64,000 nt of DNA, from the NCBI RefSeq assembly GCF_900176145.1, contig NZ_FWWY01000002.1, positions 124,001 through 188,000 on the forward strand, read 5' to 3'. Every line of letters starts with the position of its first letter. Positions within the stretch are counted from its first letter, which is position 1. A program made the translations under genes and the position numbers. The stretch comes from Sulfobacillus thermosulfidooxidans DSM 9293 (GTDB lineage: Bacteria; Bacillota; Sulfobacillia; Sulfobacillales; Sulfobacillaceae). Shown piece by piece: positions 1-64,000 of this stretch. Under the pieces are notes generated by a model, which was not told the origin of the DNA, made no database searches, and saw only the letters and a program-made list of their open reading frames with translations.

Positions 1-1
1 C

Positions 2-1891
2 CAGGTGGATACGTTGACCCATCCGCCGGATCAAAGGATCGCATTCCAGGAGCTCTGGCCCCACTACCCGATGATTCGTCAGGTACTCCCACGACTCCTC
101 GCCACCATGCCCTGGCAGGCGACACCGGCGGGTCAAGGCACCTTAGAGGCCTGGCACTTTCTCCGGGATCACGAAGGCCATGCCACGCGGAGTTGGCCCG
201 AAGCGCCCATGACCGGCATGACGACCACCTGGCGAGCCGTCGTCGTGGGGGAAAACGGCCGGGTGTCGAAGAAAGCTTATACCTTCTGGGTGTTGTTCCG
301 GATGCTGGAATTGATGCAGTCGCACGACCTGTATGTCACCCCGAGCGAACGCTATGGCGATCCCCGGTCCCAACTCCTGCAAGGCGCGGCGTGGGAGGCG
401 GTACGCCCGCAGGTTCTACGCACGCTCAACTGGGCTGCAGATGCGGAATCGGCCTTAGGCCCGTTGCGAGAGGCGCTCGACACGGCTTACCAAACGACCG
501 CCGCGCATTGGGAAACCAATCCCGCCGTCCGACTGGAAGCGTTTGCGGGTAAAGACCGCCTGGTGTTGAGCCCGCTAGACCGGCTGGAGGACCCGGTCTC
601 TCTGCGCCGGCTACGGAGCCGGGTGGCGAGCTTGCTTCCGCGGCCCACGTTGCCGGATTTACTTCTGGAAGTCCATCACTGGACAGGCTTTGCCGACGCC
701 TTCACCCACGTAAGTCAGGGGGGCGAACGGGTCAAGGATTTGGCGCTCAGTGTCTGTGCCGTTCTACTGGCGCAGGCGTGCAATATCGGTCTCGACCCCG
801 TGGTACATGCGGGGATCCCGGCGTTGGAATATGATCGGCTCACCTGGGTGGCGCAAAATTACGTCCGGGCTGAAACGCTCACGGCCGCCAACACCTTATT
901 GGTGGACTACCATGCGCAACGCCCGCTCGCGCAGATCTGGGGGCAAGGCGAGGTCGCCTCGGCCGATGGTCTGCGCTTTGTCGTGCCAGTTCGCACCCTG
1001 CATGCCGGCGCTAACCCGAAGTATTTCGGCGCGGGCCGGGGCGTCACCTATTACAACTTTACCAGCGACCAGTTTAGTGGATTTAATGCCTTAGTCATCG
1101 CCGGGACTCTTCGCGACTCCCTGAACGTGTTAGAAGGGGTCCTTGACCAGCAAACCGGACTGCATCCCCACGAAATCATGACGGATACGGCCGGGTACAG
1201 CGATCTGATTTTTGGCCTGTTTGGGTTGCTGGGCTACCAATTCAGCCCACGTCTCGCCGATATCGGCGAGGCCCGCTTTTGGCGCATCGATGCGGAGGCC
1301 GATTACGGGGTGCTCAATCGCCTGGCCCGCCAGCGCATTCGTGCCGACCTCATTCTCCGCCATTGGGACGACATGTTGCGGGTCGCGGGATCGTTGAAGT
1401 GGGGGACCGTGAATGCCACCGCACTGATTCAAGCTCTGCAGCACGGGGGGCGACCGACCCTGCTGGGGCGCGCCATCGGGGAACTCGGTCGGATTTACAA
1501 AACTCGGTACCTGTTGGCTTATTTGGATGACGAAAGCTACCGGCGGCGGATTCTCACCCAGCTGAATCGGGGCGAAGCGCGACACAGTCTCGCCCGGACG
1601 GTGTTCTACGGGAAACGGGGCGAATTGCATCAAGCCTACCGCGAAGGTCAAGAGGATCAACTGAACGCGCTGGGGTTGGTCGTCAATGCCATTGTGCTGT
1701 GGAATACGCGATACATGGAACAGGCGCTGGCATTAATCCGCCAGCGCGGAACCACGGTGTTGGACGACGACGTGGCGCGTCTCTCCCCGCTCGGGCATGA
1801 CCACATTACCATGTTGGGGCACTACTCCTTCGAGGTCCCCGAGGTCGTCGCGCAAGGTCATCTCCGGCCACTATCGTCGTTGGATGAGTAG
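2..1891 (+). CDS. tnpA: Tn3-family transposase, C-terminal ~629 residues (5' end outside window)
   Basis: DDE transposase that catalyses replicative cointegrate transposition of Tn3-family elements. The frame is open to the window edge. The family is usually about 970-1000 residues, so roughly the first third lies outside. Visible family blocks are WGQGEVASADG near residue 314, TDTAGYSDLIFGLFG near 395 with the following LADIGEARFWR, and the C-terminal LARTVFYGKRGELHQAYREG with NALGLVVNAIVLWNT. The gene stops a few bases before a terminal inverted repeat of Tn3 type, so this is the transposase-proximal end of the transposon. No frameshift is seen in the visible part. Family assignment is firm; subgroup is not determined. 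Confidence 0.95.
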   Translation, partial: QVDTLTHPPDQRIAFQELWPHYPMIRQVLPRLLATMPWQATPAGQGTLEAWHFLRDHEGHATRSWPEAPMTGMTTTWRAVVVGENGRVSKKAYTFWVLFRMLELMQSHDLYVTPSERYGDPRSQLLQGAAWEAVRPQVLRTLNWAADAESALGPLREALDTAYQTTAAHWETNPAVRLEAFAGKDRLVLSPLDRLEDPVSLRRLRSRVASLLPRPTLPDLLLEVHHWTGFADAFTHVSQGGERVKDLALSVCAVLLAQACNIGLDPVVHAGIPALEYDRLTWVAQNYVRAETLTAANTLLVDYHAQRPLAQIWGQGEVASADGLRFVVPVRTLHAGANPKYFGAGRGVTYYNFTSDQFSGFNALVIAGTLRDSLNVLEGVLDQQTGLHPHEIMTDTAGYSDLIFGLFGLLGYQFSPRLADIGEARFWRIDAEADYGVLNRLARQRIRADLILRHWDDMLRVAGSLKWGTVNATALIQALQHGGRPTLLGRAIGELGRIYKTRYLLAYLDDESYRRRILTQLNRGEARHSLARTVFYGKRGELHQAYREGQEDQLNALGLVVNAIVLWNTRYMEQALALIRQRGTTVLDDDVARLSPLGHDHITMLGHYSFEVPEVVAQGHLRPLSSLDE

Positions 1892-1899
1892 GTACCCAA

Positions 1900-1937
1900 T
1901 CCTATTGCCATTTTCGTTCCATTGCTACAGAAACCCC
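1900..1937. repeat. Terminal inverted repeat of the Tn3-family transposon
   Basis: Read on the minus strand this 38-bp end begins GGGGTTTCTG and contains GGAACGAAAA, the two hallmarks of Tn3 ends (GGGG terminus and internal GAACGAAAA box). It starts directly after the transposase stop. Its GGGG end abuts a truncated sigma-factor gene, which marks the exact edge of the transposon at 1937. The partner repeat is outside the window. Confidence 0.85.
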
Positions 1938-2398
1938 AAATTAGCGGCTTGTTGCACAAGTTCGGCCCATAGTTCCTGGGTCTCCCAGGTGTCGCTGGGA
2001 TTGTGGCCCGGATCAACGAGCGAGTCGGCGAGCTGGCGATCATGATGAGGATAAAGAGGGGCGTTGAGAGATGCGGCGGTATTCAGAGGCCGATGTTTAA
2101 GCCGCGACGCCATGCGAGCGGCGGTGGCGAGCCGGTGTTTGACCACGTGGCGGGCCCACGCGGAAAACACGCGATGATAATGTGGTTGATACGTTTGAAC
2201 GGCGATCCAAAACGCGAGACTGGCTTCCTGATACAGATCATCGCTTGTGAGGCCCGGGAGGGTGTAGCGCGTAGCTTCGTGGCGTAACCAGCCGCGAAAA
2301 CGGGCGAAAAGCGCGGTAAAGGCGTCGGGGTCGGACCGAGCGCGGTGGGCGAGCCTATTTAAGGTCCAAAAGGCCCACCGCGTCACATGGCGCGGCAA
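1925..2398 (-). pseudogene. Sigma-70-like factor truncated after region 2 by the Tn3 insertion
   Basis: Would direct RNA polymerase to alternative promoters. The residues match sigma-70 region 2: DAFTALFARFRGWLRHEA, then GLTSDDLYQEASLAFWIAV, which resembles the core-binding and -10 recognition helices of SigH/ECF-like factors, then FSAWARHVVKHRL. The last four codons and the TAG stop are read inside the transposon end (ANL then GFL-stop), so gene-derived sequence stops at 1938 and region 4 is lost. The longest frame begins with TTG at 2398; a GTG four codons in is equally possible and no clear ribosome site is visible. The missing 3' part should lie beyond the far end of the transposon. Sigma assignment is fairly sure; exact class is not. 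Confidence 0.75.
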
Positions 2399-2463
2399 AC
2401 GCCGGGGAGCCGTCGTGGGGGGATGGGATGGATGTGCGGGCTGCTACATCATCAAGAACCTCC

Positions 2464-3108
2464 TTAAGACACGGTGTGAAGTGAGGCGCGGTGGCACTGG
2501 ACCCAATAGGGTTTCCACCAGCGCCACGCGGCATCCCAAGCTGGCCAACGGGGCCACCCGCGGATGGGGGTCATCGTGCCGTTCAGGGAGCGCGACGAGG
2601 TGCGCCAGGTGTTCCAAAACTCCATGCGCCACGTTGCCCAGATAGCGGTCATCCAGAGCACATGGCGCCACTCGGGATCAGCGGGCCACGGGATGGTGCG
2701 CCACGTATGGGCCCAGACAGGCGGATCGATTGGATGCGTCATCCACCACGCATCACCAGGGAGTGCAGGAAGCTGGATGGTGGCGTGAATCTCGGTGAGG
2801 GTAACCCCATGATGTTGGGCGCGCCAGAGGAGCCGCCATAATTGATGATGCCCGGCGATGGCTAAGAAAAACCACCAACCCCAGTGGGGAAGGGGAGAAG
2901 CGGCATCCGTCAAGCCGTGATCGTGGTCCCAGTGCTGCATCAGCGTGACGTAATCGGACCGGTGAGGCGGACCACCGGGGAATTGTTGGACCATCCAGGA
3001 GAGGGTGGTGTGATCGGCGGGAGTGACCGGCCATGTGATATCGAGCCACCAGCCCCGAACGGTCGGATCATGCGGCCAGGGAAAGGGAATGGGAGGAGAA
3101 TGCCCCAT
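2464..3108 (-). CDS. Hypothetical Trp/His/Pro-rich protein, N-terminus probably cut by IS256-type element
   Basis: No family recognised. The 214 residues are very rich in Trp, His and Pro, like several other orphan genes of this element, and have no clear membrane segment or signal peptide. The only ATG (3108) lies inside the end of the adjacent IS256-family element, with no ribosome site before it, so the native start has probably been replaced. A short minus-strand start with a fair ribosome site (ATG near 4532, beginning MPPIRGCP) sits just across the IS and could be the lost 5' end, although the flanks show no target duplication. The gene may therefore be silent. Confidence 0.5.
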   Translation of the reverse strand: MGHSPPIPFPWPHDPTVRGWWLDITWPVTPADHTTLSWMVQQFPGGPPHRSDYVTLMQHWDHDHGLTDAASPLPHWGWWFFLAIAGHHQLWRLLWRAQHHGVTLTEIHATIQLPALPGDAWWMTHPIDPPVWAHTWRTIPWPADPEWRHVLWMTAIWATWRMEFWNTWRTSSRSLNGTMTPIRGWPRWPAWDAAWRWWKPYWVQCHRASLHTVS

Positions 3109-3110
3109 TT

Positions 3111-3136
3111 TTCGTGGAAATTGAAACTAGCGATCC
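3111..3136. repeat. Left inverted repeat of the IS256-family element
   Basis: Begins TTCGTGGAAATTG and contains ACTAGCGATCCT. It pairs with the right end at 4468-4494 with a few mismatches and a small length difference in the middle. Confidence 0.75.
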
Positions 3137-3192
3137 TGATGGCTCTCTGGTTTACTAGAGAGGTCTGAACCCATCTTGAGGAGGAATCGCTA

Positions 3193-4458
3193 GTGACTAC
3201 CAGTATAAAGAAAAAATCGCTTCCCGAACAGTCGGTGACGGTGCCGTGGGTGGACATCCTCCAGGATGCCGAAGACGGGTTATTGGCGCTGTCGATCCGG
3301 GTCGGATTGCAGGTTTTGCAACAGATGATGGCGGCCGAGGTGGAGCAGTTGGCAGGGCCTAAAGGCCGTCATGATCCGCAACGCCAAGCGGTCCGACACG
3401 GGACCGAAGTCGGCAGCGTCTTTTTGGGGGATCGCAAAATCTCCGTTCCGCACCCCCGGGTGCGGGCCGCTGATGGCTCGGAGGAAATTCCGTTAGACAC
3501 CTACCATCAGTTTCAGGACCCGACGCTGGCGACACAAGCCGTACTGGAACGCATGCTGTATGGCTTAGCGAGCCGCCAACAGCGCCATGCCGATGCAGCC
3601 TTTGAAGCCGCGATGGAGCAGCCAGGCCCCAGCAAAAGCACGGTGAGCCGCCGCTTTATCCAAGCCACCCAACAGGCCCTTGACCGCTTTCTCCAGCGCC
3701 GGTTGGATGACCGGACGTGGGTGGTGGTGATGATCGATGGTTTGCGTGTAGCGGACCATCTGGTGGTGGGCGCCTTAGGGATTGATGCGGACGGTCACAA
3801 GCGTGTCTTGGGATTGGTCGAAGGGGCGACAGAAAATCATACCGTAGTCATGGCCTTATTGCAGGATCTCATCACTCGCGGCCTGACGGCCGCGCAGGGA
3901 TTACTCGTGGTCATCGATGGGGCCAAGGCCTTAGCCAAAGCCGTGCACGACGTCTGGGGAGACCAAGTCCTCATCCAACGCTGCCAAATCCACAAGCAAC
4001 GGAATGTGCTCGACCACCTGCCGAAATCGGCCGAAAATCGGGTCCGCCAGCGCTTACGGAAAGCGTATCAAGAACCGGATGCGGACAGGGCCGCGCAGGC
4101 ATTAGAAGCGCTCGCGAAAGAGCTCGAACGGGATCATCCCGGCGCCGCTGGGAGTCTCCGGGAAGGACTGGCGGAAACGTTAACCGTCCATCGATTGGGC
4201 CTGCCGGGCCTCTTACGCCAAACGTTGGCGAACACCAATGCCATGGAATCCATCAACAGTCAATTTCGGACCCATGCGCAAAATGTCAAACATTGGACCA
4301 ATGGGCAACAAGTCTTACGCTGGTTGGCGTCGGCGAGCTTTTTTATCGAAGACACGTTGACGCGGATCCCCGGCTATCGCGAGATTCCCGTGTTGCAAAC
4401 GGCCTTAAAAGCCACGTGTTCCAAAACGCCGGAACAAAAAACCGAGCAAATCGGTTAA
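3193..4458 (+). CDS. IS256-family (mutator type) transposase
   Basis: DDE transposase moving the surrounding 1.4-kb element by copy-out/paste-in. The 421-residue length is normal for the family and the frame is intact. Visible features are the N-terminal acidic/hydrophobic helices, VVVMIDGLRVADH with the first Asp near residue 180, LLVVIDGAKALAKAV with the second Asp near 238, the signature CQIHKQRNVLDHLP near 266, and the C-terminal NTNAMESINSQFR carrying the catalytic Glu near 353. ATG at 3193 follows GAGGAGGAATCGCTAGTG; the GTG one codon earlier is also possible. It is one of three genes here read on the plus strand. Confidence 0.95.
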   Translation: MTTSIKKKSLPEQSVTVPWVDILQDAEDGLLALSIRVGLQVLQQMMAAEVEQLAGPKGRHDPQRQAVRHGTEVGSVFLGDRKISVPHPRVRAADGSEEIPLDTYHQFQDPTLATQAVLERMLYGLASRQQRHADAAFEAAMEQPGPSKSTVSRRFIQATQQALDRFLQRRLDDRTWVVVMIDGLRVADHLVVGALGIDADGHKRVLGLVEGATENHTVVMALLQDLITRGLTAAQGLLVVIDGAKALAKAVHDVWGDQVLIQRCQIHKQRNVLDHLPKSAENRVRQRLRKAYQEPDADRAAQALEALAKELERDHPGAAGSLREGLAETLTVHRLGLPGLLRQTLANTNAMESINSQFRTHAQNVKHWTNGQQVLRWLASASFFIEDTLTRIPGYREIPVLQTALKATCSKTPEQKTEQIG

Positions 4459-4467
4459 ATCACGAGA

Positions 4468-4503
4468 AAGGATGCGCTAGCGAAATTCCACGAAGCTTGG
4501 GAC
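4468..4503. repeat. Right inverted repeat of the IS256-family element
   Basis: AAGGATGCGCTAGCGAAATT then CCACGAA is the inverse of the left end. It lies ten bases past the transposase stop. Confidence 0.75.
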
Positions 4504-4543
4504 AACCTCGAATGGGAGGCATGAGAACACCTTCTTGGAAGAG

Positions 4544-4972
4544 TTAAGGTAGGGGCAAGAGGGTGTGAAGCCGGCCGAGTAAGCGGGCATAATCGGGTCC
4601 GGTGTGATCGGGCAACAACGGCACAGGCCATCCGGGCCACTCATCCCACCGGATTTTGCGCGAGCTGGGGGGCCATAGTGGCCAGGGCACCAGCTGCCAG
4701 TGATCGCGATCACGGGCGAGCAGAATAAAGACCACGCTGCCATAGTGGGCACTGGCGGTAAAGAGTTGACGACTAGGACGGGTGAGACACCGGGGAGACA
4801 GGCCCTCATCGGGTACACAATACACGTTAAACCCGAGGGCTTGCAAGGTTTCGCTATGGAGTCCCACGTAATGAATGGTGGGACTAGACGTCGGTTCGAT
4901 GCGCCAGAGATAGCGGTCTTGATAGATCTGATGGGTGGCGGCTAAAGCGGCGGCAAAGGGTTCAGGAATCAT
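4544..4972 (-). CDS. Hypothetical protein, 142 aa
   Basis: Not recognised. Start chosen at ATG 4972 (MIPEPFAAALAATHQIYQD), which follows TCGGAGGATTGTCTC; the longer frame has no ribosome site. The residues look soluble and globular, with aromatic segments (HWQLVPWPLWPP) and no signal peptide or transmembrane stretch. It is the last gene before the IS256-type element, and upstream lie further small orphan genes on the same strand, probably one accessory transcript. Function unknown. Confidence 0.65.
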   Translation of the reverse strand: MIPEPFAAALAATHQIYQDRYLWRIEPTSSPTIHYVGLHSETLQALGFNVYCVPDEGLSPRCLTRPSRQLFTASAHYGSVVFILLARDRDHWQLVPWPLWPPSSRKIRWDEWPGWPVPLLPDHTGPDYARLLGRLHTLLPLP

Positions 4973-5036
4973 GAGACAATCCTCCGAAACAGATGATGGG
5001 GTGAGCTGAGTATAGCACAAGTCGAAACGGATGGCG

Positions 5037-5393
5037 TTATGGCGTAAGGAGCGCGTGGCGTAACACCTGGCGCAGGTGATCGGCCCACGTGGGATCGCGG
5101 GCTGTGAGGGCGTGAAAGCATTGGGCAAGCCATTGGCTCACGCCGTCAGGCGGATCTGTCTGCAACACGGGCGTCAAGGCGATAAAGGCCGTTACGTGGC
5201 GAGAATCCTGCTCACAGATCATAGCGGTGAGGGAGAGCCATAACGCCACAAAAAGCTGTTGGGTGGCGGTCCAGGTGGATGAGGGTGCAGGAAACACGGC
5301 GCGGGCGAAGGCGGTTACGGTGTTGGATGGCAGACCCACCTGGCGACAGGCCGTATAAGCGGCGTGCAGGCGAGTCCGGGCTGTGGGAGACAT
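5037..5393 (-). CDS. Hypothetical protein, 118 aa
   Basis: Not recognised. ATG 5393 (MSPTARTRLHAAYTACRQVG) follows GAGGAGGGATCCC at good spacing. The sequence appears largely alpha-helical, with an Ala-rich N-terminal half and WTATQQLFVALWLSLTAMIC in the middle, too short and mixed for a confident membrane span. It lies between two other small same-strand genes in the accessory block. No motif suggests a function. Confidence 0.65.
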   Translation of the reverse strand: MSPTARTRLHAAYTACRQVGLPSNTVTAFARAVFPAPSSTWTATQQLFVALWLSLTAMICEQDSRHVTAFIALTPVLQTDPPDGVSQWLAQCFHALTARDPTWADHLRQVLRHALLTP

Positions 5394-5422
5394 GGGATCC
5401 CTCCTCAAACCATCAGGAAATC

Positions 5423-5767
5423 TTAATTGTAAAAGGCGTCTTGCCAGATCCGCACCTGGTCGAGAGAGAGCAGCCGCCGGTCTTTTAAGGTGTCTAATAA
5501 CGTTTCAAACGCGGTCACGGACAGATCGTGGCACCATTCCCAGGTTTCATAGCGACACGCGGCGCACGTCACCGTCAGGTGTTCGGGGATTTTGACGCAG
5601 GCTGTGCTGCTGGATCCGCCGACGCCATGAATGCGGATTCCGTTTTGATAGACTTCGTGGCTAGCGGGGGTATAACGTCGTGTCAGCGTTTGCGCACCGC
5701 ATTTGGGACAGGTGGTCAACGTATTGGCGGGCAGCAGGACACCTTGAGTCCAAGCTTGAGATTCCAT
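5423..5767 (-). CDS. Small zinc-ribbon protein, 114 aa
   Basis: Two CxxC knuckles are visible, CPKCGAQTLTRRY near residue 20 and CAACRYETWEW near 68. They are about 45 residues apart, the pattern of a treble-clef or rubredoxin-like zinc ribbon; a further Cys lies between them. This indicates metal binding, probably zinc, and a nucleic-acid or protein-binding role (inference). Start at ATG 5767 (MESQAWTQG), after AAAGGAGCAAACA; the longer frame upstream lacks a ribosome site. C-terminal helices are charged. No specific family recognised. Confidence 0.7.
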   Translation of the reverse strand: MESQAWTQGVLLPANTLTTCPKCGAQTLTRRYTPASHEVYQNGIRIHGVGGSSSTACVKIPEHLTVTCAACRYETWEWCHDLSVTAFETLLDTLKDRRLLSLDQVRIWQDAFYN

Positions 5768-5832
5768 CGGGGGTGTTTGCTCCTTTCTGTTTTTAGGCGT
5801 CCGTGAGGGGATGTGTGGGAACACGGGATAGG

Positions 5833-6372
5833 TCACGATTTGTCGGAAGGCGGAGGCGGAATGAGGGGATTGTGTGCCATAAAGAGCACGCGCGTCACGG
5901 CCCACTGACACAAGCCGGAGCCGAGAGCACCTTGGTACGCGCGGGTTTGGGCGAGCAGGGGACCAAATTCGTGAAGATGGCTCCGATGATAGAGAAAGTG
6001 CGCGGTGGTGTAGACGATCAAAGCGGGGAGCGTCATAGAGCCGTAGTGAGAGAGAATGAGGGTCATGGCGTGTGCGACGGACGGCGGAAGCGGCGCCAGA
6101 GCGGGGGCACTCTCGGCGGGGCGGATATGAATGTGACCATCGGGCAGGCGGGTCCAGGACAACCGGAAGTCGCTGGCCAGGTATTCGAGCCGCTTCGCGA
6201 GGGCCGGGCTAAACGGTCCGTAATAGGAAATGCCGAAAGGGTAGCCTAAAGGAGTGGCGCCTTCCGTTTGCAACAGGTACACCAGCCGCTGGAGGCGTTT
6301 GGGGGTCAGAACGACGGACTGGCCGGCGGCTTGATTAACAAAGTGGAGCAGAATCTCGTCAGGGAGCATCAT
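5833..6372 (-). CDS. Panacea/DUF4065-like protein, 179 aa
   Basis: The segment KRLQRLVYLLQTEGATPLGYPFGISYYGPFSPALAKRLEYLAS (written here only to indicate residues about 23-65) carries the layout of Panacea (DUF4065/SocA-like) or YwgA-like proteins: a helix with KL..L.Y...., then Y.GPFSP. Panacea domains are often antitoxins that act as chaperones for diverse toxins. No recognised toxin partner is adjacent, although the 103-aa gene just upstream (6411-6722) is the natural candidate by position. Start at ATG 6372 or 6369 after AGGACGGTG. Family call is tentative; the protein could be an unrelated orphan. Confidence 0.5.
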   Translation of the reverse strand: MMLPDEILLHFVNQAAGQSVVLTPKRLQRLVYLLQTEGATPLGYPFGISYYGPFSPALAKRLEYLASDFRLSWTRLPDGHIHIRPAESAPALAPLPPSVAHAMTLILSHYGSMTLPALIVYTTAHFLYHRSHLHEFGPLLAQTRAYQGALGSGLCQWAVTRVLFMAHNPLIPPPPSDKS

Positions 6373-6410
6373 GATCACCGTCCTAGCTTCTATCAGTGAG
6401 AAGAATGAAA

Positions 6411-6722
6411 TTACGAAATAGCGGATTGCCTTGTGAGACGTCCGGCATAGGGCGTATGCCGCAGGGCGCGAAGCAAGGCCCGGCGACTGCGTGGCGTCAT
6501 CTGGTGGAGGGTCAAGCGGCTGATCAAGTCCACACGTTCGGTCCAGGATAAGGCCGCACAGACCGTGTGCCAGAAGGTGAAAGGAATCGCGGGACAGGCG
6601 CCGGCATCCAGCAGGATGGGATGGGGGGGCGCGAGCGCTGTTTTGAGCCACGCCGTCAAGACCGTGGCTTGACAGGGATCCAGGGGGTCATAGGCGGTAA
6701 AGGTCCAACGATTCAGCGGCAT
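6411..6722 (-). CDS. Hypothetical protein, 103 aa, first gene of the Panacea-like pair
   Basis: Not recognised. ATG 6722 (MPLNRWTFTAYDPLDP) follows CGGAGGTGAACTC at ideal spacing. The protein is compact with a basic helical C-terminus (MTPRSRRALLRALRH). It begins 26 bases downstream of a strong inverted-repeat operator candidate and is followed after 38 bases by the Panacea-like gene. The layout resembles an autoregulated two-gene toxin-antitoxin unit, but that is inferred from context only. Confidence 0.6.
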   Translation of the reverse strand: MPLNRWTFTAYDPLDPCQATVLTAWLKTALAPPHPILLDAGACPAIPFTFWHTVCAALSWTERVDLISRLTLHQMTPRSRRALLRALRHTPYAGRLTRQSAIS

Positions 6723-6747
6723 GAGTTCACCTCCGGTCATGAATGCG

Positions 6748-6808
6748 CAATGGTTGGCATTTTATTATGCCAACCATTGTGAACAGGTCGCATCAAAATG
6801 CCAACCAT
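6748..6808. promoter_or_regulatory. Operator candidate: three copies of ATGGTTGGCAT in inverted and direct order
   Basis: A perfect 13-bp inverted repeat, CAATGGTTGGCAT (6748-6760) and its complement (6767-6779) separated by 6 bases, is followed by a third half-site ATGCCAACCAT at 6798-6808. It lies just upstream of the start at 6722. On the minus strand TTGGCA (from the third site), 17 bases, then CACAAT could be a promoter overlapped by the sites. This is consistent with autorepression of the 6722 operon. Confidence 0.55.
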
Positions 6809-6933
6809 AAACCGAAGGGACAGCCAGCCCGGCCGCGAGGGCGGGCTAGAGAAGGATGCCAAGAAGCGGAGAAAACAGGGTTTTATCCAGTTTCCATGCG
6901 GAAAGGATATTGAAAAGCGAAGATAAACAAAAA

Positions 6934-6961
6934 AATCCCCCCGTCTGGTGACGGGGGGATT
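6934..6961 (-). terminator. Rho-independent terminator, minus-strand reading
   Basis: Twelve-bp perfect stem AATCCCCCCGTC/GACGGGGGGATT with loop TGGT. On the minus strand it is followed by a run of T residues, so it ends transcripts arriving from the repeat-rich stretch above 7.0 kb. Confidence 0.8.
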
Positions 6962-7012
6962 GTCGCACGAAGCGGTCGTTGAAACATCATCATCCCCATC
7001 ACGCGCTGACGA

Positions 7013-7170
7013 AACAGGTGCGTACTCTCTCGGGCCGGAGAGAGCGCCTTACGCCGCGATCTCGCCGCGCTGTCTCGTCAGGTCATGGGGTTTAAGGCGC
7101 AACAGGTGCGTACTTCCTTTGGTTAAGGAAGCGCCTTACACCGCGATCGCGCGATGCTGTCACACCGGGT
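7013..7170. ncRNA. Two tandem structured repeats with a co-varying hairpin (possible RNA)
   Basis: Copies begin at 7013 and 7101 with AACAGGTGCGTACT. Both then have a 7-bp hairpin, then AGCGCCTTAC(G/A)CCGCGATC, then GCTGTC and GGTCA. The hairpin arms differ completely, CTCTCTC/GAGAGAG in copy 1 and CTTCCTT/AAGGAAG in copy 2, yet both pair perfectly, and flanking GGTG/CGCC can extend the stem. Such compensatory change points to selection on RNA or single-strand DNA structure. Which strand is expressed is not known. No known RNA class was recognised. The rest of the 6.98-7.5 kb stretch carries no convincing gene. Confidence 0.5.
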
Positions 7171-7180
7171 CAGACGGGTT

Positions 7181-7226
7181 TTTGGCGGGATTGGGGCTCG
7201 TTGCCCCGAGCCCCAATCCCGCCAAA
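7181..7226. repeat. Perfect 20-bp inverted repeat with 6-nt loop
   Basis: TTTGGCGGGATTGGGGCTCG at 7181-7200, loop TTGCCC, and the exact complement at 7207-7226. There is no T-tract on either side, so it is not a standard terminator. In a gene-poor plasmid region it could be a cruciform or single-strand origin, or part of a transfer origin; nothing visible decides between these. Confidence 0.6.
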
Positions 7227-7428
7227 TGCAACCAAACCAAACTAAAACATTCGCAACCGTGGCGGCCGGTCCTGCCCCGACTCAGGCACCAGGTGTTCCA
7301 AATGAACCCAGACGATGCCTGTCCAACCACGACGGCACTCAACACGGGGAGCCGCGTTGCGGTCGAGCCCGTCATCTCGCCGGGCTGCGCCATGATGGGA
7401 GGACGGGGTACATCAAGAACGCGCGCTT

Positions 7429-7470
7429 CACGGGACGGGCGAGCCCGCACGGTGTCCAACAAGGGTTGTA
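7429..7470 (-). pseudogene. Remnant resembling the 3' end of the 7997-8788 gene
   Basis: About 40 bases (CTTCACGGGACGG...GTCCAACAAG) match the region 8028-8072 with only a few differences. In the minus frame they give LDTVRARPSREA against LDAVRAQPSREV in the intact gene. The remainder of a paralogue is not recognisable, so this is a decayed tail. Confidence 0.45.
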
Positions 7471-7483
7471 GCAGAAGAACGAA

Positions 7484-7505
7484 ACCCCGCCCCCTGAGGG
7501 GCGGG
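7484..7505 (-). terminator. Terminator of the DUF4326 gene
   Basis: Eight-bp perfect stem CCCGCCCC/GGGGCGGG with a 4-base loop, 11 bases past the stop of the DUF4326 gene. On the minus strand it is followed by GGTTTCGTT, a moderate T-rich tail. Confidence 0.65.
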
Positions 7506-7515
7506 ATAACGTGCG

Positions 7516-7797
7516 TTAAAGCTGATCAGCCAATTCTGCTAACACGTCGCCGTGACATGAGTGAGGTTTGCACCAACAGCCGAGGGTTTTTCCTTTCAGT
7601 TCTGGTAAGGCCGCCAAAAGCTCTGGCTGATGTAAAATCCACTCCCGGTAAGCAGCAATGGCAGCGTCTCGCGATGCCACGACGAATTGGGCTTTCGTCC
7701 CCGGTTTGTGAGAAAAAGGGTTGCCCCACTTTGAGGGTCGTCCGATATACACGTCATAGGCCGCCTTTTTGCAATGGACAACGCGTGTCGAACTCAT
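7516..7797 (-). CDS. DUF4326 protein, 93 aa
   Basis: Matches the DUF4326 family throughout: VVHCKKAAYDVYIGRPSKWG then NPF near the N-terminus, a central helix with YREWI, and the closing signature LKGKTLGCWCKPHSCHGDVL near residues 66-85. The conserved Cys/His set suggests a metal site. The family is common on phages and plasmids, and its biochemical function is not established. ATG 7797 follows AAAGGAGCGGATCACCA. Followed by its own terminator at 7484-7505. Confidence 0.9.
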   Translation of the reverse strand: MSSTRVVHCKKAAYDVYIGRPSKWGNPFSHKPGTKAQFVVASRDAAIAAYREWILHQPELLAALPELKGKTLGCWCKPHSCHGDVLAELADQL

Positions 7798-7996
7798 TGG
7801 TGATCCGCTCCTTTGAGGTAGGGTATGAAGAACACCAAGGCTTGTATCGCCCCCGATCAGGGGGTGATAGACGGAGAAGGTATGGCAGGCATACGAGCCA
7901 CGAGACTCGTCCGCAGGTGAAAGGGATGGATTGCGTACACAAACGCTACACCCACAGGTGGATAGTCAGACGGAACTTCAGGGGGTGAGCCGTCTC

Positions 7997-8788
7997 TTAA
8001 AACGACGTGGGGTCGCGCTGGTCCCAGACTTCACGGGACGGCTGAGCGCGTACGGCGTCCAACAAGAGATGGTCGGGATTCGCAGCGAATTCGGCGGCCA
8101 ACTGAGTCCGTAGGGTACGGCCCATGCGGTCGACGAGTGGCCAGATGGGTTCGGGGCCGGTAATGTCATAGGATCCGGCTAAGACGCCCGTATAGCGGGG
8201 TTTGTCAGCCCAAATTTCGCGGGAGCCGTTGGGGCGATAGATATCCACGGTATAGGTGAGGGGAGTCCGAATGCACCCGACGAAGACGTGGAAGAGATTT
8301 TGGGTGGGATCGATGAGATATCCCCACTCCATAAAGAGCCAGTCACATGTATCCGGTGTAATCGCTGCGTCGTCGTCGTCAGAGCGTTCGGGATCGTGTT
8401 GATGATAGTGTCCATAGGGATCAGGATAGCCCGTGAGGATCTGGTTGAGAGCGAGGGTGTTGAGGGCTGCGGTAATCTCAGCGGAGAAGGTCTCCGGCTC
8501 TGTAAGACGCTGTTGATAATCCCAGAGGGCGAGGACGCCGCCCAGGGTGTGGGGATACGGACGGACGTGACCGCAATAAGGGCAAACGCCTTGGGTTCTG
8601 ACGTCGCGCCAATCTGTGGCATGCAGCAGGGTTTCCACAAACCTGTCGAGCGTGTGGTCGCGGGTCCGAAAGTCTTGCAGATTCTGCCACACCTCGCGGC
8701 CCAAGCCGGTGGGATACGAGTCAGAATGATTGTAGCAGGCGGTCCACTGCGTGGGGGTGCCAATGCCGACAAAACCGTTGGTGGACAT
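7997..8788 (-). CDS. Hypothetical protein, 263 aa, with a CPYCGH zinc knuckle
   Basis: The N-terminus (MSTNGFVGIGTPTQWTACYN) recalls a family of phage and plasmid proteins of unknown function. A single CPYCGHVRPYPH near residue 69 could hold a metal with nearby His or Cys. A DDDDAAITPDTCDW acidic segment lies mid-protein, and the C-terminal half is rich in aromatic residues. ATG 8788 follows GAGGAGGTTCCTACC. A decayed copy of its 3' end lies at 7429-7470. Upstream is the ssb terminator, so it has its own promoter or is reached by readthrough. Confidence 0.75.
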   Translation of the reverse strand: MSTNGFVGIGTPTQWTACYNHSDSYPTGLGREVWQNLQDFRTRDHTLDRFVETLLHATDWRDVRTQGVCPYCGHVRPYPHTLGGVLALWDYQQRLTEPETFSAEITAALNTLALNQILTGYPDPYGHYHQHDPERSDDDDAAITPDTCDWLFMEWGYLIDPTQNLFHVFVGCIRTPLTYTVDIYRPNGSREIWADKPRYTGVLAGSYDITGPEPIWPLVDRMGRTLRTQLAAEFAANPDHLLLDAVRAQPSREVWDQRDPTSF

Positions 8789-8804
8789 GGTAGGAACCTC
8801 CTCA

Positions 8805-8838
8805 GAAAAAAAGGCGCGCAGGATATCCTGCGCGCGGG
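8805..8838 (-). terminator. ssb terminator
   Basis: Eleven-bp palindromic stem GCGCGCAGGAT/ATCCTGCGCGC (8814-8835) followed on the minus strand by CTTTTTTT. It lies directly after the ssb stop. Confidence 0.85.
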
Positions 8839-8848
8839 ATGGGAAATC

Positions 8849-9229
8849 TTAGAAGGGTAACTCATCGGGCAACTCGTCTGAACTGCCATCGGCCGGGACG
8901 GTTGCTTTGCTTTTGCTGTCGAGGAACTGTACCGTATCGGCCACGACTTCGGCGGCTTTGCGCTTGCTGCCATCTTGGACCTCGTAGCTGCGGATTTGCA
9001 ACCGGCCTTCCACGGCGATGAGGCGGCCTTTGGTGAGATTGTCCGCGACGATTTCACCCAACTTCCGCCATGCGACACAATCGATAAAGTCGGCTTCACG
9101 CTGACCTTGGGCGTTGGTGAAGGGGCGATCCACGGCGACGGTAAAGCGGGTCACGGGGGTGCCATTGCCCAGCATCCGCAGTTCGGGATCCCGGGTGAGA
9201 CGGCCAATCAAGATCACTTTGTTTAACAT
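8849..9229 (-). CDS. ssb: Single-stranded DNA-binding protein
   Basis: OB-fold ssDNA-binding protein used in replication and, on conjugative plasmids, in protecting the entering strand. Family features: MLNKVILIGRLTRDPELR at the start, RFTVAVDRPF, DFIDCVAWRKLGEIVADNL, GRLIAVEGRLQIRSYE, and the acidic C-terminal tip DELPDELPF that recruits partner proteins. At 126 residues it is shorter than chromosomal SSB because the linker is short, as in plasmid copies. ATG follows AAAGGAGTGTTGTAAC. A hairpin leader 48 bases upstream is shared with the next two upstream genes. Confidence 0.97.
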   Translation of the reverse strand: MLNKVILIGRLTRDPELRMLGNGTPVTRFTVAVDRPFTNAQGQREADFIDCVAWRKLGEIVADNLTKGRLIAVEGRLQIRSYEVQDGSKRKAAEVVADTVQFLDSKSKATVPADGSSDELPDELPF

Positions 9230-9276
9230 GTTACAACACTCCTTTAAGGGTTTTTGGATGAAACAACTAAAAGGGC

Positions 9277-9307
9277 TAGCGGGCCTCGGCTTGGGCCGGG
9301 CCCGCTA
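9277..9307 (-). promoter_or_regulatory. Repeated leader hairpin, copy 1 (before ssb)
   Basis: TAGCGGGCC-T-CGGC-TTGG-GCCG-GGCCCGCTA forms a long hairpin with one bulged T. On the minus strand it is followed by a short T-rich stretch (CCCTTTTAG), then TTGTTTCATCC and an AAAGGAGTGTT ribosome site. Hairpin edge to ATG is 48 bases. Near-identical copies precede two other genes at the same distance. Confidence 0.7.
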
Positions 9308-9336
9308 AAAATCTGCGAGGCAGCGCATTCTACGAT

Positions 9337-9768
9337 TTAGCGAGCTCGCTGAGGAACGGGTGGCGTAGGCGCGGCGGTGACAGTAATAGTGAAGGAAGTC
9401 CCGGGATGCGCTTGAACCTGGGTTTTGATAGCGTCGGAGATGGGATCGGCAAAGTTATGATCCACATTGACATCGAAGTCAAACGGGCCGTATAAGATAC
9501 AGGAGGACAGAGTGACGGAGATGGGCCGATAGAAAACGTAGGTGATATCCGGTATAGCGCTGTCGGGATCGTCACATTCTTCATCAATCGTATGTAACAT
9601 GCCGACAAACAGCAATCCAAAATCCTGAGAGGTGCCATCGGTAATAATATCAATATGGGGATCTACGAATTTCATACCATCTAATTGGGCGAAATACAGA
9701 TGCCAATCTAAAGTGTGCCGATCATTGGCTTCATGTTTGGTCATGACATGTTGTGCGTGAATAATCAT
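9337..9768 (-). CDS. Hypothetical protein, 143 aa, paralogue of the next upstream gene
   Basis: Not recognised. It is homologous by eye to the 145-aa product of 9859-10296: both have (M)IH..H.M.......D...H.HLY.AQ and GLLFVG, then a V/F-Y/F-RP hydrophobic strand. Acidic and probably cytoplasmic. ATG 9768 is preferred over an upstream GTG because AAAGGAG is 12 bases before it. The conserved leader hairpin lies 51 bases upstream. Grouping with ssb under one kind of leader suggests common timing of expression. Confidence 0.7.
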   Translation of the reverse strand: MIIHAQHVMTKHEANDRHTLDWHLYFAQLDGMKFVDPHIDIITDGTSQDFGLLFVGMLHTIDEECDDPDSAIPDITYVFYRPISVTLSSCILYGPFDFDVNVDHNFADPISDAIKTQVQAHPGTSFTITVTAAPTPPVPQRAR

Positions 9769-9818
9769 AGAGATTAACACTCCTTTGCATTGATTTTTGT
9801 AAGAAACAATTCAAAAGG

Positions 9819-9849
9819 TAGCGGGCCTCGGCTTTAGCCGGGTCCGCTA
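9819..9849 (-). promoter_or_regulatory. Repeated leader hairpin, copy 2
   Basis: TAGCGGGCC-T-CGGC-TTTA-GCCG-GGTCCGCTA, followed on the minus strand by CCTTTTGAATTGTTTCTTAC and AAAGGAGTGTT. It is 51 bases before ATG 9768. The loop and one stem base differ from copy 1, but pairing is kept (G-U). Confidence 0.7.
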
Positions 9850-9858
9850 AATTTTGTC

Positions 9859-10296
9859 TCAGCAAACCTCATCGGTTTCAGACCAGTTCACCGTAAACGA
9901 TGACGTGGGATGATGCTGAATGGTACGAACGACCGCATCACAAATTTCGTAGGGAAAGCGCCAAGATGCTCCAATGGTGAGGGGATCGGCTCCCAGGGGA
10001 CTCCCGATGGGCAACGTCATGTCCAGCGGCCGAAAGAGCATGGTCCATGTGGCTCGGCGTTCTGTGCGATGGATTTCGCGGCCCACAAACAGCAATCCGC
10101 GAGCGGTGTCATCGCCGACGGTGATAAAGCCAGAATCAGAATCATGAAAAGGATAATAGGCCATATGATTGATCTGGGCCAAATAGAGATGTCCGTGGAT
10201 GGTGCGATCAGCCGTCGTGGTGCGCTGACTCATCATGTGATCACCGTGAATCATCATAGGCAGAATCTTTGTGGGAACGATAACGTTGGTAACCAT
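9859..10296 (-). CDS. Hypothetical protein, 145 aa, paralogue of 9337-9768
   Basis: Not recognised. It shares the HLYLAQINHM and GLLFVGREIHR blocks with its downstream paralogue. Start at ATG 10296 (MVTNVIVPTKILPM), seven bases after AAAGGAGTGTTCAATTC; the longer frame would run through the leader hairpin and is rejected. Third gene of the set with the repeated leader. The order on the transcript is this gene, its paralogue, then ssb, suggesting a small regulon arising by duplication of gene plus leader. Confidence 0.7.
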   Translation of the reverse strand: MVTNVIVPTKILPMMIHGDHMMSQRTTTADRTIHGHLYLAQINHMAYYPFHDSDSGFITVGDDTARGLLFVGREIHRTERRATWTMLFRPLDMTLPIGSPLGADPLTIGASWRFPYEICDAVVRTIQHHPTSSFTVNWSETDEVC

Positions 10297-10345
10297 GAAT
10301 TGAACACTCCTTTGAAGTGATTGTTGTAAGAAACACCTCAAAAGG

Positions 10346-10376
10346 CAGCGGGCCTCGGCTTTAGCCGGGTCCGCTA
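10346..10376 (-). promoter_or_regulatory. Repeated leader hairpin, copy 3
   Basis: AGCGGGCC-T-CGGC-TTTA-GCCG-GGTCCGCT, then on the minus strand CCTTTTGAGGTGTTTCTTAC and AAAGGAGTGTT. It is 50 bases before ATG 10296. Nearly identical to copy 2 over about 80 bases including the ribosome site. Confidence 0.7.
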
Positions 10377-10446
10377 CCAGCGCATGTCGTGTAGAACTCA
10401 GAGGGCACACGACGCTCTTTAGTGCATAGTTGTATACGTAGGCCGA

Positions 10447-10689
10447 CTATTGGACGTGGAACCAGTGACGGATACGGGATTGATACCACGGGGCATAGAG
10501 CCATACGGGGAAGAGGATAAACGGGAGTTGCCCGCTGTACCAGATCAGGGATTGATGGGTCATGAAGGCATTGACAACAAATACGGTAGACGCAAAGGCA
10601 ATTTCAAGGATCACCATATGATGCCAGCGAGCGGCAGTGTGGAGAAAGGCCCGACGCCAGACAAACGCGTGTGTAAACCAGCGGAACAT
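10447..10689 (-). CDS. Small membrane protein, 80 aa
   Basis: Not recognised. ATG 10689 (MFRWFTHAFVWRRAFLHTAA) follows GAAAGGAGTGACCGC. Two hydrophobic spans are visible, VILEIAFASTVFVVNAFM near residues 25-45 and LIWYSGQLPFILFPVWLYAPW near 48-68, with basic residues at both ends, so both termini are probably cytoplasmic. It sits between two terminator-like hairpins and is probably its own unit. Confidence 0.65.
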   Translation of the reverse strand: MFRWFTHAFVWRRAFLHTAARWHHMVILEIAFASTVFVVNAFMTHQSLIWYSGQLPFILFPVWLYAPWYQSRIRHWFHVQ

Positions 10690-10721
10690 GCGGTCACTCC
10701 TTTCGTAATGGAGACAGGGAA

Positions 10722-10752
10722 TACAAAAAAAGGCCCCGGTAAGGGCCTTTAC
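10722..10752 (-). terminator. Terminator after the 374-aa gene
   Basis: Stem AAAGGCCC/GGGCCTTT with a 6-base loop, followed on the minus strand by TTTTTGT. It ends transcription from 10796-11920. Confidence 0.8.
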
Positions 10753-10795
10753 AAGATGGGGCCAGAAGACCACTAAGCAACCCCAACACGGGAGA

Positions 10796-11920
10796 TTAGG
10801 ATGAGGACACGGTAGCCCGCCGCGTTACCGATAACGGAGGGGTTGCGGTCGGGATGTTCGGAGGATCCGCGAGACCAACAGCATGGCGCCAGGTGGTCAT
10901 GAGTGTCGGATCGGGCTGGGCATTGATCGGCCACGTGCTCAGGTCAGTGTGGGGAGCCGCGACACGGTTGATGGCTTGGCGAGCGGTCTCTAAATCGGGC
11001 CACGTGACAAGCGGACCCGATTCGGGCCAAAAGTGCCAGACAGGAGGATCAGTGGCATGTTTTCCTGGGGTGGCACACCCCAAGGTCCATCGCGGCGGCG
11101 TGCCCGGTTCGGCCACATTGAGAAACTGCCAGGGAACGGTGTGTTGACTTTGGTGCGTGAGTGCTTGAAAGCGCCAAGCCGCGGCGACTTCGGCGTGATC
11201 AGTCAAAATATGGCTATCGACGCCTTTTTCGGGTAACAGACGATCATTGGAACCCCATTGGGATGCCATTTGCTGGCGTAACGCTTTGGGTGTCGGAGCG
11301 AGCTGAGGCGGTAGGGGAAAGAATTCCCATTGGGGACCTTGGGGTGTGATCCGACTGCGAAAGGCGAGACTTTGCGCCGAACCGGGTGAAACCGCAGCTT
11401 GCTGCCAAATGCCGGTTAAAGCCGTCTCTGTGGTCTCCAGAATTTTTTGACGACGATCCGTAAAATTTTTCCAGGCTTTGTGCCATAACGCCCAGCGCGG
11501 ATCCGCACGCAAGGGCATATCCGCAACGAGACCCTGATCATGGGTATGCCGTTCGCAGAGAAATTGGGCTTGCTCGAGAGTTTGCGTATAGCCTAAAATT
11601 CGCGGGGGTTGATGAAAATCGATCCGGTCTTTGCCCATATGCCACCGGCGGTAATGGTGCGGTTGCACGACCAGATAGCCCGCATCAGCTTGGGGATCTT
11701 TCCAAATCCAAGCCGGTTGATAGGCTTGATCGACGGTGCTACTGGAGCGAGAAAAGAGGCTATTAAAAAAGGTGACGCCGCCATCACCCGCAATCGTGCC
11801 AATGGCCGCGCCCGCGAGCACATTCAAACCATGGATGCTGCCAAATAAGGAGCCGATCGTCGCCCAACCAAATCGGAGCAAGGTGTTATACCGCGATTTT
11901 TTATCAACCGGCGGTGCCAT
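10796..11920 (-). CDS. Hypothetical protein, 374 aa, N-terminal glycine-rich hydrophobic segment
   Basis: Not recognised. Residues 15-60 (RFGWATIGSLFGSIHGLNV, LAGAAIGTIAGDGGV) form a glycine-zipper-like hydrophobic stretch that could insert in or lie on the membrane. The rest is soluble, Trp/His/Pro-rich, and ends with a low-complexity Ser/Pro/Thr tail. It overlaps the 3' end of the upstream gene (11904-12665) by 17 bases, so the two are translationally linked. A terminator follows. It may be a membrane-associated accessory factor of the element; function unknown. Confidence 0.7.
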   Translation of the reverse strand: MAPPVDKKSRYNTLLRFGWATIGSLFGSIHGLNVLAGAAIGTIAGDGGVTFFNSLFSRSSSTVDQAYQPAWIWKDPQADAGYLVVQPHHYRRWHMGKDRIDFHQPPRILGYTQTLEQAQFLCERHTHDQGLVADMPLRADPRWALWHKAWKNFTDRRQKILETTETALTGIWQQAAVSPGSAQSLAFRSRITPQGPQWEFFPLPPQLAPTPKALRQQMASQWGSNDRLLPEKGVDSHILTDHAEVAAAWRFQALTHQSQHTVPWQFLNVAEPGTPPRWTLGCATPGKHATDPPVWHFWPESGPLVTWPDLETARQAINRVAAPHTDLSTWPINAQPDPTLMTTWRHAVGLADPPNIPTATPPLSVTRRATVSSS

Positions 11921-12665
11921 GGGTCATCACCTCAGAAGCCGGATAGCCCGTAAAGTAGCCAATGCCCATCGCATGCCAGAGCAGGAGTTGACTCCCCCAA
12001 AGCACCCAGGGATCACGAGACCAGGTGTCATTCACCGTGTCGAGCTGCGGTAAAATCGCCGCCAGCCATTGACCGATCGTGCCGCCATCGGTCCAGTCGA
12101 CAGCCTGATTAAACGGGATAAAGCGGGGGTCATCGGCAATAAACAGACCGGGTAGAGCGGGATAGGCCCACCCGGGTTGCCCGCGACGTGTCGTCCGATG
12201 CCACAAGGGATGCCACGTGGTATGGGCCAGATCCGCCGTAGAGGACGTGGGAGCCACTAACGCGTGGGCGTTCGGCCAATGCTGTCCCGGAATCTTGGGC
12301 ACACAGTAAAGAAAATCAACGACATGGAGAAATTTCCAAGGCGTGGGCGGTGTCGGGACCGGCGTCCAATCGTCATCATCATCGTCCTCATCATCCGCAT
12401 AGGCAAACAGAATGGTTTGGGGAAACCACTGGCGCAAATCGTCTTGACTGACGCCAAAGCGATATTTCCACCAGAGGCGCCGATGATCGGGGGACGGGTA
12501 GGGAAGAAAGGTCGTGTCATTCAGCCAAATGCCAGTTTTGGTCACATACCCGTTCGGAACGGACCAATCCTCCCCGTAAGGCGACTGCGTGAGATGGGCC
12601 AAAAGGCGGTTCGCGGTGATCGTCCAAAACGGGTTCCAGCGCGGAACAAGCGGTGAAGACGGCAT
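11904..12665 (-). CDS. Hypothetical protein, 253 aa, with an acidic run
   Basis: Not recognised. Trp-rich soluble protein with a stretch of nine Asp/Glu residues (ADDEDDDDDDW) near residue 93. ATG 12665 (MPSSPLVPRWNPFW) is chosen because AAAGG lies 9 bases upstream; the ATG three codons earlier has almost no spacer. It overlaps the start of the following gene by 17 bases. Similar composition to the orphan proteins at 51494-53357 and 56295-58052. Confidence 0.65.
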   Translation of the reverse strand: MPSSPLVPRWNPFWTITANRLLAHLTQSPYGEDWSVPNGYVTKTGIWLNDTTFLPYPSPDHRRLWWKYRFGVSQDDLRQWFPQTILFAYADDEDDDDDDWTPVPTPPTPWKFLHVVDFLYCVPKIPGQHWPNAHALVAPTSSTADLAHTTWHPLWHRTTRRGQPGWAYPALPGLFIADDPRFIPFNQAVDWTDGGTIGQWLAAILPQLDTVNDTWSRDPWVLWGSQLLLWHAMGIGYFTGYPASEVMTHGTAG

Positions 12666-12717
12666 GCGGGTCATCCTTTCTGAGGGAATAGGCTATCACA
12701 CAAAGTGCCCAATCCGC

Positions 12718-13185
12718 TTAATCCGCGGACTGGGCTGGCAGCAAGACGAGGACGGCGCTCAAAATGAGCAGCCCGACAAACAACGGCCCGATGGTGACCA
12801 GCGGAAAGGTGGTAGCGGTGGTAATCACCACGAGCAAGCGCCGGACGGCCGCCAGCCACAACAAGGCGAGAAAGGGTTTTAACGGCAAATGGTGGGTCGA
12901 GAGGGCGAGGCTCAGGCTATGCAGCAATTCCGCCAGCATGAGCAACAAGAGCAGAGGGTCCAACAGCGTCAGCACATGGGCATAAGTCCACGGCCCGTGC
13001 CAGAGATCCCGCCCGATCAGCACGAGGACCGTGCCGCCCAGGAGCCACGTGCCTATCAGTACCAGGCCCATCATGACATCGGCACTTCGCTGCACCCACG
13101 GAGCGAGGCGCGACGGCGGAGACGGGGACGGATCGCTGAGTGATGGGGGTGCATTGTCCCACAAAGTCCGAAAGCGCGTCAACAA
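12718..13185 (-). CDS. PsiE-like integral membrane protein, 155 aa
   Basis: Four hydrophobic spans are visible: VMMGLVLIGTWLLGGTVLVLI, then VLTLLDPLLLLLMLAELLHSL, then FLALLWLAAVRRLLVVI, then IGPLFVGLLILSAVLVLL. The DPLLLLLMLAELLHSLSLAL and WLAAVRRLLVV pattern resembles the phosphate-starvation-inducible PsiE family, whose role is unclear. A start at TTG 13185 is chosen because GGAGGTGGTTTA precedes it; the longer frame starts upstream of that ribosome site. Family call is moderate. Confidence 0.65.
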   Translation of the reverse strand: MLTRFRTLWDNAPPSLSDPSPSPPSRLAPWVQRSADVMMGLVLIGTWLLGGTVLVLIGRDLWHGPWTYAHVLTLLDPLLLLLMLAELLHSLSLALSTHHLPLKPFLALLWLAAVRRLLVVITTATTFPLVTIGPLFVGLLILSAVLVLLPAQSAD

Positions 13186-13232
13186 ATAAACCACCTCCTG
13201 AGGATGAGGACAATCCAAGGAACCCTACGGTA

Positions 13233-13973
13233 TTACACCAGGGTTAAAACGACAAGAATCAACCACGCCACGACCAGTAGCCAAGCGGCCGACACCCGTT
13301 CCGGTCGGGCCATGATCCATCGAATCAGGTCCGGCCGGCGTTGGGCCTGCGCATGGCGCAGCCAATTGGGGGAAGGAATGGCCCGGGCGTGTTCCGCGGC
13401 CTGCACTAACGCCTCACGTAAAGACCACGGCGTGTCATCAAACTGCCACAAGGCATCAAAGCCCACGGCGGAATCAGCGTGGGACGGGGTGAACGTAATC
13501 TGGGTGACGACAGGCAATTCGAGCAGAATGCGATCGGGAACAGTGAAATGGGAGGAATGAATGCGGGCCTGCACCACGAAATAGGGAGATGGCAGGGTAA
13601 GAATGTGCTGGATGTGAAACCACACCACAGTTTGCGCGGCGTCAAGACGCCATGTGTCAAACGCATCGGCTGCGTGCGGGGGATCATCCGGATCGCGAGT
13701 GAAGAGTTCCCAGCGCCAGACATAGTGCACCACCTCATCGCCGTGAACAGTATGGGTCGAACGAATCGACGTGGTGGCCGCTTCGGGCGTCCACAAATAC
13801 GACGGCCACACGAGGGTTGATGCTCCGGCTATCCAATGCTGAACAAAACGCTCAAACAGGGCATACAAACTATCCGTGGCGGCCACCGACAACGGAGCAT
13901 CGAAGTCCTTCGTATACAAATCCCGCGACACGTCCAGCTCGGCAATGCGGGTCAGATAAGTCTCGAAATCCAT
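13233..13973 (-). CDS. Hypothetical tail-anchored protein, 246 aa
   Basis: Not recognised. ATG 13973 (MDFETYLTRIAELDVSRDL) follows GAGGAGGAGTGTCCT. The body is soluble and acidic with many aromatic residues. The last 20 residues (SAAWLLVVAWLILVVLTLV) form a single C-terminal membrane anchor, so the bulk should face the cytoplasm. It lies immediately upstream of the PsiE-like membrane protein on the same strand, possibly forming a membrane-associated pair. Confidence 0.7.
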   Translation of the reverse strand: MDFETYLTRIAELDVSRDLYTKDFDAPLSVAATDSLYALFERFVQHWIAGASTLVWPSYLWTPEAATTSIRSTHTVHGDEVVHYVWRWELFTRDPDDPPHAADAFDTWRLDAAQTVVWFHIQHILTLPSPYFVVQARIHSSHFTVPDRILLELPVVTQITFTPSHADSAVGFDALWQFDDTPWSLREALVQAAEHARAIPSPNWLRHAQAQRRPDLIRWIMARPERVSAAWLLVVAWLILVVLTLV

Positions 13974-14098
13974 AGGACACTCCTCCTCAGCAGAGGATAC
14001 CAAAAATTGGGCGTCACGACGCGGGCAGAAGCACATCACCCCGTGAGAACCGGCCCGAGGGAGCGGAGCATGAGGATCCCAGCCCCCTCAACCCGGGG

Positions 14099-14359
14099 TT
14101 AATGGCGCAAAATCTCTTGGGTTTGTAAGAGGCGAAAGTGCTGATACAGGACCGGATCTGCTTGAAGCGTGGTGAGTCCGGACTGGAGCAACTGCTTGAC
14201 GCGGCGTTCCGAGAGATGCAGCGTCCGGGCTACTTGGCGGACGGAATAGGGGTGCCCGTCAAGAAACCCAAACGCTAAGCTGATGACTGGAAAAACCTCA
14301 GATGGTAAGGTGTGTAACGCGTGGGTAATGGCGCGACGCACAGCGGGAGAAATGGACAT
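14099..14359 (-). CDS. Stand-alone sigma region 4-like helix-turn-helix protein, 86 aa
   Basis: Residues 18-65 follow the pattern of sigma-70 region 4: LPSEVFPVISLAFGF, then DGHPYSVRQVARTLHLSERRVKQLL. The helix-turn-helix would contact DNA at a -35-like site. There is no region 2, so it is either a sigma-4-only regulator, such as those that act with a partner region 2 protein, or an ordinary HTH repressor. ATG 14359 follows AAAGGAGTGTATTGCC. A 9-bp hairpin lies 52 bases upstream. A region 2 fragment exists at 1925-2398, but no link between the two is shown. Confidence 0.7.
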   Translation of the reverse strand: MSISPAVRRAITHALHTLPSEVFPVISLAFGFLDGHPYSVRQVARTLHLSERRVKQLLQSGLTTLQADPVLYQHFRLLQTQEILRH

Positions 14360-14410
14360 GGCAATACACTCCTTTGGATGAGAAAGTGAAAAACGATAGC
14401 TTTCTCACCA

Positions 14411-14432
14411 CCCGGCGACTCCTGTCGCCGGG
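14411..14432 (-). promoter_or_regulatory. Hairpin in the leader of the HTH gene
   Basis: Perfect 9-bp stem CCCGGCGAC/GTCGCCGGG with loop TCCT, 52 bases before ATG 14359. Spacing and the downstream CTTTCTCATCCAAAGGAGTG resemble the ssb-type leaders although the stem sequence differs. It has only a weak T-tract on the minus strand, so attenuator or terminator are both possible. Confidence 0.5.
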
Positions 14433-14450
14433 TACAAGGAGGGAACCGTC

Positions 14451-14747
14451 TTAGGCAGACATCACAATGCGTGCGATATCGTCTGAGGTCACCGTCCATC
14501 CATCGGTCCAATGAGCAATAACGTGATCGAGGGCCAGTAAGGCGTGTTGGGAAATGTCTTGGAATGGCATGGCGTCTTGTACCAAAAATTGAGCCAAATA
14601 ATATGGACCCATCCCGTTATACCCCCAATCAAATTCCGGGTGATCCTCATTGCGAGAAGAGCGATAGGTGATGTGGCCGTTTTCATGATCTTCAATTTGG
14701 ACTAAAGCCACGCCATTTTCTAAACGCATACCATGATAAGTTTTCAT
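14451..14747 (-). CDS. DUF6166-like protein, 98 aa
   Basis: The layout MKTYHGMR, then FDWGYNGMGPYYLAQFLVQD, then WTVTSDDIARIV at the end matches proteins of the DUF6166 type (a short beta start, WGYGGSGPAQLALA-like motif, closing helix). Function of that family is unknown; it is frequent on plasmids and phages. ATG 14747 has AGGGGGATGACGTT before it, a fair ribosome site. Probably cotranscribed with the HTH gene that follows. Confidence 0.6.
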   Translation of the reverse strand: MKTYHGMRLENGVALVQIEDHENGHITYRSSRNEDHPEFDWGYNGMGPYYLAQFLVQDAMPFQDISQHALLALDHVIAHWTDGWTVTSDDIARIVMSA

Positions 14748-14786
14748 AACGTCATCCCCCTGGAATGGAATAACAAATTCTACAGA

Positions 14787-15509
14787 TTATTGAGGAATCA
14801 CAAAACCCTCTGCATCGTCCGTTCGTTGAGGCCAGACTTGCGGTTGCCCCCACAAAAAGCCTTGGAGGCCATCACAGCCGCATTGGAGCGCGATGTCGCG
14901 TTGTTCCGGAGTTTCAATGCCTTCCGCAATGACAATCAGCCCGTGGTCGTGACAACGGGCCACAAAGTCGGTCCATCGAGAAATAAACGCAGCAGTGAAC
15001 GGTTCATCATGCCACACCGTTTGGTCGATTTTTAACCCATGTAACCCCCGATAGGCGGGCACGACCGTATCGTCTGTCCAATCATCCAGCATAACCCGTC
15101 CCTGGCGGCTCATCCACACATCGTATAAGGTATCCCATAACCGGGCGGACCACGGCCATTGCTCCGTGGTTTCTAACACAAGGCCCGCCGTGGGTTGTTG
15201 CGCAATCCACGCCGCTTGGGTCATCACCGTATGCGGCCACAAATTGATATGCCAATGGCCCGGAATCTGGTGACGGGCGACCGTCTGCCAGACCCACTGG
15301 TCCAACTGCGCCACCAGGTGCGGGCCTAACGTCGCCGCCATCCGCCACCACGCCAGAGGCGATAACGCCCACTCCGGTTGAGGAGGACGAATACGGGTCA
15401 GGATTTCCCCGACAGGTCGCGTCGGGGGCTGGGGGGTCCAAATGGGTTGCCAAACCAGAAAGAGCGGCCGGGTCCACGCGTCCGCGACCGAAACCGGTGA
15501 GGGTGTCAT
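14787..15509 (-). CDS. EAL-domain protein (c-di-GMP phosphodiesterase family), 240 aa
   Basis: EAL domains hydrolyse cyclic di-GMP using two metal ions. The order of motifs is present though diverged: VWQPIW; GEILTRIRPP in place of (G)EALLR; HINLWP with the metal-site Asn; LETTEQWP for ELTE; VMLDDWTDD for DDFGTG; LKIDQTVW with Lys; IAEGIETPEQ; and LQGFLWGQP near the C-terminus. Candidate catalytic Glu, Asn, Asp, Lys and Gln positions are therefore retained, but the second Asp loop is altered. No sensor or GGDEF part. ATG 15509 follows GGAGGTGAATGT. On this element it might tune the pilus locus at 26-42 kb (inference). Confidence 0.85.
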   Translation of the reverse strand: MTPSPVSVADAWTRPLFLVWQPIWTPQPPTRPVGEILTRIRPPQPEWALSPLAWWRMAATLGPHLVAQLDQWVWQTVARHQIPGHWHINLWPHTVMTQAAWIAQQPTAGLVLETTEQWPWSARLWDTLYDVWMSRQGRVMLDDWTDDTVVPAYRGLHGLKIDQTVWHDEPFTAAFISRWTDFVARCHDHGLIVIAEGIETPEQRDIALQCGCDGLQGFLWGQPQVWPQRTDDAEGFVIPQ

Positions 15510-15521
15510 ACATTCACCTCC

Positions 15522-15818
15522 TTAATGCGAATCCGAAGGGGTCCACGGGGGATCCCAGAGAAACGCCCCATTGGGCCGGCGAATAGTCGAACGGCCTGAC
15601 CAGACTGTCCACAAATCAAAACTCACACGATAAGCGGGTCCGGCAAGGACAAAAAAGGTGTCGGTGACGGTGACGAGCGTGCCAGTAAACCGTGGATGGT
15701 GTTTGTCATCCGGCGTGATCACCGTCAGGGTCCAACCGAGATAGGGTTGCAGAAATTGAGCGATGTAGTGGAGTTTGCGGAGATCGCAATGCGGACGCGG
15801 AGGACTAAAAATGGCCAT
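15522..15818 (-). CDS. Hypothetical protein, 98 aa
   Basis: Not recognised. The middle (LTVITPDDKHHPRFTGTLVTVTDTFFVLAGPAYRVSFDLW, residues 30-70) looks like a small beta barrel of Sm-like or SH3-like style, by hydrophobic pattern only. ATG 15818 follows AGGTGAGCCTGTC. It ends 12 bases before the EAL gene and begins 50 bases after the ParR candidate, so it may belong to the partition transcript. Confidence 0.6.
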   Translation of the reverse strand: MAIFSPPRPHCDLRKLHYIAQFLQPYLGWTLTVITPDDKHHPRFTGTLVTVTDTFFVLAGPAYRVSFDLWTVWSGRSTIRRPNGAFLWDPPWTPSDSH

Positions 15819-15868
15819 GACAGGCTCACCTGCTTTCCGAAAAATGGAGAGAAACCATAAGAAATCGG

Positions 15869-16246
15869 TTACGACGGATCCCCGAAGGCTTTGAACATAT
15901 CTTCCAGCGTTTGGGCAAAGGCTTGTTGTTCTTCGGGGGTTTGAGGCCCTTGTAAGAGGGCGTCTAACGGCACATCGGTGGGATCGCCCAACACCGTAGG
16001 CGGGGGGCTGTAGGACGGGGGCGAATCAGATGGCGTTGGAGCGGATTTCTCCGGTTCGGGTAAGGCAGCCCGGGGCAGATGCTGAAGCGTATCCAGAAGA
16101 TCGCGAAAGCCGCCGGGAACCAGATACCACCGCAGGGCTTGGCGAATGATCGCTTGTCGTTGACCCCATGGGTAATTTTGGAGGGCTTCAATCAGTTCGT
16201 GGTCGTCAACCGTATGCAATCGAATGGTAAAGCGATACATGCCCAT
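15869..16246 (-). CDS. parR: Ribbon-helix-helix protein, ParR candidate
   Basis: In ParMRC partition systems ParR binds the centromere and links it to the ParM filament. Residues 1-42 (MGMYRFTIRLHTVDDHELIE, ALQNYPWGQRQAIIRQALRWYL) show a beta strand followed by two helices, the RHH DNA-binding fold. The rest is Pro-rich with an acidic C-terminal helix (EEQQAFAQTLEDMFKAFG), suited to contacting ParM. ATG 16246 follows AAAGGAGTGTCTATTTC. It is downstream of a ParM gene with a palindrome array between them, which supports the call. Symbol is assigned by context. Confidence 0.75.
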   Translation of the reverse strand: MGMYRFTIRLHTVDDHELIEALQNYPWGQRQAIIRQALRWYLVPGGFRDLLDTLQHLPRAALPEPEKSAPTPSDSPPSYSPPPTVLGDPTDVPLDALLQGPQTPEEQQAFAQTLEDMFKAFGDPS

Positions 16247-16276
16247 GAAATAGACACTCCTTTGGAGGCAGATAAA

Positions 16277-16597
16277 TGATGTCGCACGAAAACCCTTGTC
16301 AGAGCACGAAAAACCGCAGCAATAGCAACGAAAATGATGTCATTAAGGAATGGTGACATGATGTCACGCGAAAAGCCAAGGAGAACAAAGAATACGGGAC
16401 GTTTGTGCCGCGAGCATGATGTCATTGTTTCAAGAAAAATCGTGGTGAACGGGGTGGAAATGACATCATCAACACACGGTAAAGCGATGCAAAGCAAGCA
16501 ATATCAAGGATTTCCTCATGATGTCATTCAATGACATCATGAGGACCAGGTAAAAACTCTAAAACCTTGATAAGATACAGGCTTGATAATGACATCA
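16277..16597. repeat. Array of TGATGTCA/TGACATCA palindrome half-sites (centromere or operator candidate)
   Basis: Eight sites are visible: 16277 (TGATGTCG), 16335, 16354-16366 (TGACATGATGTCA), 16417, 16461, 16519, 16532 and 16590. Sites 16519 and 16532 form a near-perfect 14-bp inverted repeat flanked by CCTCA/TGAGG. They fill the 350-bp space between ParM and the ParR candidate, and the last overlaps the ParM stop. The pattern is that expected for cooperative RHH-protein binding. No gene lies in this interval. Confidence 0.75.
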
Positions 16598-17542
16598 CGA
16601 TGACTTGATCGCTAATTGGGCTTTCAGTGTCGACAGATAGGCTTGGGCATTGGCCCATTGCGGATTTTGGGGAATGACCGCATCCGGAAAGGCTTCCGCA
16701 TAGAGAAGTGCGCCACCGCCCACGAGAATCTTGCCCGCCAGTTTGTCCCACGATTGGTCGAGCTTTTCAATAATGCGGTCGCGCAGTTGGCTTTGGAGAT
16801 GCTGAATCGCCGTTTCGCGATACGGCATCAAATCCACGAGCTGGCCGCGCACATGGATGTGCTTGCGGTCTTCCACTTCCGCGGGTTGAAAGGGAATGGT
16901 GTACTGCTTCTTGAGTTGGTTGGCCACCCACGCGTTCACCGCGTGCGTCCCCAGTTCGGTGCTATCCGCTAAATCGGGATGGAAGACAATCCGCTCGGTC
17001 GGGGTTTTGGTCACGATAATGAAGTCGGTGGTCCGATACCCGATGTCGATAATGAGATAGTCGCCGGGTTCGTACTCCGGGCGTAAGAATAAGGTCGACG
17101 CGGCGGCCACGCCTTGCGGCAGCACGAGGACACTTTCAAACCAGAGCCGGTGCTGGGTGCCGTTCGGTAGCGTGACGGTTCCCCCAAAGCCTTCGAGCGC
17201 GTGTTGGAACTTTTCACGACCCGGGCCGTACCAGCTTAGGGGAAGCCCGGTCGCGAGATGGACAGGGCCAGCCGCGCCGTGGTCTGCGGCCGCAACCAGC
17301 ATCATCGCCAACGTTTCGGGATCCGACGCTTTATCGCGGCTCCAGCGGGGCACGGCGTACAGCCTGGCAGCATTGCCAACCAGATAATCGGTGTCGTCGA
17401 TCTGCGTCACCGGGGGGCGATCTTGATCCCCCAGTTCAAGCATGGCAGGAGATGGCGCAATCAACGAAGGGAAGATCGTGCGATTGGTGTCGGACAGCGT
17501 TTTCGTGTATCCATGTCCGACGTCGATAGCGAGATAAGTCAT
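16595..17542 (-). CDS. parM: ParM/StbA-like actin-type ATPase for plasmid partition
   Basis: Actin-fold ATPase that polymerises to push plasmid copies apart. Visible are phosphate-1 YLAIDVGHGYTKT at the N-terminus, LATGLPLSWY near residue 90, phosphate-2 YLIIDIGYRTTDFIIV near 164, and the adenosine motif GKILVGGGALLYAEAF near 275. Length of 315 residues is typical for Firmicute ParM/Alp proteins. ATG 17542 (MTYLAID) follows AAGGAGGTTTTTTCTG; the ten-codon longer frame is rejected. Flanked by two different repeat arrays, 22-bp iterons upstream and TGATGTCA palindromes downstream. Confidence 0.88.
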   Translation of the reverse strand: MTYLAIDVGHGYTKTLSDTNRTIFPSLIAPSPAMLELGDQDRPPVTQIDDTDYLVGNAARLYAVPRWSRDKASDPETLAMMLVAAADHGAAGPVHLATGLPLSWYGPGREKFQHALEGFGGTVTLPNGTQHRLWFESVLVLPQGVAAASTLFLRPEYEPGDYLIIDIGYRTTDFIIVTKTPTERIVFHPDLADSTELGTHAVNAWVANQLKKQYTIPFQPAEVEDRKHIHVRGQLVDLMPYRETAIQHLQSQLRDRIIEKLDQSWDKLAGKILVGGGALLYAEAFPDAVIPQNPQWANAQAYLSTLKAQLAIKSS

Positions 17543-17665
17543 CAGAAAAAACCTCCTTAAATCAATATGCAATTTTTAGGTGGGGAGTATATATTTACCC
17601 ATAAATAAAAATCCGGGAAGGCTTATGCTACAAGACTTAGGAACTGATACCAGAATTTGGAACGC

Positions 17666-17829
17666 GCGGTTATAACACAAAATCGAGCGGTTATAACAAA
17701 AACTATCGTGTGGTTATAAGACATTATGCCTGCGGTCATAAGTTATTCGTGCGACGGTTCTAAGGTAATAACTCTGCGGTTGTAAGGCGTCTTTTATCCG
17801 GTCATAAGGCACTAATCACGCGGACATAT
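17666..17829. repeat. Eight iterons GCGGTTATAA at 22-bp period
   Basis: Copies of GCGGTTATAA or close variants start at 17666, 17687, 17710, 17732, 17754, 17776, 17798 and 17820, that is every 21-23 bases, two helical turns. Variants are GTGGTTATAA, GCGGTCATAA, ACGGTTCTAA, GCGGTTGTAA, CCGGTCATAA and GCGGACATAT. AT-rich DNA follows toward parM. This is typical of plasmid origin iterons or a parC-type centromere upstream of parM. The interval 17543-17891 contains no gene. Confidence 0.85.
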
Positions 17830-17891
17830 AATGGACTTTAAACGGTGCATATTGGGCCTTTACAAGATGCTTTCGGAGTCATGCCACGTGA

Positions 17892-18773
17892 TTAGGAGGA
17901 AGTCTTATAGGGCGGTTGGCGAATGATGGTCCAAAGATCGCGAGGCATAATCTGGTAATCACCTCCGCCGCCATAGACGGTCCAACGTGATTCGCGCACT
18001 TGTGACCATGGCCAAATCCAGGCATAACTGTGGTGGAAAAGCTGAAATGTTGTTAACCAACTCTCAAAGTTTTTCTTTTGTGTATTAGCCCCTGTAGGTA
18101 CAATGAGGACTTTTGGTGGCTCATTACACCAGGCGATCGATCGCCAACCACCTTGTAAGATAAGTCGGTCATATTGTTGCAATTTTTTCTGAATGGTGCC
18201 CGCTCGCCACGACCGTTCCAGTTCAATGAGCACAGGATGGCCGTTCAAGCGTAGGGCGGCGTCGGGCCGAATATGCAATGCGTGTGATCCGGTGACGGTT
18301 AAGCTCGTTTGCCAGGTATCCCAGGATGTGGGAAATCCTTGTTTTTGAGATTGACGGACGAGCATTAACGCGACCGTATTGCGGTCGAGATTGTGCTCGA
18401 CCATGCGCATGGTGTGTGCGGTTTGGGAGATAGGTTCCCAATGAGGATGGAGAACCTGCCATGCATCATCATCGTCTTCTTGTAAGAGCTTGGCTCCTTC
18501 AGGAGCCAAGGTGACAATGCGTGTGCGTTGGCTGTGATAAGAGATGCGGGCGGATTGAATAAGGCCCCGTTCGCGCCATGTACGGATATTGTAAAACATG
18601 GTTCGTGGCGGCGCGCCATAAATCCACCCGGCTTGCTCAATCGTGACGTATCCGACCATACTTAACGTCCATAAAAAATCTAGCGTGTAGGCACTAAAAG
18701 CCCGTCGTCGCTGGATTTTGGGTGATCGAGCCGGAGTCCAGCGAATCGGTCGGGATAGGGTTTTCTGGGGCAT
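17892..18773 (-). CDS. Replication-relaxation family protein, 293 aa
   Basis: Family named for Gram-positive plasmid proteins thought to act in replication or DNA relaxation. The N-terminal winged helix is visible (LDFLWTLSMVGYVTIEQAGW then RTMFYNIRTWRERGLI, residues 30-75). The following core has HIRPDAALRLNGHPVLIELERSW, a nuclease-like Asp...Glu-Glu pattern with a basic follow-up (GTIQKKLQQYDRLI). ATG 18773 (MPQKTLSRP) is preferred because AGGAG lies 8 bases before. It sits next to iterons and directly after a coupling-type ATPase, the usual neighbour of this family on Firmicute and actinobacterial conjugative elements. It may take part in DNA processing, as no relaxase is visible. Confidence 0.75.
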   Translation of the reverse strand: MPQKTLSRPIRWTPARSPKIQRRRAFSAYTLDFLWTLSMVGYVTIEQAGWIYGAPPRTMFYNIRTWRERGLIQSARISYHSQRTRIVTLAPEGAKLLQEDDDDAWQVLHPHWEPISQTAHTMRMVEHNLDRNTVALMLVRQSQKQGFPTSWDTWQTSLTVTGSHALHIRPDAALRLNGHPVLIELERSWRAGTIQKKLQQYDRLILQGGWRSIAWCNEPPKVLIVPTGANTQKKNFESWLTTFQLFHHSYAWIWPWSQVRESRWTVYGGGGDYQIMPRDLWTIIRQPPYKTSS

Positions 18774-18787
18774 AACCATCGCTCCTA

Positions 18788-21700
18788 TTATTGGTCAATT
18801 AACCAAGGGGTGTCGAACCGGTCATCATTGGCCAGGGAAGGGATGACGGTCGTTGAGGATTCTGGGGTAACATTAATATTGTCATCGTTTTTTGTAGACC
18901 GTCGTGCAGCAAACCACTCGGGATGGGCCTGAAGCCATGCCATATACTGCATATTGTAGGCTGGGCGTTCGGCTTCATGAGTTTGGAGAACCTCAGCGAG
19001 TTCATCTAGTTGACAACCGAGTGTGGAGCATAAGCGCGTAATTAACGTTTGCGATAAACCGTAACGTTCTGCGACATCAGCGACTGTTAATCCTCTCGGC
19101 GGCACGTTTGTGACTGGCGGCTTAACCGTCACCGAGACCGGTTTCGGCACGGGCGGTAAGGGATCGTCGGAACGCACGGCATCGTCTTTTGGTGTCTTGC
19201 TTTCTGCTCTGACAAGATCGTCCGGCAGAAGACGTTCCTCGGCGGCGTTTGCGTCCTGATGGTGAGGGTCATCCGACAATTCGGGTTCCTCCGGTAACGC
19301 CGGCAACCAATCGGGCTGATGCGTCAAATGATACTGCGCCCATTCCTCATGCGCCTCGGGCCGCCAATCGATCGTATTGCCAATAAAGGGCGCTTGCACG
19401 GCCCCTTTGGCCTGCCAGACACAAATGGCCGTGTGATCGGGGAGGCGCATAATATCGTCGGCCATAAACCGTTCCAGATTTTGCGCTTCTTCTTGGAGCG
19501 TAATGTTGTTGATGTAGACTGTCATCATTTGTTGCATCAGTTTGACCGCTTCGGCCGGTTCGGGAATGCGGTGAATAATGCGGTTTTGGCACAGGTTGAC
19601 AATCCCGGCTTGCAGAGCGGGATCTTTGAGTTCGAGCAAGAACCGTGTGGCGAGGACCGTTTGGAACCCGTAGGCCCGGCCTAACGCCAACATATCCAAG
19701 AATTGGGCCGAGAGATATTCCTGCGCTTCATCGTAGAGCAACCGGACCGGAATGCGATCCGTTTCGGCTTTTAAGCCTTGCCGTTGAATGGCCCGCCATA
19801 GGAGCTGGGTAATCAAAATTCCAAAGAGCCGCACAGGCGATCGGCCGCCTAAGCGCGCCATATCGAGATTGATAATCACGACTTGCCGTTCGGCAATCAC
19901 GCGGTCCCAGTTAATGGCGCGTTTCCGCGGGTGTCCGGGTTCCTGAACGCCTAAAGCCTGCTCGACGGCACCGTGGCGGAGCAGTTCATCGAGCTTGTTA
20001 CGGGGCGCGGCCACCGCTTCTTCCCAAAACCGGGGATTGTTACTCAAGAGATTAGGCAAAACCACCGTCCAGAAATCGCGGGTTTGCCGCGGCAATCCCG
20101 GATTGTTCAGAGCCTGACTGAGAAAACCCATGCGGTAGCCTTCATCGGTGAGAAACCGGTAGGCATCGCGCAGCGTCCGCGGATGGTCGGGCGTCGAATC
20201 GGCCAAAATGATGGTGAGCGTATGGCCCAAAATTTCGCGGGACCGGGGTCCAATGGCGTCGGCCCCAAAGATGTCTTGGAGCGTATCGACAAGTTGGGTC
20301 ATGGCAGCCGCATCGCCCACAGTCGTATCTAAAGGTTCCAAGGCCCAAGGATTGGTGGGATCAGTGGGATCAAACCAGATGACCGTGCGGTCTGGGGGCA
20401 CCAATCGGAGGGCGGCTTGGGCGGTATCTTTCCCGATGTCAAAGAGGACGACGGCATTGAGCGGTGAGCCATCGGCGCGCGTCGCCCGCACACTATTCTT
20501 AAACACGTTAATGAGCGAGGTGGATTTGCCGGACCCTTGAATCCCCAACAACAAAAGATTTTTGGTAAAGTCTTGCGGATACAGGCCGACCCGGTCCTGA
20601 CCTTCTGCCAACATGAGAACATCCCCGGGCTGCCGCGATAGGGCGCGGGACGCCGGCATCCGGCGCGTCATACTACGGGGCAAATCGGCCACGCGCAAAC
20701 GGCCGGTCGGCAAGGCAAAGAAGGTCGCACACTCGCCTGACCATAAGGCATTGCCACCGGCTAAGGGCCACAGACGCGGCAATCCGTGCTGCATCCACGT
20801 GACCCACTTTTGGCGCCATACCACGACGCTGTGAGGCCGGAGAATGGCCCAACGGTTCTGCACGCCCCACGCCGACACCATGCGTTGCATCGTGTCATAA
20901 TCCGGCGCACTGGCCCGGAGTTCCGTCAGCCAGCGCCCGCGCCCCATTTGATCAAGCGCACTGTCGGCCGCTTGTTCGAGCGCGACGTTCTTTTCCCACG
21001 TGGCATATTGCGCAGCGGTTTCAAGCCGTTTTAAGGCCCGACCGGTGGAAACGGGCACCCACGTCGCTTGCCACACAAAATCGGGCACCTGGGTCCGTTC
21101 ACGCCAGCCTTCGCGGGCGACGGATTGCACCAGCATTTCCAGCGGTAACGCCTTATATTGACTGACGACATCAATCAGCCGAATAGCCGTCCGGTATTTG
21201 AGTCGCCACCGCACCACCTGTTGTCGGGGCGCCTGCACGGGATGGGGCCACGCTTGAAACCGCACATTTTGATAGGTGTTTTGCCAGGCGGCGAGCACCC
21301 GATCTTGGAATGCGGCGGGAATCCCCAGTACCCAGTGCATTTGATCGTCGACCTGATGATCACGAATCAAACTCAACGAAAACGGGGGAGCCGACACAAC
21401 CCAGGGGTACCAAAATGGCGACCCGATCCACCGTGACCGGGGCCATAAGGCATCCCAGAGTTGATCAAAGAGTTGGCGCATAGCGTCGGGTGTGACAACA
21501 TCATTCTGAAAGAGCACGACTTCCCACCAAGTCATGGTGCGGGATCGGTGTTGTCGTAAAAGAAACCGGAGGGTGAGGAGAATCAGGACCACCGGCAAGC
21601 TGACGGCAATCAGCCCCAAGACGAGAGGTCCGACAGCGTGAGCGAGCGCCAGAACCCAGCCGGGATGCGCACGTAAGGTGACGCGGTGACCATCCCGGTA

Positions 21701-21904
21701 GACCGTCACGGATTGCGTGAGAAAGGGAATGTGCATCCAGAGGCTATGAGCACCGTGTTGAACGGCTTGCCATAAGCGTCGGGGCCCCCATTCAAAGAGG
21801 GCAATCCCCACAAACACCGCAAAAATGGCGATCCAAAAGAGCGTATTGCGGCGCGAACGCCCCCGGTATTCGGGTAAATCCGGCAGTTTCGAGGAATCTA
21901 TCAT
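18788..21904 (-). CDS. Conjugative DNA-transfer ATPase of the VirD4/TraD/HerA type, 1038 aa
   Basis: Membrane-anchored ATPase expected to handle DNA at the transfer channel. Two N-terminal spans are visible (LFWIAIFAVFVGIALFEWG and VLGLIAVSLPVVLILLTLRFLL), then a long middle domain, Walker A LGIQGSGKSTS near residue 455, Walker B VRLLYDEAQEYLS near 723, and arginine-finger region QTVLATRFLLELKD. The C-terminus adds a helix-turn-helix-like stretch (VADVAERYGLSQTLITRLCS near 925) that could bind DNA. ATG 21904 follows AAAGGAG. A second VirD4-type protein is encoded at 53756-55696, so this one may serve a different step. Confidence 0.85.
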   Translation of the reverse strand: MIDSSKLPDLPEYRGRSRRNTLFWIAIFAVFVGIALFEWGPRRLWQAVQHGAHSLWMHIPFLTQSVTVYRDGHRVTLRAHPGWVLALAHAVGPLVLGLIAVSLPVVLILLTLRFLLRQHRSRTMTWWEVVLFQNDVVTPDAMRQLFDQLWDALWPRSRWIGSPFWYPWVVSAPPFSLSLIRDHQVDDQMHWVLGIPAAFQDRVLAAWQNTYQNVRFQAWPHPVQAPRQQVVRWRLKYRTAIRLIDVVSQYKALPLEMLVQSVAREGWRERTQVPDFVWQATWVPVSTGRALKRLETAAQYATWEKNVALEQAADSALDQMGRGRWLTELRASAPDYDTMQRMVSAWGVQNRWAILRPHSVVVWRQKWVTWMQHGLPRLWPLAGGNALWSGECATFFALPTGRLRVADLPRSMTRRMPASRALSRQPGDVLMLAEGQDRVGLYPQDFTKNLLLLGIQGSGKSTSLINVFKNSVRATRADGSPLNAVVLFDIGKDTAQAALRLVPPDRTVIWFDPTDPTNPWALEPLDTTVGDAAAMTQLVDTLQDIFGADAIGPRSREILGHTLTIILADSTPDHPRTLRDAYRFLTDEGYRMGFLSQALNNPGLPRQTRDFWTVVLPNLLSNNPRFWEEAVAAPRNKLDELLRHGAVEQALGVQEPGHPRKRAINWDRVIAERQVVIINLDMARLGGRSPVRLFGILITQLLWRAIQRQGLKAETDRIPVRLLYDEAQEYLSAQFLDMLALGRAYGFQTVLATRFLLELKDPALQAGIVNLCQNRIIHRIPEPAEAVKLMQQMMTVYINNITLQEEAQNLERFMADDIMRLPDHTAICVWQAKGAVQAPFIGNTIDWRPEAHEEWAQYHLTHQPDWLPALPEEPELSDDPHHQDANAAEERLLPDDLVRAESKTPKDDAVRSDDPLPPVPKPVSVTVKPPVTNVPPRGLTVADVAERYGLSQTLITRLCSTLGCQLDELAEVLQTHEAERPAYNMQYMAWLQAHPEWFAARRSTKNDDNINVTPESSTTVIPSLANDDRFDTPWLIDQ

Positions 21905-21932
21905 GACAAATTATCGTCTCCTTTATCGCGGA

Positions 21933-22142
21933 TCAGGATGCCGCCCGGGAGGGGACCATGCGGGCGGTCAGCCAGCCACTCAGCAGAATGAGACCTTGCG
22001 CGGCGGTACACCAAAGACAAATCAGGCCCAAGGCCCATTCATGGCCGAGGCCCCACAGGACGCCGCCGCTGCCCAGGCCAATCCAGAGTCGGCGCCATCC
22101 AGGGAGATGCCAGAAAGGGGAAACGCATGTAAAACATGCCAC
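21933..22142 (-). CDS. Possible small membrane protein, 69 aa, overlapping the lipoprotein gene
   Basis: In a second frame the sequence WIGLGSGGVLWGLGHEWALG and LICLWCTAAQGLILLSGWLT gives two hydrophobic spans, and the frame ends 28 bases before the coupling ATPase. The start would be GTG 22142, with a weak CAGGGGTG upstream. It overlaps 121 bases of the lipoprotein gene, so one of the two C-terminal readings may be a frameshift product. Low confidence. Confidence 0.35.
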   Translation of the reverse strand: MACFTCVSPFWHLPGWRRLWIGLGSGGVLWGLGHEWALGLICLWCTAAQGLILLSGWLTARMVPSRAAS

Positions 22143-22771
22143 CCCTGCCGGTCAAAATCATAAACAATGGTTTGTGCTCCGCCCGAAGTGCCTACGTAGT
22201 TAGACACTAACCAACCATGTCCTGCTTGGCCGCGTATGACATAAACAACTGGTCGTGAGAAATCGTTGGGAGACGGAGGTTTTATTGTAATATTTGGTAA
22301 TCGGTTCCATTGCGATTGTCCCGGTTTCCATGTGACAGTTCTTACTACATCATTCTGACTGACGAATGTGATCCACCATAGGCCGTGCGTTGTACGACCC
22401 CACGCCGTCACGGAACGGTTGTCTGGAGGTAAAAAAGGCGGTGTCACAGATGTTACAAAATGTGACGTGGTTTCAACGCTTTGACCCTGGTATTCTGGCC
22501 CGTGATTCGCGGTTGCGGGCAACTGGGTTAAGAACCATAAATGATGAAGGCCAGCTTCTTTTCCGACGATGGAATCTTGCGCAGCTAACGTGCCAACAAC
22601 GTGCCATTCATTAGAAGGCATTGTCGGAGCGAGTTTGGCAGGCTGTTTTGTAGCGGTTTTTGTGGGTGTAGTGCCTAAGGAAGCCGATGGCGTGGGTGCT
22701 GCTCCACACCCGACGAAGAGGAAGGTGCCGATTGTGACACTGGTTGTTATCACTATACGGTTTCGGGTCAT
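22022..22771 (-). CDS. Lipoprotein, 249 aa
   Basis: The signal peptide MTRNRIVITTSVTIGTFLFV is followed by the lipobox FVGCG with lipidated Cys near residue 22, then a Thr/Pro/Lys-rich linker and a secreted domain with repeated Trp (WHVVGTL, LWWITFVSQ, GWLVSNYVGTSGG) suggestive of beta-propeller-like strands. It should sit on the outer face of the cell membrane. ATG 22771 follows AAGGAGAATGATTC. It precedes the transfer ATPase. Specific function unknown; surface exclusion or envelope attachment are possible (inference). Its C-terminal end overlaps another frame. Confidence 0.7.
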   Translation of the reverse strand: MTRNRIVITTSVTIGTFLFVGCGAAPTPSASLGTTPTKTATKQPAKLAPTMPSNEWHVVGTLAAQDSIVGKEAGLHHLWFLTQLPATANHGPEYQGQSVETTSHFVTSVTPPFLPPDNRSVTAWGRTTHGLWWITFVSQNDVVRTVTWKPGQSQWNRLPNITIKPPSPNDFSRPVVYVIRGQAGHGWLVSNYVGTSGGAQTIVYDFDRQGWHVLHAFPLSGISLDGADSGLAWAAAASCGASAMNGPWA

Positions 22772-22864
22772 GAATCATTCTCCTTGATAAAATTAGTGGG
22801 ACTATGGGAATGAGTATACGCAGTAGAGACACCATGTGCGAAGCAATACGGCGGATTTGCCATG

Positions 22865-22894
22865 TGAAAAGCCCGCCTTTTCAAAGACGGGCTT
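22865..22894 (-). terminator. Terminator-like hairpin upstream of the lipoprotein gene
   Basis: Stem AAGCCCG/CGGGCTT with CGCC/TTTTCAAAGA in the loop region, followed on the minus strand by TTTTCACATGG. Separates the structured remnant at 23.0-23.2 kb from the lipoprotein transcript. Confidence 0.6.
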
Positions 22895-22999
22895 GGTGGC
22901 CTTCAGAAGGGAATGAGGGGCGATGCACATGCCGATCCCTGTACCGCTCTCTTTCCTTGGAGTAGCCCGATATCTCTTGTGGACACGAAACTGTCGAAA

Positions 23000-23235
23000 A
23001 TTCTCTTGACGTTCTCCCCAGCGCTAAAGCGCGGGGATTCTTTCTCGCTCTGCGCGAGCTACGCGGACGTGCTGGTGGGGATGCCACTGCACGCCCGTGG
23101 GGGACGCCATCGCCCCAACTACGGGGCCAAAGCCCCGATACTTGGATGGCTGCACCCTCCACGAACGGGGTGGAGCTTAAGGATATTCTATCACAACCGG
23201 GCGGCTTATCCCCAGCGCTCAAGCGCGGGGCTTGC
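23000..23235 (-). mobile_element. IS200/IS605-type remnant or omega-RNA-like structured element
   Basis: Two near-identical hairpins, CCCCAGCGCT-AA-AGCGCGGGG at 23016-23036 and CCCCAGCGCT-CA-AGCGCGGGG at 23210-23230, flank about 175 bases with further hairpins (GGGGC/GCCCC near 23123, CTCCAC/GTGGAG at 23157-23175). Read on the minus strand it ends with a CCCGCGCTTTAGCGCTGGGG hairpin followed by AGAACGTCAA, the look of the right end of tnpB-bearing IS605 elements where the guide omega-RNA is encoded. No TnpA or TnpB reading frame is present. The whole 22.9-23.27 kb interval has no convincing gene. Confidence 0.55.
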
Positions 23236-23268
23236 GCCGCCGGGGTTTCGGTCATTATGCAAATGGCT

Positions 23269-23667
23269 TCATACAGGAGAAGATTCCGAGTCCGGCGGAG
23301 GAGACACACTCGGCGCACTGGCCCAGGCGATCAGTACGAACCAACCCAACGGGAACAAGACGTACAGCCAAACCCATGCGGGGGAACGGCTGATATCGCG
23401 AAGACGGCGCATCGTCAAGGTCACGGTGGGAACGAGGGACGCTAGGAGATACCCGGTTTGAAGACTCAGCCAGAGGATGAGGCTCCATGGGTGATGGGGA
23501 ATGACCGCCGTGCCGAGGAACCCCACGCTGAGGATGCCCGTGTGTACGAACCAAAATCCGCCAAATTGATCGCGTGACGCCCGACCCTGGCGCACCAAGC
23601 TCTGGCGCCAGGCATTCCAATAATCCTGCCAAAACGTGATGCCTTTGCGTATCAGAGAAACTCGCAT
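23269..23667 (-). CDS. DUF805-family membrane protein, 132 aa
   Basis: Matches DUF805: N-terminal basic/aromatic stretch with QGRASRDQFGGFWFVHTG in place of the usual GR.SR.EFW, central spans (LILWLSLQTGYLLASLVPT), and the family signature LTMRRLRDISRSPAWVWLYVLFPLGWFVLI. Three to four membrane helices; function of the family is unknown. ATG 23667 follows AAGGAGGCTATTGGG. The tail (SVSPPPDSESSPV) is low complexity. It lies between a structured remnant and a frameshifted membrane protein gene. Confidence 0.8.
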   Translation of the reverse strand: MRVSLIRKGITFWQDYWNAWRQSLVRQGRASRDQFGGFWFVHTGILSVGFLGTAVIPHHPWSLILWLSLQTGYLLASLVPTVTLTMRRLRDISRSPAWVWLYVLFPLGWFVLIAWASAPSVSPPPDSESSPV

Positions 23668-23683
23668 CCCAATAGCCTCCTTC

Positions 23684-25152
23684 TTAAGGAACGAGGGATG
23701 GTTGCCATACAGTCAACCCATCTCCCCGGTAAACCGGATGCCAATGAGCCTGTTCAAGCCACAAGGTTTGGGGCGTCGTGGCGGTGGTCGGCCAGACGAT
23801 GCGCGACACATCATGGGCGGTCCAAAACGTCACCGGCTGGCGGCCTTGTTGCCAGGCCAGATACGGTCCGAGGCGGTGATGGACCGTCCAAAACTGCGTG
23901 CGGCCATCAATCCACACAGCCGACACCCCCTGGGCTTCCCAGTAGCCTCCCAGGCGGTAAGGCGTGAGCGTGAGACCGGACGTGGGATGGTGCACGCACC
24001 ATTGGACTACGGCGGTCGGGCTGTGCATGGCGGTCGCGTACTGAGCGACGCCGCCGGGCGTCAGAATGCGAGTCAGAATGACCACAGCACTTCCGCTCAC
24101 GAGGCCCAGCGACCAAATCCGTTGTCTTGCCCCAGTGAGTGCACTCATGGGGGGAAAGAGGCCGCCTAATAGCAGAAGGGTTAAGGGCCAATTGTATAGC
24201 ACCATGCGCTGATGCCACAGTGTCGCCAGGACGGTCCCGCCCCACCACCAAAACCACGGCGTGACGGTCAAGCGGCGGAGCGCCACGGCGCCGATAATCA
24301 CGGCCCATAACCCGGCTAAGAGCGTCCAGCCCGGCGTGTGCCAATTGGGCGATTGCCATTCTTGGATCACCTGGGAAATTACGGGCGAGTGGATAATCGC
24401 GAGGGCGTGTCGAATGGCTTGACCATGCAACGGGTTCAGACGCCACACGGCTACGAGACTGCTGAGACCGACGAGTCCCAGGAGAAGCGGAGATAATCGG
24501 GGGAGGAACGCGTCATGAGGGTACGTCCGGTCTCGAAGAACACTAAGAGCGGCACGAGAATCCAGTCGCCGTGAAAGACACTCCAGAGGACTGCGAGCGG
24601 CACTAAGAGCCATAGACGCCGGGGATGATGAGGAGCCTGATCTAAGATCATCAGGAGCAGCAGCCAGAAACTCACTGAGAGGATTTGTGGACGCAGAGGC
24701 CAAGCAGAAGCCAAACCCAAGGCGGCTAAGGCCCCCAAGACCGGTCCGAGCAGCGAGGGGCCATAAAGACGCCGCGCTTGTTCAGCGACCAACACGGTCA
24801 GAACCCCAGCACTCACAACAAGTAAGCCGAGTGTGCCCAAACCCGGCAGCGATCGCGGCGTCAGCGCGGCCAGGAACACTTGCCAACCCCATTCCAGATC
24901 GGGATAAGGGGCGGTCAGATGACCGAGGGTATTCAGGCGATAGAGCGTGTGATGTTGCCATTGCCAGCGACCCAAGACGAGACTCCACCACACATCGGAT
25001 TGGGGGGCCCGTTTGAGAACCGTTTGCCACCATCCCACGGTCCACAAAGCTCCCAAACCCACCCCGAGACCGAACCAGACCATCCAAAGGGTCCGGGGGC
25101 GGGAGGCGGCCAAAGGATGGTCCGTGAACGAGTCACGCGGGGATGCTTCCAT
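23684..25152 (-). pseudogene. Polytopic membrane protein (glycosyltransferase-39-like architecture) with a frameshift
   Basis: Two overlapping frames (24451-25152 and 23684 to about 24535) together give one protein of about 485 residues. The first half has DVWWSLVLGRWQWQHHTLYR and PYPDLEWGWQVFLA, as in bacterial membrane proteins with DxWWHL and HEW motifs. The second half has more spans and ends in a soluble domain with GGYWEAQGVSAVWIDGR and WHPVYRGDGLTVWQ, matching the WGGYL...IDGR end of the same family. The frames switch between about 24499 and 24535; a run of five G at 24499-24503 is the likeliest slip site. It is either inactive, a sequencing error, or a programmed -1 shift. Confidence 0.65.
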
Positions 25153-25167
25153 CCCGGATGCCTCCTT

Positions 25168-25617
25168 TCACCAGATGCGTTGACGGAGCCGCCGCCAATG
25201 GCGCCACGCGATCACGCAGACGAGAAGCGTCAGGCCCCGAATCAGCCAGGGCGCCCAAGCGGTATCCCCGATAATGACAACATTGAGCCAGGGCAATCCC
25301 CATAAGCCCGCGACGGGGAGCGTACAAAGTCCCCCGACGCAACTGCCCGCAAGCGCTAAGCCGGTTGTGGTCGTTGTCCCGACGGTCAACGAAAGCGGAA
25401 CACGAGAAGAGGGTATTTGGGGAAAGGGTGTGCGTAAAATGGCCAGCGCGCTGGCATTGAGACCTCCGATCACCACAAGACGCAGAAAGCGATCCAGCGG
25501 CCAGAGGTGATGGGCCGCGACAAAAAAACCCATCCAGGCGCTCAATCCCACGAGCCAGACGAGAAAAAACAGGGCTCCATGGAGGCGCGCAGAAGCGGTG
25601 AGGCGCACAAGAATCAT
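25168..25617 (-). CDS. Membrane protein, 149 aa
   Basis: Not recognised. About four spans are visible, including LHGALFFLVWLVGLSAWMGFF, FLRLVVIGGLNASALAILRT, TTTTTGLALAGSCVGGLCTLP and LIRGLTLLVCVIAWRHW, with a basic C-terminus. The GSCVGGLC segment resembles a small Cys pair. ATG 25617 overlaps the TGA of the preceding 52-aa gene by four bases (ATGA), so the two are translationally coupled; a GTG three codons in is also possible. It belongs to the head of the membrane-protein group that precedes the frameshifted gene. Confidence 0.65.
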   Translation of the reverse strand: MILVRLTASARLHGALFFLVWLVGLSAWMGFFVAAHHLWPLDRFLRLVVIGGLNASALAILRTPFPQIPSSRVPLSLTVGTTTTTGLALAGSCVGGLCTLPVAGLWGLPWLNVVIIGDTAWAPWLIRGLTLLVCVIAWRHWRRLRQRIW

Positions 25618-25772
25618 CTCCTAGGCGAGAATCCGATGTGCCATAAGCTGAGCACGGCGAGAAGCACGAAAGGCAGAAGCAGAAGAAGCATTAGTTGTCG
25701 AAAGCGGCGACGGGAACGCACAGCCAACACGGCTTGCGATGGTCTGATCGGTCGCGAGCACCATAATGGCAC
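25614..25772 (-). CDS. Short single-span membrane protein, 52 aa
   Basis: Starts at GTG 25772, seven bases after AAAGGAGGCGGTCGTT. The N-terminus is basic (VRSRRRFRQ), followed by a strong membrane span (LMLLLLLPFVLLAVLSLW) and a short tail. Its stop overlaps the next start by four bases. It lies between the secreted Cys-rich gene and the membrane protein at 25168, which fits a pilus or secretion-linked accessory. Competing reading frames in the interval lack this hydrophobic pattern. Confidence 0.55.
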   Translation of the reverse strand: MPLWCSRPIRPSQAVLAVRSRRRFRQLMLLLLLPFVLLAVLSLWHIGFSPRR

Positions 25773-25796
25773 AACGACCGCCTCCTTTCCGGGAAT

Positions 25797-26741
25797 TTAC
25801 GACCCGTTGCCAATGCCGACGGGTACGGGACAATTGGTCGGATCGTAGACGCCAAACGGCGCGGAACAATTGGTCGTACCGCTATTAAAGGTGAGGCAGT
25901 ATTCGGCTTCGCGATAACCGGGTTCATTGGGCATACAGTGGTCAAGATAGACTTCCGTTTGTTGGCATTGCGTCGACGAGGATTGCGTCGAACTATACGA
26001 ATAGCTGGAGGTGGAACAGGATGTATGCGGGGTCGGTCCCGGACAGGAATAGGAGGTCGTGCAATGGCGTGTATAGGCCGTCGTGATACCCGTTTCCACG
26101 CCGGTAGACGTACAGCCACTACTCGTGCATGATCCGGCACACCCGGTGGGAGAAAATGAGGATCCCGCAGGACTGCTGGATGACGTGGGGGCGGGGGCTG
26201 TACAGCTTGTTGTGGTGGCCGTATTCGTAGGTTGTGCAGAGGAACTTGGAGCGACACAACTCACCGTTTGCGTGTTGAGTAAGGCTCCTGTTGTTGGATT
26301 CCAGGTATATTCGAGCTGGGAACCGTTTTGGCACGCACTAAATGTCCATTGTTGGTGTGTTCCTGCACATTGGGCTGCGGTGCCGGTACAGCCGGGGTGT
26401 CCTTGACAGACGCCATCACCACCGATTTGATATTCTCCTGCAGGACACGATTGTACACAGCCACTGGTGTTATTACCTAAATACGCCACGACTTCCCCGG
26501 AAGCAGCACAACTATTATACGTATATTGACCGGATTTTTGACTGGATGACGAAAAACCCGGAGTTGTTTGCGCAATGGTATTGGTAAAGGCTCCCCCGAT
26601 TTGCCAGGTGGTTGAGGGAGTCAGAGAGGTTGACGTGTATTGAGTGCCCGTATTGTTCCATCCCGCCGCATAAACCGGAGAAGATATGAGAGCGATTCCC
26701 AAAAACGCAGCAATAGGAAGGCCGCGTTTGTAGTGTTTCAT
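25797..26741 (-). CDS. Secreted Cys/Ser/Thr-rich protein, 314 aa
   Basis: Signal peptide MKHYKRGLPIAAFLGIALIS ending in PVYA-AG, predicted cleavage near residue 26. The mature part has about 30 Cys in patterns such as CPAGEYQIGGDGVCQGHPGC and HCTTSYSCPGPTPHTSC, mixed with Ser/Thr-rich linkers. It is likely disulfide-bonded or metal-rich and exported across the membrane. ATG 26741 (39 codons into the longer frame) follows AAGGAGGGCAATCGTC. It overlaps the stop of 26738-27658 by four bases. Similar Cys-rich sequence is found in the tail of the chimeric gene at 31641-32795. Likely a pilus-associated surface protein (inference). Confidence 0.75.
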   Translation of the reverse strand: MKHYKRGLPIAAFLGIALISSPVYAAGWNNTGTQYTSTSLTPSTTWQIGGAFTNTIAQTTPGFSSSSQKSGQYTYNSCAASGEVVAYLGNNTSGCVQSCPAGEYQIGGDGVCQGHPGCTGTAAQCAGTHQQWTFSACQNGSQLEYTWNPTTGALLNTQTVSCVAPSSSAQPTNTATTTSCTAPAPTSSSSPAGSSFSPTGCAGSCTSSGCTSTGVETGITTAYTRHCTTSYSCPGPTPHTSCSTSSYSYSSTQSSSTQCQQTEVYLDHCMPNEPGYREAEYCLTFNSGTTNCSAPFGVYDPTNCPVPVGIGNGS

Positions 26742-27658
26742 GACGATTGCCCTCCTTGCGGTGCCGCAAATGTCGGGGGTATTTGAAGTGGATAATGGGG
26801 AAATAACGTGGAGGCGATGGTCCATTGTCCCTGCGTCTGTGCAGGCTGAACCCATTCTAAAATGATTTCCCCATTGACGGTTTGAGTATAGGGAGCATGG
26901 TGACCGACTTGAATTTGACGTGTAACCGTTACGGGCACCAATATTTGTCCCTTGACGGGAGGGATAGCATTATGCGAACGCAAAATAATCGGCCGGAAGC
27001 TAAAAGGGAACGCATGAATGTTACCGGTATCTAAAGTAATGGTTCCACGAAGAACGTGCATATGCTGTTGAACCACGTGTTGTTGAGTCAAAGCCCAAGC
27101 CGATCCCCAGGATGTGGGCTGAGTTGAAGGAGGTGGCGGACCGAGGACTGACCACACCATCGTAGGATGATTGCCTAAAGCCCATCGAGTAGCCCATATG
27201 GCGTCAATTAATCCGTTATATAAATCGCGGGAGGTCATCGGGGGGATGTCCCGAAATTGATGCAGAAGTGTAACCCCGTGAAGATGCCAAAATGACTGAA
27301 GATTCGTCACCGTCCAGGATGCTGAAACGGAAGAAGGGACGATGTGTTGTGCGCTAAGCCAATGAGTACCATATTGGGAGACTTGAGACTCGGCTGCTAG
27401 AAGAGGCGCAAAGGCTGTATTGCGAGGAATTTGCCATGCAGGCAAAGAGGATACAGAACGGTTAGAAGAGGGGGTAGGACGAGATGCTGCTGTCGTATTG
27501 GATAACCCTGCGGCATGATGGGGTGTTGTGTGAAGGGTTGTCACGGCATGTAAAGAATCGAGAGACGTATGGGACCGGTGCCATAGAATCACACTGATGA
27601 CAGCGCCTAATACCAGAACAGCAACAATCGTTAAAGTGAGACGGGCCCGATAAACCAT
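26738..27658 (-). CDS. Membrane-anchored extracytoplasmic protein, 306 aa
   Basis: Not recognised. The N-terminus MVYRARLTLTIVAVLVLGAV, ISVILW is one membrane anchor, then a Ser/Thr/Pro linker and a mainly beta extracellular domain with phrases such as GQILVPVTVTRQIQV and VNGEIILEWVQPAQTQGQWTI. The latter recalls the outer domains of TadE-like proteins of this locus (compare AGQVIVPLNLITFF in 31028-31627). ATG 27658 follows GGAGGTGTTTCTT. It is coupled with the Cys-rich secreted gene. Likely a structural or assembly component of the surface apparatus. Confidence 0.7.
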   Translation of the reverse strand: MVYRARLTLTIVAVLVLGAVISVILWHRSHTSLDSLHAVTTLHTTPHHAAGLSNTTAASRPTPSSNRSVSSLPAWQIPRNTAFAPLLAAESQVSQYGTHWLSAQHIVPSSVSASWTVTNLQSFWHLHGVTLLHQFRDIPPMTSRDLYNGLIDAIWATRWALGNHPTMVWSVLGPPPPSTQPTSWGSAWALTQQHVVQQHMHVLRGTITLDTGNIHAFPFSFRPIILRSHNAIPPVKGQILVPVTVTRQIQVGHHAPYTQTVNGEIILEWVQPAQTQGQWTIASTLFPHYPLQIPPTFAAPQGGQSS

Positions 27659-27735
27659 AAGAAACACCTCCATAAAACAACAACCCTCTGTGGCCGTACG
27701 GTCCACAGAGGGAATGGTGTGACGTTAAGAGTGGG

Positions 27736-29637
27736 TTAATAAATAAACTGTGTTACCGTCCATCCGATGCCATTGGGTGCAGTATTATCCGGAACTTGTG
27801 TTAAGGTGATAGCCGCAGGGAGTGTGGGGAATGCATAGTCTTGATTAATTTGACCATTCACTTGAACCATACCCCAACTGTTAATCGTCACGGGTAAGGT
27901 CAGAGTCCATAAGCCATCGCTGTGTTGAACCGCTTGAAGGGATACAGTACGCGTTTGCGACAATTCAGACACTGAAGAAGGAATCGTCACTTGGGAGGCA
28001 ATATGCATGTGGTCCACAAAACGCCACGCGGGTTTTCCTGCTTGTTCCGCAGCCAGCAGTGCATTGCCTTCGGCTTGGACAACAGCGGTAGGCATTTGCC
28101 ATAAGGCTTTAGCAGGATTATTCACATAGGTAGTGAGATCTTGTTGAGCCACTTGTAAAGCATTTTGAATAGTCGACGCCGACAAAGAAGGATTAGCCGA
28201 TTGGATGAGGGAAGCGCCTGTTAACGACGTGGTGCCCTCGTTAAAACGATAATCCTGATCGCGTGCCGATGTTGGAAAAGGTGAATACCACATATCGAGT
28301 GTCTGAGCTTGCTGAAAGGTCATTCCGCCGAAGGTAAATTGAACGGTGTGTTGCAAGGGTTTTTGCGCACTGGCTTGTGATGTGGTTGGCCAAATCTTGG
28401 GGAATAGCGCTAAGTTAGCCCGTTCCTGGTCCCATTGTGAGGCTGTCAGGAACTGTTCACCTACCCGATAGAGCGGTCCCGAATACTGAGCCAAGGCTTG
28501 TGGGGTTTGAATGTTTTGTCCCGTATAACTGCCCGCATAAATTTCGGCCGCGATCGTCCACTGGTGAGCAGACGGTGGGGCATTCCAGACGAAGGTGCCG
28601 ACCGTACTCCGATTTTGCACATCGTTGCCAGTGGGTTGAATAGTATTGCTGGGGAGGAGTTCCCACGCAGACTGAGGCGTAGGTTTGACCCAAACTAAAT
28701 AATAATAATCGGGAACGACCGAACTAAAATCTGATGGCTGAATGCTGGCTGGCAAGGTATTACTATTAAGGTTTAAGTCTAGGTGATTGACGGCAATGTG
28801 CAAAGGCACCCCAGGTTGAACGGGATTTTGAGCACTAATTTCCGTATTATTTTGCCATAAGCTAAAAATGTTGACATACGGGGCGGGCGGATTCACGTTG
28901 AGTTGGTTAACCGGCGCTAATGACTGGAGACGCTGGGGTAATTGACTGAAAGGAATCGGATTAGCGGTGCTTTGGCCGGACACGGTAATCATTAATGGAT
29001 GGCTCCAGACCGAGAAGGTCGCATTATTGGGAGCGCTCGGATCTTTAGCATAGACTAAGACCTCATACGTACCATTTTGTGATGGAGTGAGCGTAAACGT
29101 ATTAGACGAACTATAGTTTGATCCCCGCCATTGTCCACTCGGCGTTTTATACCAAAACTGGTAGACAGGATCAATTAAGTTCTGAGCTTGAGCGGAAATC
29201 GTAATGGATTGGTTAACACTGTCTTGAGTGGACGCCGATGAAATTGAGACAGAGCTGTCCACATTGGCGATAAATTGTTGGTGTTGAGCTTGAGACCACT
29301 CGCCAGCAGCAATTTGATTGGCATCTAACGCATAAACGACAACCGGATAGGATCCGGCTGAAGCATTGGGAATAGTGAACGTGTTATTCGGAGAATAATT
29401 GCGCACCATTTTCCATCCCGAGGGAAACTCTTCCCACCACTGATATTCCACGGTTCCGCCATTGCCGTTGGCCGAGGCTGTATAGGTCAATGTAGTACCA
29501 GGCTTTTGAACACCGTTGGGACCATGAGCCATTAATTGGGCAACATGGGGCATCGTGGCTGCATACGAGGGCAAACTGAAACTGGATAAAACTAGGGCAC
29601 TTACGAGACTAATCGTGGATTTCGTATAATGTGTCAC
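27736..29637 (-). CDS. Large secreted protein with two Y_Y_Y-like domains, 633 aa
   Basis: Signal peptide MTHYTKSTISLVSALVLSSF with cleavage after PSYA near residue 26. Two tandem repeats follow: VEYQWWEEFPSGWKMVRNYS, NNTFTIPNASAGSYPVVVYA (near 63-105) and PVYQFWYKTPSGQWRGSNYS, NTFTLTPSQNGTYEVLVYAKD (near 157-200). This is the Y_Y_Y / triple-tyrosine beta-sandwich pattern found in surface proteins of Firmicutes. The C-terminal 400 residues share the VNGQI...W phrases of the neighbouring pilus-associated proteins. Exported, probably surface adhesion or pilus tip. ATG 29637 follows GAGGAGGTTGTCACGTG. Confidence 0.75.
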   Translation of the reverse strand: MTHYTKSTISLVSALVLSSFSLPSYAATMPHVAQLMAHGPNGVQKPGTTLTYTASANGNGGTVEYQWWEEFPSGWKMVRNYSPNNTFTIPNASAGSYPVVVYALDANQIAAGEWSQAQHQQFIANVDSSVSISSASTQDSVNQSITISAQAQNLIDPVYQFWYKTPSGQWRGSNYSSSNTFTLTPSQNGTYEVLVYAKDPSAPNNATFSVWSHPLMITVSGQSTANPIPFSQLPQRLQSLAPVNQLNVNPPAPYVNIFSLWQNNTEISAQNPVQPGVPLHIAVNHLDLNLNSNTLPASIQPSDFSSVVPDYYYLVWVKPTPQSAWELLPSNTIQPTGNDVQNRSTVGTFVWNAPPSAHQWTIAAEIYAGSYTGQNIQTPQALAQYSGPLYRVGEQFLTASQWDQERANLALFPKIWPTTSQASAQKPLQHTVQFTFGGMTFQQAQTLDMWYSPFPTSARDQDYRFNEGTTSLTGASLIQSANPSLSASTIQNALQVAQQDLTTYVNNPAKALWQMPTAVVQAEGNALLAAEQAGKPAWRFVDHMHIASQVTIPSSVSELSQTRTVSLQAVQHSDGLWTLTLPVTINSWGMVQVNGQINQDYAFPTLPAAITLTQVPDNTAPNGIGWTVTQFIY

Positions 29638-29717
29638 GTGACAACCTCCTCAAGAAAAGTTGCGTAACAAACATTCGGGCTGATAATGCCCAAATCCTTG
29701 TTCACACCCGAGTTTTT

Positions 29718-29741
29718 CACACGCCGGTCACGGCGTGTGAC
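29718..29741. repeat. Hairpin downstream of the prepilin peptidase gene
   Basis: TCACACGCCG/CGGCGTGTGA with a 3-4 base loop. On the minus strand it is followed by A residues, not T, so it is not a standard terminator. It may stabilise the 3' end of the pilus-assembly transcript. The 29638-29799 interval holds nothing else recognisable. Confidence 0.5.
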
Positions 29742-29799
29742 CGAAGCTCACTGGATTGCTATTGAGGATAAACCGGGCCAGGATGACGATTGTCCGGTC

Positions 29800-30243
29800 T
29801 CATCCGGTGAATGTGTGGCTCACCAGGTAAAGACACCACACCCCCCAGTAGCCGACGAGCCACGGCCAGGATGAGGGCACGGGGCGTCGGATGAGCCACA
29901 GCGCCGCACTAACGACAATCTGCACCCCAAAGGCGGCGACAATCAACCACAAGCCCATCAGCCACGCATTATGCATCCACAGCATGGTCAAACTGGCGAT
30001 CCAATAATCCGCCAGTCCCCAAATGACGACACCGGGATGCCGTCGGGTGCGCCACCCCACATAACTGGCGGCAAATCCGCCCGTTAAGGCCGCTGCGAAC
30101 CATCCCGCCGGATCTATCCACGGCGGATGCTCGATGAGCGTCAGGGCGGTGGCCAACAGGAGCGTCGACCAGGCCACGCTGCGCGTGCGCCAATCCGCCC
30201 ACGCGACGCCCGTGAGCAAGCCCGTCCAAAGGAGATTGTTCAT
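29800..30243 (-). CDS. tadV: Prepilin peptidase, TadV/CpaA-like, 147 aa
   Basis: Aspartic membrane protease that cleaves prepilin leaders. The two expected Asp are present: GVAWADWRTRSVAWST near residue 15 (the usual DxRxR after the first helix) and VIWGLADYWIA near 75, a variant of GxGD with Ala for the second Gly. Four to five membrane spans. ATG 30243 overlaps the CpaB stop by four bases, which supports this start; the longer frame is rejected. It sits at the end of the Tad pilus operon, as expected for its role in maturing the pilin candidates at 35979-36227 and the pseudopilins. Confidence 0.75.
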   Translation of the reverse strand: MNNLLWTGLLTGVAWADWRTRSVAWSTLLLATALTLIEHPPWIDPAGWFAAALTGGFAASYVGWRTRRHPGVVIWGLADYWIASLTMLWMHNAWLMGLWLIVAAFGVQIVVSAALWLIRRPVPSSWPWLVGYWGVWCLYLVSHTFTG

Positions 30244-30992
30244 CCCGATGATTTCTTGCTCGATGAGGGCTTCGTTGAGCTGGAGGCGGAGGACGTCGCT
30301 GAGGAGGGGGTTGTCGTCGGTGGGGATACCACTAAGTGAAAGGTGGTTTGATAGGGATCTTGAACGAGCGTGGGATTGGCGATGGTCATCAGCAGCGATA
30401 AATCCTGATCCGGGACGGCTAAACTGACCATGCCAATGGCGGTTTGATTGTTCGATAAGGGCGTGCCCGAACTGGAATAGATGCCAATCACGCGAACTCC
30501 TGTGGCCCATAAATGGGCAAAGCCGGTGGAGGCGCTTTGACTCCCTTGGGGCGTACTTTGGGGGTCAGACCAGACTTGCACACGATCCCCCACTTGGACC
30601 AGCCCACTGCTGACCCCACTGACGGGAATGGTCCACACGGCTTGCCCGGGTTTCAACCCGCGAAAGGCGACCGGGGTGGTAAAGTCGTTTTGTAAGAGAG
30701 GCGTTCCGGGGGCTAACGCGGTTTTGGCGACCATGCCGGTAGGGACGGTCGAAAACGCGCCAGGCCACCCCGTCAAGGTCTTGATCGTGGTCACGTTTTG
30801 GCTGGTGACCGTTTGCCCGGCTGTTAAGGGCGTTTTTAACACCCACACGGTATGCAGATGCGGCGGAATCGTGAGTTGATGGGCCAGCCCCACTAAGGCC
30901 AATCCGCCGAGAAACCCGCCCGCGATTTTCAGTGTTTTCGTGGCCGCGCGGCGGGACGTTTGAGAAACCGATGACGAAGCGAGAGCAGCCAT
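30240..30992 (-). CDS. cpaB: Flp pilus assembly protein CpaB/RcpC-like, 250 aa
   Basis: One N-terminal span (IAGGFLGGLALVGLAHQLT), then a SAF domain: LTAGQTVTSQNVTTIKTLTG, GMVAKTALAPGTPLLQNDFT, and the following RcpC-type strand GLKPGQAVWTIPVSGVSSGL, VQVGDRVQVW. Ends in a Ser/Thr/Lys-rich tail. In Tad systems CpaB is a periplasmic or cell-wall-facing assembly protein. ATG 30992 (MAALASSSVSQ) follows AAGGAGGTTGTGCG; the much longer open frame to 31586 is a shadow of the upstream gene. Coupled to the prepilin peptidase. Confidence 0.85.
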   Translation of the reverse strand: MAALASSSVSQTSRRAATKTLKIAGGFLGGLALVGLAHQLTIPPHLHTVWVLKTPLTAGQTVTSQNVTTIKTLTGWPGAFSTVPTGMVAKTALAPGTPLLQNDFTTPVAFRGLKPGQAVWTIPVSGVSSGLVQVGDRVQVWSDPQSTPQGSQSASTGFAHLWATGVRVIGIYSSSGTPLSNNQTAIGMVSLAVPDQDLSLLMTIANPTLVQDPYQTTFHLVVSPPTTTPSSATSSASSSTKPSSSKKSSG

Positions 30993-31027
30993 CGCACAAC
31001 CTCCTTGGTTAAATGATGAGTATAGGG

Positions 31028-31627
31028 TTAAGACTGAAACGACACGATTGTATGGGGATTCGTCCGTCCCGCTAAAGGCAGAACGAAAGATTCCGACATC
31101 GTGGTGGTCCAATGCCAATGAAAAAAGGTGATGAGATTGAGCGGCACGATCACTTGCCCGGCAATGACAGGATAGGGATAGGTCACGGTTTGATGGTTCA
31201 AGGTAATGGGCTGGTTGGGCGCGGACGTGGTTTGTAACTGCTGAATCACGATGGGACCGCTCAGATGCCACACGGCATTGGCCGTTGCCGGCAGCGTCCA
31301 GGTGACACGTTGAGCGGTGGTGGTCGTAGTACTGCCGGGAATTGTGTGTTGGAAGGTGGTGCTGAGCACCGCCGGTAAGGCACTGGATTCGAGCGACACA
31401 CTCTGTCCATTCCAGCCGACATTGTAATAGGCGCCATTTTGGGTTGTCGGGGTAATGGCCGCTTGTTCGAGTCCGGCGGTTAAGGCGGTATTGATCGTGG
31501 ATTGCTCGGCATGAATTTGGCTGACGAACAAATAGACCGTGATGACCAATAAGAGCAAGAGCAGCATTTCGATCGAAAACAGCCACGTGGCAATCGCGGG
31601 AACCCGTTTCGGGTGCTGAGCAGTCAT
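31028..31627 (-). CDS. TadE-like membrane-anchored pseudopilin, 199 aa
   Basis: N-terminal basic stretch and one long span (IEMLLLLLLVITVYLFVSQI), followed by a helical and then beta-rich extracellular domain, the general shape of TadE/TadG-like minor pilins. The Glu at the start of the hydrophobic helix (SIEMLLLL) is the kind of residue used in pilin assembly. ATG 31627. Ends close to CpaB and starts 14 bases from the stop of the chimeric TadG-like gene. Assignment rests on architecture and neighbours, not on a sequence signature. Confidence 0.6.
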   Translation of the reverse strand: MTAQHPKRVPAIATWLFSIEMLLLLLLVITVYLFVSQIHAEQSTINTALTAGLEQAAITPTTQNGAYYNVGWNGQSVSLESSALPAVLSTTFQHTIPGSTTTTTAQRVTWTLPATANAVWHLSGPIVIQQLQTTSAPNQPITLNHQTVTYPYPVIAGQVIVPLNLITFFHWHWTTTMSESFVLPLAGRTNPHTIVSFQS

Positions 31628-31640
31628 CAGAGCACGCTCC

Positions 31641-32795
31641 TTATGAGCACTGTTGAACCGTTTCGGGGACTTGTTCGGTATGGGCCGGAACGGTCGTGCA
31701 AGCGGTCGTGGTTACATCATGGCAGGATTCGGTCGTTGTTGTTTGCCAATGCCCCGTCGTGACCGGATGGCAACTGTAGGTCGTGACCGGCGAATAGCCA
31801 CACACATCGGTCGTGGAACAAGACTCGGATGTTTGGGTGGTACAGGAATCGGAATGTGTGGTAATACAATATCCCCACGGCGTATAGGTCCCTCCGGACC
31901 ATGACCCACACTGTTCGCCCCATATGGGTGTGCAGACTTCGCTCGTTACCGGAGTACAGCGTTGTACGGGATGACACGTATATTCGTCCTGCGTGGTATA
32001 ACCACATTGTTCCGTGCTTGACGTCACCCACGTCTTCTGCGTCGACGGGGAACAGACCGCTGTGGTTTGTGGTTGGCAGGATGTGGTCGCCGGAATGTCT
32101 TTCGTGACATAAATCGTCGCTGTGCTACAGGTAGAAATGGTGGATGCCGTCGCCAGACTGAGGGTGGGGGTGGTGCATTGGCTGTTGCTTTGCGCTGTGT
32201 TGCTGCCGAACGCTACATATTGGGACGGTTGTTCCACCGTACTCGTCAGCGGCACGGACGTTGGCAATTGGAGATGCACCACACTAATGGGCACGGCCCA
32301 GTGCAGTTGGGCGGTGACCACTTGCCCATAGGGGGTGGTCTCGCCTTGGGGATCGCTATATTGCGTCACTTGGACGGCATGTGCGCCAGAAATCGGCAAC
32401 CCGCCTCCTTGTACTAACCGGATATACGTGATGTCAATTCCCCAGACGTGATTGGGGTACGCCGGCGTGACACCGTTCAATAAATACGGGTACACCGGGT
32501 GCTGGGGATGGCGGGTGCTCGTTTGGGGACCCGGTGCGATCCCCCAAATGCCCATCTCCCGCATGAAACGCTGCACGCGTTTACGGTTCACGGCGTAACC
32601 TTCCTGGTTCAACTGAGCCGTCATCCGTCGGGATCCGTAAAACGGTCGATCGGTGTAAATTTCATCGATGCGATGCTTCAGCGCGATCTCCTCGGCATCC
32701 GGCCCGACGGGCCGGTAATAGAGGCTCGAGCGGTTGAGGCTTAACAACGCGGCTTGCGTCGTCAACGGCAGGGTATCCGCTTCCCGATCCAGCAA
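31641..32795 (-). pseudogene. Chimera: IS3 transposase OrfB N-terminus fused in frame to a second TadG-like gene with a Cys-rich tail
   Basis: Residues 1-127 are IS3-type OrfB (PFYGSRRMTAQLNQEGYAVN, then NHVWGIDITYIRL with the first catalytic Asp). At about 32414 it switches in frame to a region that matches the intact TadG-like gene upstream (GGGLPISGAHAVQVTQYSDP to PSQYVAFGS, about 61 of 71 residues identical by eye). From about 32195 it becomes a unique Cys-rich tail with repeated C-x-P-V-T-x-x-x-C spacing. The TadG anchor part is missing, so export is unlikely unless recombined. It is best read as a TadG paralogue whose 5' end was lost to an IS3 insertion and deletion. Confidence 0.8.
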
Positions 32796-33164
32796 GGTGA
32801 TCCGTTCATCGCGGGTCAGGGTTGAGGCCAGATTTTTTTTTGAGCCACTCGACCTGGGTGGTCAGTTTGCCGATTTCCGCATAGAGTGCGGTCAATTGTT
32901 CCTCATGGGCTTGAGCTTGCTGTTTGAGCGCCTGCGATTCCGCAAACAGCTGCGGGAAATTGTCCAGGGCCTGGCGTTTCCAGCGATGCAATTGACTGGG
33001 ATGAATGCCGTATTCGGCAGCAATCTGGCTGACGGTTTTTTCTTCCTTGAGCATTTCGAGCACTACTTGGCTTTTGAAAGTGGCAGAATGCCGTTTTTGT
33101 TTCGACATGATATGTCCAGTGTAACACTTGACGGCCTCCAAAATTGTCTAGTTTTTGGGGACCA
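32414..33164 (-). mobile_element. Truncated IS3-family element
   Basis: The left end is at 33164, reading TGGTCCCCAAAAACTAGACA on the minus strand. orfA and the first 127 codons of orfB follow, then the element stops abruptly at 32414 in TadG-like sequence. The right inverted repeat and two of three catalytic residues are absent, so it cannot move by itself. Confidence 0.8.
32806..33105 (-). CDS. IS3-family OrfA (HTH subunit)
   Basis: Transposase DNA-binding part: MSKQKRHSATFKSQVVLEML, then the helix-turn-helix TVSQIAAEYGIHPSQLHRWK and a leucine-zipper-like coiled coil to QVEWLKKKSG. Start at ATG 33105, the ORF upstream being noncoding. A run of nine A on the coding strand (32833-32841) just before the stop is a classic -1 slippage site that would join it to orfB. 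The downstream orfB is truncated and chimeric. Confidence 0.85.
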   Translation of the reverse strand, partial: SKQKRHSATFKSQVVLEMLKEEKTVSQIAAEYGIHPSQLHRWKRQALDNFPQLFAESQALKQQAQAHEEQLTALYAEIGKLTTQVEWLKKKSGLNPDPR

Positions 33165-33233
33165 CTATATAACGTAGCTACTCCAGCTACACGTCGTGAC
33201 CGGAGTGACAAGACCATGCTCCTACGTCACCTC

Positions 33234-34469
33234 CTAGGGAATGAGGGCACTGGCAACTGGTGTAGTTGATGAGGTGATGTGTTCGCCGTTAGGCAACAGA
33301 TATAGCATCCAAGTTTCACCCGGAGTTAATCCGTTAGCGGGTTGAAAAATTAGCTGATTAGTCGTTGAGGATAGGACGGTAATGCCCCAATCGGGCGAAT
33401 ATGGATAATTGGGATTGCCATCAGCCATTCCGTGATCTGCCCACAGAAAATTCGTGTAATCGACACCATAAGGCGCTAACGTTCCGTTAGTAAGAAGAGG
33501 CAAATGCATACCGATGACAGTGACGGTATTCGTATTGGGATCGGCAACAATGTGAGTGACGACAGGCTTTGCTGTGGTACTCGACGAAGAGCCGTTGGAC
33601 GGCACAGGTTGAGAGAAGGTCGCTGTTTGGCCGCCTACTGTCACCATCACGTTTAAGGTACCGCCATTGAGGGGATCAGGTCCAATCACCGACCAATTAC
33701 CCGGGTACTCGACGACAATCGTTGTCGGACTCCATGACAGGTATTGCAGTCCGGCGGCATTGGGATTGTTTCTGTGATTGTAGTAACCAAAATGCCACTG
33801 GCCATAGCTGAGTTCCACATGATTTGTGTCTTGGCCGCCCCATGGAGCCGTGTATAACGATGGCATATGGTTGCCAAATCCGCTGCCAGTAATCGTAATC
33901 AGCGCACTATATTGACCAGTGGGCACAATTTGAACGCTGTTAATGGCTAACATATTGACGCTCGGAATAACGGACGAACTTCCGGGATGTGCTAAATCAG
34001 GCGTTGTACAGGTGGAATTCGTGGTATTATTTTGAGATCCGAATGCCACATATTGGGAAGGTTGATCGACGTTACTGGACAGCGTAACCGACGTGGGCAA
34101 TTGCAACCGCACCACACTAATGGGCACTGCCCATTGCAGTTTGGCCGTCACCACTTGCCCGTACGGGGTGGTATCGCCTTGGGGATCGCTGTATTGCGTC
34201 ACTTGGACGGCATGCGCGCCAGAAATCGGCAGGCCCCCGCCTTGCAGAATGTGACTCACAATTTGCGACGTTTGGGCGGTCCAACAGCCATTTTGGGCTT
34301 CGGACACGGCGGCCGCATGCGCGGCGGCATCTAAGGTTTGCTGAACGTGCCACAATCGGCTGGCCGCAATGCCCCCCGTGACGCCCATAAAAATTAAAAT
34401 CAGCCCGAGAACCGAACCAATGGTGCCCGCTGCAGCAGGAAGACGCGGCAGCGGTCGACGTAAGACCAT
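33234..34469 (-). CDS. TadG-like minor pilin with an IPT/TIG-like tail, 411 aa
   Basis: The N-terminus has a hydrophobic segment (GTIGSVLGLILIFMGVTGGI) followed by the amphipathic AASRLWHVQQTLDAAAHAAA typical of TadE/TadG proteins (LDAAA.AAA). Then a domain from about residue 75 to 145 is shared with the chimeric gene at 31641. The C-terminal half (VNMLAINSVQIVPTGQYSAL, ITITGSGFGNHMP, VTVGGQTATFS) looks like an IPT/TIG immunoglobulin-like fold. Probably displayed at the pilus tip or surface. ATG 34469 (MVLRRPLP) is chosen because AGGAGG is ten bases upstream. Confidence 0.75.
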   Translation of the reverse strand: MVLRRPLPRLPAAAGTIGSVLGLILIFMGVTGGIAASRLWHVQQTLDAAAHAAAVSEAQNGCWTAQTSQIVSHILQGGGLPISGAHAVQVTQYSDPQGDTTPYGQVVTAKLQWAVPISVVRLQLPTSVTLSSNVDQPSQYVAFGSQNNTTNSTCTTPDLAHPGSSSVIPSVNMLAINSVQIVPTGQYSALITITGSGFGNHMPSLYTAPWGGQDTNHVELSYGQWHFGYYNHRNNPNAAGLQYLSWSPTTIVVEYPGNWSVIGPDPLNGGTLNVMVTVGGQTATFSQPVPSNGSSSSTTAKPVVTHIVADPNTNTVTVIGMHLPLLTNGTLAPYGVDYTNFLWADHGMADGNPNYPYSPDWGITVLSSTTNQLIFQPANGLTPGETWMLYLLPNGEHITSSTTPVASALIP

Positions 34470-34673
34470 AGATGGCATTCCTCCTAATTTTCAAATTGTA
34501 GCTTGGTCACAACAAGATGTTGGGATTTTAACCGCATTTCAACCTCAATAACGCTATGAAAATACTTTCTCCACGGCTTTAAACCCGACCGTGACTAGCT
34601 CTACCCGTTGAGTAACCCTTACTGACAGATAAGAGAATGGTGGTCATCAGTTTCAACAGCAGATGACAAACAC

Positions 34674-34704
34674 AAGACGCTCCCCAAAGGTGGGAAGCGT
34701 CTTG
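34674..34704 (-). terminator. Terminator of the secreted Ser-rich gene
   Basis: Stem AAGACGCT(C)CCC/GGG(A)AGCGTCTT with a 6-base loop and a modest T-rich tail on the minus strand (CTTGTGTTTGTC). It sits just past the stop at 34729. The 34470-34673 interval holds the leader of the TadG-like gene and no visible gene. Confidence 0.7.
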
Positions 34705-34728
34705 TCCTCAGATGTTTTCGACCGGATT

Positions 34729-35511
34729 CTATGAGGAGCTGGTTGCTGGGCTTGGACTCATGGCGGCACTGGGACTAGTTGATGACGTCCCGGCGCTCAA
34801 ACTTGCCGTTAACGACTGAACTTGCGTTGTCGCTTGCGTTAAGGCCGTCAATTCGGCTTGAAACATGGCAATAACTTGGGAGAGGGCCTGAGAGCTTGCG
34901 TGAGAACCGACAGATGCCGACGCACTTTGAGCCGTTTTCTCGCTTTTGACCGTTTGCGCCAGGGTCGTGTTAATGGTATGGAGTTGGGTTAAGGCTGTTT
35001 GAATGGACGTCTGGCCTCCCGCTAAGTCTCCTGACAACACCTTAACATACGCTCCAATGGCTGCCACGTAATTTTGGCGTGCGCTTCGAATTTTATCTTG
35101 TAGCGTCCGCATTTCTTTAACATCGGCAAGCACGGCTTGAGACGCTCCTCGCTGTGGGGACGACATAGCAGCATGGTGTTGAGCCTGACTCGGCAGCGAT
35201 GTCGCTTGACTGGGTAGAGAGGACGCTTGACTGGGTCGATTTGACGAAGGCGGCGATCCTTGTCCATGCGAGGACGGCGGCGAAGACCGTGAGGAATCAT
35301 TAGACGGTGTCGATGAATCGTGGCTTCCGGGTACTCCGGATGGGCTTGAGGACGGCATGTTGCTATGGCTAGACATTGTCGACGCCGTTTGGGAAGGCGC
35401 ACCATAAGACGTGTGAGTCGGACTATTTCTGGAACTATGACCCGCAGCCATCGCCGGTACGGTGGCGATTAGCGATACCGCCAAGGCCGCGGCTAAAGGA
35501 GTAATTTTCAT
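34729..35511 (-). CDS. Secreted Ser/Pro/Gln-rich coiled-coil protein, 260 aa
   Basis: Signal peptide MKITPLAAALAVSLIATVPA ending MAA. Then about 95 residues of low-complexity Ser/Pro/His (PSQASSLPSQATSLPSQAQ, tandem PSQA repeats), and a helical region with ADVKEMRTLQDKIRSARQNY and TSIQTALTQLHTINTTLAQT, predicted to be coiled coil. Ends in Ser/Thr/Pro. ATG 35511 is preferred over a GTG three codons earlier because of GGGGTGAGATTT. Exported; may be a cell-wall-spanning or pilus-anchoring protein. It follows a small lipoprotein by six bases, so both are in one transcript. Confidence 0.75.
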   Translation of the reverse strand: MKITPLAAALAVSLIATVPAMAAGHSSRNSPTHTSYGAPSQTASTMSSHSNMPSSSPSGVPGSHDSSTPSNDSSRSSPPSSHGQGSPPSSNRPSQASSLPSQATSLPSQAQHHAAMSSPQRGASQAVLADVKEMRTLQDKIRSARQNYVAAIGAYVKVLSGDLAGGQTSIQTALTQLHTINTTLAQTVKSEKTAQSASASVGSHASSQALSQVIAMFQAELTALTQATTQVQSLTASLSAGTSSTSPSAAMSPSPATSSS

Positions 35512-35526
35512 AAATCTCACCCCAAC

Positions 35527-35817
35527 TTAAGGATTTTGTAACTGCTCAAGCAACTGATTTAGTTGATTCACCGCACTCTGTAATTTTTCGGATTCTGTTG
35601 CGGGCACTGCATGAGATGTCGAAAGCCGCACGGTTAAATGACCTTGTGTCTTTTGTACCACAATATGTACCGCATGCTGTTCTCCAGACACCTGGGCAGA
35701 AGGTACTTTAGGGGCTTGTGTGGCGGGGTGCGCCTGGCTACTGAAGGCGGAACCACATCCACTCACGATGAGGGACAACACCATCATGCCGCCCCCCAAC
35801 CACTTGAATCGCACCAT
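35527..35817 (-). CDS. Small lipoprotein, 96 aa
   Basis: Signal sequence MVRFKWLGGGMMVLSLIVSG with lipobox IVSGCGS (Cys near residue 21), then a Gln/Ala/Pro linker and one beta-alpha unit ending in a coiled helix (SEKLQSAVNQLNQLLEQLQ). Attached to the outer face of the membrane. ATG 35817 follows GAGGAGATAGCGT. It is preceded 14 bases upstream by a 15-codon leader frame with its own strong ribosome site and followed by the Ser-rich secreted gene. Candidate pilotin or anchor for the pilus; function not established. Confidence 0.75.
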   Translation of the reverse strand: MVRFKWLGGGMMVLSLIVSGCGSAFSSQAHPATQAPKVPSAQVSGEQHAVHIVVQKTQGHLTVRLSTSHAVPATESEKLQSAVNQLNQLLEQLQNP

Positions 35818-35831
35818 ACGCTATCTCCTCA

Positions 35832-35879
35832 TCATCTATTTGAAGCATCTTGCTCGTAGGTGACGTAATTCGACAGCAT
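35832..35879 (-). CDS. Leader peptide candidate, 15 aa
   Basis: ATG 35879 follows a strong AAAGGAGAGTCGATA. The frame reads MLSNYVTYEQDASNR and stops 14 bases before the lipoprotein start. Such a well-initiated mini-frame may couple or attenuate translation of the lipoprotein. No regulatory codon run is seen, so it could also be a relic. Confidence 0.35.
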   Translation of the reverse strand: MLSNYVTYEQDASNR

Positions 35880-35936
35880 TATCGACTCTCCTTTTTTTAA
35901 TGCCAGGTTTTTGACGCCTCTCTTGCTCAGCGTAGA

Positions 35937-35974
35937 AGCGCCCTACGGCATCGTCTCCGATCCCGTAGGGCGCG
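35937..35974 (-). terminator. Terminator after the pilin candidate
   Basis: Stem GCGCCCTACGG/CCGTAGGGCGC (11 bp) with a 14-base loop; on the minus strand followed by TTCTAC. It lies immediately downstream of the small pilin-like gene, a place where a strong stem often lets pilin mRNA accumulate. Confidence 0.75.
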
Positions 35975-35978
35975 TGTA

Positions 35979-36227
35979 TTAATCGGTAAATTGGGTGACA
36001 CTGTTGAGAATGTTGTGGAACCAGGTCGACCCTGCTCCGCCGTTGCCAAAGAAGGCGTAGGCGACTAAGCCGAGCACGACAATAATGACCGCCCAGATAA
36101 TTTCTTGCAAGTGGCCCGAAATGGCTGGCACCCGGCGGCGGGTTGGCGTCAGAAAGCGGATGCGGAGCCACATGAAATAGGTTGACAAGATCTGAGAAAG
36201 TGCACGAACACGAAGACGATTGGTCAT
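35979..36227 (-). CDS. Small pilin-like protein (Flp-type candidate), 82 aa
   Basis: Basic leader of about 40 residues, then PAISGHLQEIIWAVIIVVLG, LVAYAFFG, a hydrophobic helix with a Glu five residues after a Ser-Gly boundary, as in type IV and Flp pilins processed by a prepilin peptidase. The short mature part (about 40 residues) suits Flp pilins. ATG 36227 follows AAGGAGGAAACCAACCC. A strong terminator follows, and it heads a segment beginning the pilus operon. Cleavage site and pilin role are inferred. Confidence 0.6.
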   Translation of the reverse strand: MTNRLRVRALSQILSTYFMWLRIRFLTPTRRRVPAISGHLQEIIWAVIIVVLGLVAYAFFGNGGAGSTWFHNILNSVTQFTD

Positions 36228-36339
36228 GGGTTGGTTTCCTCCTTGATGGTATGGTGTGAATGGTGAAGAACAGACGGTGATCGGATGCGCTGCAAAAGAC
36301 GGGGGCATCCCGACTCCGCCAAAAATGAGGTCTCACGGA

Positions 36340-36993
36340 TTAATTCCCTCCTTTATCGGGCGAAACACAGCGCGCAGGCACGGCCCACGTGACCCACGTG
36401 GCCGGATCGCGGCGATCTTTGGTCGACACCACGCCGCCAAACATCCGGCGTTGGGTGGCCCGCATAATCCACGGGGGATACCGGCGTAAGAGACGCGGCC
36501 ATAAGGGACCCTCCCAAATGCGACCGCCCGCGGCTTCAATAGCCTGCTGTTCCGCGGGCGTCAACCGATTAAAGCCCGAACTCATCAGGGCCACGGTATC
36601 GGGCCGAGTCTGAATCACCTGAATGACTTCCGTGGCATACGTCTGGCGATACCGGCGCGCCGCCTGATGCGGATCCGGCGCGTGCCATCGTCGGGCATCT
36701 TGGGCATGAACTTCCCACACAGAGGGGCCCAAGGATACCGAATCGGGCAATTGCCGCTGAAGCCACTGTGGCGGCGCCGGCGTCCACCAAATCGCGCGGG
36801 TCTGATACCGGGTCGCAATCCAAGCCGGCCAACTCAAGAAAAACAGCGAGGGCCAGACGGCGAGGAATACGAACCCCGCGCCGACGCGCGGATGATGGCT
36901 GAGAAAGCTGAGGGTAGCGAGGCCCAACGCTAGTCTCCGTCCGAGAGGTTCCCAGCGCACCATCCAAAATAAGGACGTTCCATAGCGCCACAT
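36340..36993 (-). CDS. Hypothetical membrane protein of the Tad locus, 217 aa
   Basis: Not recognised. One or two N-terminal spans (LGLATLSFLSHHPRVGAGFV, FLAVWPSLFFLSWPAWIAT) and then a soluble, Arg/Trp-rich domain of about 150 residues. It lies 23 bases downstream of tadC and upstream of the pilin candidate on the same strand, so it is probably part of the assembly operon. ATG 36993 follows GGAGGATTAGGAC. It may be an assembly-platform accessory; no family evidence. Confidence 0.65.
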   Translation of the reverse strand: MWRYGTSLFWMVRWEPLGRRLALGLATLSFLSHHPRVGAGFVFLAVWPSLFFLSWPAWIATRYQTRAIWWTPAPPQWLQRQLPDSVSLGPSVWEVHAQDARRWHAPDPHQAARRYRQTYATEVIQVIQTRPDTVALMSSGFNRLTPAEQQAIEAAGGRIWEGPLWPRLLRRYPPWIMRATQRRMFGGVVSTKDRRDPATWVTWAVPARCVSPDKGGN

Positions 36994-37016
36994 GTCCTAA
37001 TCCTCCAGCAACGGGG

Positions 37017-37847
37017 TCATAACACGGTGATCCCCGACGTGGATCCCGTCCCATGCGCAAAAAAGGTAAACATGACCATGAGCATAATGCCCAGCATGAC
37101 CAGAGCGGGAACGACCGTAATTTGTTGGTCGACGCGATCCGCGAGAGCCCGAGCGCCTTGTTGCTGTTGAGCTGAAATGAGCGTATGCAACGGCTTTAAG
37201 GCGGCGCCCGAGATGCCCCGTTCCAAATGGTGACTTAAGGTATCCGCTAACTGTTGATAGGGCAGGAGTTTCAACCGCGCCGCCCACTGTTGCACAATGG
37301 CCGCCGGCGTCCCGGTTTGTTGGTGCCAGGCGGCCAAGAGCCGTTGTAATTCTTTTTCGGTGGGCGGGCCAACCGCAATCAAGGCATCTTCCACCGCGCG
37401 TTCCGGGGAATACCCGAGATCGAAATACACACTGAGCATGAGCACGAGGGGCACGAAATCCCGCAAGAGCTCTTGTTGCCACGCGAGAAAATTCCGGTGA
37501 ATCCACAATTGGGGTCCCCACCACGCCCCGAAGAGGGCTGCCATCAACGCGAACAGCCGATGATGGGTGACAATATCGGTGGGGAGGCCCACAAAGGCGG
37601 CAAAGAAGAGGACCCAAAAGGCGGTTTGTCCGGTCGACCAACCTAAAATGGCGAGTTCGTCCCGCACCCGGCGGCTCCAACGATTTTGCGTCCAGCGCAC
37701 GAGGGCGTGTTGCCAGCGCTGCCAACGGGTGTCTTCCGGGGTAAAGGTTAACGGGCGGGGCTGGACCCACAATTGCCGCCAACTCCACAACCATAACAGG
37801 ACGCCGCCGCCGGCGGCAATCCAGGGCATCGAACCATTCAGCTTCAT
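37017..37847 (-). CDS. tadC: TadC-like assembly-platform protein (T2SSF family), 276 aa
   Basis: Inner-membrane platform protein of Tad pilus systems, which works with TadB and the TadA ATPase. Features: an N-terminal span, a helical cytoplasmic domain with LVLMLSVYFDLGYSPERAVE (T2SSF motif with G..P..A) and HHLERGISGAALKPLHTLIS, and a final span LVMLGIMLMVMFTFFAHG. The layout matches the T2SSF fold in the TadC position. ATG 37847 has GAGGAGGGG just before it. It is 11 bases from tadB. Confidence 0.85.
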   Translation of the reverse strand: MKLNGSMPWIAAGGGVLLWLWSWRQLWVQPRPLTFTPEDTRWQRWQHALVRWTQNRWSRRVRDELAILGWSTGQTAFWVLFFAAFVGLPTDIVTHHRLFALMAALFGAWWGPQLWIHRNFLAWQQELLRDFVPLVLMLSVYFDLGYSPERAVEDALIAVGPPTEKELQRLLAAWHQQTGTPAAIVQQWAARLKLLPYQQLADTLSHHLERGISGAALKPLHTLISAQQQQGARALADRVDQQITVVPALVMLGIMLMVMFTFFAHGTGSTSGITVL

Positions 37848-37858
37848 CCCCTCCTCGT

Positions 37859-38776
37859 CTACACTTGTTCTGCCGTGCGTTCCGCTTGGCGTTGAACCCA
37901 GGTGCCGAAGGCAATCAACCAGGTCGAGATCCCAAACACAATCAAACCCAGACCATGACGGGCATCATGCACCACCGCCGGGCTATTAAACCAGAGTCCG
38001 GCTAAAAAGAGGAGACTGCCCACAATCAGCGCTTTGGATAACCAGGTGCCGGCATGAATTTGACCACGGCGGCGCGCATCCGCTTCCATGCGTTGGCTCC
38101 ATAGATGCAAGACGGTCGCCAGGAGATCTGCGGTGCGCCCGCGTTGACGCTCCGCGGCTAACACGTCCGCGACGAGTTGCAGTTCAATATGCCGAATCGC
38201 CCGCGCTTGAATTTTTAATTCCGCTTCAAACGGGAGCAATGGCGTCGTGGGCAACGGCCGCCCGTCGGCGGGTCTGTGACGGCGGCCCGTGGCTTCTTGA
38301 CTCAAACACGGTTCCAAAAAGCGGTGCAAGACATCCTCATTGTGCGCGTACAAATTTTCCCATACGGGCAATACAGGCCGATGATCGTCCAGGGCAAAGC
38401 GAATGCTGGTGCACGCACTCAAGGCTTGCTGGTCGAGCCGTTGCCATTGGCGTCGCGCCCACAGGCGCACCACCCCTTCCGGCCAGCCCCACGCAATCAG
38501 GACAAATGCACTGCCCATCAAGGGATTGCGCGTGATGCCTGTCACGAGCAGCCCCACGAGGACTCCACTCACAGCATTGAATCGGCGGAGTTGCTCAGGA
38601 GACCAGGGGAGGCCGGTGAGGGCGATCCAGGACGCATTTAAGGTCGGCGGCACGCGCCACGTAATCGGTTTCGCTTGCCAAGTCAGCGGCACGGGCACAG
38701 TGCGCCATTGCCAAATGCTGAAGACCACCAGACCTAAGCCGCCGATGGCCAACAACCACGCGAGAACGCTCATCAT
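37859..38776 (-). CDS. tadB: TadB-like assembly-platform protein, 305 aa
   Basis: Membrane protein with N-terminal spans (VLAWLLAIGGLGLVVFSIWQ, VSGVLVGLLVTGIT), a central cytoplasmic helical region (ELKIQARAIRHIELQLVADV, LAAERQRGRTADLLATVLHL) and two C-terminal spans (LSKALIVGSLLFLAGLW, LGLIVFGISTWLIAFG). This is TadB-type topology but with a diverged T2SSF motif. The start ATGATG (38776 or 38773) overlaps the tadA stop, so the two are translationally coupled. Pairs with tadC next door. Confidence 0.75.
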   Translation of the reverse strand: MMSVLAWLLAIGGLGLVVFSIWQWRTVPVPLTWQAKPITWRVPPTLNASWIALTGLPWSPEQLRRFNAVSGVLVGLLVTGITRNPLMGSAFVLIAWGWPEGVVRLWARRQWQRLDQQALSACTSIRFALDDHRPVLPVWENLYAHNEDVLHRFLEPCLSQEATGRRHRPADGRPLPTTPLLPFEAELKIQARAIRHIELQLVADVLAAERQRGRTADLLATVLHLWSQRMEADARRRGQIHAGTWLSKALIVGSLLFLAGLWFNSPAVVHDARHGLGLIVFGISTWLIAFGTWVQRQAERTAEQV

Positions 38777-40104
38777 GCCGCCTCCCAGAGTTGTTGCAAT
38801 TTTCTCGAGGGTTCGCCGACTTTCACGAGGTGTCCGCCCTGGTGGGCAAAGAGAACATGCACCGATCCCTGTTCCGTGGTTTCCACGACATGGCTGACCC
38901 GGCGGGCGCCGGTGGTGGGATCGTGGTGCACATAGACGATCAGATCAATCGCCTGATACACGGTTTGTTGAATGAGATCGCGGGATAACGTCAGACCCGA
39001 TTTTTGGGCAATATAATACAGGCGGCTGACCAGATAATCCGGATGGCGCAAGTGAATCGTGGACAAACTGCCGCCTTTTTCGGTTAAGCCGAGCTCTATG
39101 AAATCGAACGCTTCCGGTCCGCGTAACTCCCCCATAATGAGCCGGCCCGGACTTTGTCGGAGCGCGTTGCGGAACAAGTCGAGGAGCGACACAATGCCGT
39201 GTTCGCGTTCGTCGGGCAAGACCGCGCGGGCTAAGCCAATCAAATTAATTTGATGATGAAAAGGGAGATGCAATTCTTCGGTATCTTCGAGCACAATGAT
39301 CCGCTCGTCCGGGGGAATGGCTTCAATCGCCAAGGCGCGTAAGAGCGCCGTTTTCCCGGATTTTGTCGGCCCCGCAATCAGCCCGTTCGCCCGCGCCCGA
39401 AAAGCCCGCACCAGAAAATGGGCGACTTCTTCAGTCAACATGCCCCGGCGAATGAGTTCCTCCAGTTGTAAGAGCACGCCCATGTTATGTTTCCGAATGG
39501 TGATCGCCGGCCCGGTCATCGCCACCCGGTGATGCGTGATATTGATCCGCGCGCCATTTTCGGGCCAGGTCAAATCCATCAAGGGTTCGGTATCGCGGTA
39601 TTCCCGTTGGCAATGGCGCGCTAAATGTTGCGCGAGACGAATACTCTCGTCGACCGAGGATAAGGTGAGCGCTGGTTCATTGCGCCCATGACGGTCGACA
39701 AAAATATAGGGTCCGGTGACCATAATTTCGGACACGGTGGGATCGCGCATAAAGGGTTCTAACACCCCTGCGCCCAACAATTGGGCTTCTAAGGCATCGG
39801 TCAGTTGGACCGCAATATCTTGCGATGGATGGAGACTGAGCACGACGTCGGCAATCGCTTGCCGCACGGCTTGGCGATCCGCTTGATAGATCCGGGCAAT
39901 CAAGGAGCTGTAGCGATCGCGCAAGAGCAATAACGCCGTGTGAAACAGGGAGGGGGTGGCATCCGCCGTGGAATGATCGTCGATCGGCCGAAAGGGGGAC
40001 GCGGTGCCGGGCGTCCGGGACGCGGTGCCCAAATCTTGGAGGGGATTGGGTTCCGCGGCGGCACCGCCAAAGGTTTGAACCAACGGATTGGCAAAGTGAG
40101 ACAT
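38773..40104 (-). CDS. tadA: TadA/CpaF-type secretion ATPase, 443 aa
   Basis: Hexameric ATPase powering Flp/Tad pilus extension. Motifs: the PilT/CpaF N-domain with LLGAGVLEPFMRDPTVSEIM, VTGP; Walker A GLIAGPTKSGKTALLRAL near residue 245, with Pro-Thr-Lys replacing the common GGTGSGKT; Asp box IIVLEDTEELHLPF near 275; Walker B LIMGELRGPEAFDF near 325; and His box GGSLSTIHLRHP near 345. Length is close to the family norm. ATG 40104 follows AAGGAGCGATGCCCTC. Coupled to tadB. Confidence 0.93.
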   Translation of the reverse strand: MSHFANPLVQTFGGAAAEPNPLQDLGTASRTPGTASPFRPIDDHSTADATPSLFHTALLLLRDRYSSLIARIYQADRQAVRQAIADVVLSLHPSQDIAVQLTDALEAQLLGAGVLEPFMRDPTVSEIMVTGPYIFVDRHGRNEPALTLSSVDESIRLAQHLARHCQREYRDTEPLMDLTWPENGARINITHHRVAMTGPAITIRKHNMGVLLQLEELIRRGMLTEEVAHFLVRAFRARANGLIAGPTKSGKTALLRALAIEAIPPDERIIVLEDTEELHLPFHHQINLIGLARAVLPDEREHGIVSLLDLFRNALRQSPGRLIMGELRGPEAFDFIELGLTEKGGSLSTIHLRHPDYLVSRLYYIAQKSGLTLSRDLIQQTVYQAIDLIVYVHHDPTTGARRVSHVVETTEQGSVHVLFAHQGGHLVKVGEPSRKLQQLWEAA

Positions 40105-40125
40105 GAGGGCATCGCTCCTTCAGGT

Positions 40126-40818
40126 TTAGTGGAACAGCGCTTGCGCTTGGCTGACGGTGACCGCGCCGGGTGTCGTTTGACTCACGACCCCGTGAGAGTT
40201 GAGGACATAGATGGTGGGAAAGCTGGTAATATTCCAGGTTTGTTGCGTGGCGGTTGGCGCGACATACACATGAATGTTGGCGGCGTGCAACCCATAGGTC
40301 TGCACATATTGCCGCATGGTCGCTTGCATTTGGGTCACACTGAGGGGACCGCCGACGCCATCATGTCCATGAAACGGCGGGTTTTGGGGCCCGGGATCGG
40401 CGATCCCGCCTTGGGGAGAGACATCCACGATATCAATCGCCCAATGGGGATGCGCTTTCGCGAGGGTCGGCCACACCCATTTGTCTTCATAGCCACAAAA
40501 GAGACACCACGACGCCATCGCCATGACAATTGTGCCCTGCGAACCCCGCGCTAAATGGGTGGAATGCCCGGTTAACGTCGTTAAGGCCGCGGACCACGGG
40601 GCGGTGTGACCGATCGCCCACGGCCCGGTGCCCGCTGAGGGCGTCGTAGACGGGGTCTTGGGATGAAAGGCCGAGGTCTGCGGCGCCGCCGTCACCGTTT
40701 TTGCGGGGGCTAACCACGCGCCGAGGGTAAAGCCGAGACCCATCCAACCGAGAATCGCGGCGCCCACACCGAGACCCAGCCACCGCCGCGTGGGAGAAGA
40801 GAGTTGTGATAAGACCAT
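40126..40818 (-). CDS. Membrane-anchored thioredoxin-like oxidoreductase, 230 aa
   Basis: The N-terminal span (LGLGVGAAILGWMGLGFTLG) anchors it with the catalytic domain outside. The thioredoxin-like domain begins near residue 70, with the active site TIVMAMASWCLFCGYEDKWV (CxxC, Cys-Leu-Phe-Cys) near 105 and the cis-Pro strand NITSFPTIYVLNSHG near 195. It would form or rearrange disulfides in exported proteins. ATG 40818 is used. It sits inside the pilus operon between TadZ and TadA, which also encodes Cys-rich surface proteins, a likely substrate set (inference). Confidence 0.8.
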   Translation of the reverse strand: MVLSQLSSPTRRWLGLGVGAAILGWMGLGFTLGAWLAPAKTVTAAPQTSAFHPKTPSTTPSAGTGPWAIGHTAPWSAALTTLTGHSTHLARGSQGTIVMAMASWCLFCGYEDKWVWPTLAKAHPHWAIDIVDVSPQGGIADPGPQNPPFHGHDGVGGPLSVTQMQATMRQYVQTYGLHAANIHVYVAPTATQQTWNITSFPTIYVLNSHGVVSQTTPGAVTVSQAQALFH

Positions 40819-40851
40819 GTTCGATACACGCTCCTTCACTCAGAATAGGAC

Positions 40852-42261
40852 TTACGATGAGGCTTGGCGCCGGAACCATCCGCGCCGCGTCGGGCGTTCG
40901 GGCTCCACCTGGGTAATCGCATGAAATAAGGCCCGCCACGGTTTGGGATGATCCAACGCCAGCGGACGATGTTGTTGGAGGGACCGTTCCCAGCGTGCCG
41001 GATCATAGGGAATTTCGCCCAGCAGCGGAACGCCGGGGAGATGGGTCGATCGAATAGCAGCCGTGGAATATCCCCATTTACTGCGCTTATTAATAATCAA
41101 CCCGCGTTTTTCCCGGGGAATTTTCAAGAGATCGAGTTTGCGAATTAAATCAATGGTTTCCAAGATCACGGCATACTCGGGCGTCGTCACAATGACCACG
41201 AAGTCCGCTTGCCGCACACTCTGGATCCAGACGGGATCGGTAGGCACCCCGGGCGTATCCACAAAGACAAAACGAGCTTGACGTTGACACGCGCTCAGAA
41301 TCGCCGACATCACCACCGGCGGCGGCACGGGCATCACCGTTTCAAAACGCGACGCGCCCGGCACAATCTTCGCACTGGGCGTCACCACTTCGGCGTGTTC
41401 GACATACTGCGCAATATCGCGGGTATCATCCTCGGTGAGATTTTCAATCACCACCATGCTGGCCGCGCCCATCGGCGGGCGATGATGGGTTTGAATCTGG
41501 GTCAGCAGGCGCCGGAGATCCAGAGTCGGGGTGTCATTCGCTTCGTGGAAATAGAGCGGCAGACTCGGCTTGATGTAATCCAAGTCTAACGCCATGGCAG
41601 GCCACTGCCCGGTGACGGTGAGCAAATTGGCAATGAGCCCGGTTTTGCCGACCCCGCCTTTGCCACTGACGACGGCGACGGTATAACTCGAAACGACCGA
41701 GGACGCGGAGGCTCCTTCCGAGGGCGAGACGGGGGAAGGAGACGGGGTGGAGGCTGCCGTGGGGAGCGTCATCGTCACTGGCGCATCGAGATAGGGCTGT
41801 ACCGCGTCCCAAGTGAAATCTTGGGTTAAGAGTTCGACAATTTGCGACACGGTAAATTTTTCGCCCACGCGCACATTATAAATTTGGAAGGCGGCACAAT
41901 TGGCAATGAGTTGCCGGGTGTCCTGGGTGAGGCGACTGACAATGACCGCAATCCGCACCATCGGCCACTTTTTCCGGATTGCAATCAAGGTTTCGGCCAG
42001 CGACCGACTCCCGTACAGTTCACTCGTCACCAACAGCGTCGTCCACGGGGCGACGGGTTCCTGGTCCAAGAGATCCCACAAAGCGTCCGTACTATCGGTC
42101 AGAGCGTGTAACGACCACGTCCGATCGGGTTGGGCGGCATGCAGGGCGGTCGGCAACCGATCGAATAATTGAACCCGAAACGGCTCCGACACCGTGCCCA
42201 AGGCTAAGGCGCAGACCGGATCGGTCAGGGCCGGGGGAACAGTTGAGTGAACAGATTCCAT
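40852..42261 (-). CDS. TadZ/CpaE-like ParA-family ATPase, 469 aa
   Basis: Localises Tad pilus machinery to its cell site. N-terminal receiver-like domain (about residues 15-150, with LLVTSELYGSRS in place of the phospho-Asp region) and a MinD/ParA domain: deviant Walker A VAVVSGKGGVGKTGLIANLL near 197, ALDLDYIKPS, Walker B FVFVDTPGVPTDP near 335. A Ser/Pro linker joins the domains. ATG 42261 follows AAAGGAGCCTCCTCAGT. It heads the tadZ-trx-tadABC operon. Plasmid ParA is the alternative, but the neighbours and two-domain form favour TadZ. Confidence 0.88.
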   Translation of the reverse strand: MESVHSTVPPALTDPVCALALGTVSEPFRVQLFDRLPTALHAAQPDRTWSLHALTDSTDALWDLLDQEPVAPWTTLLVTSELYGSRSLAETLIAIRKKWPMVRIAVIVSRLTQDTRQLIANCAAFQIYNVRVGEKFTVSQIVELLTQDFTWDAVQPYLDAPVTMTLPTAASTPSPSPVSPSEGASASSVVSSYTVAVVSGKGGVGKTGLIANLLTVTGQWPAMALDLDYIKPSLPLYFHEANDTPTLDLRRLLTQIQTHHRPPMGAASMVVIENLTEDDTRDIAQYVEHAEVVTPSAKIVPGASRFETVMPVPPPVVMSAILSACQRQARFVFVDTPGVPTDPVWIQSVRQADFVVIVTTPEYAVILETIDLIRKLDLLKIPREKRGLIINKRSKWGYSTAAIRSTHLPGVPLLGEIPYDPARWERSLQQHRPLALDHPKPWRALFHAITQVEPERPTRRGWFRRQASS

Positions 42262-42285
42262 ACTGAGGAGGCTCCTTTCTCAACC

Positions 42286-42332
42286 AAAAAAGCCGTCCTG
42301 GTTCCCCGCGGAATCCGTTAGGAACCAGGACG
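42286..42332 (-). terminator. Terminator after the VirB2-like gene
   Basis: Perfect 12-bp stem CGTCCTGGTTCC/GGAACCAGGACG with a 15-base loop, followed on the minus strand by GGCTTTTTT. It separates the conjugation genes from the pilus operon. Confidence 0.9.
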
Positions 42333-42341
42333 CTTCGTCCA

Positions 42342-42599
42342 TTACGCCGGGACGCCCACCAAGCCTGCCAAACTTTTGAGCAAGGCCGGGCCCAGGCCCG
42401 CGATCAGGATGGCGACGACGGCATATTTTAAAATGTCTCTGCCTTGCCGCACCGCTTGTTCAGTATGAAAGACATGGGCATGAATGAGACCGCCATAGAC
42501 GGCCGCAAGCCCAGCGGACGGCACGACAAAGGTGAGTAAGGTTTGTTGTAAACTGTTAAACGCACTGACAATTTGAGCGGTGTCAATACCAGCAGCCAT
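42342..42599 (-). CDS. VirB2/TrbC-like small membrane protein, 85 aa
   Basis: Two spans, LLTFVVPSAGLAAVYGGLIH and YAVVAILIAGLGPALLKSLA, joined by a charged loop (EQAVRQGRDILK), the VirB2/TrbC pilin layout. It may form the transfer pilus or a channel ring of the T4SS. There is no long leader: ATG 42599 (MAAGIDTAQIV) follows AAGGAGGAATTCTCATT. It has its own strong terminator and a terminator upstream, so it can be expressed at high level by itself. Near VirB4 and the TadZ operon. Confidence 0.75.
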   Translation of the reverse strand: MAAGIDTAQIVSAFNSLQQTLLTFVVPSAGLAAVYGGLIHAHVFHTEQAVRQGRDILKYAVVAILIAGLGPALLKSLAGLVGVPA

Positions 42600-42649
42600 A
42601 ATGAGAATTCCTCCTTGAGTGAAAAAGTTGGGATGATCACCAAAATGAC

Positions 42650-42673
42650 CAAAAAGAGCCCAGTCAGGGCTCA
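42650..42673 (-). terminator. Terminator after VirB4 segment
   Basis: Stem GAGCCC/GGGCTC with a 5-base loop, followed on the minus strand by TTTTTGG. Begins at the stop codon of the short frame 42671-42841. Confidence 0.8.
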
Positions 42674-42841
42674 AGCGGTCAGGAAGCGGTGTGATGCATG
42701 GTTACGTCGTCCCACCACCTCCTTTACGGGCCGGCCCGGATGACGGCGTGGCCCCCCATTGACAGGGATCAAGCCGGCATCGATCGCCCCGAGTCCGATA
42801 AGCGGCATGCGGATCAGACCCAAGGCAGGAAGGGTCGTCAT
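42671..42841 (-). CDS. Short frame between VirB4 and the VirB2-like gene, 56 aa
   Basis: ATG 42841 follows AGGAGGCGATCTCT at ideal spacing. It reads MTTLPALGLIRMPLIGLGAI and then a basic tail (GGPRRHPGRPVKEVVGRR), and stops exactly at the base of the terminator stem. The N-terminal half is moderately hydrophobic. No family. Good initiation context and exact end at a terminator support it, but length and composition are unremarkable. Confidence 0.45.
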   Translation of the reverse strand: MTTLPALGLIRMPLIGLGAIDAGLIPVNGGPRRHPGRPVKEVVGRRNHASHRFLTA

Positions 42842-42866
42842 AGAGATCGCCTCCTGGGGATGATGA

Positions 42867-44933
42867 TTAGACGGGCATCATCGGTTCGCCTACTTCCGCG
42901 GGCATGGGTTGCCGGCCTTGTAAGGGATCGGGGTATTGCATCATCGTCTGCGTTTTTTCGTCGAGGGTGGACGACAGCAGCGGATGCAAGATGGCGGGCG
43001 CTTGGCCTTGCACGGGCACATGAAACCGGTTGGTGCGCCAAATGCCTAAGCCTTTCTGGGCTTTGCGTAAGAACTCGACTTCGGCCCCGGACAGATTAAA
43101 CTCTTGGGCAAGAAGCCGCGCATCGGACTCCTTGTCAATGGGGCCGAGCCAGTTGATCGAGGTATTACTTAAGCAAACCCGGGCATCGTCTTGACCGGGC
43201 ACTTGCAGGCCGGTGGCCGGATCGCCGATCATATCCACCAAACTCTGCGTGAGCAGCCACACCGCCGAATTCAGTTTCGCACTCATCCGAAACAACCGGC
43301 TGAGCCAAAGGGCTGTGCCTTCATTGGCGAACAAAATATGGGCTTCATCAATCATAATGATCGTGCGGCGTCCCGATTGGAGCAGGCGTTGTTGAATCAG
43401 TTCCCCAATGACCAGATAGGCGACCGGTTGGAGGTGTTTTTGCGCCCGCAACAAGCCTTCAATATTAAAGACGGTTAAGCGGCTGTCGAGCGCACTCGGG
43501 GGGACATCGCCATCAAAGAGGTCCAGGGTCCCGCCTTGGATAAAGGGTTTGAGCATAATCCCAATCCGGTTCAGTTGCGGATGTTGTAAAAGGGCTTGCA
43601 CCATATCCCGGAGTTTTGGCATCGGCTTCATGCGCGGATGCACGCTTAAGGTGTCGGGATCAATCAAACTGACCGGATCATTGGTAATACCGTAGCGGCC
43701 ATACACCTGACGAATCAAGTCTTCGGTGAGGGCCCGTTCTTCAAGGGTCCACTGCCCTTGAATCATGAGGTCGATGAGCGTCAACAAAAAGTCGATTTTG
43801 GCTGTCAACAGTTGGCGTTCGTTCTCGTCCAGTTGCGTGATATGGCGAGGATACTCGATCGCACACAGATTCCATTTGTCTTGCGTGCCCACCTTAAAGG
43901 GGATGAAGCGGCCGAGCGTTTGCCCCAAGGCTTGATAGTCGATAGGCGGTGAGGGGTCAATGACAAAGGCATCGAGGGCGGGATCCAACAGCGATTGGAC
44001 CAGCAGGGACTTCGCCGTGTAACTTTTCCCCGATCGGGTGGGCGCAATAAAGATGATGTGCCCCGCGGGATACCGATGGCGGTTGTGAATATCGAGGAGC
44101 ACGGGCCCCCCGGTTTGGACGTTAGTGCCCACATACAAGCCGCCTTCTTCAATGTGTTCGGTCCACGTAAAGGGCAACATACACGACAAGGAATTGCTGT
44201 CCAGTCGCCGGGATTGCGTCACGCGTTCGTCGGCGAGCGGCAACGTTGTCAGCCAACCGTTGCCGTGTTCGTAGTAGGTTTCCAGCACATACCACATGCC
44301 CCCCGCGGCCGCTTCCTTAAATTCCCGAATATGGTCTTGCAGTTCCTCCGGCGTTTGGCCAAAAAGGGTAATGATGAAGGACGTGTTAAACATTTTAATC
44401 CAGTTTTTCGCTAACGCTTGCCGGAGTTGTTCGGCTTGCTGATAGGCATTTTGGTCATAGGGATTGAACGGTTTGCCCTCTTTGGCTTGGCCCCGGAGTT
44501 TGGCTTCGAGCTTAGTGACGTCATCGGTCAATTGTTTGACGATCTGCCCATTGCTAATCGGGGTAATGTAAAACGCAAACCGGCGCGGCATGGGAGCGCG
44601 CAACAGTCCGTGTAAAAAGCCATTGGAGGCTTGTGCGGGATAGGCCATAATGCGCAAGGAGGCCGAATAATAGCCTTCCCCATGTTCGACAAAGGTCGGT
44701 TTTTCCTGCCAGCCGGCGGGAATCAGCAAATCCTGTTCGGACAAGGAGGGGACCATCCGATGTGCTTCTTGGGACAGCGCCGCGGGGTCGGGAGCGGGCC
44801 GCTGGCGACCCCATCGCCGTTTTTTCGGGGGCGGGGCGACCGGCTGGGTAGGAGGCGTCTCGTCGACTAGGGACAAGGGCGCATCCGCGTCTGGGGGTAA
44901 TAACGGGTCGTCCGCTTTCCGGCGGAACAGCAT
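42867..44933 (-). CDS. virB4: VirB4/TrbE-type conjugation ATPase, 688 aa
   Basis: Cytoplasmic ATPase of the T4SS inner complex that drives channel assembly and DNA translocation. After a Pro-rich N-terminus, the VirB4 N-domain has KPTFVEHGEGYYSASLRIMA; the ATPase core has Walker A IIFIAPTRSGKSYTAKSLLV near residue 300 and Walker B RTIIMIDEAHILFANEGTAL near 523, with VWLLTQSLVDM after it. ATG 44933 (MLFRRKADDP) is preferred over one two codons earlier because AGGAGG is at better spacing. Neighbours are PrgI and VirB6, in the usual Gram-positive order. Confidence 0.93.
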   Translation of the reverse strand: MLFRRKADDPLLPPDADAPLSLVDETPPTQPVAPPPKKRRWGRQRPAPDPAALSQEAHRMVPSLSEQDLLIPAGWQEKPTFVEHGEGYYSASLRIMAYPAQASNGFLHGLLRAPMPRRFAFYITPISNGQIVKQLTDDVTKLEAKLRGQAKEGKPFNPYDQNAYQQAEQLRQALAKNWIKMFNTSFIITLFGQTPEELQDHIREFKEAAAGGMWYVLETYYEHGNGWLTTLPLADERVTQSRRLDSNSLSCMLPFTWTEHIEEGGLYVGTNVQTGGPVLLDIHNRHRYPAGHIIFIAPTRSGKSYTAKSLLVQSLLDPALDAFVIDPSPPIDYQALGQTLGRFIPFKVGTQDKWNLCAIEYPRHITQLDENERQLLTAKIDFLLTLIDLMIQGQWTLEERALTEDLIRQVYGRYGITNDPVSLIDPDTLSVHPRMKPMPKLRDMVQALLQHPQLNRIGIMLKPFIQGGTLDLFDGDVPPSALDSRLTVFNIEGLLRAQKHLQPVAYLVIGELIQQRLLQSGRRTIIMIDEAHILFANEGTALWLSRLFRMSAKLNSAVWLLTQSLVDMIGDPATGLQVPGQDDARVCLSNTSINWLGPIDKESDARLLAQEFNLSGAEVEFLRKAQKGLGIWRTNRFHVPVQGQAPAILHPLLSSTLDEKTQTMMQYPDPLQGRQPMPAEVGEPMMPV

Positions 44934-44956
44934 AAACATTCCTCCTTCAATGACGT

Positions 44957-45580
44957 CTAGCGAATCACGGCTCCCGCCGCGTAAGCTGACGGCGGAGCCG
45001 GTAAGGGATGGCCGTACGCGTTAGCCAGTACCATCAAAATGCGATCGCGCGGGGGGCGAAAGGGTTGCGCATCGGAGTGTAAGGATTTGAGTACCGTTTC
45101 CACCGCCCGCGCATGGTCATTCGCTTGGGACGGAGTCGAAGCCGGCACCGCGACCCAATAGACCACGTGATCGAGGAACTGGGTGTAGCGACTGAGGAGC
45201 TCCGCATAGCCGTGGGCAATTTGCGCCCACTGATCGGCATGCGCCGGATCGGCATCGGCATAGTCGGTAGGCAAACGACTTTGAAAGCGGCCAATTTCCG
45301 GGGACAAATCCCACCGTTCCGACAAAATATGCAGGGCGACCGGAAACGTGAGCATGTGTAAAAACCCGCGAAATTGCCCGTTGATTTGATCTTGTTCTTC
45401 CACCTGGAGCATATCATAGGGAATCCCCGACACTTCGACCACGCCGACCACCATGCCATCGGTCCGATAAATCAGGCCGTCTTCGACATGATCGACGGCC
45501 ACGAGTTTGCGTCCCGCTTTGGACGGTTTGGGGGATGGGGGTGTGCTGGGGGGTTTACCGGGATTTTTTCGTCGAAACAT
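44957..45580 (-). CDS. VirB4 N-domain-like T4SS protein, 207 aa
   Basis: The segment LIYRTDGMVVGVVEVSGIPY then MLQVEEQDQINGQFRGFLHM resembles the N-terminal domain of VirB4/TraC ATPases, which binds partners; there is no Walker motif. Length and position directly before VirB4 suggest that the ATPase N-domain has been split off as its own protein. ATG 45580 (MFRRKNPGKPPS) follows AGGAGGTAGTGTCATTC; the preceding PrgI gene overlaps it by 26 bases. Function by context: T4SS assembly. Confidence 0.65.
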   Translation of the reverse strand: MFRRKNPGKPPSTPPSPKPSKAGRKLVAVDHVEDGLIYRTDGMVVGVVEVSGIPYDMLQVEEQDQINGQFRGFLHMLTFPVALHILSERWDLSPEIGRFQSRLPTDYADADPAHADQWAQIAHGYAELLSRYTQFLDHVVYWVAVPASTPSQANDHARAVETVLKSLHSDAQPFRPPRDRILMVLANAYGHPLPAPPSAYAAGAVIR

Positions 45581-45926
45581 GAATGACACTACCTCCTGCC
45601 TGGGGTCGGCCAAAGGATGAACGCGGATGGCCGGTTAAGGATTTGATGGGCGTCCGATAGACGGTGTAATAGGTCCAGATCCGGCCCGCCCACGTGGTGA
45701 GTCGCGTGCCATGATCTTCCATGGGCCATTTGAGCCAGGCGAGGGCGGCCGTGATTAAGAGAATCACGATCGCGAGCGGCGCCCGCACGGCCACAGGCCA
45801 CAATTTTTCGCCCCACACGCCGAGGGCGACTGTGAGACCCGCTCCGGCCACGAGCATCCCCATCCCGGTCAGACCAGCAATCCAGTCAAAGTCGCGGCGG
45901 GTATCGGGGGGAATGGGAACTTGCAT
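45555..45926 (-). CDS. PrgI-family T4SS membrane protein, 123 aa
   Basis: The N-terminus MQVPIPPDTRRDFDWIAGLT then GMGMLVAGAGLTVALGVW is the PrgI pattern (beta start, PIP, GLT, then a span), with a second span VRAPLAIVILLITAALAWLKW. PrgI proteins are VirB3-like partners of VirB4 in Gram-positive conjugation. ATG 45926 follows AAGGAGGTACTCCC. It overlaps the next gene by 26 bases, and VirB4 follows. Confidence 0.8.
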   Translation of the reverse strand: MQVPIPPDTRRDFDWIAGLTGMGMLVAGAGLTVALGVWGEKLWPVAVRAPLAIVILLITAALAWLKWPMEDHGTRLTTWAGRIWTYYTVYRTPIKSLTGHPRSSFGRPQAGGSVIHVSTKKSR

Positions 45927-45953
45927 GGGAGTACCTCCTTAAGACAAAAGTGA

Positions 45954-45987
45954 AGTCCCCGACATCGTGATGACGATGCCGGGGACT
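45954..45987 (-). terminator. Terminator after the 205-aa membrane protein gene
   Basis: Fourteen-base stem AGTCCCCGACATCG/CGATG(C)CGGGGACT with a 6-base loop; on the minus strand followed by TCACTTTTGTC. It divides the VirB6-205aa segment from the PrgI-VirB4 operon, so the latter probably has its own promoter or depends on readthrough. Confidence 0.75.
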
Positions 45988-46013
45988 GCGGGAATCCGAA
46001 GAGGATCGAAGGG

Positions 46014-46631
46014 TTAGAGCAAAAACGCGACAAAAATCAACACCGGACCGAGCAGCAAGGCGGCAAAGAGCCACGACTTAATGTCTTCGGCTTTCCGTTT
46101 CCATTGAATCCACCGACTCACACCGGCAACACCTAAGCCCGTCAGAATGCTATAGATCGTCGCGTGGATATTTTTTTGATGGAAGATCGCAGGATGAGAT
46201 GCATAAGCGAGCGTCCCAGCAAACCAAAAGGGCGCCGATAAAAAGCCGGCTAACAGGCCATACCAAAGCGATCGATACCACAAGGACATTTGGTAGTCCC
46301 AATGCTGGTCATACCGCTCTTGCCGCCAGCGATCTAAGGCAGCCGGATCGGATTGCACTTGATGTGCCAATACAAGAATCTGATGAATGGTCCAAGAATC
46401 ATAGACTGAATCGACATTTTGATTGTACCAGTCAGCATACTGTTCGGCCCACGCGATGACTGCCACCGGATAACGTTCCACCACATCTTCATACGTCCAT
46501 CGCAAGGAGGGGAAGGGATTTCGGTTTTTGGGATAGTTGATGGCCCTTTGAATCCGGTAAAATTCTTGATAGGAGAGCGGGGCATCCTTGGGATACCGGC
46601 GTTCACCGTCGGTCATGACGTAATCGGTCAC
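46014..46631 (-). CDS. Membrane protein, 205 aa, of the conjugation locus
   Basis: Not recognised. Soluble N-terminal two thirds with FYRIQRAINYPKNRNPFPSL, RWTYEDVVERYPVAVIAWAE, then three to four C-terminal spans (LWYGLLAGFLSAPFWFAGTL, IYSILTGLGVAGVSRWI, SWLFAALLLGPVLIFVAFLL). A GTG start at 46631 is chosen because GGAGGAG is six bases upstream; an ATG lies 12 codons in. Between VirB6 and PrgI, so probably an accessory channel protein. Confidence 0.65.
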   Translation of the reverse strand: MTDYVMTDGERRYPKDAPLSYQEFYRIQRAINYPKNRNPFPSLRWTYEDVVERYPVAVIAWAEQYADWYNQNVDSVYDSWTIHQILVLAHQVQSDPAALDRWRQERYDQHWDYQMSLWYRSLWYGLLAGFLSAPFWFAGTLAYASHPAIFHQKNIHATIYSILTGLGVAGVSRWIQWKRKAEDIKSWLFAALLLGPVLIFVAFLL

Positions 46632-46693
46632 AGGACTCTCCTCCTGCACAAGGATATGATATCTAGTATAGCATCCTTTGGGCCAAACATTAA

Positions 46694-48658
46694 TTAGCGG
46701 CTGAGGCCACTCATCTCAATATTCGTTTGAGTCGCCTCGCTCAAACGGTTCAAATATTGCACAACATGGCGAGGGGCGCCCCCAAACGTGAGAGCCAAGT
46801 GATCCGGATCTAAGCCTCGGACCGTCGTATTGTTCAACGGAGACCGCTGATTAATGGTTTCGGCATCCGCATATTGGAGATTTCCGGCCCATTGTTTGAC
46901 CGCCAGATCTTGGGTAATCCGAGCCTGCACATCGGGCCGGGCTAAATCCTCGGGTTTGACGCCCACCAATTCGGCAAAGGTCTGCACGGCTTCCGGCCCG
47001 CCCGTCCCGAGCACTTGGTATTTTTGATTTAACGTGGTTAATGCCGCCATTTGCTGGGTGGGATTTTGGGCATGTTTAGCAAACGTCATGGGCTGCACAT
47101 AATTGCGCAGATAATTTTGTAAATCCGCGGATCGTTTTTTTACGAAGTCTTCGGGACTCATAGGCGGTGACGTTGGGGCAGCCGATGCCGAGATAGCTGC
47201 CGTCTTCGGGGCAAACGACGCCGCCGCTCCAGAGGTCGATGGAACCCCGTCTGGTTGGACCGAATCGGTTAAGTCCTCCGTGATCAGGTCCGATGTAGCA
47301 TAGCCCGGCGAAGCGTCCGAAACGTCATAGGGCGCAACGTCTGGTGTAGCATTACTAATCCCAGCAGACGTTGGGGGCTTAAAATCGTTATTCCGATCTT
47401 CATGCCACGCTTTCGCGTAATTCTGACGCGTCGTTTGCGCGGCTTGTTGTAAGGCAAACGATCCACTGGCCGTTTCATAGCGCGCCTGATCGAATTGTCG
47501 CAGCCCGCGGGTGCGATCGATGTTGATGCCCATCTTGTGCCATTGATTAGAGGCTGTGCGCCACAGAGGCCGGGTGAGCGGATTGTGCAATGTGGGCGAC
47601 GACAGCTGCCGTTCCGCGGTACTGGCCATGGACTGCGCAAAGCGTTGCCCCAGTTGACTGGCTGGGGTGGCGGCCAATGCTTCTTCGGCCCCGTGCGCCA
47701 GCATGATGGCGCCCGCCCCTTTGGCTAAACTGAAGCCCCCATCGGTGCTGTGGCCGTGGAGTTGTTGGAAGTATTGCGGAATCTTGCCCACCATAAAGAG
47801 GCCCGCAATCGCCATGAGCAAATCCAACAAATTCGTGCCCGCATTCCCTGCCGTATGCCCGGCGAGCATGACGTTAAAGACCAAATATAAGCCAAACGCC
47901 ATCGCACTTTGCGTAAAAATGGCCCCTTGCACTTGTTTCCAGACGTAGTGAAAGGTGTTGCGGGACGGTTCCAAAACGATCGTCGCCGCCGCTAACGGCA
48001 AGAGGCTGCCCCAAAAGACAATTTCGGCTAAACGAAACAGCCATTGCCCAATGACATAAATGGCGGCCAGAATCAAAAAGAGCAATAACCCTTGCCCGAG
48101 CAGGACCAGATACGCAAGCCCCGCCCCGGCGGCTAACGTGCCAAGGGCCACGCCCGTACCGGATCCAGCGATCAGCCCGCCGAGGGCGCCAGGATTGGAA
48201 CACGAGACCGCAAAGGCTTGACTACTGAGGGTTAAGGTATGGTCAATGCCCGCGACAATGCGGTTGTTCAGATGCAACAAGAGCTGGACCGCCGTGGCTG
48301 ATCCGCCAATCCAGAGCAAGCTGACCACGGCGTTGCCCATTAAGCCTTGCCAGCCTTCCCACCGTCCTCGGACGGTGACGTCCGCCCCACCCGTCAGCAC
48401 GCGCCAGACGACAAAAGCGGTCAACATCGCCAGGGCAATCGCGGCTAATGAGGTATTGCCGATTTGCACATCTTGCATGACGGTCGTGGATCCGGCGTGA
48501 TTCAGGATGGTCAATTTGAGGGCGCCGAGGACAATCGTCAGCATCATCGCAAATAACGCATGAAAGAGATGCGCCAGAAAAAACGCAATAGCCGTGATGA
48601 GATTCAGACCTTTGGGCGGGTTGGCACACCCCGAAATCCAATCATTCAAAAACCCCAT
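46694..48658 (-). CDS. VirB6/TrbL-like polytopic T4SS protein, 654 aa
   Basis: Inner-membrane core of the transfer channel. N-terminal 370 residues hold several spans (ITAIAFFLAHLFHALFAMML, LAAIALAMLTAFVVWRVLTG, VVSLLWIGGSATAVQLLL, LAYLVLLGQGLLLFLILAAI, YVIGQWLFRLAEIVFWGSLL), with the SLLPLAAATIVL then W segment usual in TrbL/VirB6 proteins. The C-terminal 280 residues are soluble, Ala/Ser/Pro-rich and helical. Start at ATG 48658 (MGFLNDWISG) after AAAGGAGACGCCC; the longer frame into the primase gene is a shadow. Overlaps the primase stop by 17 bases. Confidence 0.85.
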   Translation of the reverse strand: MGFLNDWISGCANPPKGLNLITAIAFFLAHLFHALFAMMLTIVLGALKLTILNHAGSTTVMQDVQIGNTSLAAIALAMLTAFVVWRVLTGGADVTVRGRWEGWQGLMGNAVVSLLWIGGSATAVQLLLHLNNRIVAGIDHTLTLSSQAFAVSCSNPGALGGLIAGSGTGVALGTLAAGAGLAYLVLLGQGLLLFLILAAIYVIGQWLFRLAEIVFWGSLLPLAAATIVLEPSRNTFHYVWKQVQGAIFTQSAMAFGLYLVFNVMLAGHTAGNAGTNLLDLLMAIAGLFMVGKIPQYFQQLHGHSTDGGFSLAKGAGAIMLAHGAEEALAATPASQLGQRFAQSMASTAERQLSSPTLHNPLTRPLWRTASNQWHKMGINIDRTRGLRQFDQARYETASGSFALQQAAQTTRQNYAKAWHEDRNNDFKPPTSAGISNATPDVAPYDVSDASPGYATSDLITEDLTDSVQPDGVPSTSGAAASFAPKTAAISASAAPTSPPMSPEDFVKKRSADLQNYLRNYVQPMTFAKHAQNPTQQMAALTTLNQKYQVLGTGGPEAVQTFAELVGVKPEDLARPDVQARITQDLAVKQWAGNLQYADAETINQRSPLNNTTVRGLDPDHLALTFGGAPRHVVQYLNRLSEATQTNIEMSGLSR

Positions 48659-49805
48659 GGGCGTCTCCTTTCTGTATCGGTTGAACCTGCCAGGGAACTT
48701 GGCATAATAAGGCATCATCAAAGCCTTTGGCTTGATGCCCATCCCACGTGATGACGGCTTGCTGAATGGCGGGAAATGCCTGACGCAACGCGTCCTGGCC
48801 GGCCTGAAGGGTCTGATGCACCGCCGGTTTGACCGGCTGATCCTGATCCCAGGCCCATAAGACGCGCTGAGGCGGCTGATCGAGGCGGTGCAAGACCTTG
48901 AGCGCCGTCGCCCAAAGGTTGACGCCGGGCACGCCGATCGTGGGCATTCCGGTAAATTCCGCAATCAGGATGGCTTTTAAGGGGCCTTCGGTGATAATGA
49001 CTTCTTCTGCGGAGTCAATCATCCCGCCCGGCCACGCCCAGTGCGCCATGATCCACGCTTTGGCGCCCTCCGGATACCGGGGCTGGCCGGTCTCAGTCTG
49101 AGCATCGGGCGGCGTCGACCACCACACATATTTGCCAGTGGTCGCATGATGCACGCGGATTTGGGCCCCGATTTGGCGTCCATCGGGTAAGCGGATCGGA
49201 ATCAGCAGACCAGCGGGTCCGTGCCAGGTGCCATCTTGGCTCGTAGAAAACCCGGGAATATGCGCCATGGAGAGACCGAGGCGGGCAGCCCACCCGGTCC
49301 GGAGCGATGGCATCGTCTTGAGGCCATGAAGGGCCCACAGGGAGGGTTCGGTCAGACCGCGTTGCCGTAAGGCGGTTTGATCGGCCTCCGCCACGGTGAG
49401 GTGGGCCCATGCTGCTTGATAGGTGGTGTGCCACCGGGTCAGTGCGGCGTCATCCGGATCGGGGTCCTCGTCCGTGACCACAGGACGGACATATTCGGGA
49501 GGGGGGCCGTAGTGATGCAAAATCGCTTGCGCGGCCTCGGTCAACGTTTCGTGATAGACGGCCATCCGCCAATCGAGAATCGAGCCATGATTGTGACCCG
49601 GCGGACAGCCGTAACAGTGCCAGTGGCCATCGGGATAGACCCAGAGGGACGGGTTTTTGTCGGGATGGAGCGGGCAAAGGCCGTTATACGCCCGACCAAT
49701 GCGTTTCAAGCGCACCGTTTGACTGACTTCACGGATGAGGTCCCCGCTGGCTTTCGCAGCTTGAGCCAGTGCGCGCGCCCGCGCTTGCCGGGCTTTGGGG
49801 GTCAT
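48642..49805 (-). CDS. DnaG-like primase with CHC2 zinc finger and Toprim-like domain, 387 aa
   Basis: Makes RNA primers for lagging-strand or transferred-strand synthesis. The CHC2 zinc finger is clear: LCPLHPDKNPSLWVYPDGHW, HCYGCPPGH (residues about 43-72). The C-terminal Toprim-like part has EEVIITEGPLKAILIAEFTG, MPTIGVPGVNLW near 270, RVLWAWDQDQPVKPA near 310, and KGFDDALL. It is shorter than chromosomal DnaG and lacks the helicase-binding domain. ATG 49805 follows GGGAGGCGACGCCC. Placed in the conjugation operon just before VirB6. Confidence 0.88.
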   Translation of the reverse strand: MTPKARQARARALAQAAKASGDLIREVSQTVRLKRIGRAYNGLCPLHPDKNPSLWVYPDGHWHCYGCPPGHNHGSILDWRMAVYHETLTEAAQAILHHYGPPPEYVRPVVTDEDPDPDDAALTRWHTTYQAAWAHLTVAEADQTALRQRGLTEPSLWALHGLKTMPSLRTGWAARLGLSMAHIPGFSTSQDGTWHGPAGLLIPIRLPDGRQIGAQIRVHHATTGKYVWWSTPPDAQTETGQPRYPEGAKAWIMAHWAWPGGMIDSAEEVIITEGPLKAILIAEFTGMPTIGVPGVNLWATALKVLHRLDQPPQRVLWAWDQDQPVKPAVHQTLQAGQDALRQAFPAIQQAVITWDGHQAKGFDDALLCQVPWQVQPIQKGDAHGVFE

Positions 49806-49832
49806 GGGCGTCGCCTCCCGAGGCTATCAGGC

Positions 49833-50333
49833 TTAAAAGTTTTGCACGAGCTTGGGTAACACGGGATCGTTGAGATCTGCGGTGTCAGGGTGTCTCACGG
49901 ATGGTCCATCCGAGACCCCCGATGCGCCGGGCAAGGTGGGCGATCCTTGAGGTTCCGTCGGAGGCGTCATAGGGGGGTGGACCGCGGATAGCGTGGATTC
50001 CGTCGTCCGAAGCTGGACATCTTCAGACGGTGCCGACGAGGGTGTTGAGGGTGTTATTGGCGAGAAATCTTCCGAAGACGGCTTGTTGGGAACTTGCTCA
50101 AGGGCTTGTAACCGGGTAAGGCGTACGGTGAGATCCGCTAACAGGTGATCGCGTTCAGCGTCTAACGCTTTGAGGCGAGTAAGGTCATCGTGCATTGCGT
50201 GAAGATCGGCTTGCCATTGTTGAGTGGTATCGACAAAGGTTTGGGCTAAGTCTTCCAGATGCGCATGATAAGTGGATTGCAAAGCGGTTTCGAGATCCTG
50301 CAATTTCTGGGATAAGGGTTCGGGTAAATGCAT
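49833..50333 (-). CDS. Coiled-coil protein, 166 aa
   Basis: Not recognised. Residues 1-80 form a long charged helix (LSQKLQDLETALQSTYHAHL, DLTRLKALDAERDHLLADLT) with heptad repeats, followed by 85 residues of Ser/Pro/Thr-rich disorder. ATG 50333 follows AGAGGAGGTCTACCC. It precedes the primase by 27 bases and follows an in-frame interrupted gene. May be a scaffolding part of the transfer apparatus. Function unknown. Confidence 0.7.
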   Translation of the reverse strand: MHLPEPLSQKLQDLETALQSTYHAHLEDLAQTFVDTTQQWQADLHAMHDDLTRLKALDAERDHLLADLTVRLTRLQALEQVPNKPSSEDFSPITPSTPSSAPSEDVQLRTTESTLSAVHPPMTPPTEPQGSPTLPGASGVSDGPSVRHPDTADLNDPVLPKLVQNF

Positions 50334-50354
50334 GGGTAGACCTCCTCTTAAGTG

Positions 50355-50876
50355 TCATAACGTATCCATGTCTTCGTCTTCGTTTTCATCCGCATCTTCA
50401 TGTGTGCTATTGAGGACCACATCGTTTGCGGTACCTTGATGGTAATCAGAGCTGGTATCCTCTGTCGCGGATAGAGGGTCTCGTCTACAGTGTTTCAGAT
50501 TATCACGTTTGGCGTTGTCTCGTGTGGGGTCAAACTCGCTCGCAAAGCCTTTCTAGGGGTCTATTAACGCCAACAGAATCAGAGCGGGGACAATAGACGC
50601 CCACGACCAGTCTGCCGTTGTCGTCGCTAACTGAGATAACCTATCCCAGTCGTGACGAGTAAAGCCTGGATAACCGGACTGGACCGCCCACCAATTCAGA
50701 CGTACCAGCCATTGTTCGGGTTGTGTGGACAGATCGTGGCGTAATGCATGCCACAACTCGTGGGTCGCCGGTTCCCTGGCAATCAGCGTGCGAATCACGG
50801 ACACAAAAGGCTTGGCATGCGGTCGCAGGAGTTCCCATGATTGTGACGAAAGATTAGGGAAAGGAGGTGAAGACAT
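50355..50876 (-). pseudogene. Hypothetical protein, 107 aa, with in-frame TAG and 65 more open codons
   Basis: The first part (MSSPPFPNLSSQSWELLRPH to SIVPALILLALIDP) ends at TAG 50553, with a possible C-terminal membrane span. The same frame continues for 65 codons without a stop (KGFASEFDPTRDNAKRDNLK ... ending HEDADENEDEDMDTL) and finishes 22 bases before the next gene, leaving normal operon spacing. The acidic end looks like coding sequence. It is either a nonsense mutation or stop readthrough of a 172-residue protein. ATG 50876 has AAAGGACAATGGCTC upstream, lying inside the divergent gene. Not a recognised family. Confidence 0.5.
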
Positions 50877-51105
50877 GAGCCATTGTCCTTTCTTTTCGGA
50901 AAATCAGCCAATGCAGGGATTGGCCCATAACCCAATCGCCGCGCAATGTCACGTCGACATTGGAACGGAACGTCCGATTCCTTTACCAAAAGAATACGAC
51001 ATCGTGTGTCGCACACGGTTTCCCGAATGTCCGACCTATGCCGCCGTCGTTACGGCGCGGGAGCATTATCGGTGGGCACAGATACATCAGAACACGACGC
51101 GTTGA
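50875..51105 (+). CDS. Small four-cysteine motif protein, 76 aa (plus strand)
   Basis: The spacing HCPFFSENQPM, AAQCHVDIGTERPIPLP, VCRTRFPECPTYAAVV matches a widespread small C-P-x-F/L ... C ... C-x(5-6)-C-P-x-Y/F motif found in Firmicute and Chloroflexi-type proteins, likely a metal or iron-sulfur site; its role is not known. ATG 50875 follows AAAGGAGGTGAAGAC, a very strong site. It is the only non-transposase gene on the plus strand. Its start codon overlaps the start of the minus-strand gene as CATG, and its 3' end overlaps the gene at 51050 by 56 bases. Confidence 0.65.
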   Translation: MSHCPFFSENQPMQGLAHNPIAAQCHVDIGTERPIPLPKEYDIVCRTRFPECPTYAAVVTAREHYRWAQIHQNTTR

Positions 51106-51397
51106 GCAATGCGGTCCACAAAAACCCTGTCTGCCATCCACCTGCCCGCGTAATCCACGTCCAGAGCGATGTCCATGCGGACCACGGCATGGTTGGTCCA
51201 TTTGCTTGGGTGACGAGAACGCCCAACATGAGGGTCAGCCACAGGGAATCCTCTGCGCTGACGGTGGTAAACAACAACGACGCATAAGGCATGGGGAAAG
51301 TGTCTGAATGGTGTTGCAACAGCCAACGCAACCAGGTCGTAATCGGCATGACGGCCTGGTTGCCCTCCTCACGTAACCAACACTCGAACGGATCCAT
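51050..51397 (-). CDS. Hypothetical protein, 115 aa
   Basis: Not recognised. Trp/Leu-rich with several amphipathic stretches (VMPITTWLRWLLQHH, SLWLTLMLGVLVTQ, WTSLWTWITRAG), possibly membrane-associated. ATG 51397 follows GGAGGCAGCGCTC. Similar in size and tone to its downstream neighbour (50553-50876), though no clear homology is seen. Its 3' end overlaps the plus-strand Cys-motif gene in antisense by 56 bases. Confidence 0.6.
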   Translation of the reverse strand: MDPFECWLREEGNQAVMPITTWLRWLLQHHSDTFPMPYASLLFTTVSAEDSLWLTLMLGVLVTQANGPTMPWSAWTSLWTWITRAGGWQTGFLWTALLNASCSDVSVPTDNAPAP

Positions 51398-51493
51398 GAG
51401 CGCTGCCTCCTATTTTATCGGAGATTCTTGTAATTCAAATCTTAGAATGTCCACGACCGTAGTGATTGAGAAAATCGTTAACACTCTGGTTCG

Positions 51494-52219
51494 CTAAAAC
51501 GCCGCCAAATGGGGAACTCGCGTGATCCCTGTCGTCACCAAGGCGACACGGACCGCGTGGGGGGCATAGCCCGCCAAGGGGCGTCCGGGATCGTGGGTCG
51601 TTAACCACTGGTACGCGTCAGCAATCTGCCGCCATTCATAGGGCGCATGATCGAGATGCTGGGCTTGTTCAATCCAGCGCAGCTTATAGGCGGCCTGATC
51701 ATGCACCCATTGCCACAAGACGACCCCTCCGTGAGCTCCTTGGCCGAGATACCACACGGGATCGGGATGGCCCCATCCAGGATCGGCCCGATCGGGAGTG
51801 CCCGGGTCAAACAGCGCTGTGGGCGTCCACCACCGCCATGGTTGGCCGGCCTCCCACAGTGCCTGTTCTAAGGCTTGCGGAGTCGGCCAGCGGGTTTGCC
51901 GATCGTGAGCCCACACCGTGGGGCCCGTCGCCTCCTCGGTCCAGGCGATAAACGCCTGCGGACTGAGACCGCCGCACCAGACACTCGGTTTCACCCGCGG
52001 GCCAATAGTGGCCATCGGATGCGGTTCGTCGTGCCAGACCGGGTGAAAGGCCGTACCGGTCGCCATTTCCCACCACCGGGTTGCACTGGGCGAACTGGCA
52101 AACCGCCCGAGGCAGCGCGGGGCTTCGTGGGGCGGTTCTTGCCAGACCACGACGGTGTGAGCGGCATCCGTGGTGGCATGAAGCGGCCAATCGAGGCGGC
52201 CATCAAAGACGGGGGCCAT
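51494..52219 (-). CDS. Hypothetical Trp-rich protein, 241 aa
   Basis: Not recognised. Soluble, with about 8 percent Trp (WWEMATGTAFHPVWHDEPHP, ALWEAGQPWRWWTPTALFDP, WEWRQIADAYQWL). It overlaps the end of the preceding 384-aa gene by 17 bases and follows it in one transcript. ATG 52219 follows GGAGACGCCAC. The composition and gene overlap are shared with 10796-12665, suggesting a set of co-inherited orphan genes of this element. Confidence 0.65.
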   Translation of the reverse strand: MAPVFDGRLDWPLHATTDAAHTVVVWQEPPHEAPRCLGRFASSPSATRWWEMATGTAFHPVWHDEPHPMATIGPRVKPSVWCGGLSPQAFIAWTEEATGPTVWAHDRQTRWPTPQALEQALWEAGQPWRWWTPTALFDPGTPDRADPGWGHPDPVWYLGQGAHGGVVLWQWVHDQAAYKLRWIEQAQHLDHAPYEWRQIADAYQWLTTHDPGRPLAGYAPHAVRVALVTTGITRVPHLAAF

Positions 52220-53357
52220 GTGGCGTCTCCGAAGGGGATGGCGGCGTCACGGTGGCGGCGGGGACCGTGGCGTGCGACCGTAGAAGTTGGTGGAAAAAGT
52301 GGCGCGGCAACGCCGGATCAACATGCGCCGCGTCTTGGGCAGTATCATGCCAGAGCTGCGTCATGCGCGTTAACACGTTGTGCCGGAGATCCGCCCGACG
52401 GTGTAAGCGTTGCGCCGTCTCATCCGCTTTGTAGGGATCGAGCGTCCGGTCAATCGTATCCCACGCAGGGATATGATTCCGCAGAAAATGCACGGCGTCG
52501 GATAAGGACGTCCCGGACCAGGCACGGCGAGGCACCGCCTCGGCGTCCGCCGGGACCACCTGGCGCGGGTTTTGGGGTGTGGAGGACGGGAGCGGTTCGG
52601 CGACAAAACGCTGGCTCTCGCGATGCCAAATGGCCCACGTCCCGCGGCTAATTTCCACACAGCGGAAGCGATCCGCCCAATGCAAGAAGTCTTCGCCGGG
52701 GTCCACGGGGGCGCCGGCTTGGAGGTCGAGAACGAGTTCGTCATTGAGATAGCCTTTTTCCGCTCCCGCATAGTCGGTGTCGTGAATCGGTGTATGCTGT
52801 TCCGCTTCCCACAAGTTGGCAAATTGGAGGCGACGGCGGTCCCACAATTCCTCGTCAAACTGATCGGCAATCGCGGTCAGCGGCAGCGCGCGAGGCCGGG
52901 AACCGGATTGCACGCGGGGACCGGGGGCTTGATACTGCCGAAAGATAATGTCTTCGCTCCCCGGTTGTTGTCGTAAGGTCTCCGCTAACGCCTGATGCGC
53001 GGGATTGGTGGGGTCGATGGTCATCGTATACGTCTGGCGCACGCGAGGGGTGACGGTGACATCAGGATGCGTATGCTGCCACATAGCAGTGGCCCAGGTG
53101 GTCAAGGTATGCCGACGAATGGCGGGATGATCATCGACCGTGGGCGGTAGGATGCGTTGGATAGGGCTTCCGGCCCGAAAGACTTTGGAACCGTTCTCCG
53201 TGATCTCTGTACGCATCGTCGGAATCAAAACGCGCACCGTCCGGTGCGCGGGATGATCGGGATTCAATTCTTGCGTAATGAGCGGTTGCTGGGATGGTTT
53301 GCTGGCCCAATCATTGGGCAGACTCGGTTCGGTGGGCATTGGATCAGGCATCGCCAT
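52203..53357 (-). CDS. Hypothetical protein, 384 aa
   Basis: Not recognised. Mostly hydrophilic and helical, with RRLQFANLWEAEQHTPIHDT, DRFRCVEISRGTWAIWHRES and a Pro-rich C-terminus. No signal peptide or spans, so cytoplasmic. ATG 53357 follows GGAGGTGAACGACG and overlaps the 118-aa gene before it by 14 bases. It lies between VirD4 and the primase segment, so an involvement in DNA processing is possible but not shown. Confidence 0.65.
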   Translation of the reverse strand: MAMPDPMPTEPSLPNDWASKPSQQPLITQELNPDHPAHRTVRVLIPTMRTEITENGSKVFRAGSPIQRILPPTVDDHPAIRRHTLTTWATAMWQHTHPDVTVTPRVRQTYTMTIDPTNPAHQALAETLRQQPGSEDIIFRQYQAPGPRVQSGSRPRALPLTAIADQFDEELWDRRRLQFANLWEAEQHTPIHDTDYAGAEKGYLNDELVLDLQAGAPVDPGEDFLHWADRFRCVEISRGTWAIWHRESQRFVAEPLPSSTPQNPRQVVPADAEAVPRRAWSGTSLSDAVHFLRNHIPAWDTIDRTLDPYKADETAQRLHRRADLRHNVLTRMTQLWHDTAQDAAHVDPALPRHFFHQLLRSHATVPAATVTPPSPSETPHGPRL

Positions 53358-53700
53358 CGTCGTTCACCTCCTGGGGCTCTTGCTCCATCAGCCGTTCGAC
53401 ATCCTCCCAGGGGTCGGTGTAGTAGGGGGTAATCGCAGCGAGGGTTTCATCCTCGGCGCGGGGCAAGGTGAGGGCACAATAGGTGTCCACAATGTCATCG
53501 AGGTCATCCAAATCTAATAAGGACTCTTGCGCCTGGGCAATCATCTGCTCTTCCCACCACGCGGGATCGTGCTCCCGCACCCAGCGGTCCAACACAATAA
53601 CTTTGCCGCGGGGGGGCGGCGCGCTGACCGGTTCATACGGCACATTGTCTTCATCAATTTCGTCAATGCGCCAACCGCCTAAATCGGGACGATCTTCCAT
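53344..53700 (-). CDS. Small acidic protein, 118 aa
   Basis: Not recognised. Strongly acidic (WRIDEIDEDNVPYEP, LLDLDDLDDIVDTY, WEDVERLMEQEPQEVNDDG), with no Cys-metal motif. Could be a DNA mimic or a chaperone-like partner (inference from charge only). ATG 53700 follows AAGGAGGGATTTTTTGT. It overlaps the following gene by 14 bases and begins 55 bases after the VirD4 stop, so it is probably in the VirD4 transcript. Confidence 0.65.
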   Translation of the reverse strand: MEDRPDLGGWRIDEIDEDNVPYEPVSAPPPRGKVIVLDRWVREHDPAWWEEQMIAQAQESLLDLDDLDDIVDTYCALTLPRAEDETLAAITPYYTDPWEDVERLMEQEPQEVNDDGDA

Positions 53701-53755
53701 ACAAAAAATCCCTCCTTATTGTGGGGAATACTTCAGTATAGCAAACGGGGACCGA

Positions 53756-55696
53756 TTAAGAAAAAGCCGTCCCATCGTTGACGTCATCCAACGGCGCTTC
53801 GCGCCAGCCCGCCTTTAAGGCCGGCCGTTCGAGCGGTTGCCCGAGGGCATTCTGTTTGGCTTGCCCGTACCGCGGAATCGTGAGGACGGCCTGATTCAAA
53901 TCCGTGGCCCCCGTGTCCGGCGCGGGCTGCCACAGCTTGGCGATCGGCCACTGCGACAAATCCGGGGCCGGTAAGACGCCTGGAAAGGCCCCGGGCTGTT
54001 GGAGTACCAGCACTTTGCCCACCGGCCACCGGAGGATTTCGTCGGCGGTGACGAGCGCGCGACTGGTGTAGGTATCCGTGACCGAGCGCGCGCCGCCCGT
54101 GCCGAGGGTTTGGGCGGTCGATTGGGTTTGAATCGTTTTTTGGCCGCATTTTTTGGACAACGTTTCTGCCGTGTCGGGATCCGCGGTCCCGAGATAGAGC
54201 CAGAGCTGACAGGTGCCCGATAAAATCTCGGCTTTCTTGTCATATTGATCACGGAGTTGCTGAAGGGCTTGCACCGCCAAGAGAAAGCGCAAACCCCGGC
54301 CGCGTCCGACCGTCAAGGCTTTTTCAAAGTCGGGAATGGGAGGCAAATTGCCAAACTCATCGAGCAAAAAAGTCACCCGCCGCGGTAAGCGGCCCTTGAC
54401 ATTGGCGGCATCCACCAAGGTCTGAATGAGCTGGGTGAGAAAGAGGGTCGCCAGCGGATACCGCGTAGAATCTTCATCGGGAATCACTAAAAAGATGGCA
54501 AAGGGCTTCTGCGTGAGCTGTTCCACGATGTCGAGGGCCGAACGACCTAAGGGCCACGCCGGGTCTTGTGCCGCGGTCAACCAGGCGATTTCGGGATCGG
54601 CAAACAAGCGCAACGTCGCGGTGGCCGTGACATAGATGCTTTGCCGCGTTTCCGCGGCCGCCGTCCGAATCATGGCGTACGCTTCTTTGGCGGGATGCCG
54701 ATCGGGAAACGTGGCATCAAACCACTGATCTAAGGCCGTCCCTTGCGCATGCGTCATGAGGATGTGATAGGCCGAAAACAAATGTTGCTGATCCGGTGTG
54801 AGACCCGTCTGCACCCCATCGGCGACGGCCAGTACTAAGGCCGCAATGAGCGTTTCACTCGTATTCGACCACAGTTGATTGTCGGCGCCCAAGGGTTGTT
54901 GGCCGACAAGGGCGTGGGCAATCGTCCAGGCTTGCCGGGAGGCGGTCGCCCATTGTCCGGCTTGCATGGCGGCGATAACGGGCGCTAAGGGATTCCAGCG
55001 CCGACTGAGAGCGGGCTGCCGCAAATCAAAGCGTAAGACCGCATAACCCCGGGCCGTCAAGTCGGCCGTGGTCCAGCTGGCCAACTCGCCTTTGGGATCG
55101 CCCAAGACCAACGCTTCGCCGCCGGCCGCACACCAGGCGATGGTCGGCAAAATGATGCGGCGGGTTTTCCCGACCCCGGGCACCCCAATTAAGAGCGTAT
55201 GCAGATCGCCGGTGGCCAAGACCGCCTGCTTCCCCTGTCGGCCACACACAATGCCGCCCAGCGCGGGTTGGGGAGAGACGGTCTCGGGCGGCGTGGACGG
55301 TGGGGGTGTCAACGCCGTGTGCGGCACCACGGATAACCCGTGCTGCCATTCTCGTCCTTTACGCCAGCGCGCACTGCCGTAACTCACCGAGCCTTTCGTC
55401 GCCCACGCAGTCGCTAACGGATCATCCTCACGGGATGCCGTGTCTTTGGCCCGCAGGTAGCCCCAGCCAAGGAGCCCCGCGCCCCCGAGTTGGGCCGCTA
55501 AGGTTTTGGCGGCGGGGTACTGCCAAATGGGGGGCCAACCAATCCAGGGATAGTATCCGTGATGGATCAACAGATGTTGCCAGAACGGATGGTGCAAGGC
55601 TTCCAGGCCGATAATCACCGTGGGCAGAACGGCCAGCCAGAGGACCGCGCCAAAGAGAAAGGGGACCCAAAAGGCGCGGCGGCGTAAGAAATCCAT
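53756..55696 (-). CDS. virD4: VirD4/TraG-type coupling protein, 646 aa
   Basis: Recruits the relaxosome and pumps DNA into the T4SS channel. Two N-terminal spans (FWVPFLFGAVLWLAVLPTVI and a second near residue 70), then the ATPase: Walker A LLIGVPGVGKTRRIILPTIA near 172, the VirD4 hallmark LVLGDPKGELASWT near 200, Walker B VTFLLDEFGNLPPIPDFEK near 443, and motif SGTCQLWLYLGTADPDTAETLS near 510. ATG 55696 follows AAAGGAGCTAAGGCTT. Preceded by two small RHH genes that may be relaxosome proteins. Confidence 0.95.
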   Translation of the reverse strand: MDFLRRRAFWVPFLFGAVLWLAVLPTVIIGLEALHHPFWQHLLIHHGYYPWIGWPPIWQYPAAKTLAAQLGGAGLLGWGYLRAKDTASREDDPLATAWATKGSVSYGSARWRKGREWQHGLSVVPHTALTPPPSTPPETVSPQPALGGIVCGRQGKQAVLATGDLHTLLIGVPGVGKTRRIILPTIAWCAAGGEALVLGDPKGELASWTTADLTARGYAVLRFDLRQPALSRRWNPLAPVIAAMQAGQWATASRQAWTIAHALVGQQPLGADNQLWSNTSETLIAALVLAVADGVQTGLTPDQQHLFSAYHILMTHAQGTALDQWFDATFPDRHPAKEAYAMIRTAAAETRQSIYVTATATLRLFADPEIAWLTAAQDPAWPLGRSALDIVEQLTQKPFAIFLVIPDEDSTRYPLATLFLTQLIQTLVDAANVKGRLPRRVTFLLDEFGNLPPIPDFEKALTVGRGRGLRFLLAVQALQQLRDQYDKKAEILSGTCQLWLYLGTADPDTAETLSKKCGQKTIQTQSTAQTLGTGGARSVTDTYTSRALVTADEILRWPVGKVLVLQQPGAFPGVLPAPDLSQWPIAKLWQPAPDTGATDLNQAVLTIPRYGQAKQNALGQPLERPALKAGWREAPLDDVNDGTAFS

Positions 55697-55710
55697 AAGC
55701 CTTAGCTCCT

Positions 55711-55881
55711 TTACGGGGACGGTTGCATGGTGCGCTGGAAGACAAATTGGCGCAACCAGGTGGCGAGCGTCGTATGGGACGCTTGCGCCGCGTGGACAAT
55801 CGCGTGATAGTCTTCCGCACTAAGGGTGGTCTGGACGGCTTTCCGGCGAATTTGCTGTTGGGGAAGACGCGGACGGGCCAT
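55711..55881 (-). CDS. Small RHH/MobC-like protein, 56 aa
   Basis: The sequence KAVQTTLSAEDYHAIVHAAQ, ASHTTLATWLRQFVFQ has the strand-helix-helix spacing of ribbon-helix-helix or MobC-like mobilisation accessory proteins. Start at ATG 55881 (MARPRLPQQQ) after AAAGGAGCGATAATC; its first 62 bases overlap the end of the preceding RHH gene. It sits directly upstream of VirD4. It may bind the transfer origin as part of the relaxosome (inference). Confidence 0.6.
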   Translation of the reverse strand: MARPRLPQQQIRRKAVQTTLSAEDYHAIVHAAQASHTTLATWLRQFVFQRTMQPSP

Positions 55882-56035
55882 GATTATCGCTCCTTTCCGG
55901 ATGCTCCTGTTGAATGAGAGAGGCAATGTAGGCACTGAGGGACGAAAACCCGGCGTGGGCCATGCGATCCCGCAAGGCCCGATACTCGTCCTCGGTGCAA
56001 TAAAAGCGAATCGTATGGGGCGTGGAGGCAGCCAT
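55820..56035 (-). CDS. Small RHH-like DNA-binding protein, 71 aa
   Basis: HTIRFYCTEDEYRALRDRMA, HAGFSSLSAYIASLIQ follows the ribbon-helix-helix layout of plasmid relaxosome and CopG-type proteins. The C-terminus is disordered (SASSPTANSPESRPDHP). ATG 56035 follows GAGGAGTAAATC. It overlaps the next gene by 62 bases in another frame, so both are translationally linked. A hetero-oligomer of the two RHH proteins is possible. Confidence 0.65.
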   Translation of the reverse strand: MAASTPHTIRFYCTEDEYRALRDRMAHAGFSSLSAYIASLIQQEHPERSDNHGPSASSPTANSPESRPDHP

Positions 56036-56038
56036 GAT

Positions 56039-56257
56039 TTACTCCTCGCGGGCGGTCCGTTCCAAGCCGAGCCGGGCGGCTTGTAGACAGAGATCATGGA
56101 CGGCTTGAGGCGATAAGGTCTGAGGGGTAATTGTCGTCAGACCGCCGCCGGCATGTCGCAGAATGATGACCAGGTCTTGGGTCTGGGTCATTTGGGCAAA
56201 TCGGGCCAATTCGTGAGCCAAGGTGGGGGGCAACAACGGTAAGTCTTGTGGGGTCAT
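56039..56257 (-). CDS. Hypothetical protein, 72 aa
   Basis: Not recognised. Compact helical protein: MTPQDLPLLPPTLAHELARF, TQTQDLVIILRHAGGGLTTI, then LSPQAVHDLCLQAARLGLER. Start at ATG 56257 after AAGGAGGCGTTTTGTTT; the longer frame upstream runs into the 585-aa gene and is rejected. It is four bases from the start of the first RHH gene, in the pre-VirD4 cluster. Confidence 0.6.
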   Translation of the reverse strand: MTPQDLPLLPPTLAHELARFAQMTQTQDLVIILRHAGGGLTTITPQTLSPQAVHDLCLQAARLGLERTAREE

Positions 56258-56294
56258 AAACAAAACGCCTCCTTGAGAGTGGTGGGGAGAGAAT

Positions 56295-58052
56295 CTACGG
56301 CACGCGCTGCGGAGCGGGAGCCGGTTGGGTCGCCTGTTCCCAGGTGTGGACCGCGGCATGTAAGGCCGCTTGTGCTTGGCGGTCGCGGTCAATGACGGCT
56401 TGCGGCACTCGCGAGGCGGGCTGGGGATAAACCCCTTTTTCGGCCGCCGCATTTAGGACATCGAAGGGGTCGGCCCACCACATGGGCATCAGGAGTTTCT
56501 CCATGCCGGGAATGGGGGTCGCTAATTCGCCGGTCGCGACGCCGCGAAGCCGGGAGGTGGGATCGGCGGTTTCCGTTTTCCATAAGAAGTAGACGCCCTG
56601 GTCGGGATCAAACCCGTAATGCCATTGCGGGGTCGCCGGACCTTCCGGCACGACGGGGCCTTGCGCCGCTGCCTGAACCAGGGAGACCAGACGCTGGGGA
56701 TGCACTTCGGGCCAGGTCGGGGGAAACCACGCGGGATGCTGCCCGAATTGCGCGATGGCGGCGTCGACGCGGTGCACAAAGGCGTCGACCTGATCGGGAG
56801 CGATCGCTTGGCGCCAGAGCGGCGCAAATTTGTCCACCGTGCGCCACCGCGTCACCCGCTGCCCGCTGTCATCGACCGTGGTTTCCCGTTTGGCTTTCGT
56901 CAGCGTCGCCATCCACGGCCCGTCGGGATCGTCGGGCGGTTCGACCAATAACCGCATTTTCTGTGCTGGAAAATCGCGGATAGTCTTGAGATGGCGCGGG
57001 GGTAAGAAATCGGCCAAGGTGTCTCGCCAAGAGTCCTTCAAGGGACCTGTGGCCGTGGCATCGAGGGCCTTGGCAAAAAAGCGGTCCGTGACCCGGGCCA
57101 GCAGTCGGTCGGTGTCATCCGCCGCCGTCGGAAGCACGTATTGCCGACTGGCCTGATCCAGCGCGGTTTTCCAAGCGCCGGCGAAAAAGCGCAGATCCGC
57201 GGCGGTTGTGGGCCACTCGGGATGGTCGACGGCGGGACAGCTGAACCAGACCACCGCCTCATCGGGCGGCTTGTCAGTCCGCGCCAAGGTCATCTGCACG
57301 GGTTGATCGACGGGTTGCGCAATGGTCAGCGTATAGGGCCCCCACGAGGATAAGGCGATCTCGTCATACGACAGATAGGCTTGATCCGTGGGAATCGTCG
57401 GGCGATCCGCGGTCCGATACAGACGCGCCTGGTCGACCAGATCGGCCCACGCAGTCACCGGAGTTTGCCCGATGTGGTCCGCGAGCACATCCATGACCGC
57501 CGCATGTTCAGCCCCGGCCACCGAGGACGGTACCTCCGCGTCATAGAGGCTGACGGGCGGTAGCGTATCGGTCCGCCACAGCGTCATCCGCGCCTGATCG
57601 TGGCCGGGCTGCCAAATCGTTTCGAGCACACAGGCGCGATCGGGATCAGGCTGCGAAAACAACCGCAGAGGCGGGAGAACTGCGTCGTCTCCTTCTGGGA
57701 GAGGGGCCTCCGGGGCGGGATGTTGCCAGAGCGTGTCACAATAGGTGCGGAGGGCTTCCCGTTCGGCGGGGTCGGAGCCGAGAGGCGGCAGCGGATCGCG
57801 CTGGAGCGCTTGCGCCATGTGAAAATGTTGGGTACCCGCCGCGAGAAAGGCGGTCGGCGTGGCCGGTTGGGTCTGTTGCCAGACGGGAGCCGATCCGGCC
57901 AGTTGGGTGGTCCACGGGGCGAAATCGTCGGGGGAAGCGTCCGGATGCCGCACGGTCGGCCACAATTCGGTCTGGATGCGGTGGGTCGCGGCGTCCCACG
58001 TGGTAATCAACCGCCATGAATCAAGTTGCGTTTCGAGATCAAATGATGCCAC
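56295..58052 (-). CDS. Large hypothetical protein, 585 aa
   Basis: Not recognised. Soluble, Trp/Pro/Asp-rich with no spans or signal peptide; repeated beta-like phrases (QARMTLWRTDTLPPVSLYDA, VQMTLARTDKPPDEAVVWF) suggest an internal duplication of a domain of about 100 residues. A GTG start at 58052 follows AAGGAGGCTTATTATT. It lies between a disrupted helicase gene and the relaxosome/VirD4 genes, so a role in DNA processing is plausible, but no catalytic motif for a relaxase (such as HUH) is visible. Confidence 0.7.
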   Translation of the reverse strand: MASFDLETQLDSWRLITTWDAATHRIQTELWPTVRHPDASPDDFAPWTTQLAGSAPVWQQTQPATPTAFLAAGTQHFHMAQALQRDPLPPLGSDPAEREALRTYCDTLWQHPAPEAPLPEGDDAVLPPLRLFSQPDPDRACVLETIWQPGHDQARMTLWRTDTLPPVSLYDAEVPSSVAGAEHAAVMDVLADHIGQTPVTAWADLVDQARLYRTADRPTIPTDQAYLSYDEIALSSWGPYTLTIAQPVDQPVQMTLARTDKPPDEAVVWFSCPAVDHPEWPTTAADLRFFAGAWKTALDQASRQYVLPTAADDTDRLLARVTDRFFAKALDATATGPLKDSWRDTLADFLPPRHLKTIRDFPAQKMRLLVEPPDDPDGPWMATLTKAKRETTVDDSGQRVTRWRTVDKFAPLWRQAIAPDQVDAFVHRVDAAIAQFGQHPAWFPPTWPEVHPQRLVSLVQAAAQGPVVPEGPATPQWHYGFDPDQGVYFLWKTETADPTSRLRGVATGELATPIPGMEKLLMPMWWADPFDVLNAAAEKGVYPQPASRVPQAVIDRDRQAQAALHAAVHTWEQATQPAPAPQRVP

Positions 58053-58067
58053 AATAATAAGCCTCCT

Positions 58068-59442
58068 TTACGGGGATGAGGGAGCGGATGACGACGCGGC
58101 ATCCGCCGGCGCATCACGGGCGCCATGCGCACTAATCAGCGTCGACGCCTCCTGCCGGGTCAACCCCTCCGGAATCGGAATCTGATGGGCGGCGAGCCAC
58201 CGGCGTTGTTTCGCCGTCGCGGGTTGGTGATCCGTGGCGTCGCGAATCAACCGAGAGGCGGCCTCTTGGGTTAAGGTGGCCGGATCATACGGAATGTGGA
58301 GACGATCCAGAATCGCTTGTTGTTTGGGGGAGACGCGCCGCGATCGCCAGGCGGCATCTTTGGCGGCATAGCCTGTCCACTTTTGCGCCCGAACCCAATC
58401 TTCTGCTAAGCCTTGAGCATAGGCAAAGGGCAGCGGTTGATCACTGAGGCGTGTGCGCTGACGATGGTCGAACAACCACACCTCAAAGAGTTCGGAACCC
58501 AACGGCCGGCATTGAATGCGAATATTCGGGCCCGCTTCCAGCCACGGTCCGTCGACATCGGGATGCCAGACAAAGGGCGAGGTGCCTAAGAGATCCCACG
58601 GCAAGGGAATGAGATCGACCCGTCCCGCAATGTCGGCCGGCTCGTGATCGGCACGGATCGGCGGCGCGTCAGCGCGCCGTTTCCGCGGTTTCTGCGCGGG
58701 ATCGGGTTGGGCAATCAGATCCAGCGTACAGGTCGATAAAGAATGCTGGCGGTCGGTGACATCCAGCACCAAACAATCGGTTTTGCCGGGATGGGGCCGG
58801 AGGCCCCGCCCCACCATTTGGATGTACAGCCCGGGTGACATCGTGGGCCGCGCCATCACCAAACAATTGACGGCGGGTTCGTCCCACCCTTCGGTGAGGA
58901 TAGTACAGTTCACCAGCACTTGAATCTGGCGATCGTGAAACGCCTGCAAACGGCGCCGGCGTTCCGTTAACGGCAAGGATCCGGCAATCCAATCGGCCGC
59001 GATGCCCGCGGTTTGAAACGCCTCCGCCAAATGGCGGGCGTGCGCGACGTTGACGGCAAAGACGACGGTATGGCGGTCAGCGGCATGTTTTTGCCAGGTT
59101 TCCACAATTAAGGTATTGCGGCCGGGGGTATCGACGGCCAAGGCCAAATCGGCTTCGTCGAAATCGGTCTGGGTGGGATCCGGCAAGGCCACAGGCGAAT
59201 AGACCCGGAGGCCCCGAATCGGCGCGAGATAGCCGAGGGGAATCAAATCGGCAATCTCTTTGCGGTAGGCCACGGTATCGAAAAATTGGTGTAACGATTG
59301 CCCATCGGTCCGAAAGGGGGTGGCCGTAATGCCGAGCAGCACACGGGACGCCGGGGCGGTCGCGCGATCGAGATCCAACGCGGCGAGCAACCGTTGATAG
59401 GTGACCGCGCCAATATGATGGCGATTCCGCCCCCCAAATTTG
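58068..59442 (-). pseudogene. Superfamily 2 helicase, C-terminal part, separated by an IS3 insertion
   Basis: DEAD/ResIII-type helicase, downstream half. Visible are FGGRNRHHIGAVTYQRLLAA, motif III-like LLGITATPFRTDG, motif IV region TVVFAVNVAHARHLAEAF, motif V NCTILTEGWDEPAVNCLV, and motif VI MSPGLYIQMVGRGLRPHPG. The C-terminal 200 residues hold basic helices (KQQAILDRLHIP; AKQRRWLAAHQIP repeats). Its 5' half (motifs Ia-II) is at 60843-61244. A start in the IS end (ATG 59447) could allow a motif VI fragment to be made, but the ATPase would be incomplete. Confidence 0.85.
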
Positions 59443-59567
59443 GACATTTGCGATCTCTTTCACGCGGATACGCATTGGGACATCCTATCAGCCCTACGGG
59501 CTGGGACTGGGGGACAGGGCCAGGGCGTCACCTCGCCCCTGTCCCCCAGTGCAAAAGTCTCGCTCTT

Positions 59568-60518
59568 CTATACTCTGACGGGCATCCAGGTCGCTTGCCC
59601 TCCCGCGACCCGTTTTCGCATCGTCGCCGGGGACCAAAATTCTAGGCTCCCATGCAGCCGATCTTGGTTATAAAAGGCAATCCATCGCGTTATGGCCGCA
59701 TAGGCCTCGCCATATGTGGCAAATTCTTGAGTGAGACACTCGCGCTCCAACTGAGCATGCCACGACTCCATCAAGGCGTTTTTATTCGGCGTGGCCACCG
59801 GAATGCGTTCATGTTCCAGACCATAGGTGGCACAAGCCGTTTCGAATGCCTCGGCGATAAACTGGGGGCCATTGTCGGTCCGCAGAACGGGAGGCGTCTG
59901 CCATTCCGATTGACGCTGGATCACCGCGTGTTTTAGGGTTCGCACAACATCCGTCGCCTGACAATGGAGTCCCATGTGGTAGGCAATAATCATGCGGTCA
60001 CACACATCGATAATGGCTTGGAGATATAAAAACCGATCCTCACCCGCAATATACACATAGGTAATGTCCGTTTGCCAGAGCTGATTGGGAGCCGTAATGA
60101 TGCGGTTCCGCGCCAGCCGGCGCGGATGCCGGATGCGGCGTTTTCGCTGAGGCCATAATAAGTGCCACTGTCGAAGGAGGCGATACACCTTTTTGACACG
60201 AATCTGTAGATGATAGCGTCGTCGCAAGACCCATGTGATTTTATGATACCCATAGGCCGCATTTTCCGTCGTCAGAATATCGGTAATCCAGTCCATAATC
60301 TGGCCATCGGCGATTTTCTGGCCATTTTGTGTGACGCTGTATCCTCGCGGAGGTCGACCCGGCGCCTGATGGCGCCGATCCGGTTCCCGATGGCGTTGGC
60401 GATGACGCCACGCATAAAAGGTAGCCCGTGAAAGGCGAATCGTCGCACACCATCGGCGAAGGGGCACCTGAGGAGCGCGGTGATGCCAATCCATCACGTG
60501 TTCACACAATTCTGTCAC
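59568..60518 (-). CDS. IS3-family OrfB transposase, 316 aa
   Basis: Catalytic rve/integrase-type subunit with all three acidic residues: WQTDITYVYIAGEDRFLYLQ (first Asp near residue 150), VLRTDNGPQFIAEAFETACA (second Asp near 213), and NALMESWHAQLEREC with Glu near 249. The N-terminal HTH_21 helix set precedes (AYGYHKITWVLRRRYHL). Intact. Its start overlaps the orfA stop by four bases, so it is read by coupling or -1 shift. Confidence 0.95.
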   Translation of the reverse strand: MTELCEHVMDWHHRAPQVPLRRWCATIRLSRATFYAWRHRQRHREPDRRHQAPGRPPRGYSVTQNGQKIADGQIMDWITDILTTENAAYGYHKITWVLRRRYHLQIRVKKVYRLLRQWHLLWPQRKRRIRHPRRLARNRIITAPNQLWQTDITYVYIAGEDRFLYLQAIIDVCDRMIIAYHMGLHCQATDVVRTLKHAVIQRQSEWQTPPVLRTDNGPQFIAEAFETACATYGLEHERIPVATPNKNALMESWHAQLERECLTQEFATYGEAYAAITRWIAFYNQDRLHGSLEFWSPATMRKRVAGGQATWMPVRV

Positions 60519-60784
60519 GGACGGATCCCCTTTTTTTGCAGCAGATCTTGAAGCATAGCAATCTGCAGATCTTTTTCCCCGAGTAATTTCTTTAATCGTT
60601 CATTTTCGTCTACCAGACTCATGAGATCGTGGGGATGGTGGGCCGCCTTCATCGCCTCACGCACCCAGCGACGCACCATGGATGGACTCAGCTGATGACG
60701 ACGAGCGACTAATGTCGCATTTTGCGTGTCTTGAGCTTCTTGAACAATCTGTTGCTTGAATTCCGGTGAATAGGTTTGACTCAT
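60515..60784 (-). CDS. IS3-family OrfA, 89 aa
   Basis: DNA-binding subunit: MSQTYSPEFKQQIVQEAQDT, then helix-turn-helix NATLVARRHQLSPSMVRRWV and the leucine-zipper coil SLVDENERLKKLLGEKDLQI. ATG 60784 is used, with GAGGAGAGAGTGTGCACG upstream. Overlaps orfB by four bases. Intact. Confidence 0.93.
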   Translation of the reverse strand: MSQTYSPEFKQQIVQEAQDTQNATLVARRHQLSPSMVRRWVREAMKAAHHPHDLMSLVDENERLKKLLGEKDLQIAMLQDLLQKKGIRP

Positions 60785-60842
60785 CGTGCACACTCTCTCC
60801 TCTGAACTGATAATTATCCTACCAGGAGAGATCGCGATTGTC

Positions 60843-61244
60843 TCGTCTTCTTAAGGGGCTTAAAAGATGGCTTTCGTCCACAATCACCAGCCGAAAGGGA
60901 TCGGTCTGATCCGTCGTGAGCAGCGCGTGCAGCCGGGCGGGGCGGGCGAGCGTTTGGATCGACGCCACGACATACCGGGCGGTTTCGCCATGTTCTGCCC
61001 CTTGCACAATGCCGATCTGATCCGGCGGCACAAAGAGCGCCAGTTTTTGCACCGATTGCTTGACGAGCTCGTCGCGGTTGACCACCATCAGGACCCGCCC
61101 TTTGGTCTGCTGCGCCAAATGGGCGGCGATCACGGTTTTCCCCGCGCCCGTGGCCAAGACGCACAAGATCCGCCGTTGGCCCTGGAGGGCGGCGGATCGG
61201 ACGGCTTGCACCGCTTCTTGTTGGTAAGGCCGTAGGGCGAGCAA
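60843..61244 (-). pseudogene. Superfamily 2 helicase, N-terminal part
   Basis: Start is TTG 61244, after GGAGGTGATCCCTG. Motif Q/I: LRPYQQEAVQAVRSAALQGQ, then Walker A ILCVLATGAGKTVIAAHLAQ; motif Ia LMVVNRDELVKQSVQKL; Ib/Ic VVASIQTLARPARL; motif II LVIVDESHLLSPLRRR. The frame then runs into the IS3-family element (last nine residues are IS-encoded) and stops at 60819. Joining with 58068-59442 restores a helicase of about 590 residues. Inactive as it stands. Confidence 0.85.
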
Positions 61245-61280
61245 CAGGGATCACCTCCTCTCTGTATGCCAACGCAGAAC

Positions 61281-62135
61281 TTAGCGTGAATGGGGTATCA
61301 AGAAATCGCCTTGAGCGGGCGTTTGCGGCAAGTCTTGGGATAAATCTTGGGGCGCGACCGCGTAAAAACTTTGTTGAATTTGCCAGGATGAGCTATTCAC
61401 GGGCGCTGACACCGCAAACCCCACGAAATGACCATTGGGCAGCGAGACTTTGTCAAATCCTGCATCTTGGAGATTTTTCCAATGAATAGGCACATAGGTG
61501 GTAATGGATAAGGAGGCGGGGAGCCCATAAGCCGCTGGAGAATAATAGGCGACAATCGCCACCGGATTGCCGACATTGCCCGTAATCGTATTCCAGGGAA
61601 TGGTATTGCCCAATGTGGGCGTTTCGGTCACACCTTGTTGCATCAGCATCGCGTAATGCATCGCCCGGAATAACGGTTGGGGGACTTTGCTGGCCACGGC
61701 GCTCGGAATGGTCGTCACCTGATTCGAAAAGTGTTGCCAGTGGACCGCGTGATTTTTTTGAACAACCGCATAGTAAAACTGTTGATGAACCGCCAGAGGT
61801 TCAAACACCAAGACACTATGAGCGGGAAACCCCCATTGGGAGGACACCGGAACAATGTCTAAGGGCCCAATTCGGTCATGTAGTTGTTGGGCTAATTGGT
61901 GTTGTAACGCCGAGCTCCACGCGGCCGATCCAAAAGGATCCGATGTCGGAATCCCAGATGGAGACGCTGAAGACGGGGCCGTCTGGGCACTGGACGACTG
62001 AGTCCGAGTCGAGGACGTCTGATGCACCACGTGATGATGCGTTGAAGCGGCTTGCGACGCGCCACATCCGGTTAATAGGCCACTGACGCTAATAACGCTC
62101 AACACCGTGAGAGAAGAGGACTTTGTTAGTTTCAT
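61281..62135 (-). CDS. Lipoprotein, 284 aa, of the conjugation locus
   Basis: Signal sequence MKLTKSSSLTVLSVISVSGL with lipobox GLLTGCGAS (Cys near residue 24). A Ser/Thr/His-rich linker of 50 residues leads to a mostly beta domain, with Tyr-rich strands (HQQFYYAVVQKNHAVHWQHF, AIVAYYSPAAYGLPASLSIT). Anchored outside the membrane. ATG 62135 (nine codons into the longer frame) follows AAAGGTGTTCTCATTCACT. It follows a lytic transglycosylase gene on the same strand, so it may be part of the mating-pair apparatus. Confidence 0.75.
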   Translation of the reverse strand: MKLTKSSSLTVLSVISVSGLLTGCGASQAASTHHHVVHQTSSTRTQSSSAQTAPSSASPSGIPTSDPFGSAAWSSALQHQLAQQLHDRIGPLDIVPVSSQWGFPAHSVLVFEPLAVHQQFYYAVVQKNHAVHWQHFSNQVTTIPSAVASKVPQPLFRAMHYAMLMQQGVTETPTLGNTIPWNTITGNVGNPVAIVAYYSPAAYGLPASLSITTYVPIHWKNLQDAGFDKVSLPNGHFVGFAVSAPVNSSSWQIQQSFYAVAPQDLSQDLPQTPAQGDFLIPHSR

Positions 62136-62175
62136 AGTGAATGAGAACACCTTTCTTAACAATGTCGGAATGGGA

Positions 62176-63657
62176 TTACGACGAGGCCAACGGTCCGCTC
62201 AGGTGTTCATCCTGAGCCGCGGCCTGGGCATAAGCATAAACCGTGTTGGCGTATTGGGCCAAGCTTAAGCTGTTACCCGCTTGCGGATCCGGCACCACAT
62301 TTGCTAACAACGATTGTCCGGCACTCCACGACATCCCCGGACTCACGCCGGCGTCTTCAACGGCTCCGGCGCCACCATAATACGCAGCGGAAGCCAAGCG
62401 CCACGAATGAAACGTGCGATAGTTGTCAGCCAAAAGTTCCGCTCCGAGAGTGAGGTTGACTTGGGGATTTTCCCGCGCTCCCGGATACCAGCCGGGCAAA
62501 CTTTGAGCGGTTTGCGGTTCCAGTTGCATGAGGCCCAAAGCTCCGCCGAAAGGATTGGCGAGATTGGCAACTGCGCCGGGATTGCCACCGGATTCTTCGA
62601 GCATTTCGCCCGCAATCCAAGCCGGGGGGACACCTGTGTGGTGACTGGCCTGAAGAATATCGGGCCACCATTGAGTGACGGCTGCTCGGACCGAGGCTGG
62701 GGAATAAGACGGAGGCAGGGTTCCTCCTCCACCTCCGATCGTAAATCCGGTCGAACTCGGTAAGGTCACCGAAACCGAAAAGGTGGGCCAATGCGCCGTA
62801 ATGGTGACCGGATGTTGCGCATTGACAATCACATCCGCGCCAAACACTTCAGCGTGCGGCCACGCGGGCACGGCAGATCCGGACGGCAAGAGGGAGGACA
62901 GCATCGGCCCGTTATACCCATCCGATTGAATCGTCATTGACGTGGGTGGGGAAACCATCGACACGGCAATGTCATTCGGCGTACAGACTTGTTTGCCATG
63001 AATCCACGTACAGGTGGGCGGTTTCCACGGCACGGCGACCGGTTGGCCCACCGGCGCCGAGCCAATCGCTAAGACCCATGTTTTGGTGCGCGTGCCCGAC
63101 GGATAGTGCCACTGACCGTTCTGCCACCCCGTGACGGGCCAGGCCGCGACCATCGGAGTGGTGGATAAGGTGATAATATCCTGTTTGACGGTGTCGATAA
63201 AGCTGGCTGGAGGCTGATCACGCGTGCTAGCGAATTGGGCCAAGCTGTGGCTCTTATAGCGATGCGCGGCCCAGGCCGCGGCCAGCTTGGGAACGGCACT
63301 GTTAAAGTCTGTCAAAGGATGGCCGGTCAACGCCGGATTATAGGACGCAAACAGTCCGTGTCCATGGGTTTGATTCGCTAAGACCGCACCGTTCGATAAG
63401 GCTTGCACCACACTAATCCAGACACTATTCGGAATCGTGGTGTACAGCTGGTTGGCCGTGACGACATGGGTCGACAGGTTGATCCACTGGTCGGAAAACG
63501 CAGGGCTATCGGGAAACGGCGGGGGATCGGAGGTTTGATGCAAAGCGAGCCCGCCGATGAGCATGAGAGCCGGTGCGAGGATGACAAATAACAAAGGCAA
63601 TCCCACAAGTCCCCCGCCGCCCACCGCGGCGATCAGCCAGAGAGGTTTTTTGGTCAT
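62176..63657 (-). CDS. Lytic transglycosylase, VirB1-like, 493 aa
   Basis: Opens peptidoglycan for the transfer apparatus. One N-terminal span (GLPLLFVILAPALMLIGGLA), then about 280 residues of extracellular stem with a CTWIHGKQVC disulfide loop, and a C-terminal SLT-type domain: PPAWIAGEMLEESGGNPGAV (catalytic Glu near residue 350), GALGLMQLEPQTAQSLPGWY, NLTLGAELLADNYR, ASAAYYGGAGAV. Anchored outside the cell membrane. ATG 63657 (MTKKPLW) follows AAAGGACTTCCTGGA. It is coupled by position with the downstream lipoprotein. Confidence 0.9.
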   Translation of the reverse strand: MTKKPLWLIAAVGGGGLVGLPLLFVILAPALMLIGGLALHQTSDPPPFPDSPAFSDQWINLSTHVVTANQLYTTIPNSVWISVVQALSNGAVLANQTHGHGLFASYNPALTGHPLTDFNSAVPKLAAAWAAHRYKSHSLAQFASTRDQPPASFIDTVKQDIITLSTTPMVAAWPVTGWQNGQWHYPSGTRTKTWVLAIGSAPVGQPVAVPWKPPTCTWIHGKQVCTPNDIAVSMVSPPTSMTIQSDGYNGPMLSSLLPSGSAVPAWPHAEVFGADVIVNAQHPVTITAHWPTFSVSVTLPSSTGFTIGGGGGTLPPSYSPASVRAAVTQWWPDILQASHHTGVPPAWIAGEMLEESGGNPGAVANLANPFGGALGLMQLEPQTAQSLPGWYPGARENPQVNLTLGAELLADNYRTFHSWRLASAAYYGGAGAVEDAGVSPGMSWSAGQSLLANVVPDPQAGNSLSLAQYANTVYAYAQAAAQDEHLSGPLASS

Positions 63658-63680
63658 TCCAGGAAGTCCTTTCGGCAAAC

Positions 63681-64000
63681 TTAGCGGGGAATGGAGTAGG
63701 GAAACGCGAAGAATTCCGGAAAGACCGTTTGCACGCGCTGGATAGCTTGCACCCGTTGAGCGCGCGAAGTGTGGGTCGGAAAGCCTAAAAACACAAAGGG
63801 CGATGACACAACAACGGCCTCCGCTTGCGCAATGCGGCGAATGATGCGCCGCAAATGAGGGACCGGCCGCGATCCACTCCGGACTACGACTTCCTCGGGT
63901 GAGGTGATGTGACGGATGAACAAGGCTTGGAGTTCCTGCTGATAACGCGGATGATACGCTAAGGTATGACGCAACGTGGACGGCCCATAGACCGTCAGCA
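63681..64000 (-). CDS. Partial hypothetical protein, C-terminal end (5' beyond window)
   Basis: Frame open to the window edge; about 105 residues visible. The nearest in-window start is a TTG (63974) without a ribosome site, and the frame continues upstream of it (LTVYGPSTLRHTLAYHPRYQ). A hydrophobic strand is followed by FVFLGFPTHTSRAQRVQAIQ. It lies just upstream of the lytic transglycosylase on the same strand. Family not recognised; possibly a further transfer-locus component. Confidence 0.6.
   Translation of the reverse strand, partial: LTVYGPSTLRHTLAYHPRYQQELQALFIRHITSPEEVVVRSGSRPVPHLRRIIRRIAQAEAVVVSSPFVFLGFPTHTSRAQRVQAIQRVQTVFPEFFAFPYSIPR

Follow-up and report, generated by a model that had tools for sequence, protein, structure and literature searches.

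The Tad pilus locus of Sulfobacillus thermosulfidooxidans DSM 9293 contains two tadG-like genes that share a stem but carry different tails, and the second of these is likely an ordinary inactivated copy, produced by duplication, tail replacement and insertion of an IS3-family element accompanied by a deletion. Both genes lie on the minus strand of the 64,000-nucleotide stretch that was analysed (the window), as the first-pass annotation had described, with the intact open reading frame now refined to 33234-34478. That annotation had offered two readings of the pair, and the one in which a paralogue was inactivated by an IS held up; to it we add that it is the ancestral form that was broken and that the IS came with a deletion. 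The arrangement was read in one genome of the species, and genome-wide statements rest on sequence searches of that genome.

The genome consists of two contigs (3.86 Mb), and the window is part of the 248,656-bp contig C2. From ORFs, Pfam matches and relatives we delimited a Tad/Flp pilus operon (29800-42261, minus strand) within a conjugation backbone. The operon encodes a prepilin peptidase-like protein, RcpC/CpaB, TadE, TadG, Flp, TadC/TadB-like proteins, a CpaF ATPase and a CpaE-like protein, the names TadB, TadC and CpaE being assigned from gene position and sequence reading. Flanking it in the window are a ParM/StbA homologue, a VirB4-like ATPase, a VirD4/TraG coupling protein and an SLT transglycosylase, and by this gene content C2 is most likely a conjugative megaplasmid. 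The intact TadE-like minor pilin gene (31028-31627, minus strand) is 82% identical to its orthologue in G006 and 58% identical to that in G007, and the genome search found no second complete tadE. Synteny with G006 and G007 identified the Flp-type pilin gene (35979-36308, minus strand), which in relatives lies immediately 5' of tadG. Here a 1.43-kb block (34486-35919, minus strand) is inserted between flp and tadG. Comparison with the chromosome showed this block to be a 94% copy of a gene pair at C1:2647337-2648770, encoding a lipoprotein-like protein (35527-35817) and a Ser-rich exported protein (34729-35520). With the block came a strong hairpin (34672-34705), which lies upstream of tadG and may reduce read-through. 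A mobile element with defined ends was considered for the block and rejected, since the similarity between the G000 chromosome and G006 extends past those ends into the flanks; it is therefore a captured chromosomal piece.

The intact gene was assigned as a TadG-like minor pilin gene from a TadE Pfam match, alignment with the anchor/stem family, hydropathy and an SD, and it sits in the tad operon together with the genes for Flp, CpaF, TadB/C, RcpC and prepilin peptidase. The likely start is position 34469, the second ATG, which has a better-spaced AGGAGG. The protein of 414 residues comprises an anchor (residues ~17-45), the stem and an IPT/Ig-like tail (residues ~170-414). The anchor matched PF07811 with an E value of 7.5e-4 and 20 bits, under the cut-off of 22.9, and PF13400 weakly; hydropathy peaks at 2.15 near residue 20, as a single hydrophobic anchor following a short N-terminal segment. 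A single-sequence structure prediction was too poor (pLDDT 38) and was not used. The tail had been called IPT/TIG-like, a description that found no direct Pfam support in the window protein (no PF01833 match at E<1) but gained some from a TadG of G011, which barely passes the TIG cut-off (21.1 versus 20.9) over a region that aligns to the window tail with 42% identity, the alignment covering the first half of that tail. The second half (33264-33524) aligns at 48% identity with a domain from another kind of protein, encoded in G001 (L038 2105-3409), and the N-terminal part of that protein has a homologue in the window protein 25797-26855. Over evolution, domains have therefore moved between the surface proteins of Tad-type loci. 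The genome search gave no other IPT tails. A scan of genome contigs returned only S. thermotolerans Kr1, and no relatives turned up in viral contigs, whether the query was the intact protein, the anchor/stem alignment or the Cys-rich part.

The shared stem spans 206 nt on the minus strand, at 34039-34244 in the intact gene and at 32206-32411 in the decapitated gene, a spacing of 1,833 bp. The two copies are 85% identical (E 3.5e-61, far beyond chance). At the protein level 62 of the first 70 residues are identical, in agreement with the ~61 of 71 counted in the first pass, and downstream the IPT-like and Cys-rich tails diverge. Differences are spread across the 206 nt and the longest identical run is only 23 nt, which marks the IPT copy as an old paralogue. 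The second gene is now a chimeric ORF (31641-32795, minus strand, 384 codons) that opens in IS3 OrfB and runs uninterrupted by stops through the stem and the Cys-rich tail. Cys conservation and identity to G006 identify its segment 31641-32409 as the 3' part of an ancestral tadG, with stem and a tail of 17 Cys residues and no anchor, equivalent to the ancestral gene minus its first ~77 codons. The KD maximum of the chimera is 1.22, versus 2.15 for TadG and 2.6 for TadE, and hence it has no strongly hydrophobic segment; a protein lacking a membrane segment is unlikely to enter the pilus, and the chimera is probably a non-functional, dead gene. Thirteen of the 17 Cys residues are conserved in all six Cys-tailed TadG proteins compared, and no Cys shared by both closest relatives has been lost. 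The tail is 68% identical to that of G006, and its identity to G007 (55%, versus 54% for the G006 tail) indicates that it has changed no faster. Given the lack of stops, the retention of every shared Cys and an IS3 divergence that fits purifying selection, the decapitation looks recent.

Relatives provide the ancestral arrangement. In G006, G007 (S. thermotolerans Kr1) and pL15 there is a single tadG encoding anchor, stem and Cys-rich tail, followed directly by tadE, and the tadG genes of G020 and G024 likewise have the anchor, stem and Cys tail architecture. Hence the Cys copy of the window is the ancestral tip gene, beheaded here, and the Cys tail is the old and widespread one. The first-pass annotation had suggested searching for an allele that joins the anchor to the Cys tail; such a gene exists, as the fixed single tadG of other species and plasmids and not as a switched variant. 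The same tad block lies beside transfer genes on pL15 and pY0017, which are conjugative plasmids of S. thermotolerans, and the chromosome of strain Kr1, of the same genus as the window's host, contains an integrated plasmid relative (PMC6803676). The block of pL15, pY0017 and the Kr1 integrated plasmid has the CpaF/TadB/TadC-like, Flp-like, Cys-tailed TadG, TadE and RcpC genes seen here and, as in the window, adjoins ParM and transfer genes, but it has one tadG and no IPT tail. The Cys-tailed tadG of pY0017 (L077 8476-11261) is interrupted within the stem by a reverse transcriptase element of the group II intron type, the pL15 orthologue being whole. What follows a similar anchor varies across the class: the tail is Cys-rich in some proteins and Ig-like in others (G005, G075, G101, G117 and G011), and G001 and G025 have none. 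A distant TadG-like protein in L052 (G130) has a tail of repeated basic/aromatic motifs (KETYQVQVGTRQETKYRE...) that is neither Cys-rich nor Ig-like.

The anchor of the Cys copy was lost together with part of an IS. The IS3-family remnant (32407-33169, minus strand; Pfam HTH_Tnp_1/HTH_21) corresponds to nt 1-763 of a 1,379-nt element; its left end is complete and the right 616 nt are missing. It retains orfA (32806-33141) and the first ~150 codons of the orfB frame, and the OrfB part of the chimera matched HTH_21 with an E value of 9e-19. C2 carries four copies of the element, with 97-99% mutual identity; three are full length (1,379 nt), and there are fragments in addition. The full copies have both ends visible and 3-bp target duplications (GAC/ACC); together with an OrfA HTH, an OrfB HTH_21 in an overlapping frame and terminal inverted repeats, these duplications place the element in the IS3 family. 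The chromosome holds only one fragment, of 80% identity. The remnant is 91% identical to the full copies, and its differences are mostly silent (dN 0.035 and dS 0.28-0.49, a dN/dS of 0.07-0.13), which argues that it came from a sister IS lineage under selection and that long residence at this site is not required. Long decay in place as the source of the 9% divergence was rejected on the same grounds.

Sequence comparison placed the junction between IS and stem at 32407-32411 (minus strand), within ~5 bp of partial microhomology, and the join is in frame. The first pass had the IS3 remnant replace the anchor; a simple replacement it is not, as both the right 616 nt of the IS and the 5' part of the gene are missing. 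The complete left end, the OrfA, the N-terminal part of OrfB and a deletion starting inside the IS are those of IS3-family elements and IS-adjacent deletions, whereas here the right end of the IS was itself removed. Thus, the deletion is not the clean product of one-ended transposase action, and the partial microhomology suggests illegitimate joining.

The left end of the IS cuts a 16-codon ORF start, MVLSLRSRRVAGVATL, that is preceded by an SD (33170-33217, minus strand) and that we tentatively regard as a second tadE start, from N-terminal resemblance and position. Comparison with tadE N-termini gave a shuffle p of ~0.0007, uncorrected for the dozen or so comparisons made, and the ORF begins past the tadG stop with an overlapping SD, much like native tadE; no similarity to tadE was found at the DNA level. 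We also considered whether the peptide marks the 5' end of the Cys-tailed tadG, and rejected this because peptide and DNA scores gave no support, tadE matched better and a Cys-tail piece fitted only marginally. If MVLSLRSRRVAGVATL is a second tadE, then the duplicated unit may have been tadG-tadE and the IS would have landed in that tadE, and the main conclusion is independent of its identity.

From these data we infer the following order of events. An ancestral tadG with anchor, stem and Cys-rich tail would have been duplicated long ago, and the upstream copy would have acquired an IPT/Ig-like tail instead. The space between the copies would later have received an IS3 element, and the right half of this IS would have been lost together with the second anchor in a deletion whose ends lie within the IS and where the second stem begins. 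What is left is an IS3-stem-Cys frame devoid of a membrane segment. The present tip would then be built from the IPT-tailed TadG and the single intact TadE, the IPT tail being the putative exposed contact domain of the plasmid's pilus and the Cys tail the relic of a former one.

An IPT copy acquired horizontally from a close relative would give a similar picture, which weighs against duplication. In the specific form we considered, a tadG with IPT tail, perhaps with its own tadE, came from another Sulfobacillus Tad locus to lie beside the native tadG-tadE, IS3 entered the second tadE, the deletion removed the native anchor, and the tip is formed by the acquired TadG and the native TadE. The IS3 insertion and deletion are common to both accounts, which differ only in the origin of the IPT copy. 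The stems have diverged for a long time, since third-position differences between the window copies (46% over 84 codons) come near the level between species (50-52%), and a relative of the IPT tail occurs in another genus (G011); both fit acquisition, as do the resemblance of MVLSLRSRRVAGVATL to tadE N-termini and its native-like position, although that tadE-like piece is only 16 codons long. The intact anchor is, however, closest to that of G006 (86% identity), as vertical descent predicts, and the stem of the intact copy is closest to that of the native Cys copy. The two window stems are 82% identical in amino acids (84 columns), versus 69-71% for either copy to G006, a pairing that is not strong given that the stem of the Cys copy is 81% identical to G007 and 82% to the IPT copy. 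We consider such an acquisition unlikely, and prefer duplication within the locus.

A point against simple inactivation is that an in-frame and stop-free chimera could mean use. The OrfB-stem-Cys protein might have been domesticated for a new cytoplasmic or regulatory function: the frame is open for 384 codons, the HTH_21 domain was kept, and the A-run that ends IS3 orfA could feed ribosomes into the frame by frameshifting. An in-frame join, however, has a one-in-three chance, and in simulations of 3% neutral divergence the frame remained free of stops in 22% of sequences (P 0.22), so that an open frame needs no selection. Moreover, the conserved Cys residues lie in a domain that is exported in relatives, and the chimera has no membrane segment. 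We regard domestication as extremely improbable and the chimera as the remains of an inactivated tadG.

The other first-pass reading was that of a silent cassette for tail switching, in which the Cys tail would serve as donor and recombine through the stem with the expressed tadG to vary antigenicity or partner specificity. Its appeal is that a common stem is followed by different tails, that the frame of the silent tail is intact, and that a crossover between the stems, repeated in direct orientation at a distance of 1,833 bp, would yield anchor, stem and Cys tail in frame. At 85% identity over 206 nt and with no run exceeding 23 nt, however, the stems contain no near-identity tracts, let alone the complete-identity tract expected following recent conversion, and they bear no mark of recurrent conversion. 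The 3.86-Mb genome yielded just two stems and one silent copy, with no further tadG stems or tail cassettes. No shufflon-type paired inverted repeats surround the tails, and no recombinase was seen near the pair among the window proteins scanned with Pfam, which cover part of the ORFs. Since the stems are direct repeats, a crossover could only delete the intervening 1,833 bp (the IPT tail and the IS), irreversibly, leaving an anchor-stem-Cys gene with no way back, and elsewhere both tail types occur as fixed architectures. The identity of the stems, the length of their identical runs, the copy number and the orientation of the repeats led us to reject switching through the stem, which is highly improbable, and the cassette proposal is unsupported. 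The first pass had held that stop codons accumulating in the silent tail would refute switching; the tail has none, which is uninformative, because a frame that has decayed neutrally by a few percent is often still free of stops. The locus thus gives no evidence for programmed variation. A weaker version, in which the decapitated copy is a standing reserve tail and rare stem recombination deletes the IPT tail and IS to restore an anchor-stem-Cys TadG, is very unlikely; if true, a conjugative plasmid could exchange the tip of its Tad pilus, and with it the contact partner, within a population, but in one direction only.

Inactivation of the older copy following duplication would make the locus a snapshot of a plasmid Tad pilus tip in the course of changing its exposed domain: the gene was duplicated, one copy took a different tail and the old copy was lost. 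Since the Tad pilus belongs to the conjugative backbone, a role of the tail in partner contact is plausible, as in PilV or the Kil tips, and at the tip the tail would face the contact partner, be it a mating cell, other cells or a surface. Conjugative plasmids of acidophilic Firmicutes are a place to ask whether the tail sets the contact partner.

In pilE/pilS antigenic variation of Neisseria, 5'-truncated copies share segments with the expressed gene. The 5'-truncated copy described here likewise shares a segment with the expressed tadG, but it is single, 85% identical and without long identical tracts, and it was truncated by an IS plus a deletion, its Cys tail being the ancestral expressed form. 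Another parallel is the PilV shufflon of IncI1/IncI2 plasmids (R64 and TP114; PMC9045228), which also has a plasmid type IV pilus-family tip with a constant N-terminal part and alternative tails. In IncI plasmids the PilV tail selects recipient cells (PMC9045228), and tails in both systems are plausibly for the choice of contact partner. Unlike the shufflon, the present locus has no shufflase that we could find, no sfx-like inverted repeats, one alternative tail and no evidence of rearrangement. TadEFG have been proposed to lie at the tip of Tad pili, with TadG-type minor pilins as the tip backbone bearing modular C-terminal domains (PMC12075869). The interchangeable Myxococcus KilLMN tips (PMC12075869) resemble the present genes in that a conserved N-terminal anchor is combined with variable, modular C-terminal domains, TadG-type paralogues differ in the domain they expose, and TadE is a neighbour. 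In contrast to KilLMN, the window has two tadG copies in one conjugative-element operon, one of them decapitated, and their tip assembly and function are putative. The locus fits the recent view of TadG-type minor pilins as adaptable tips.
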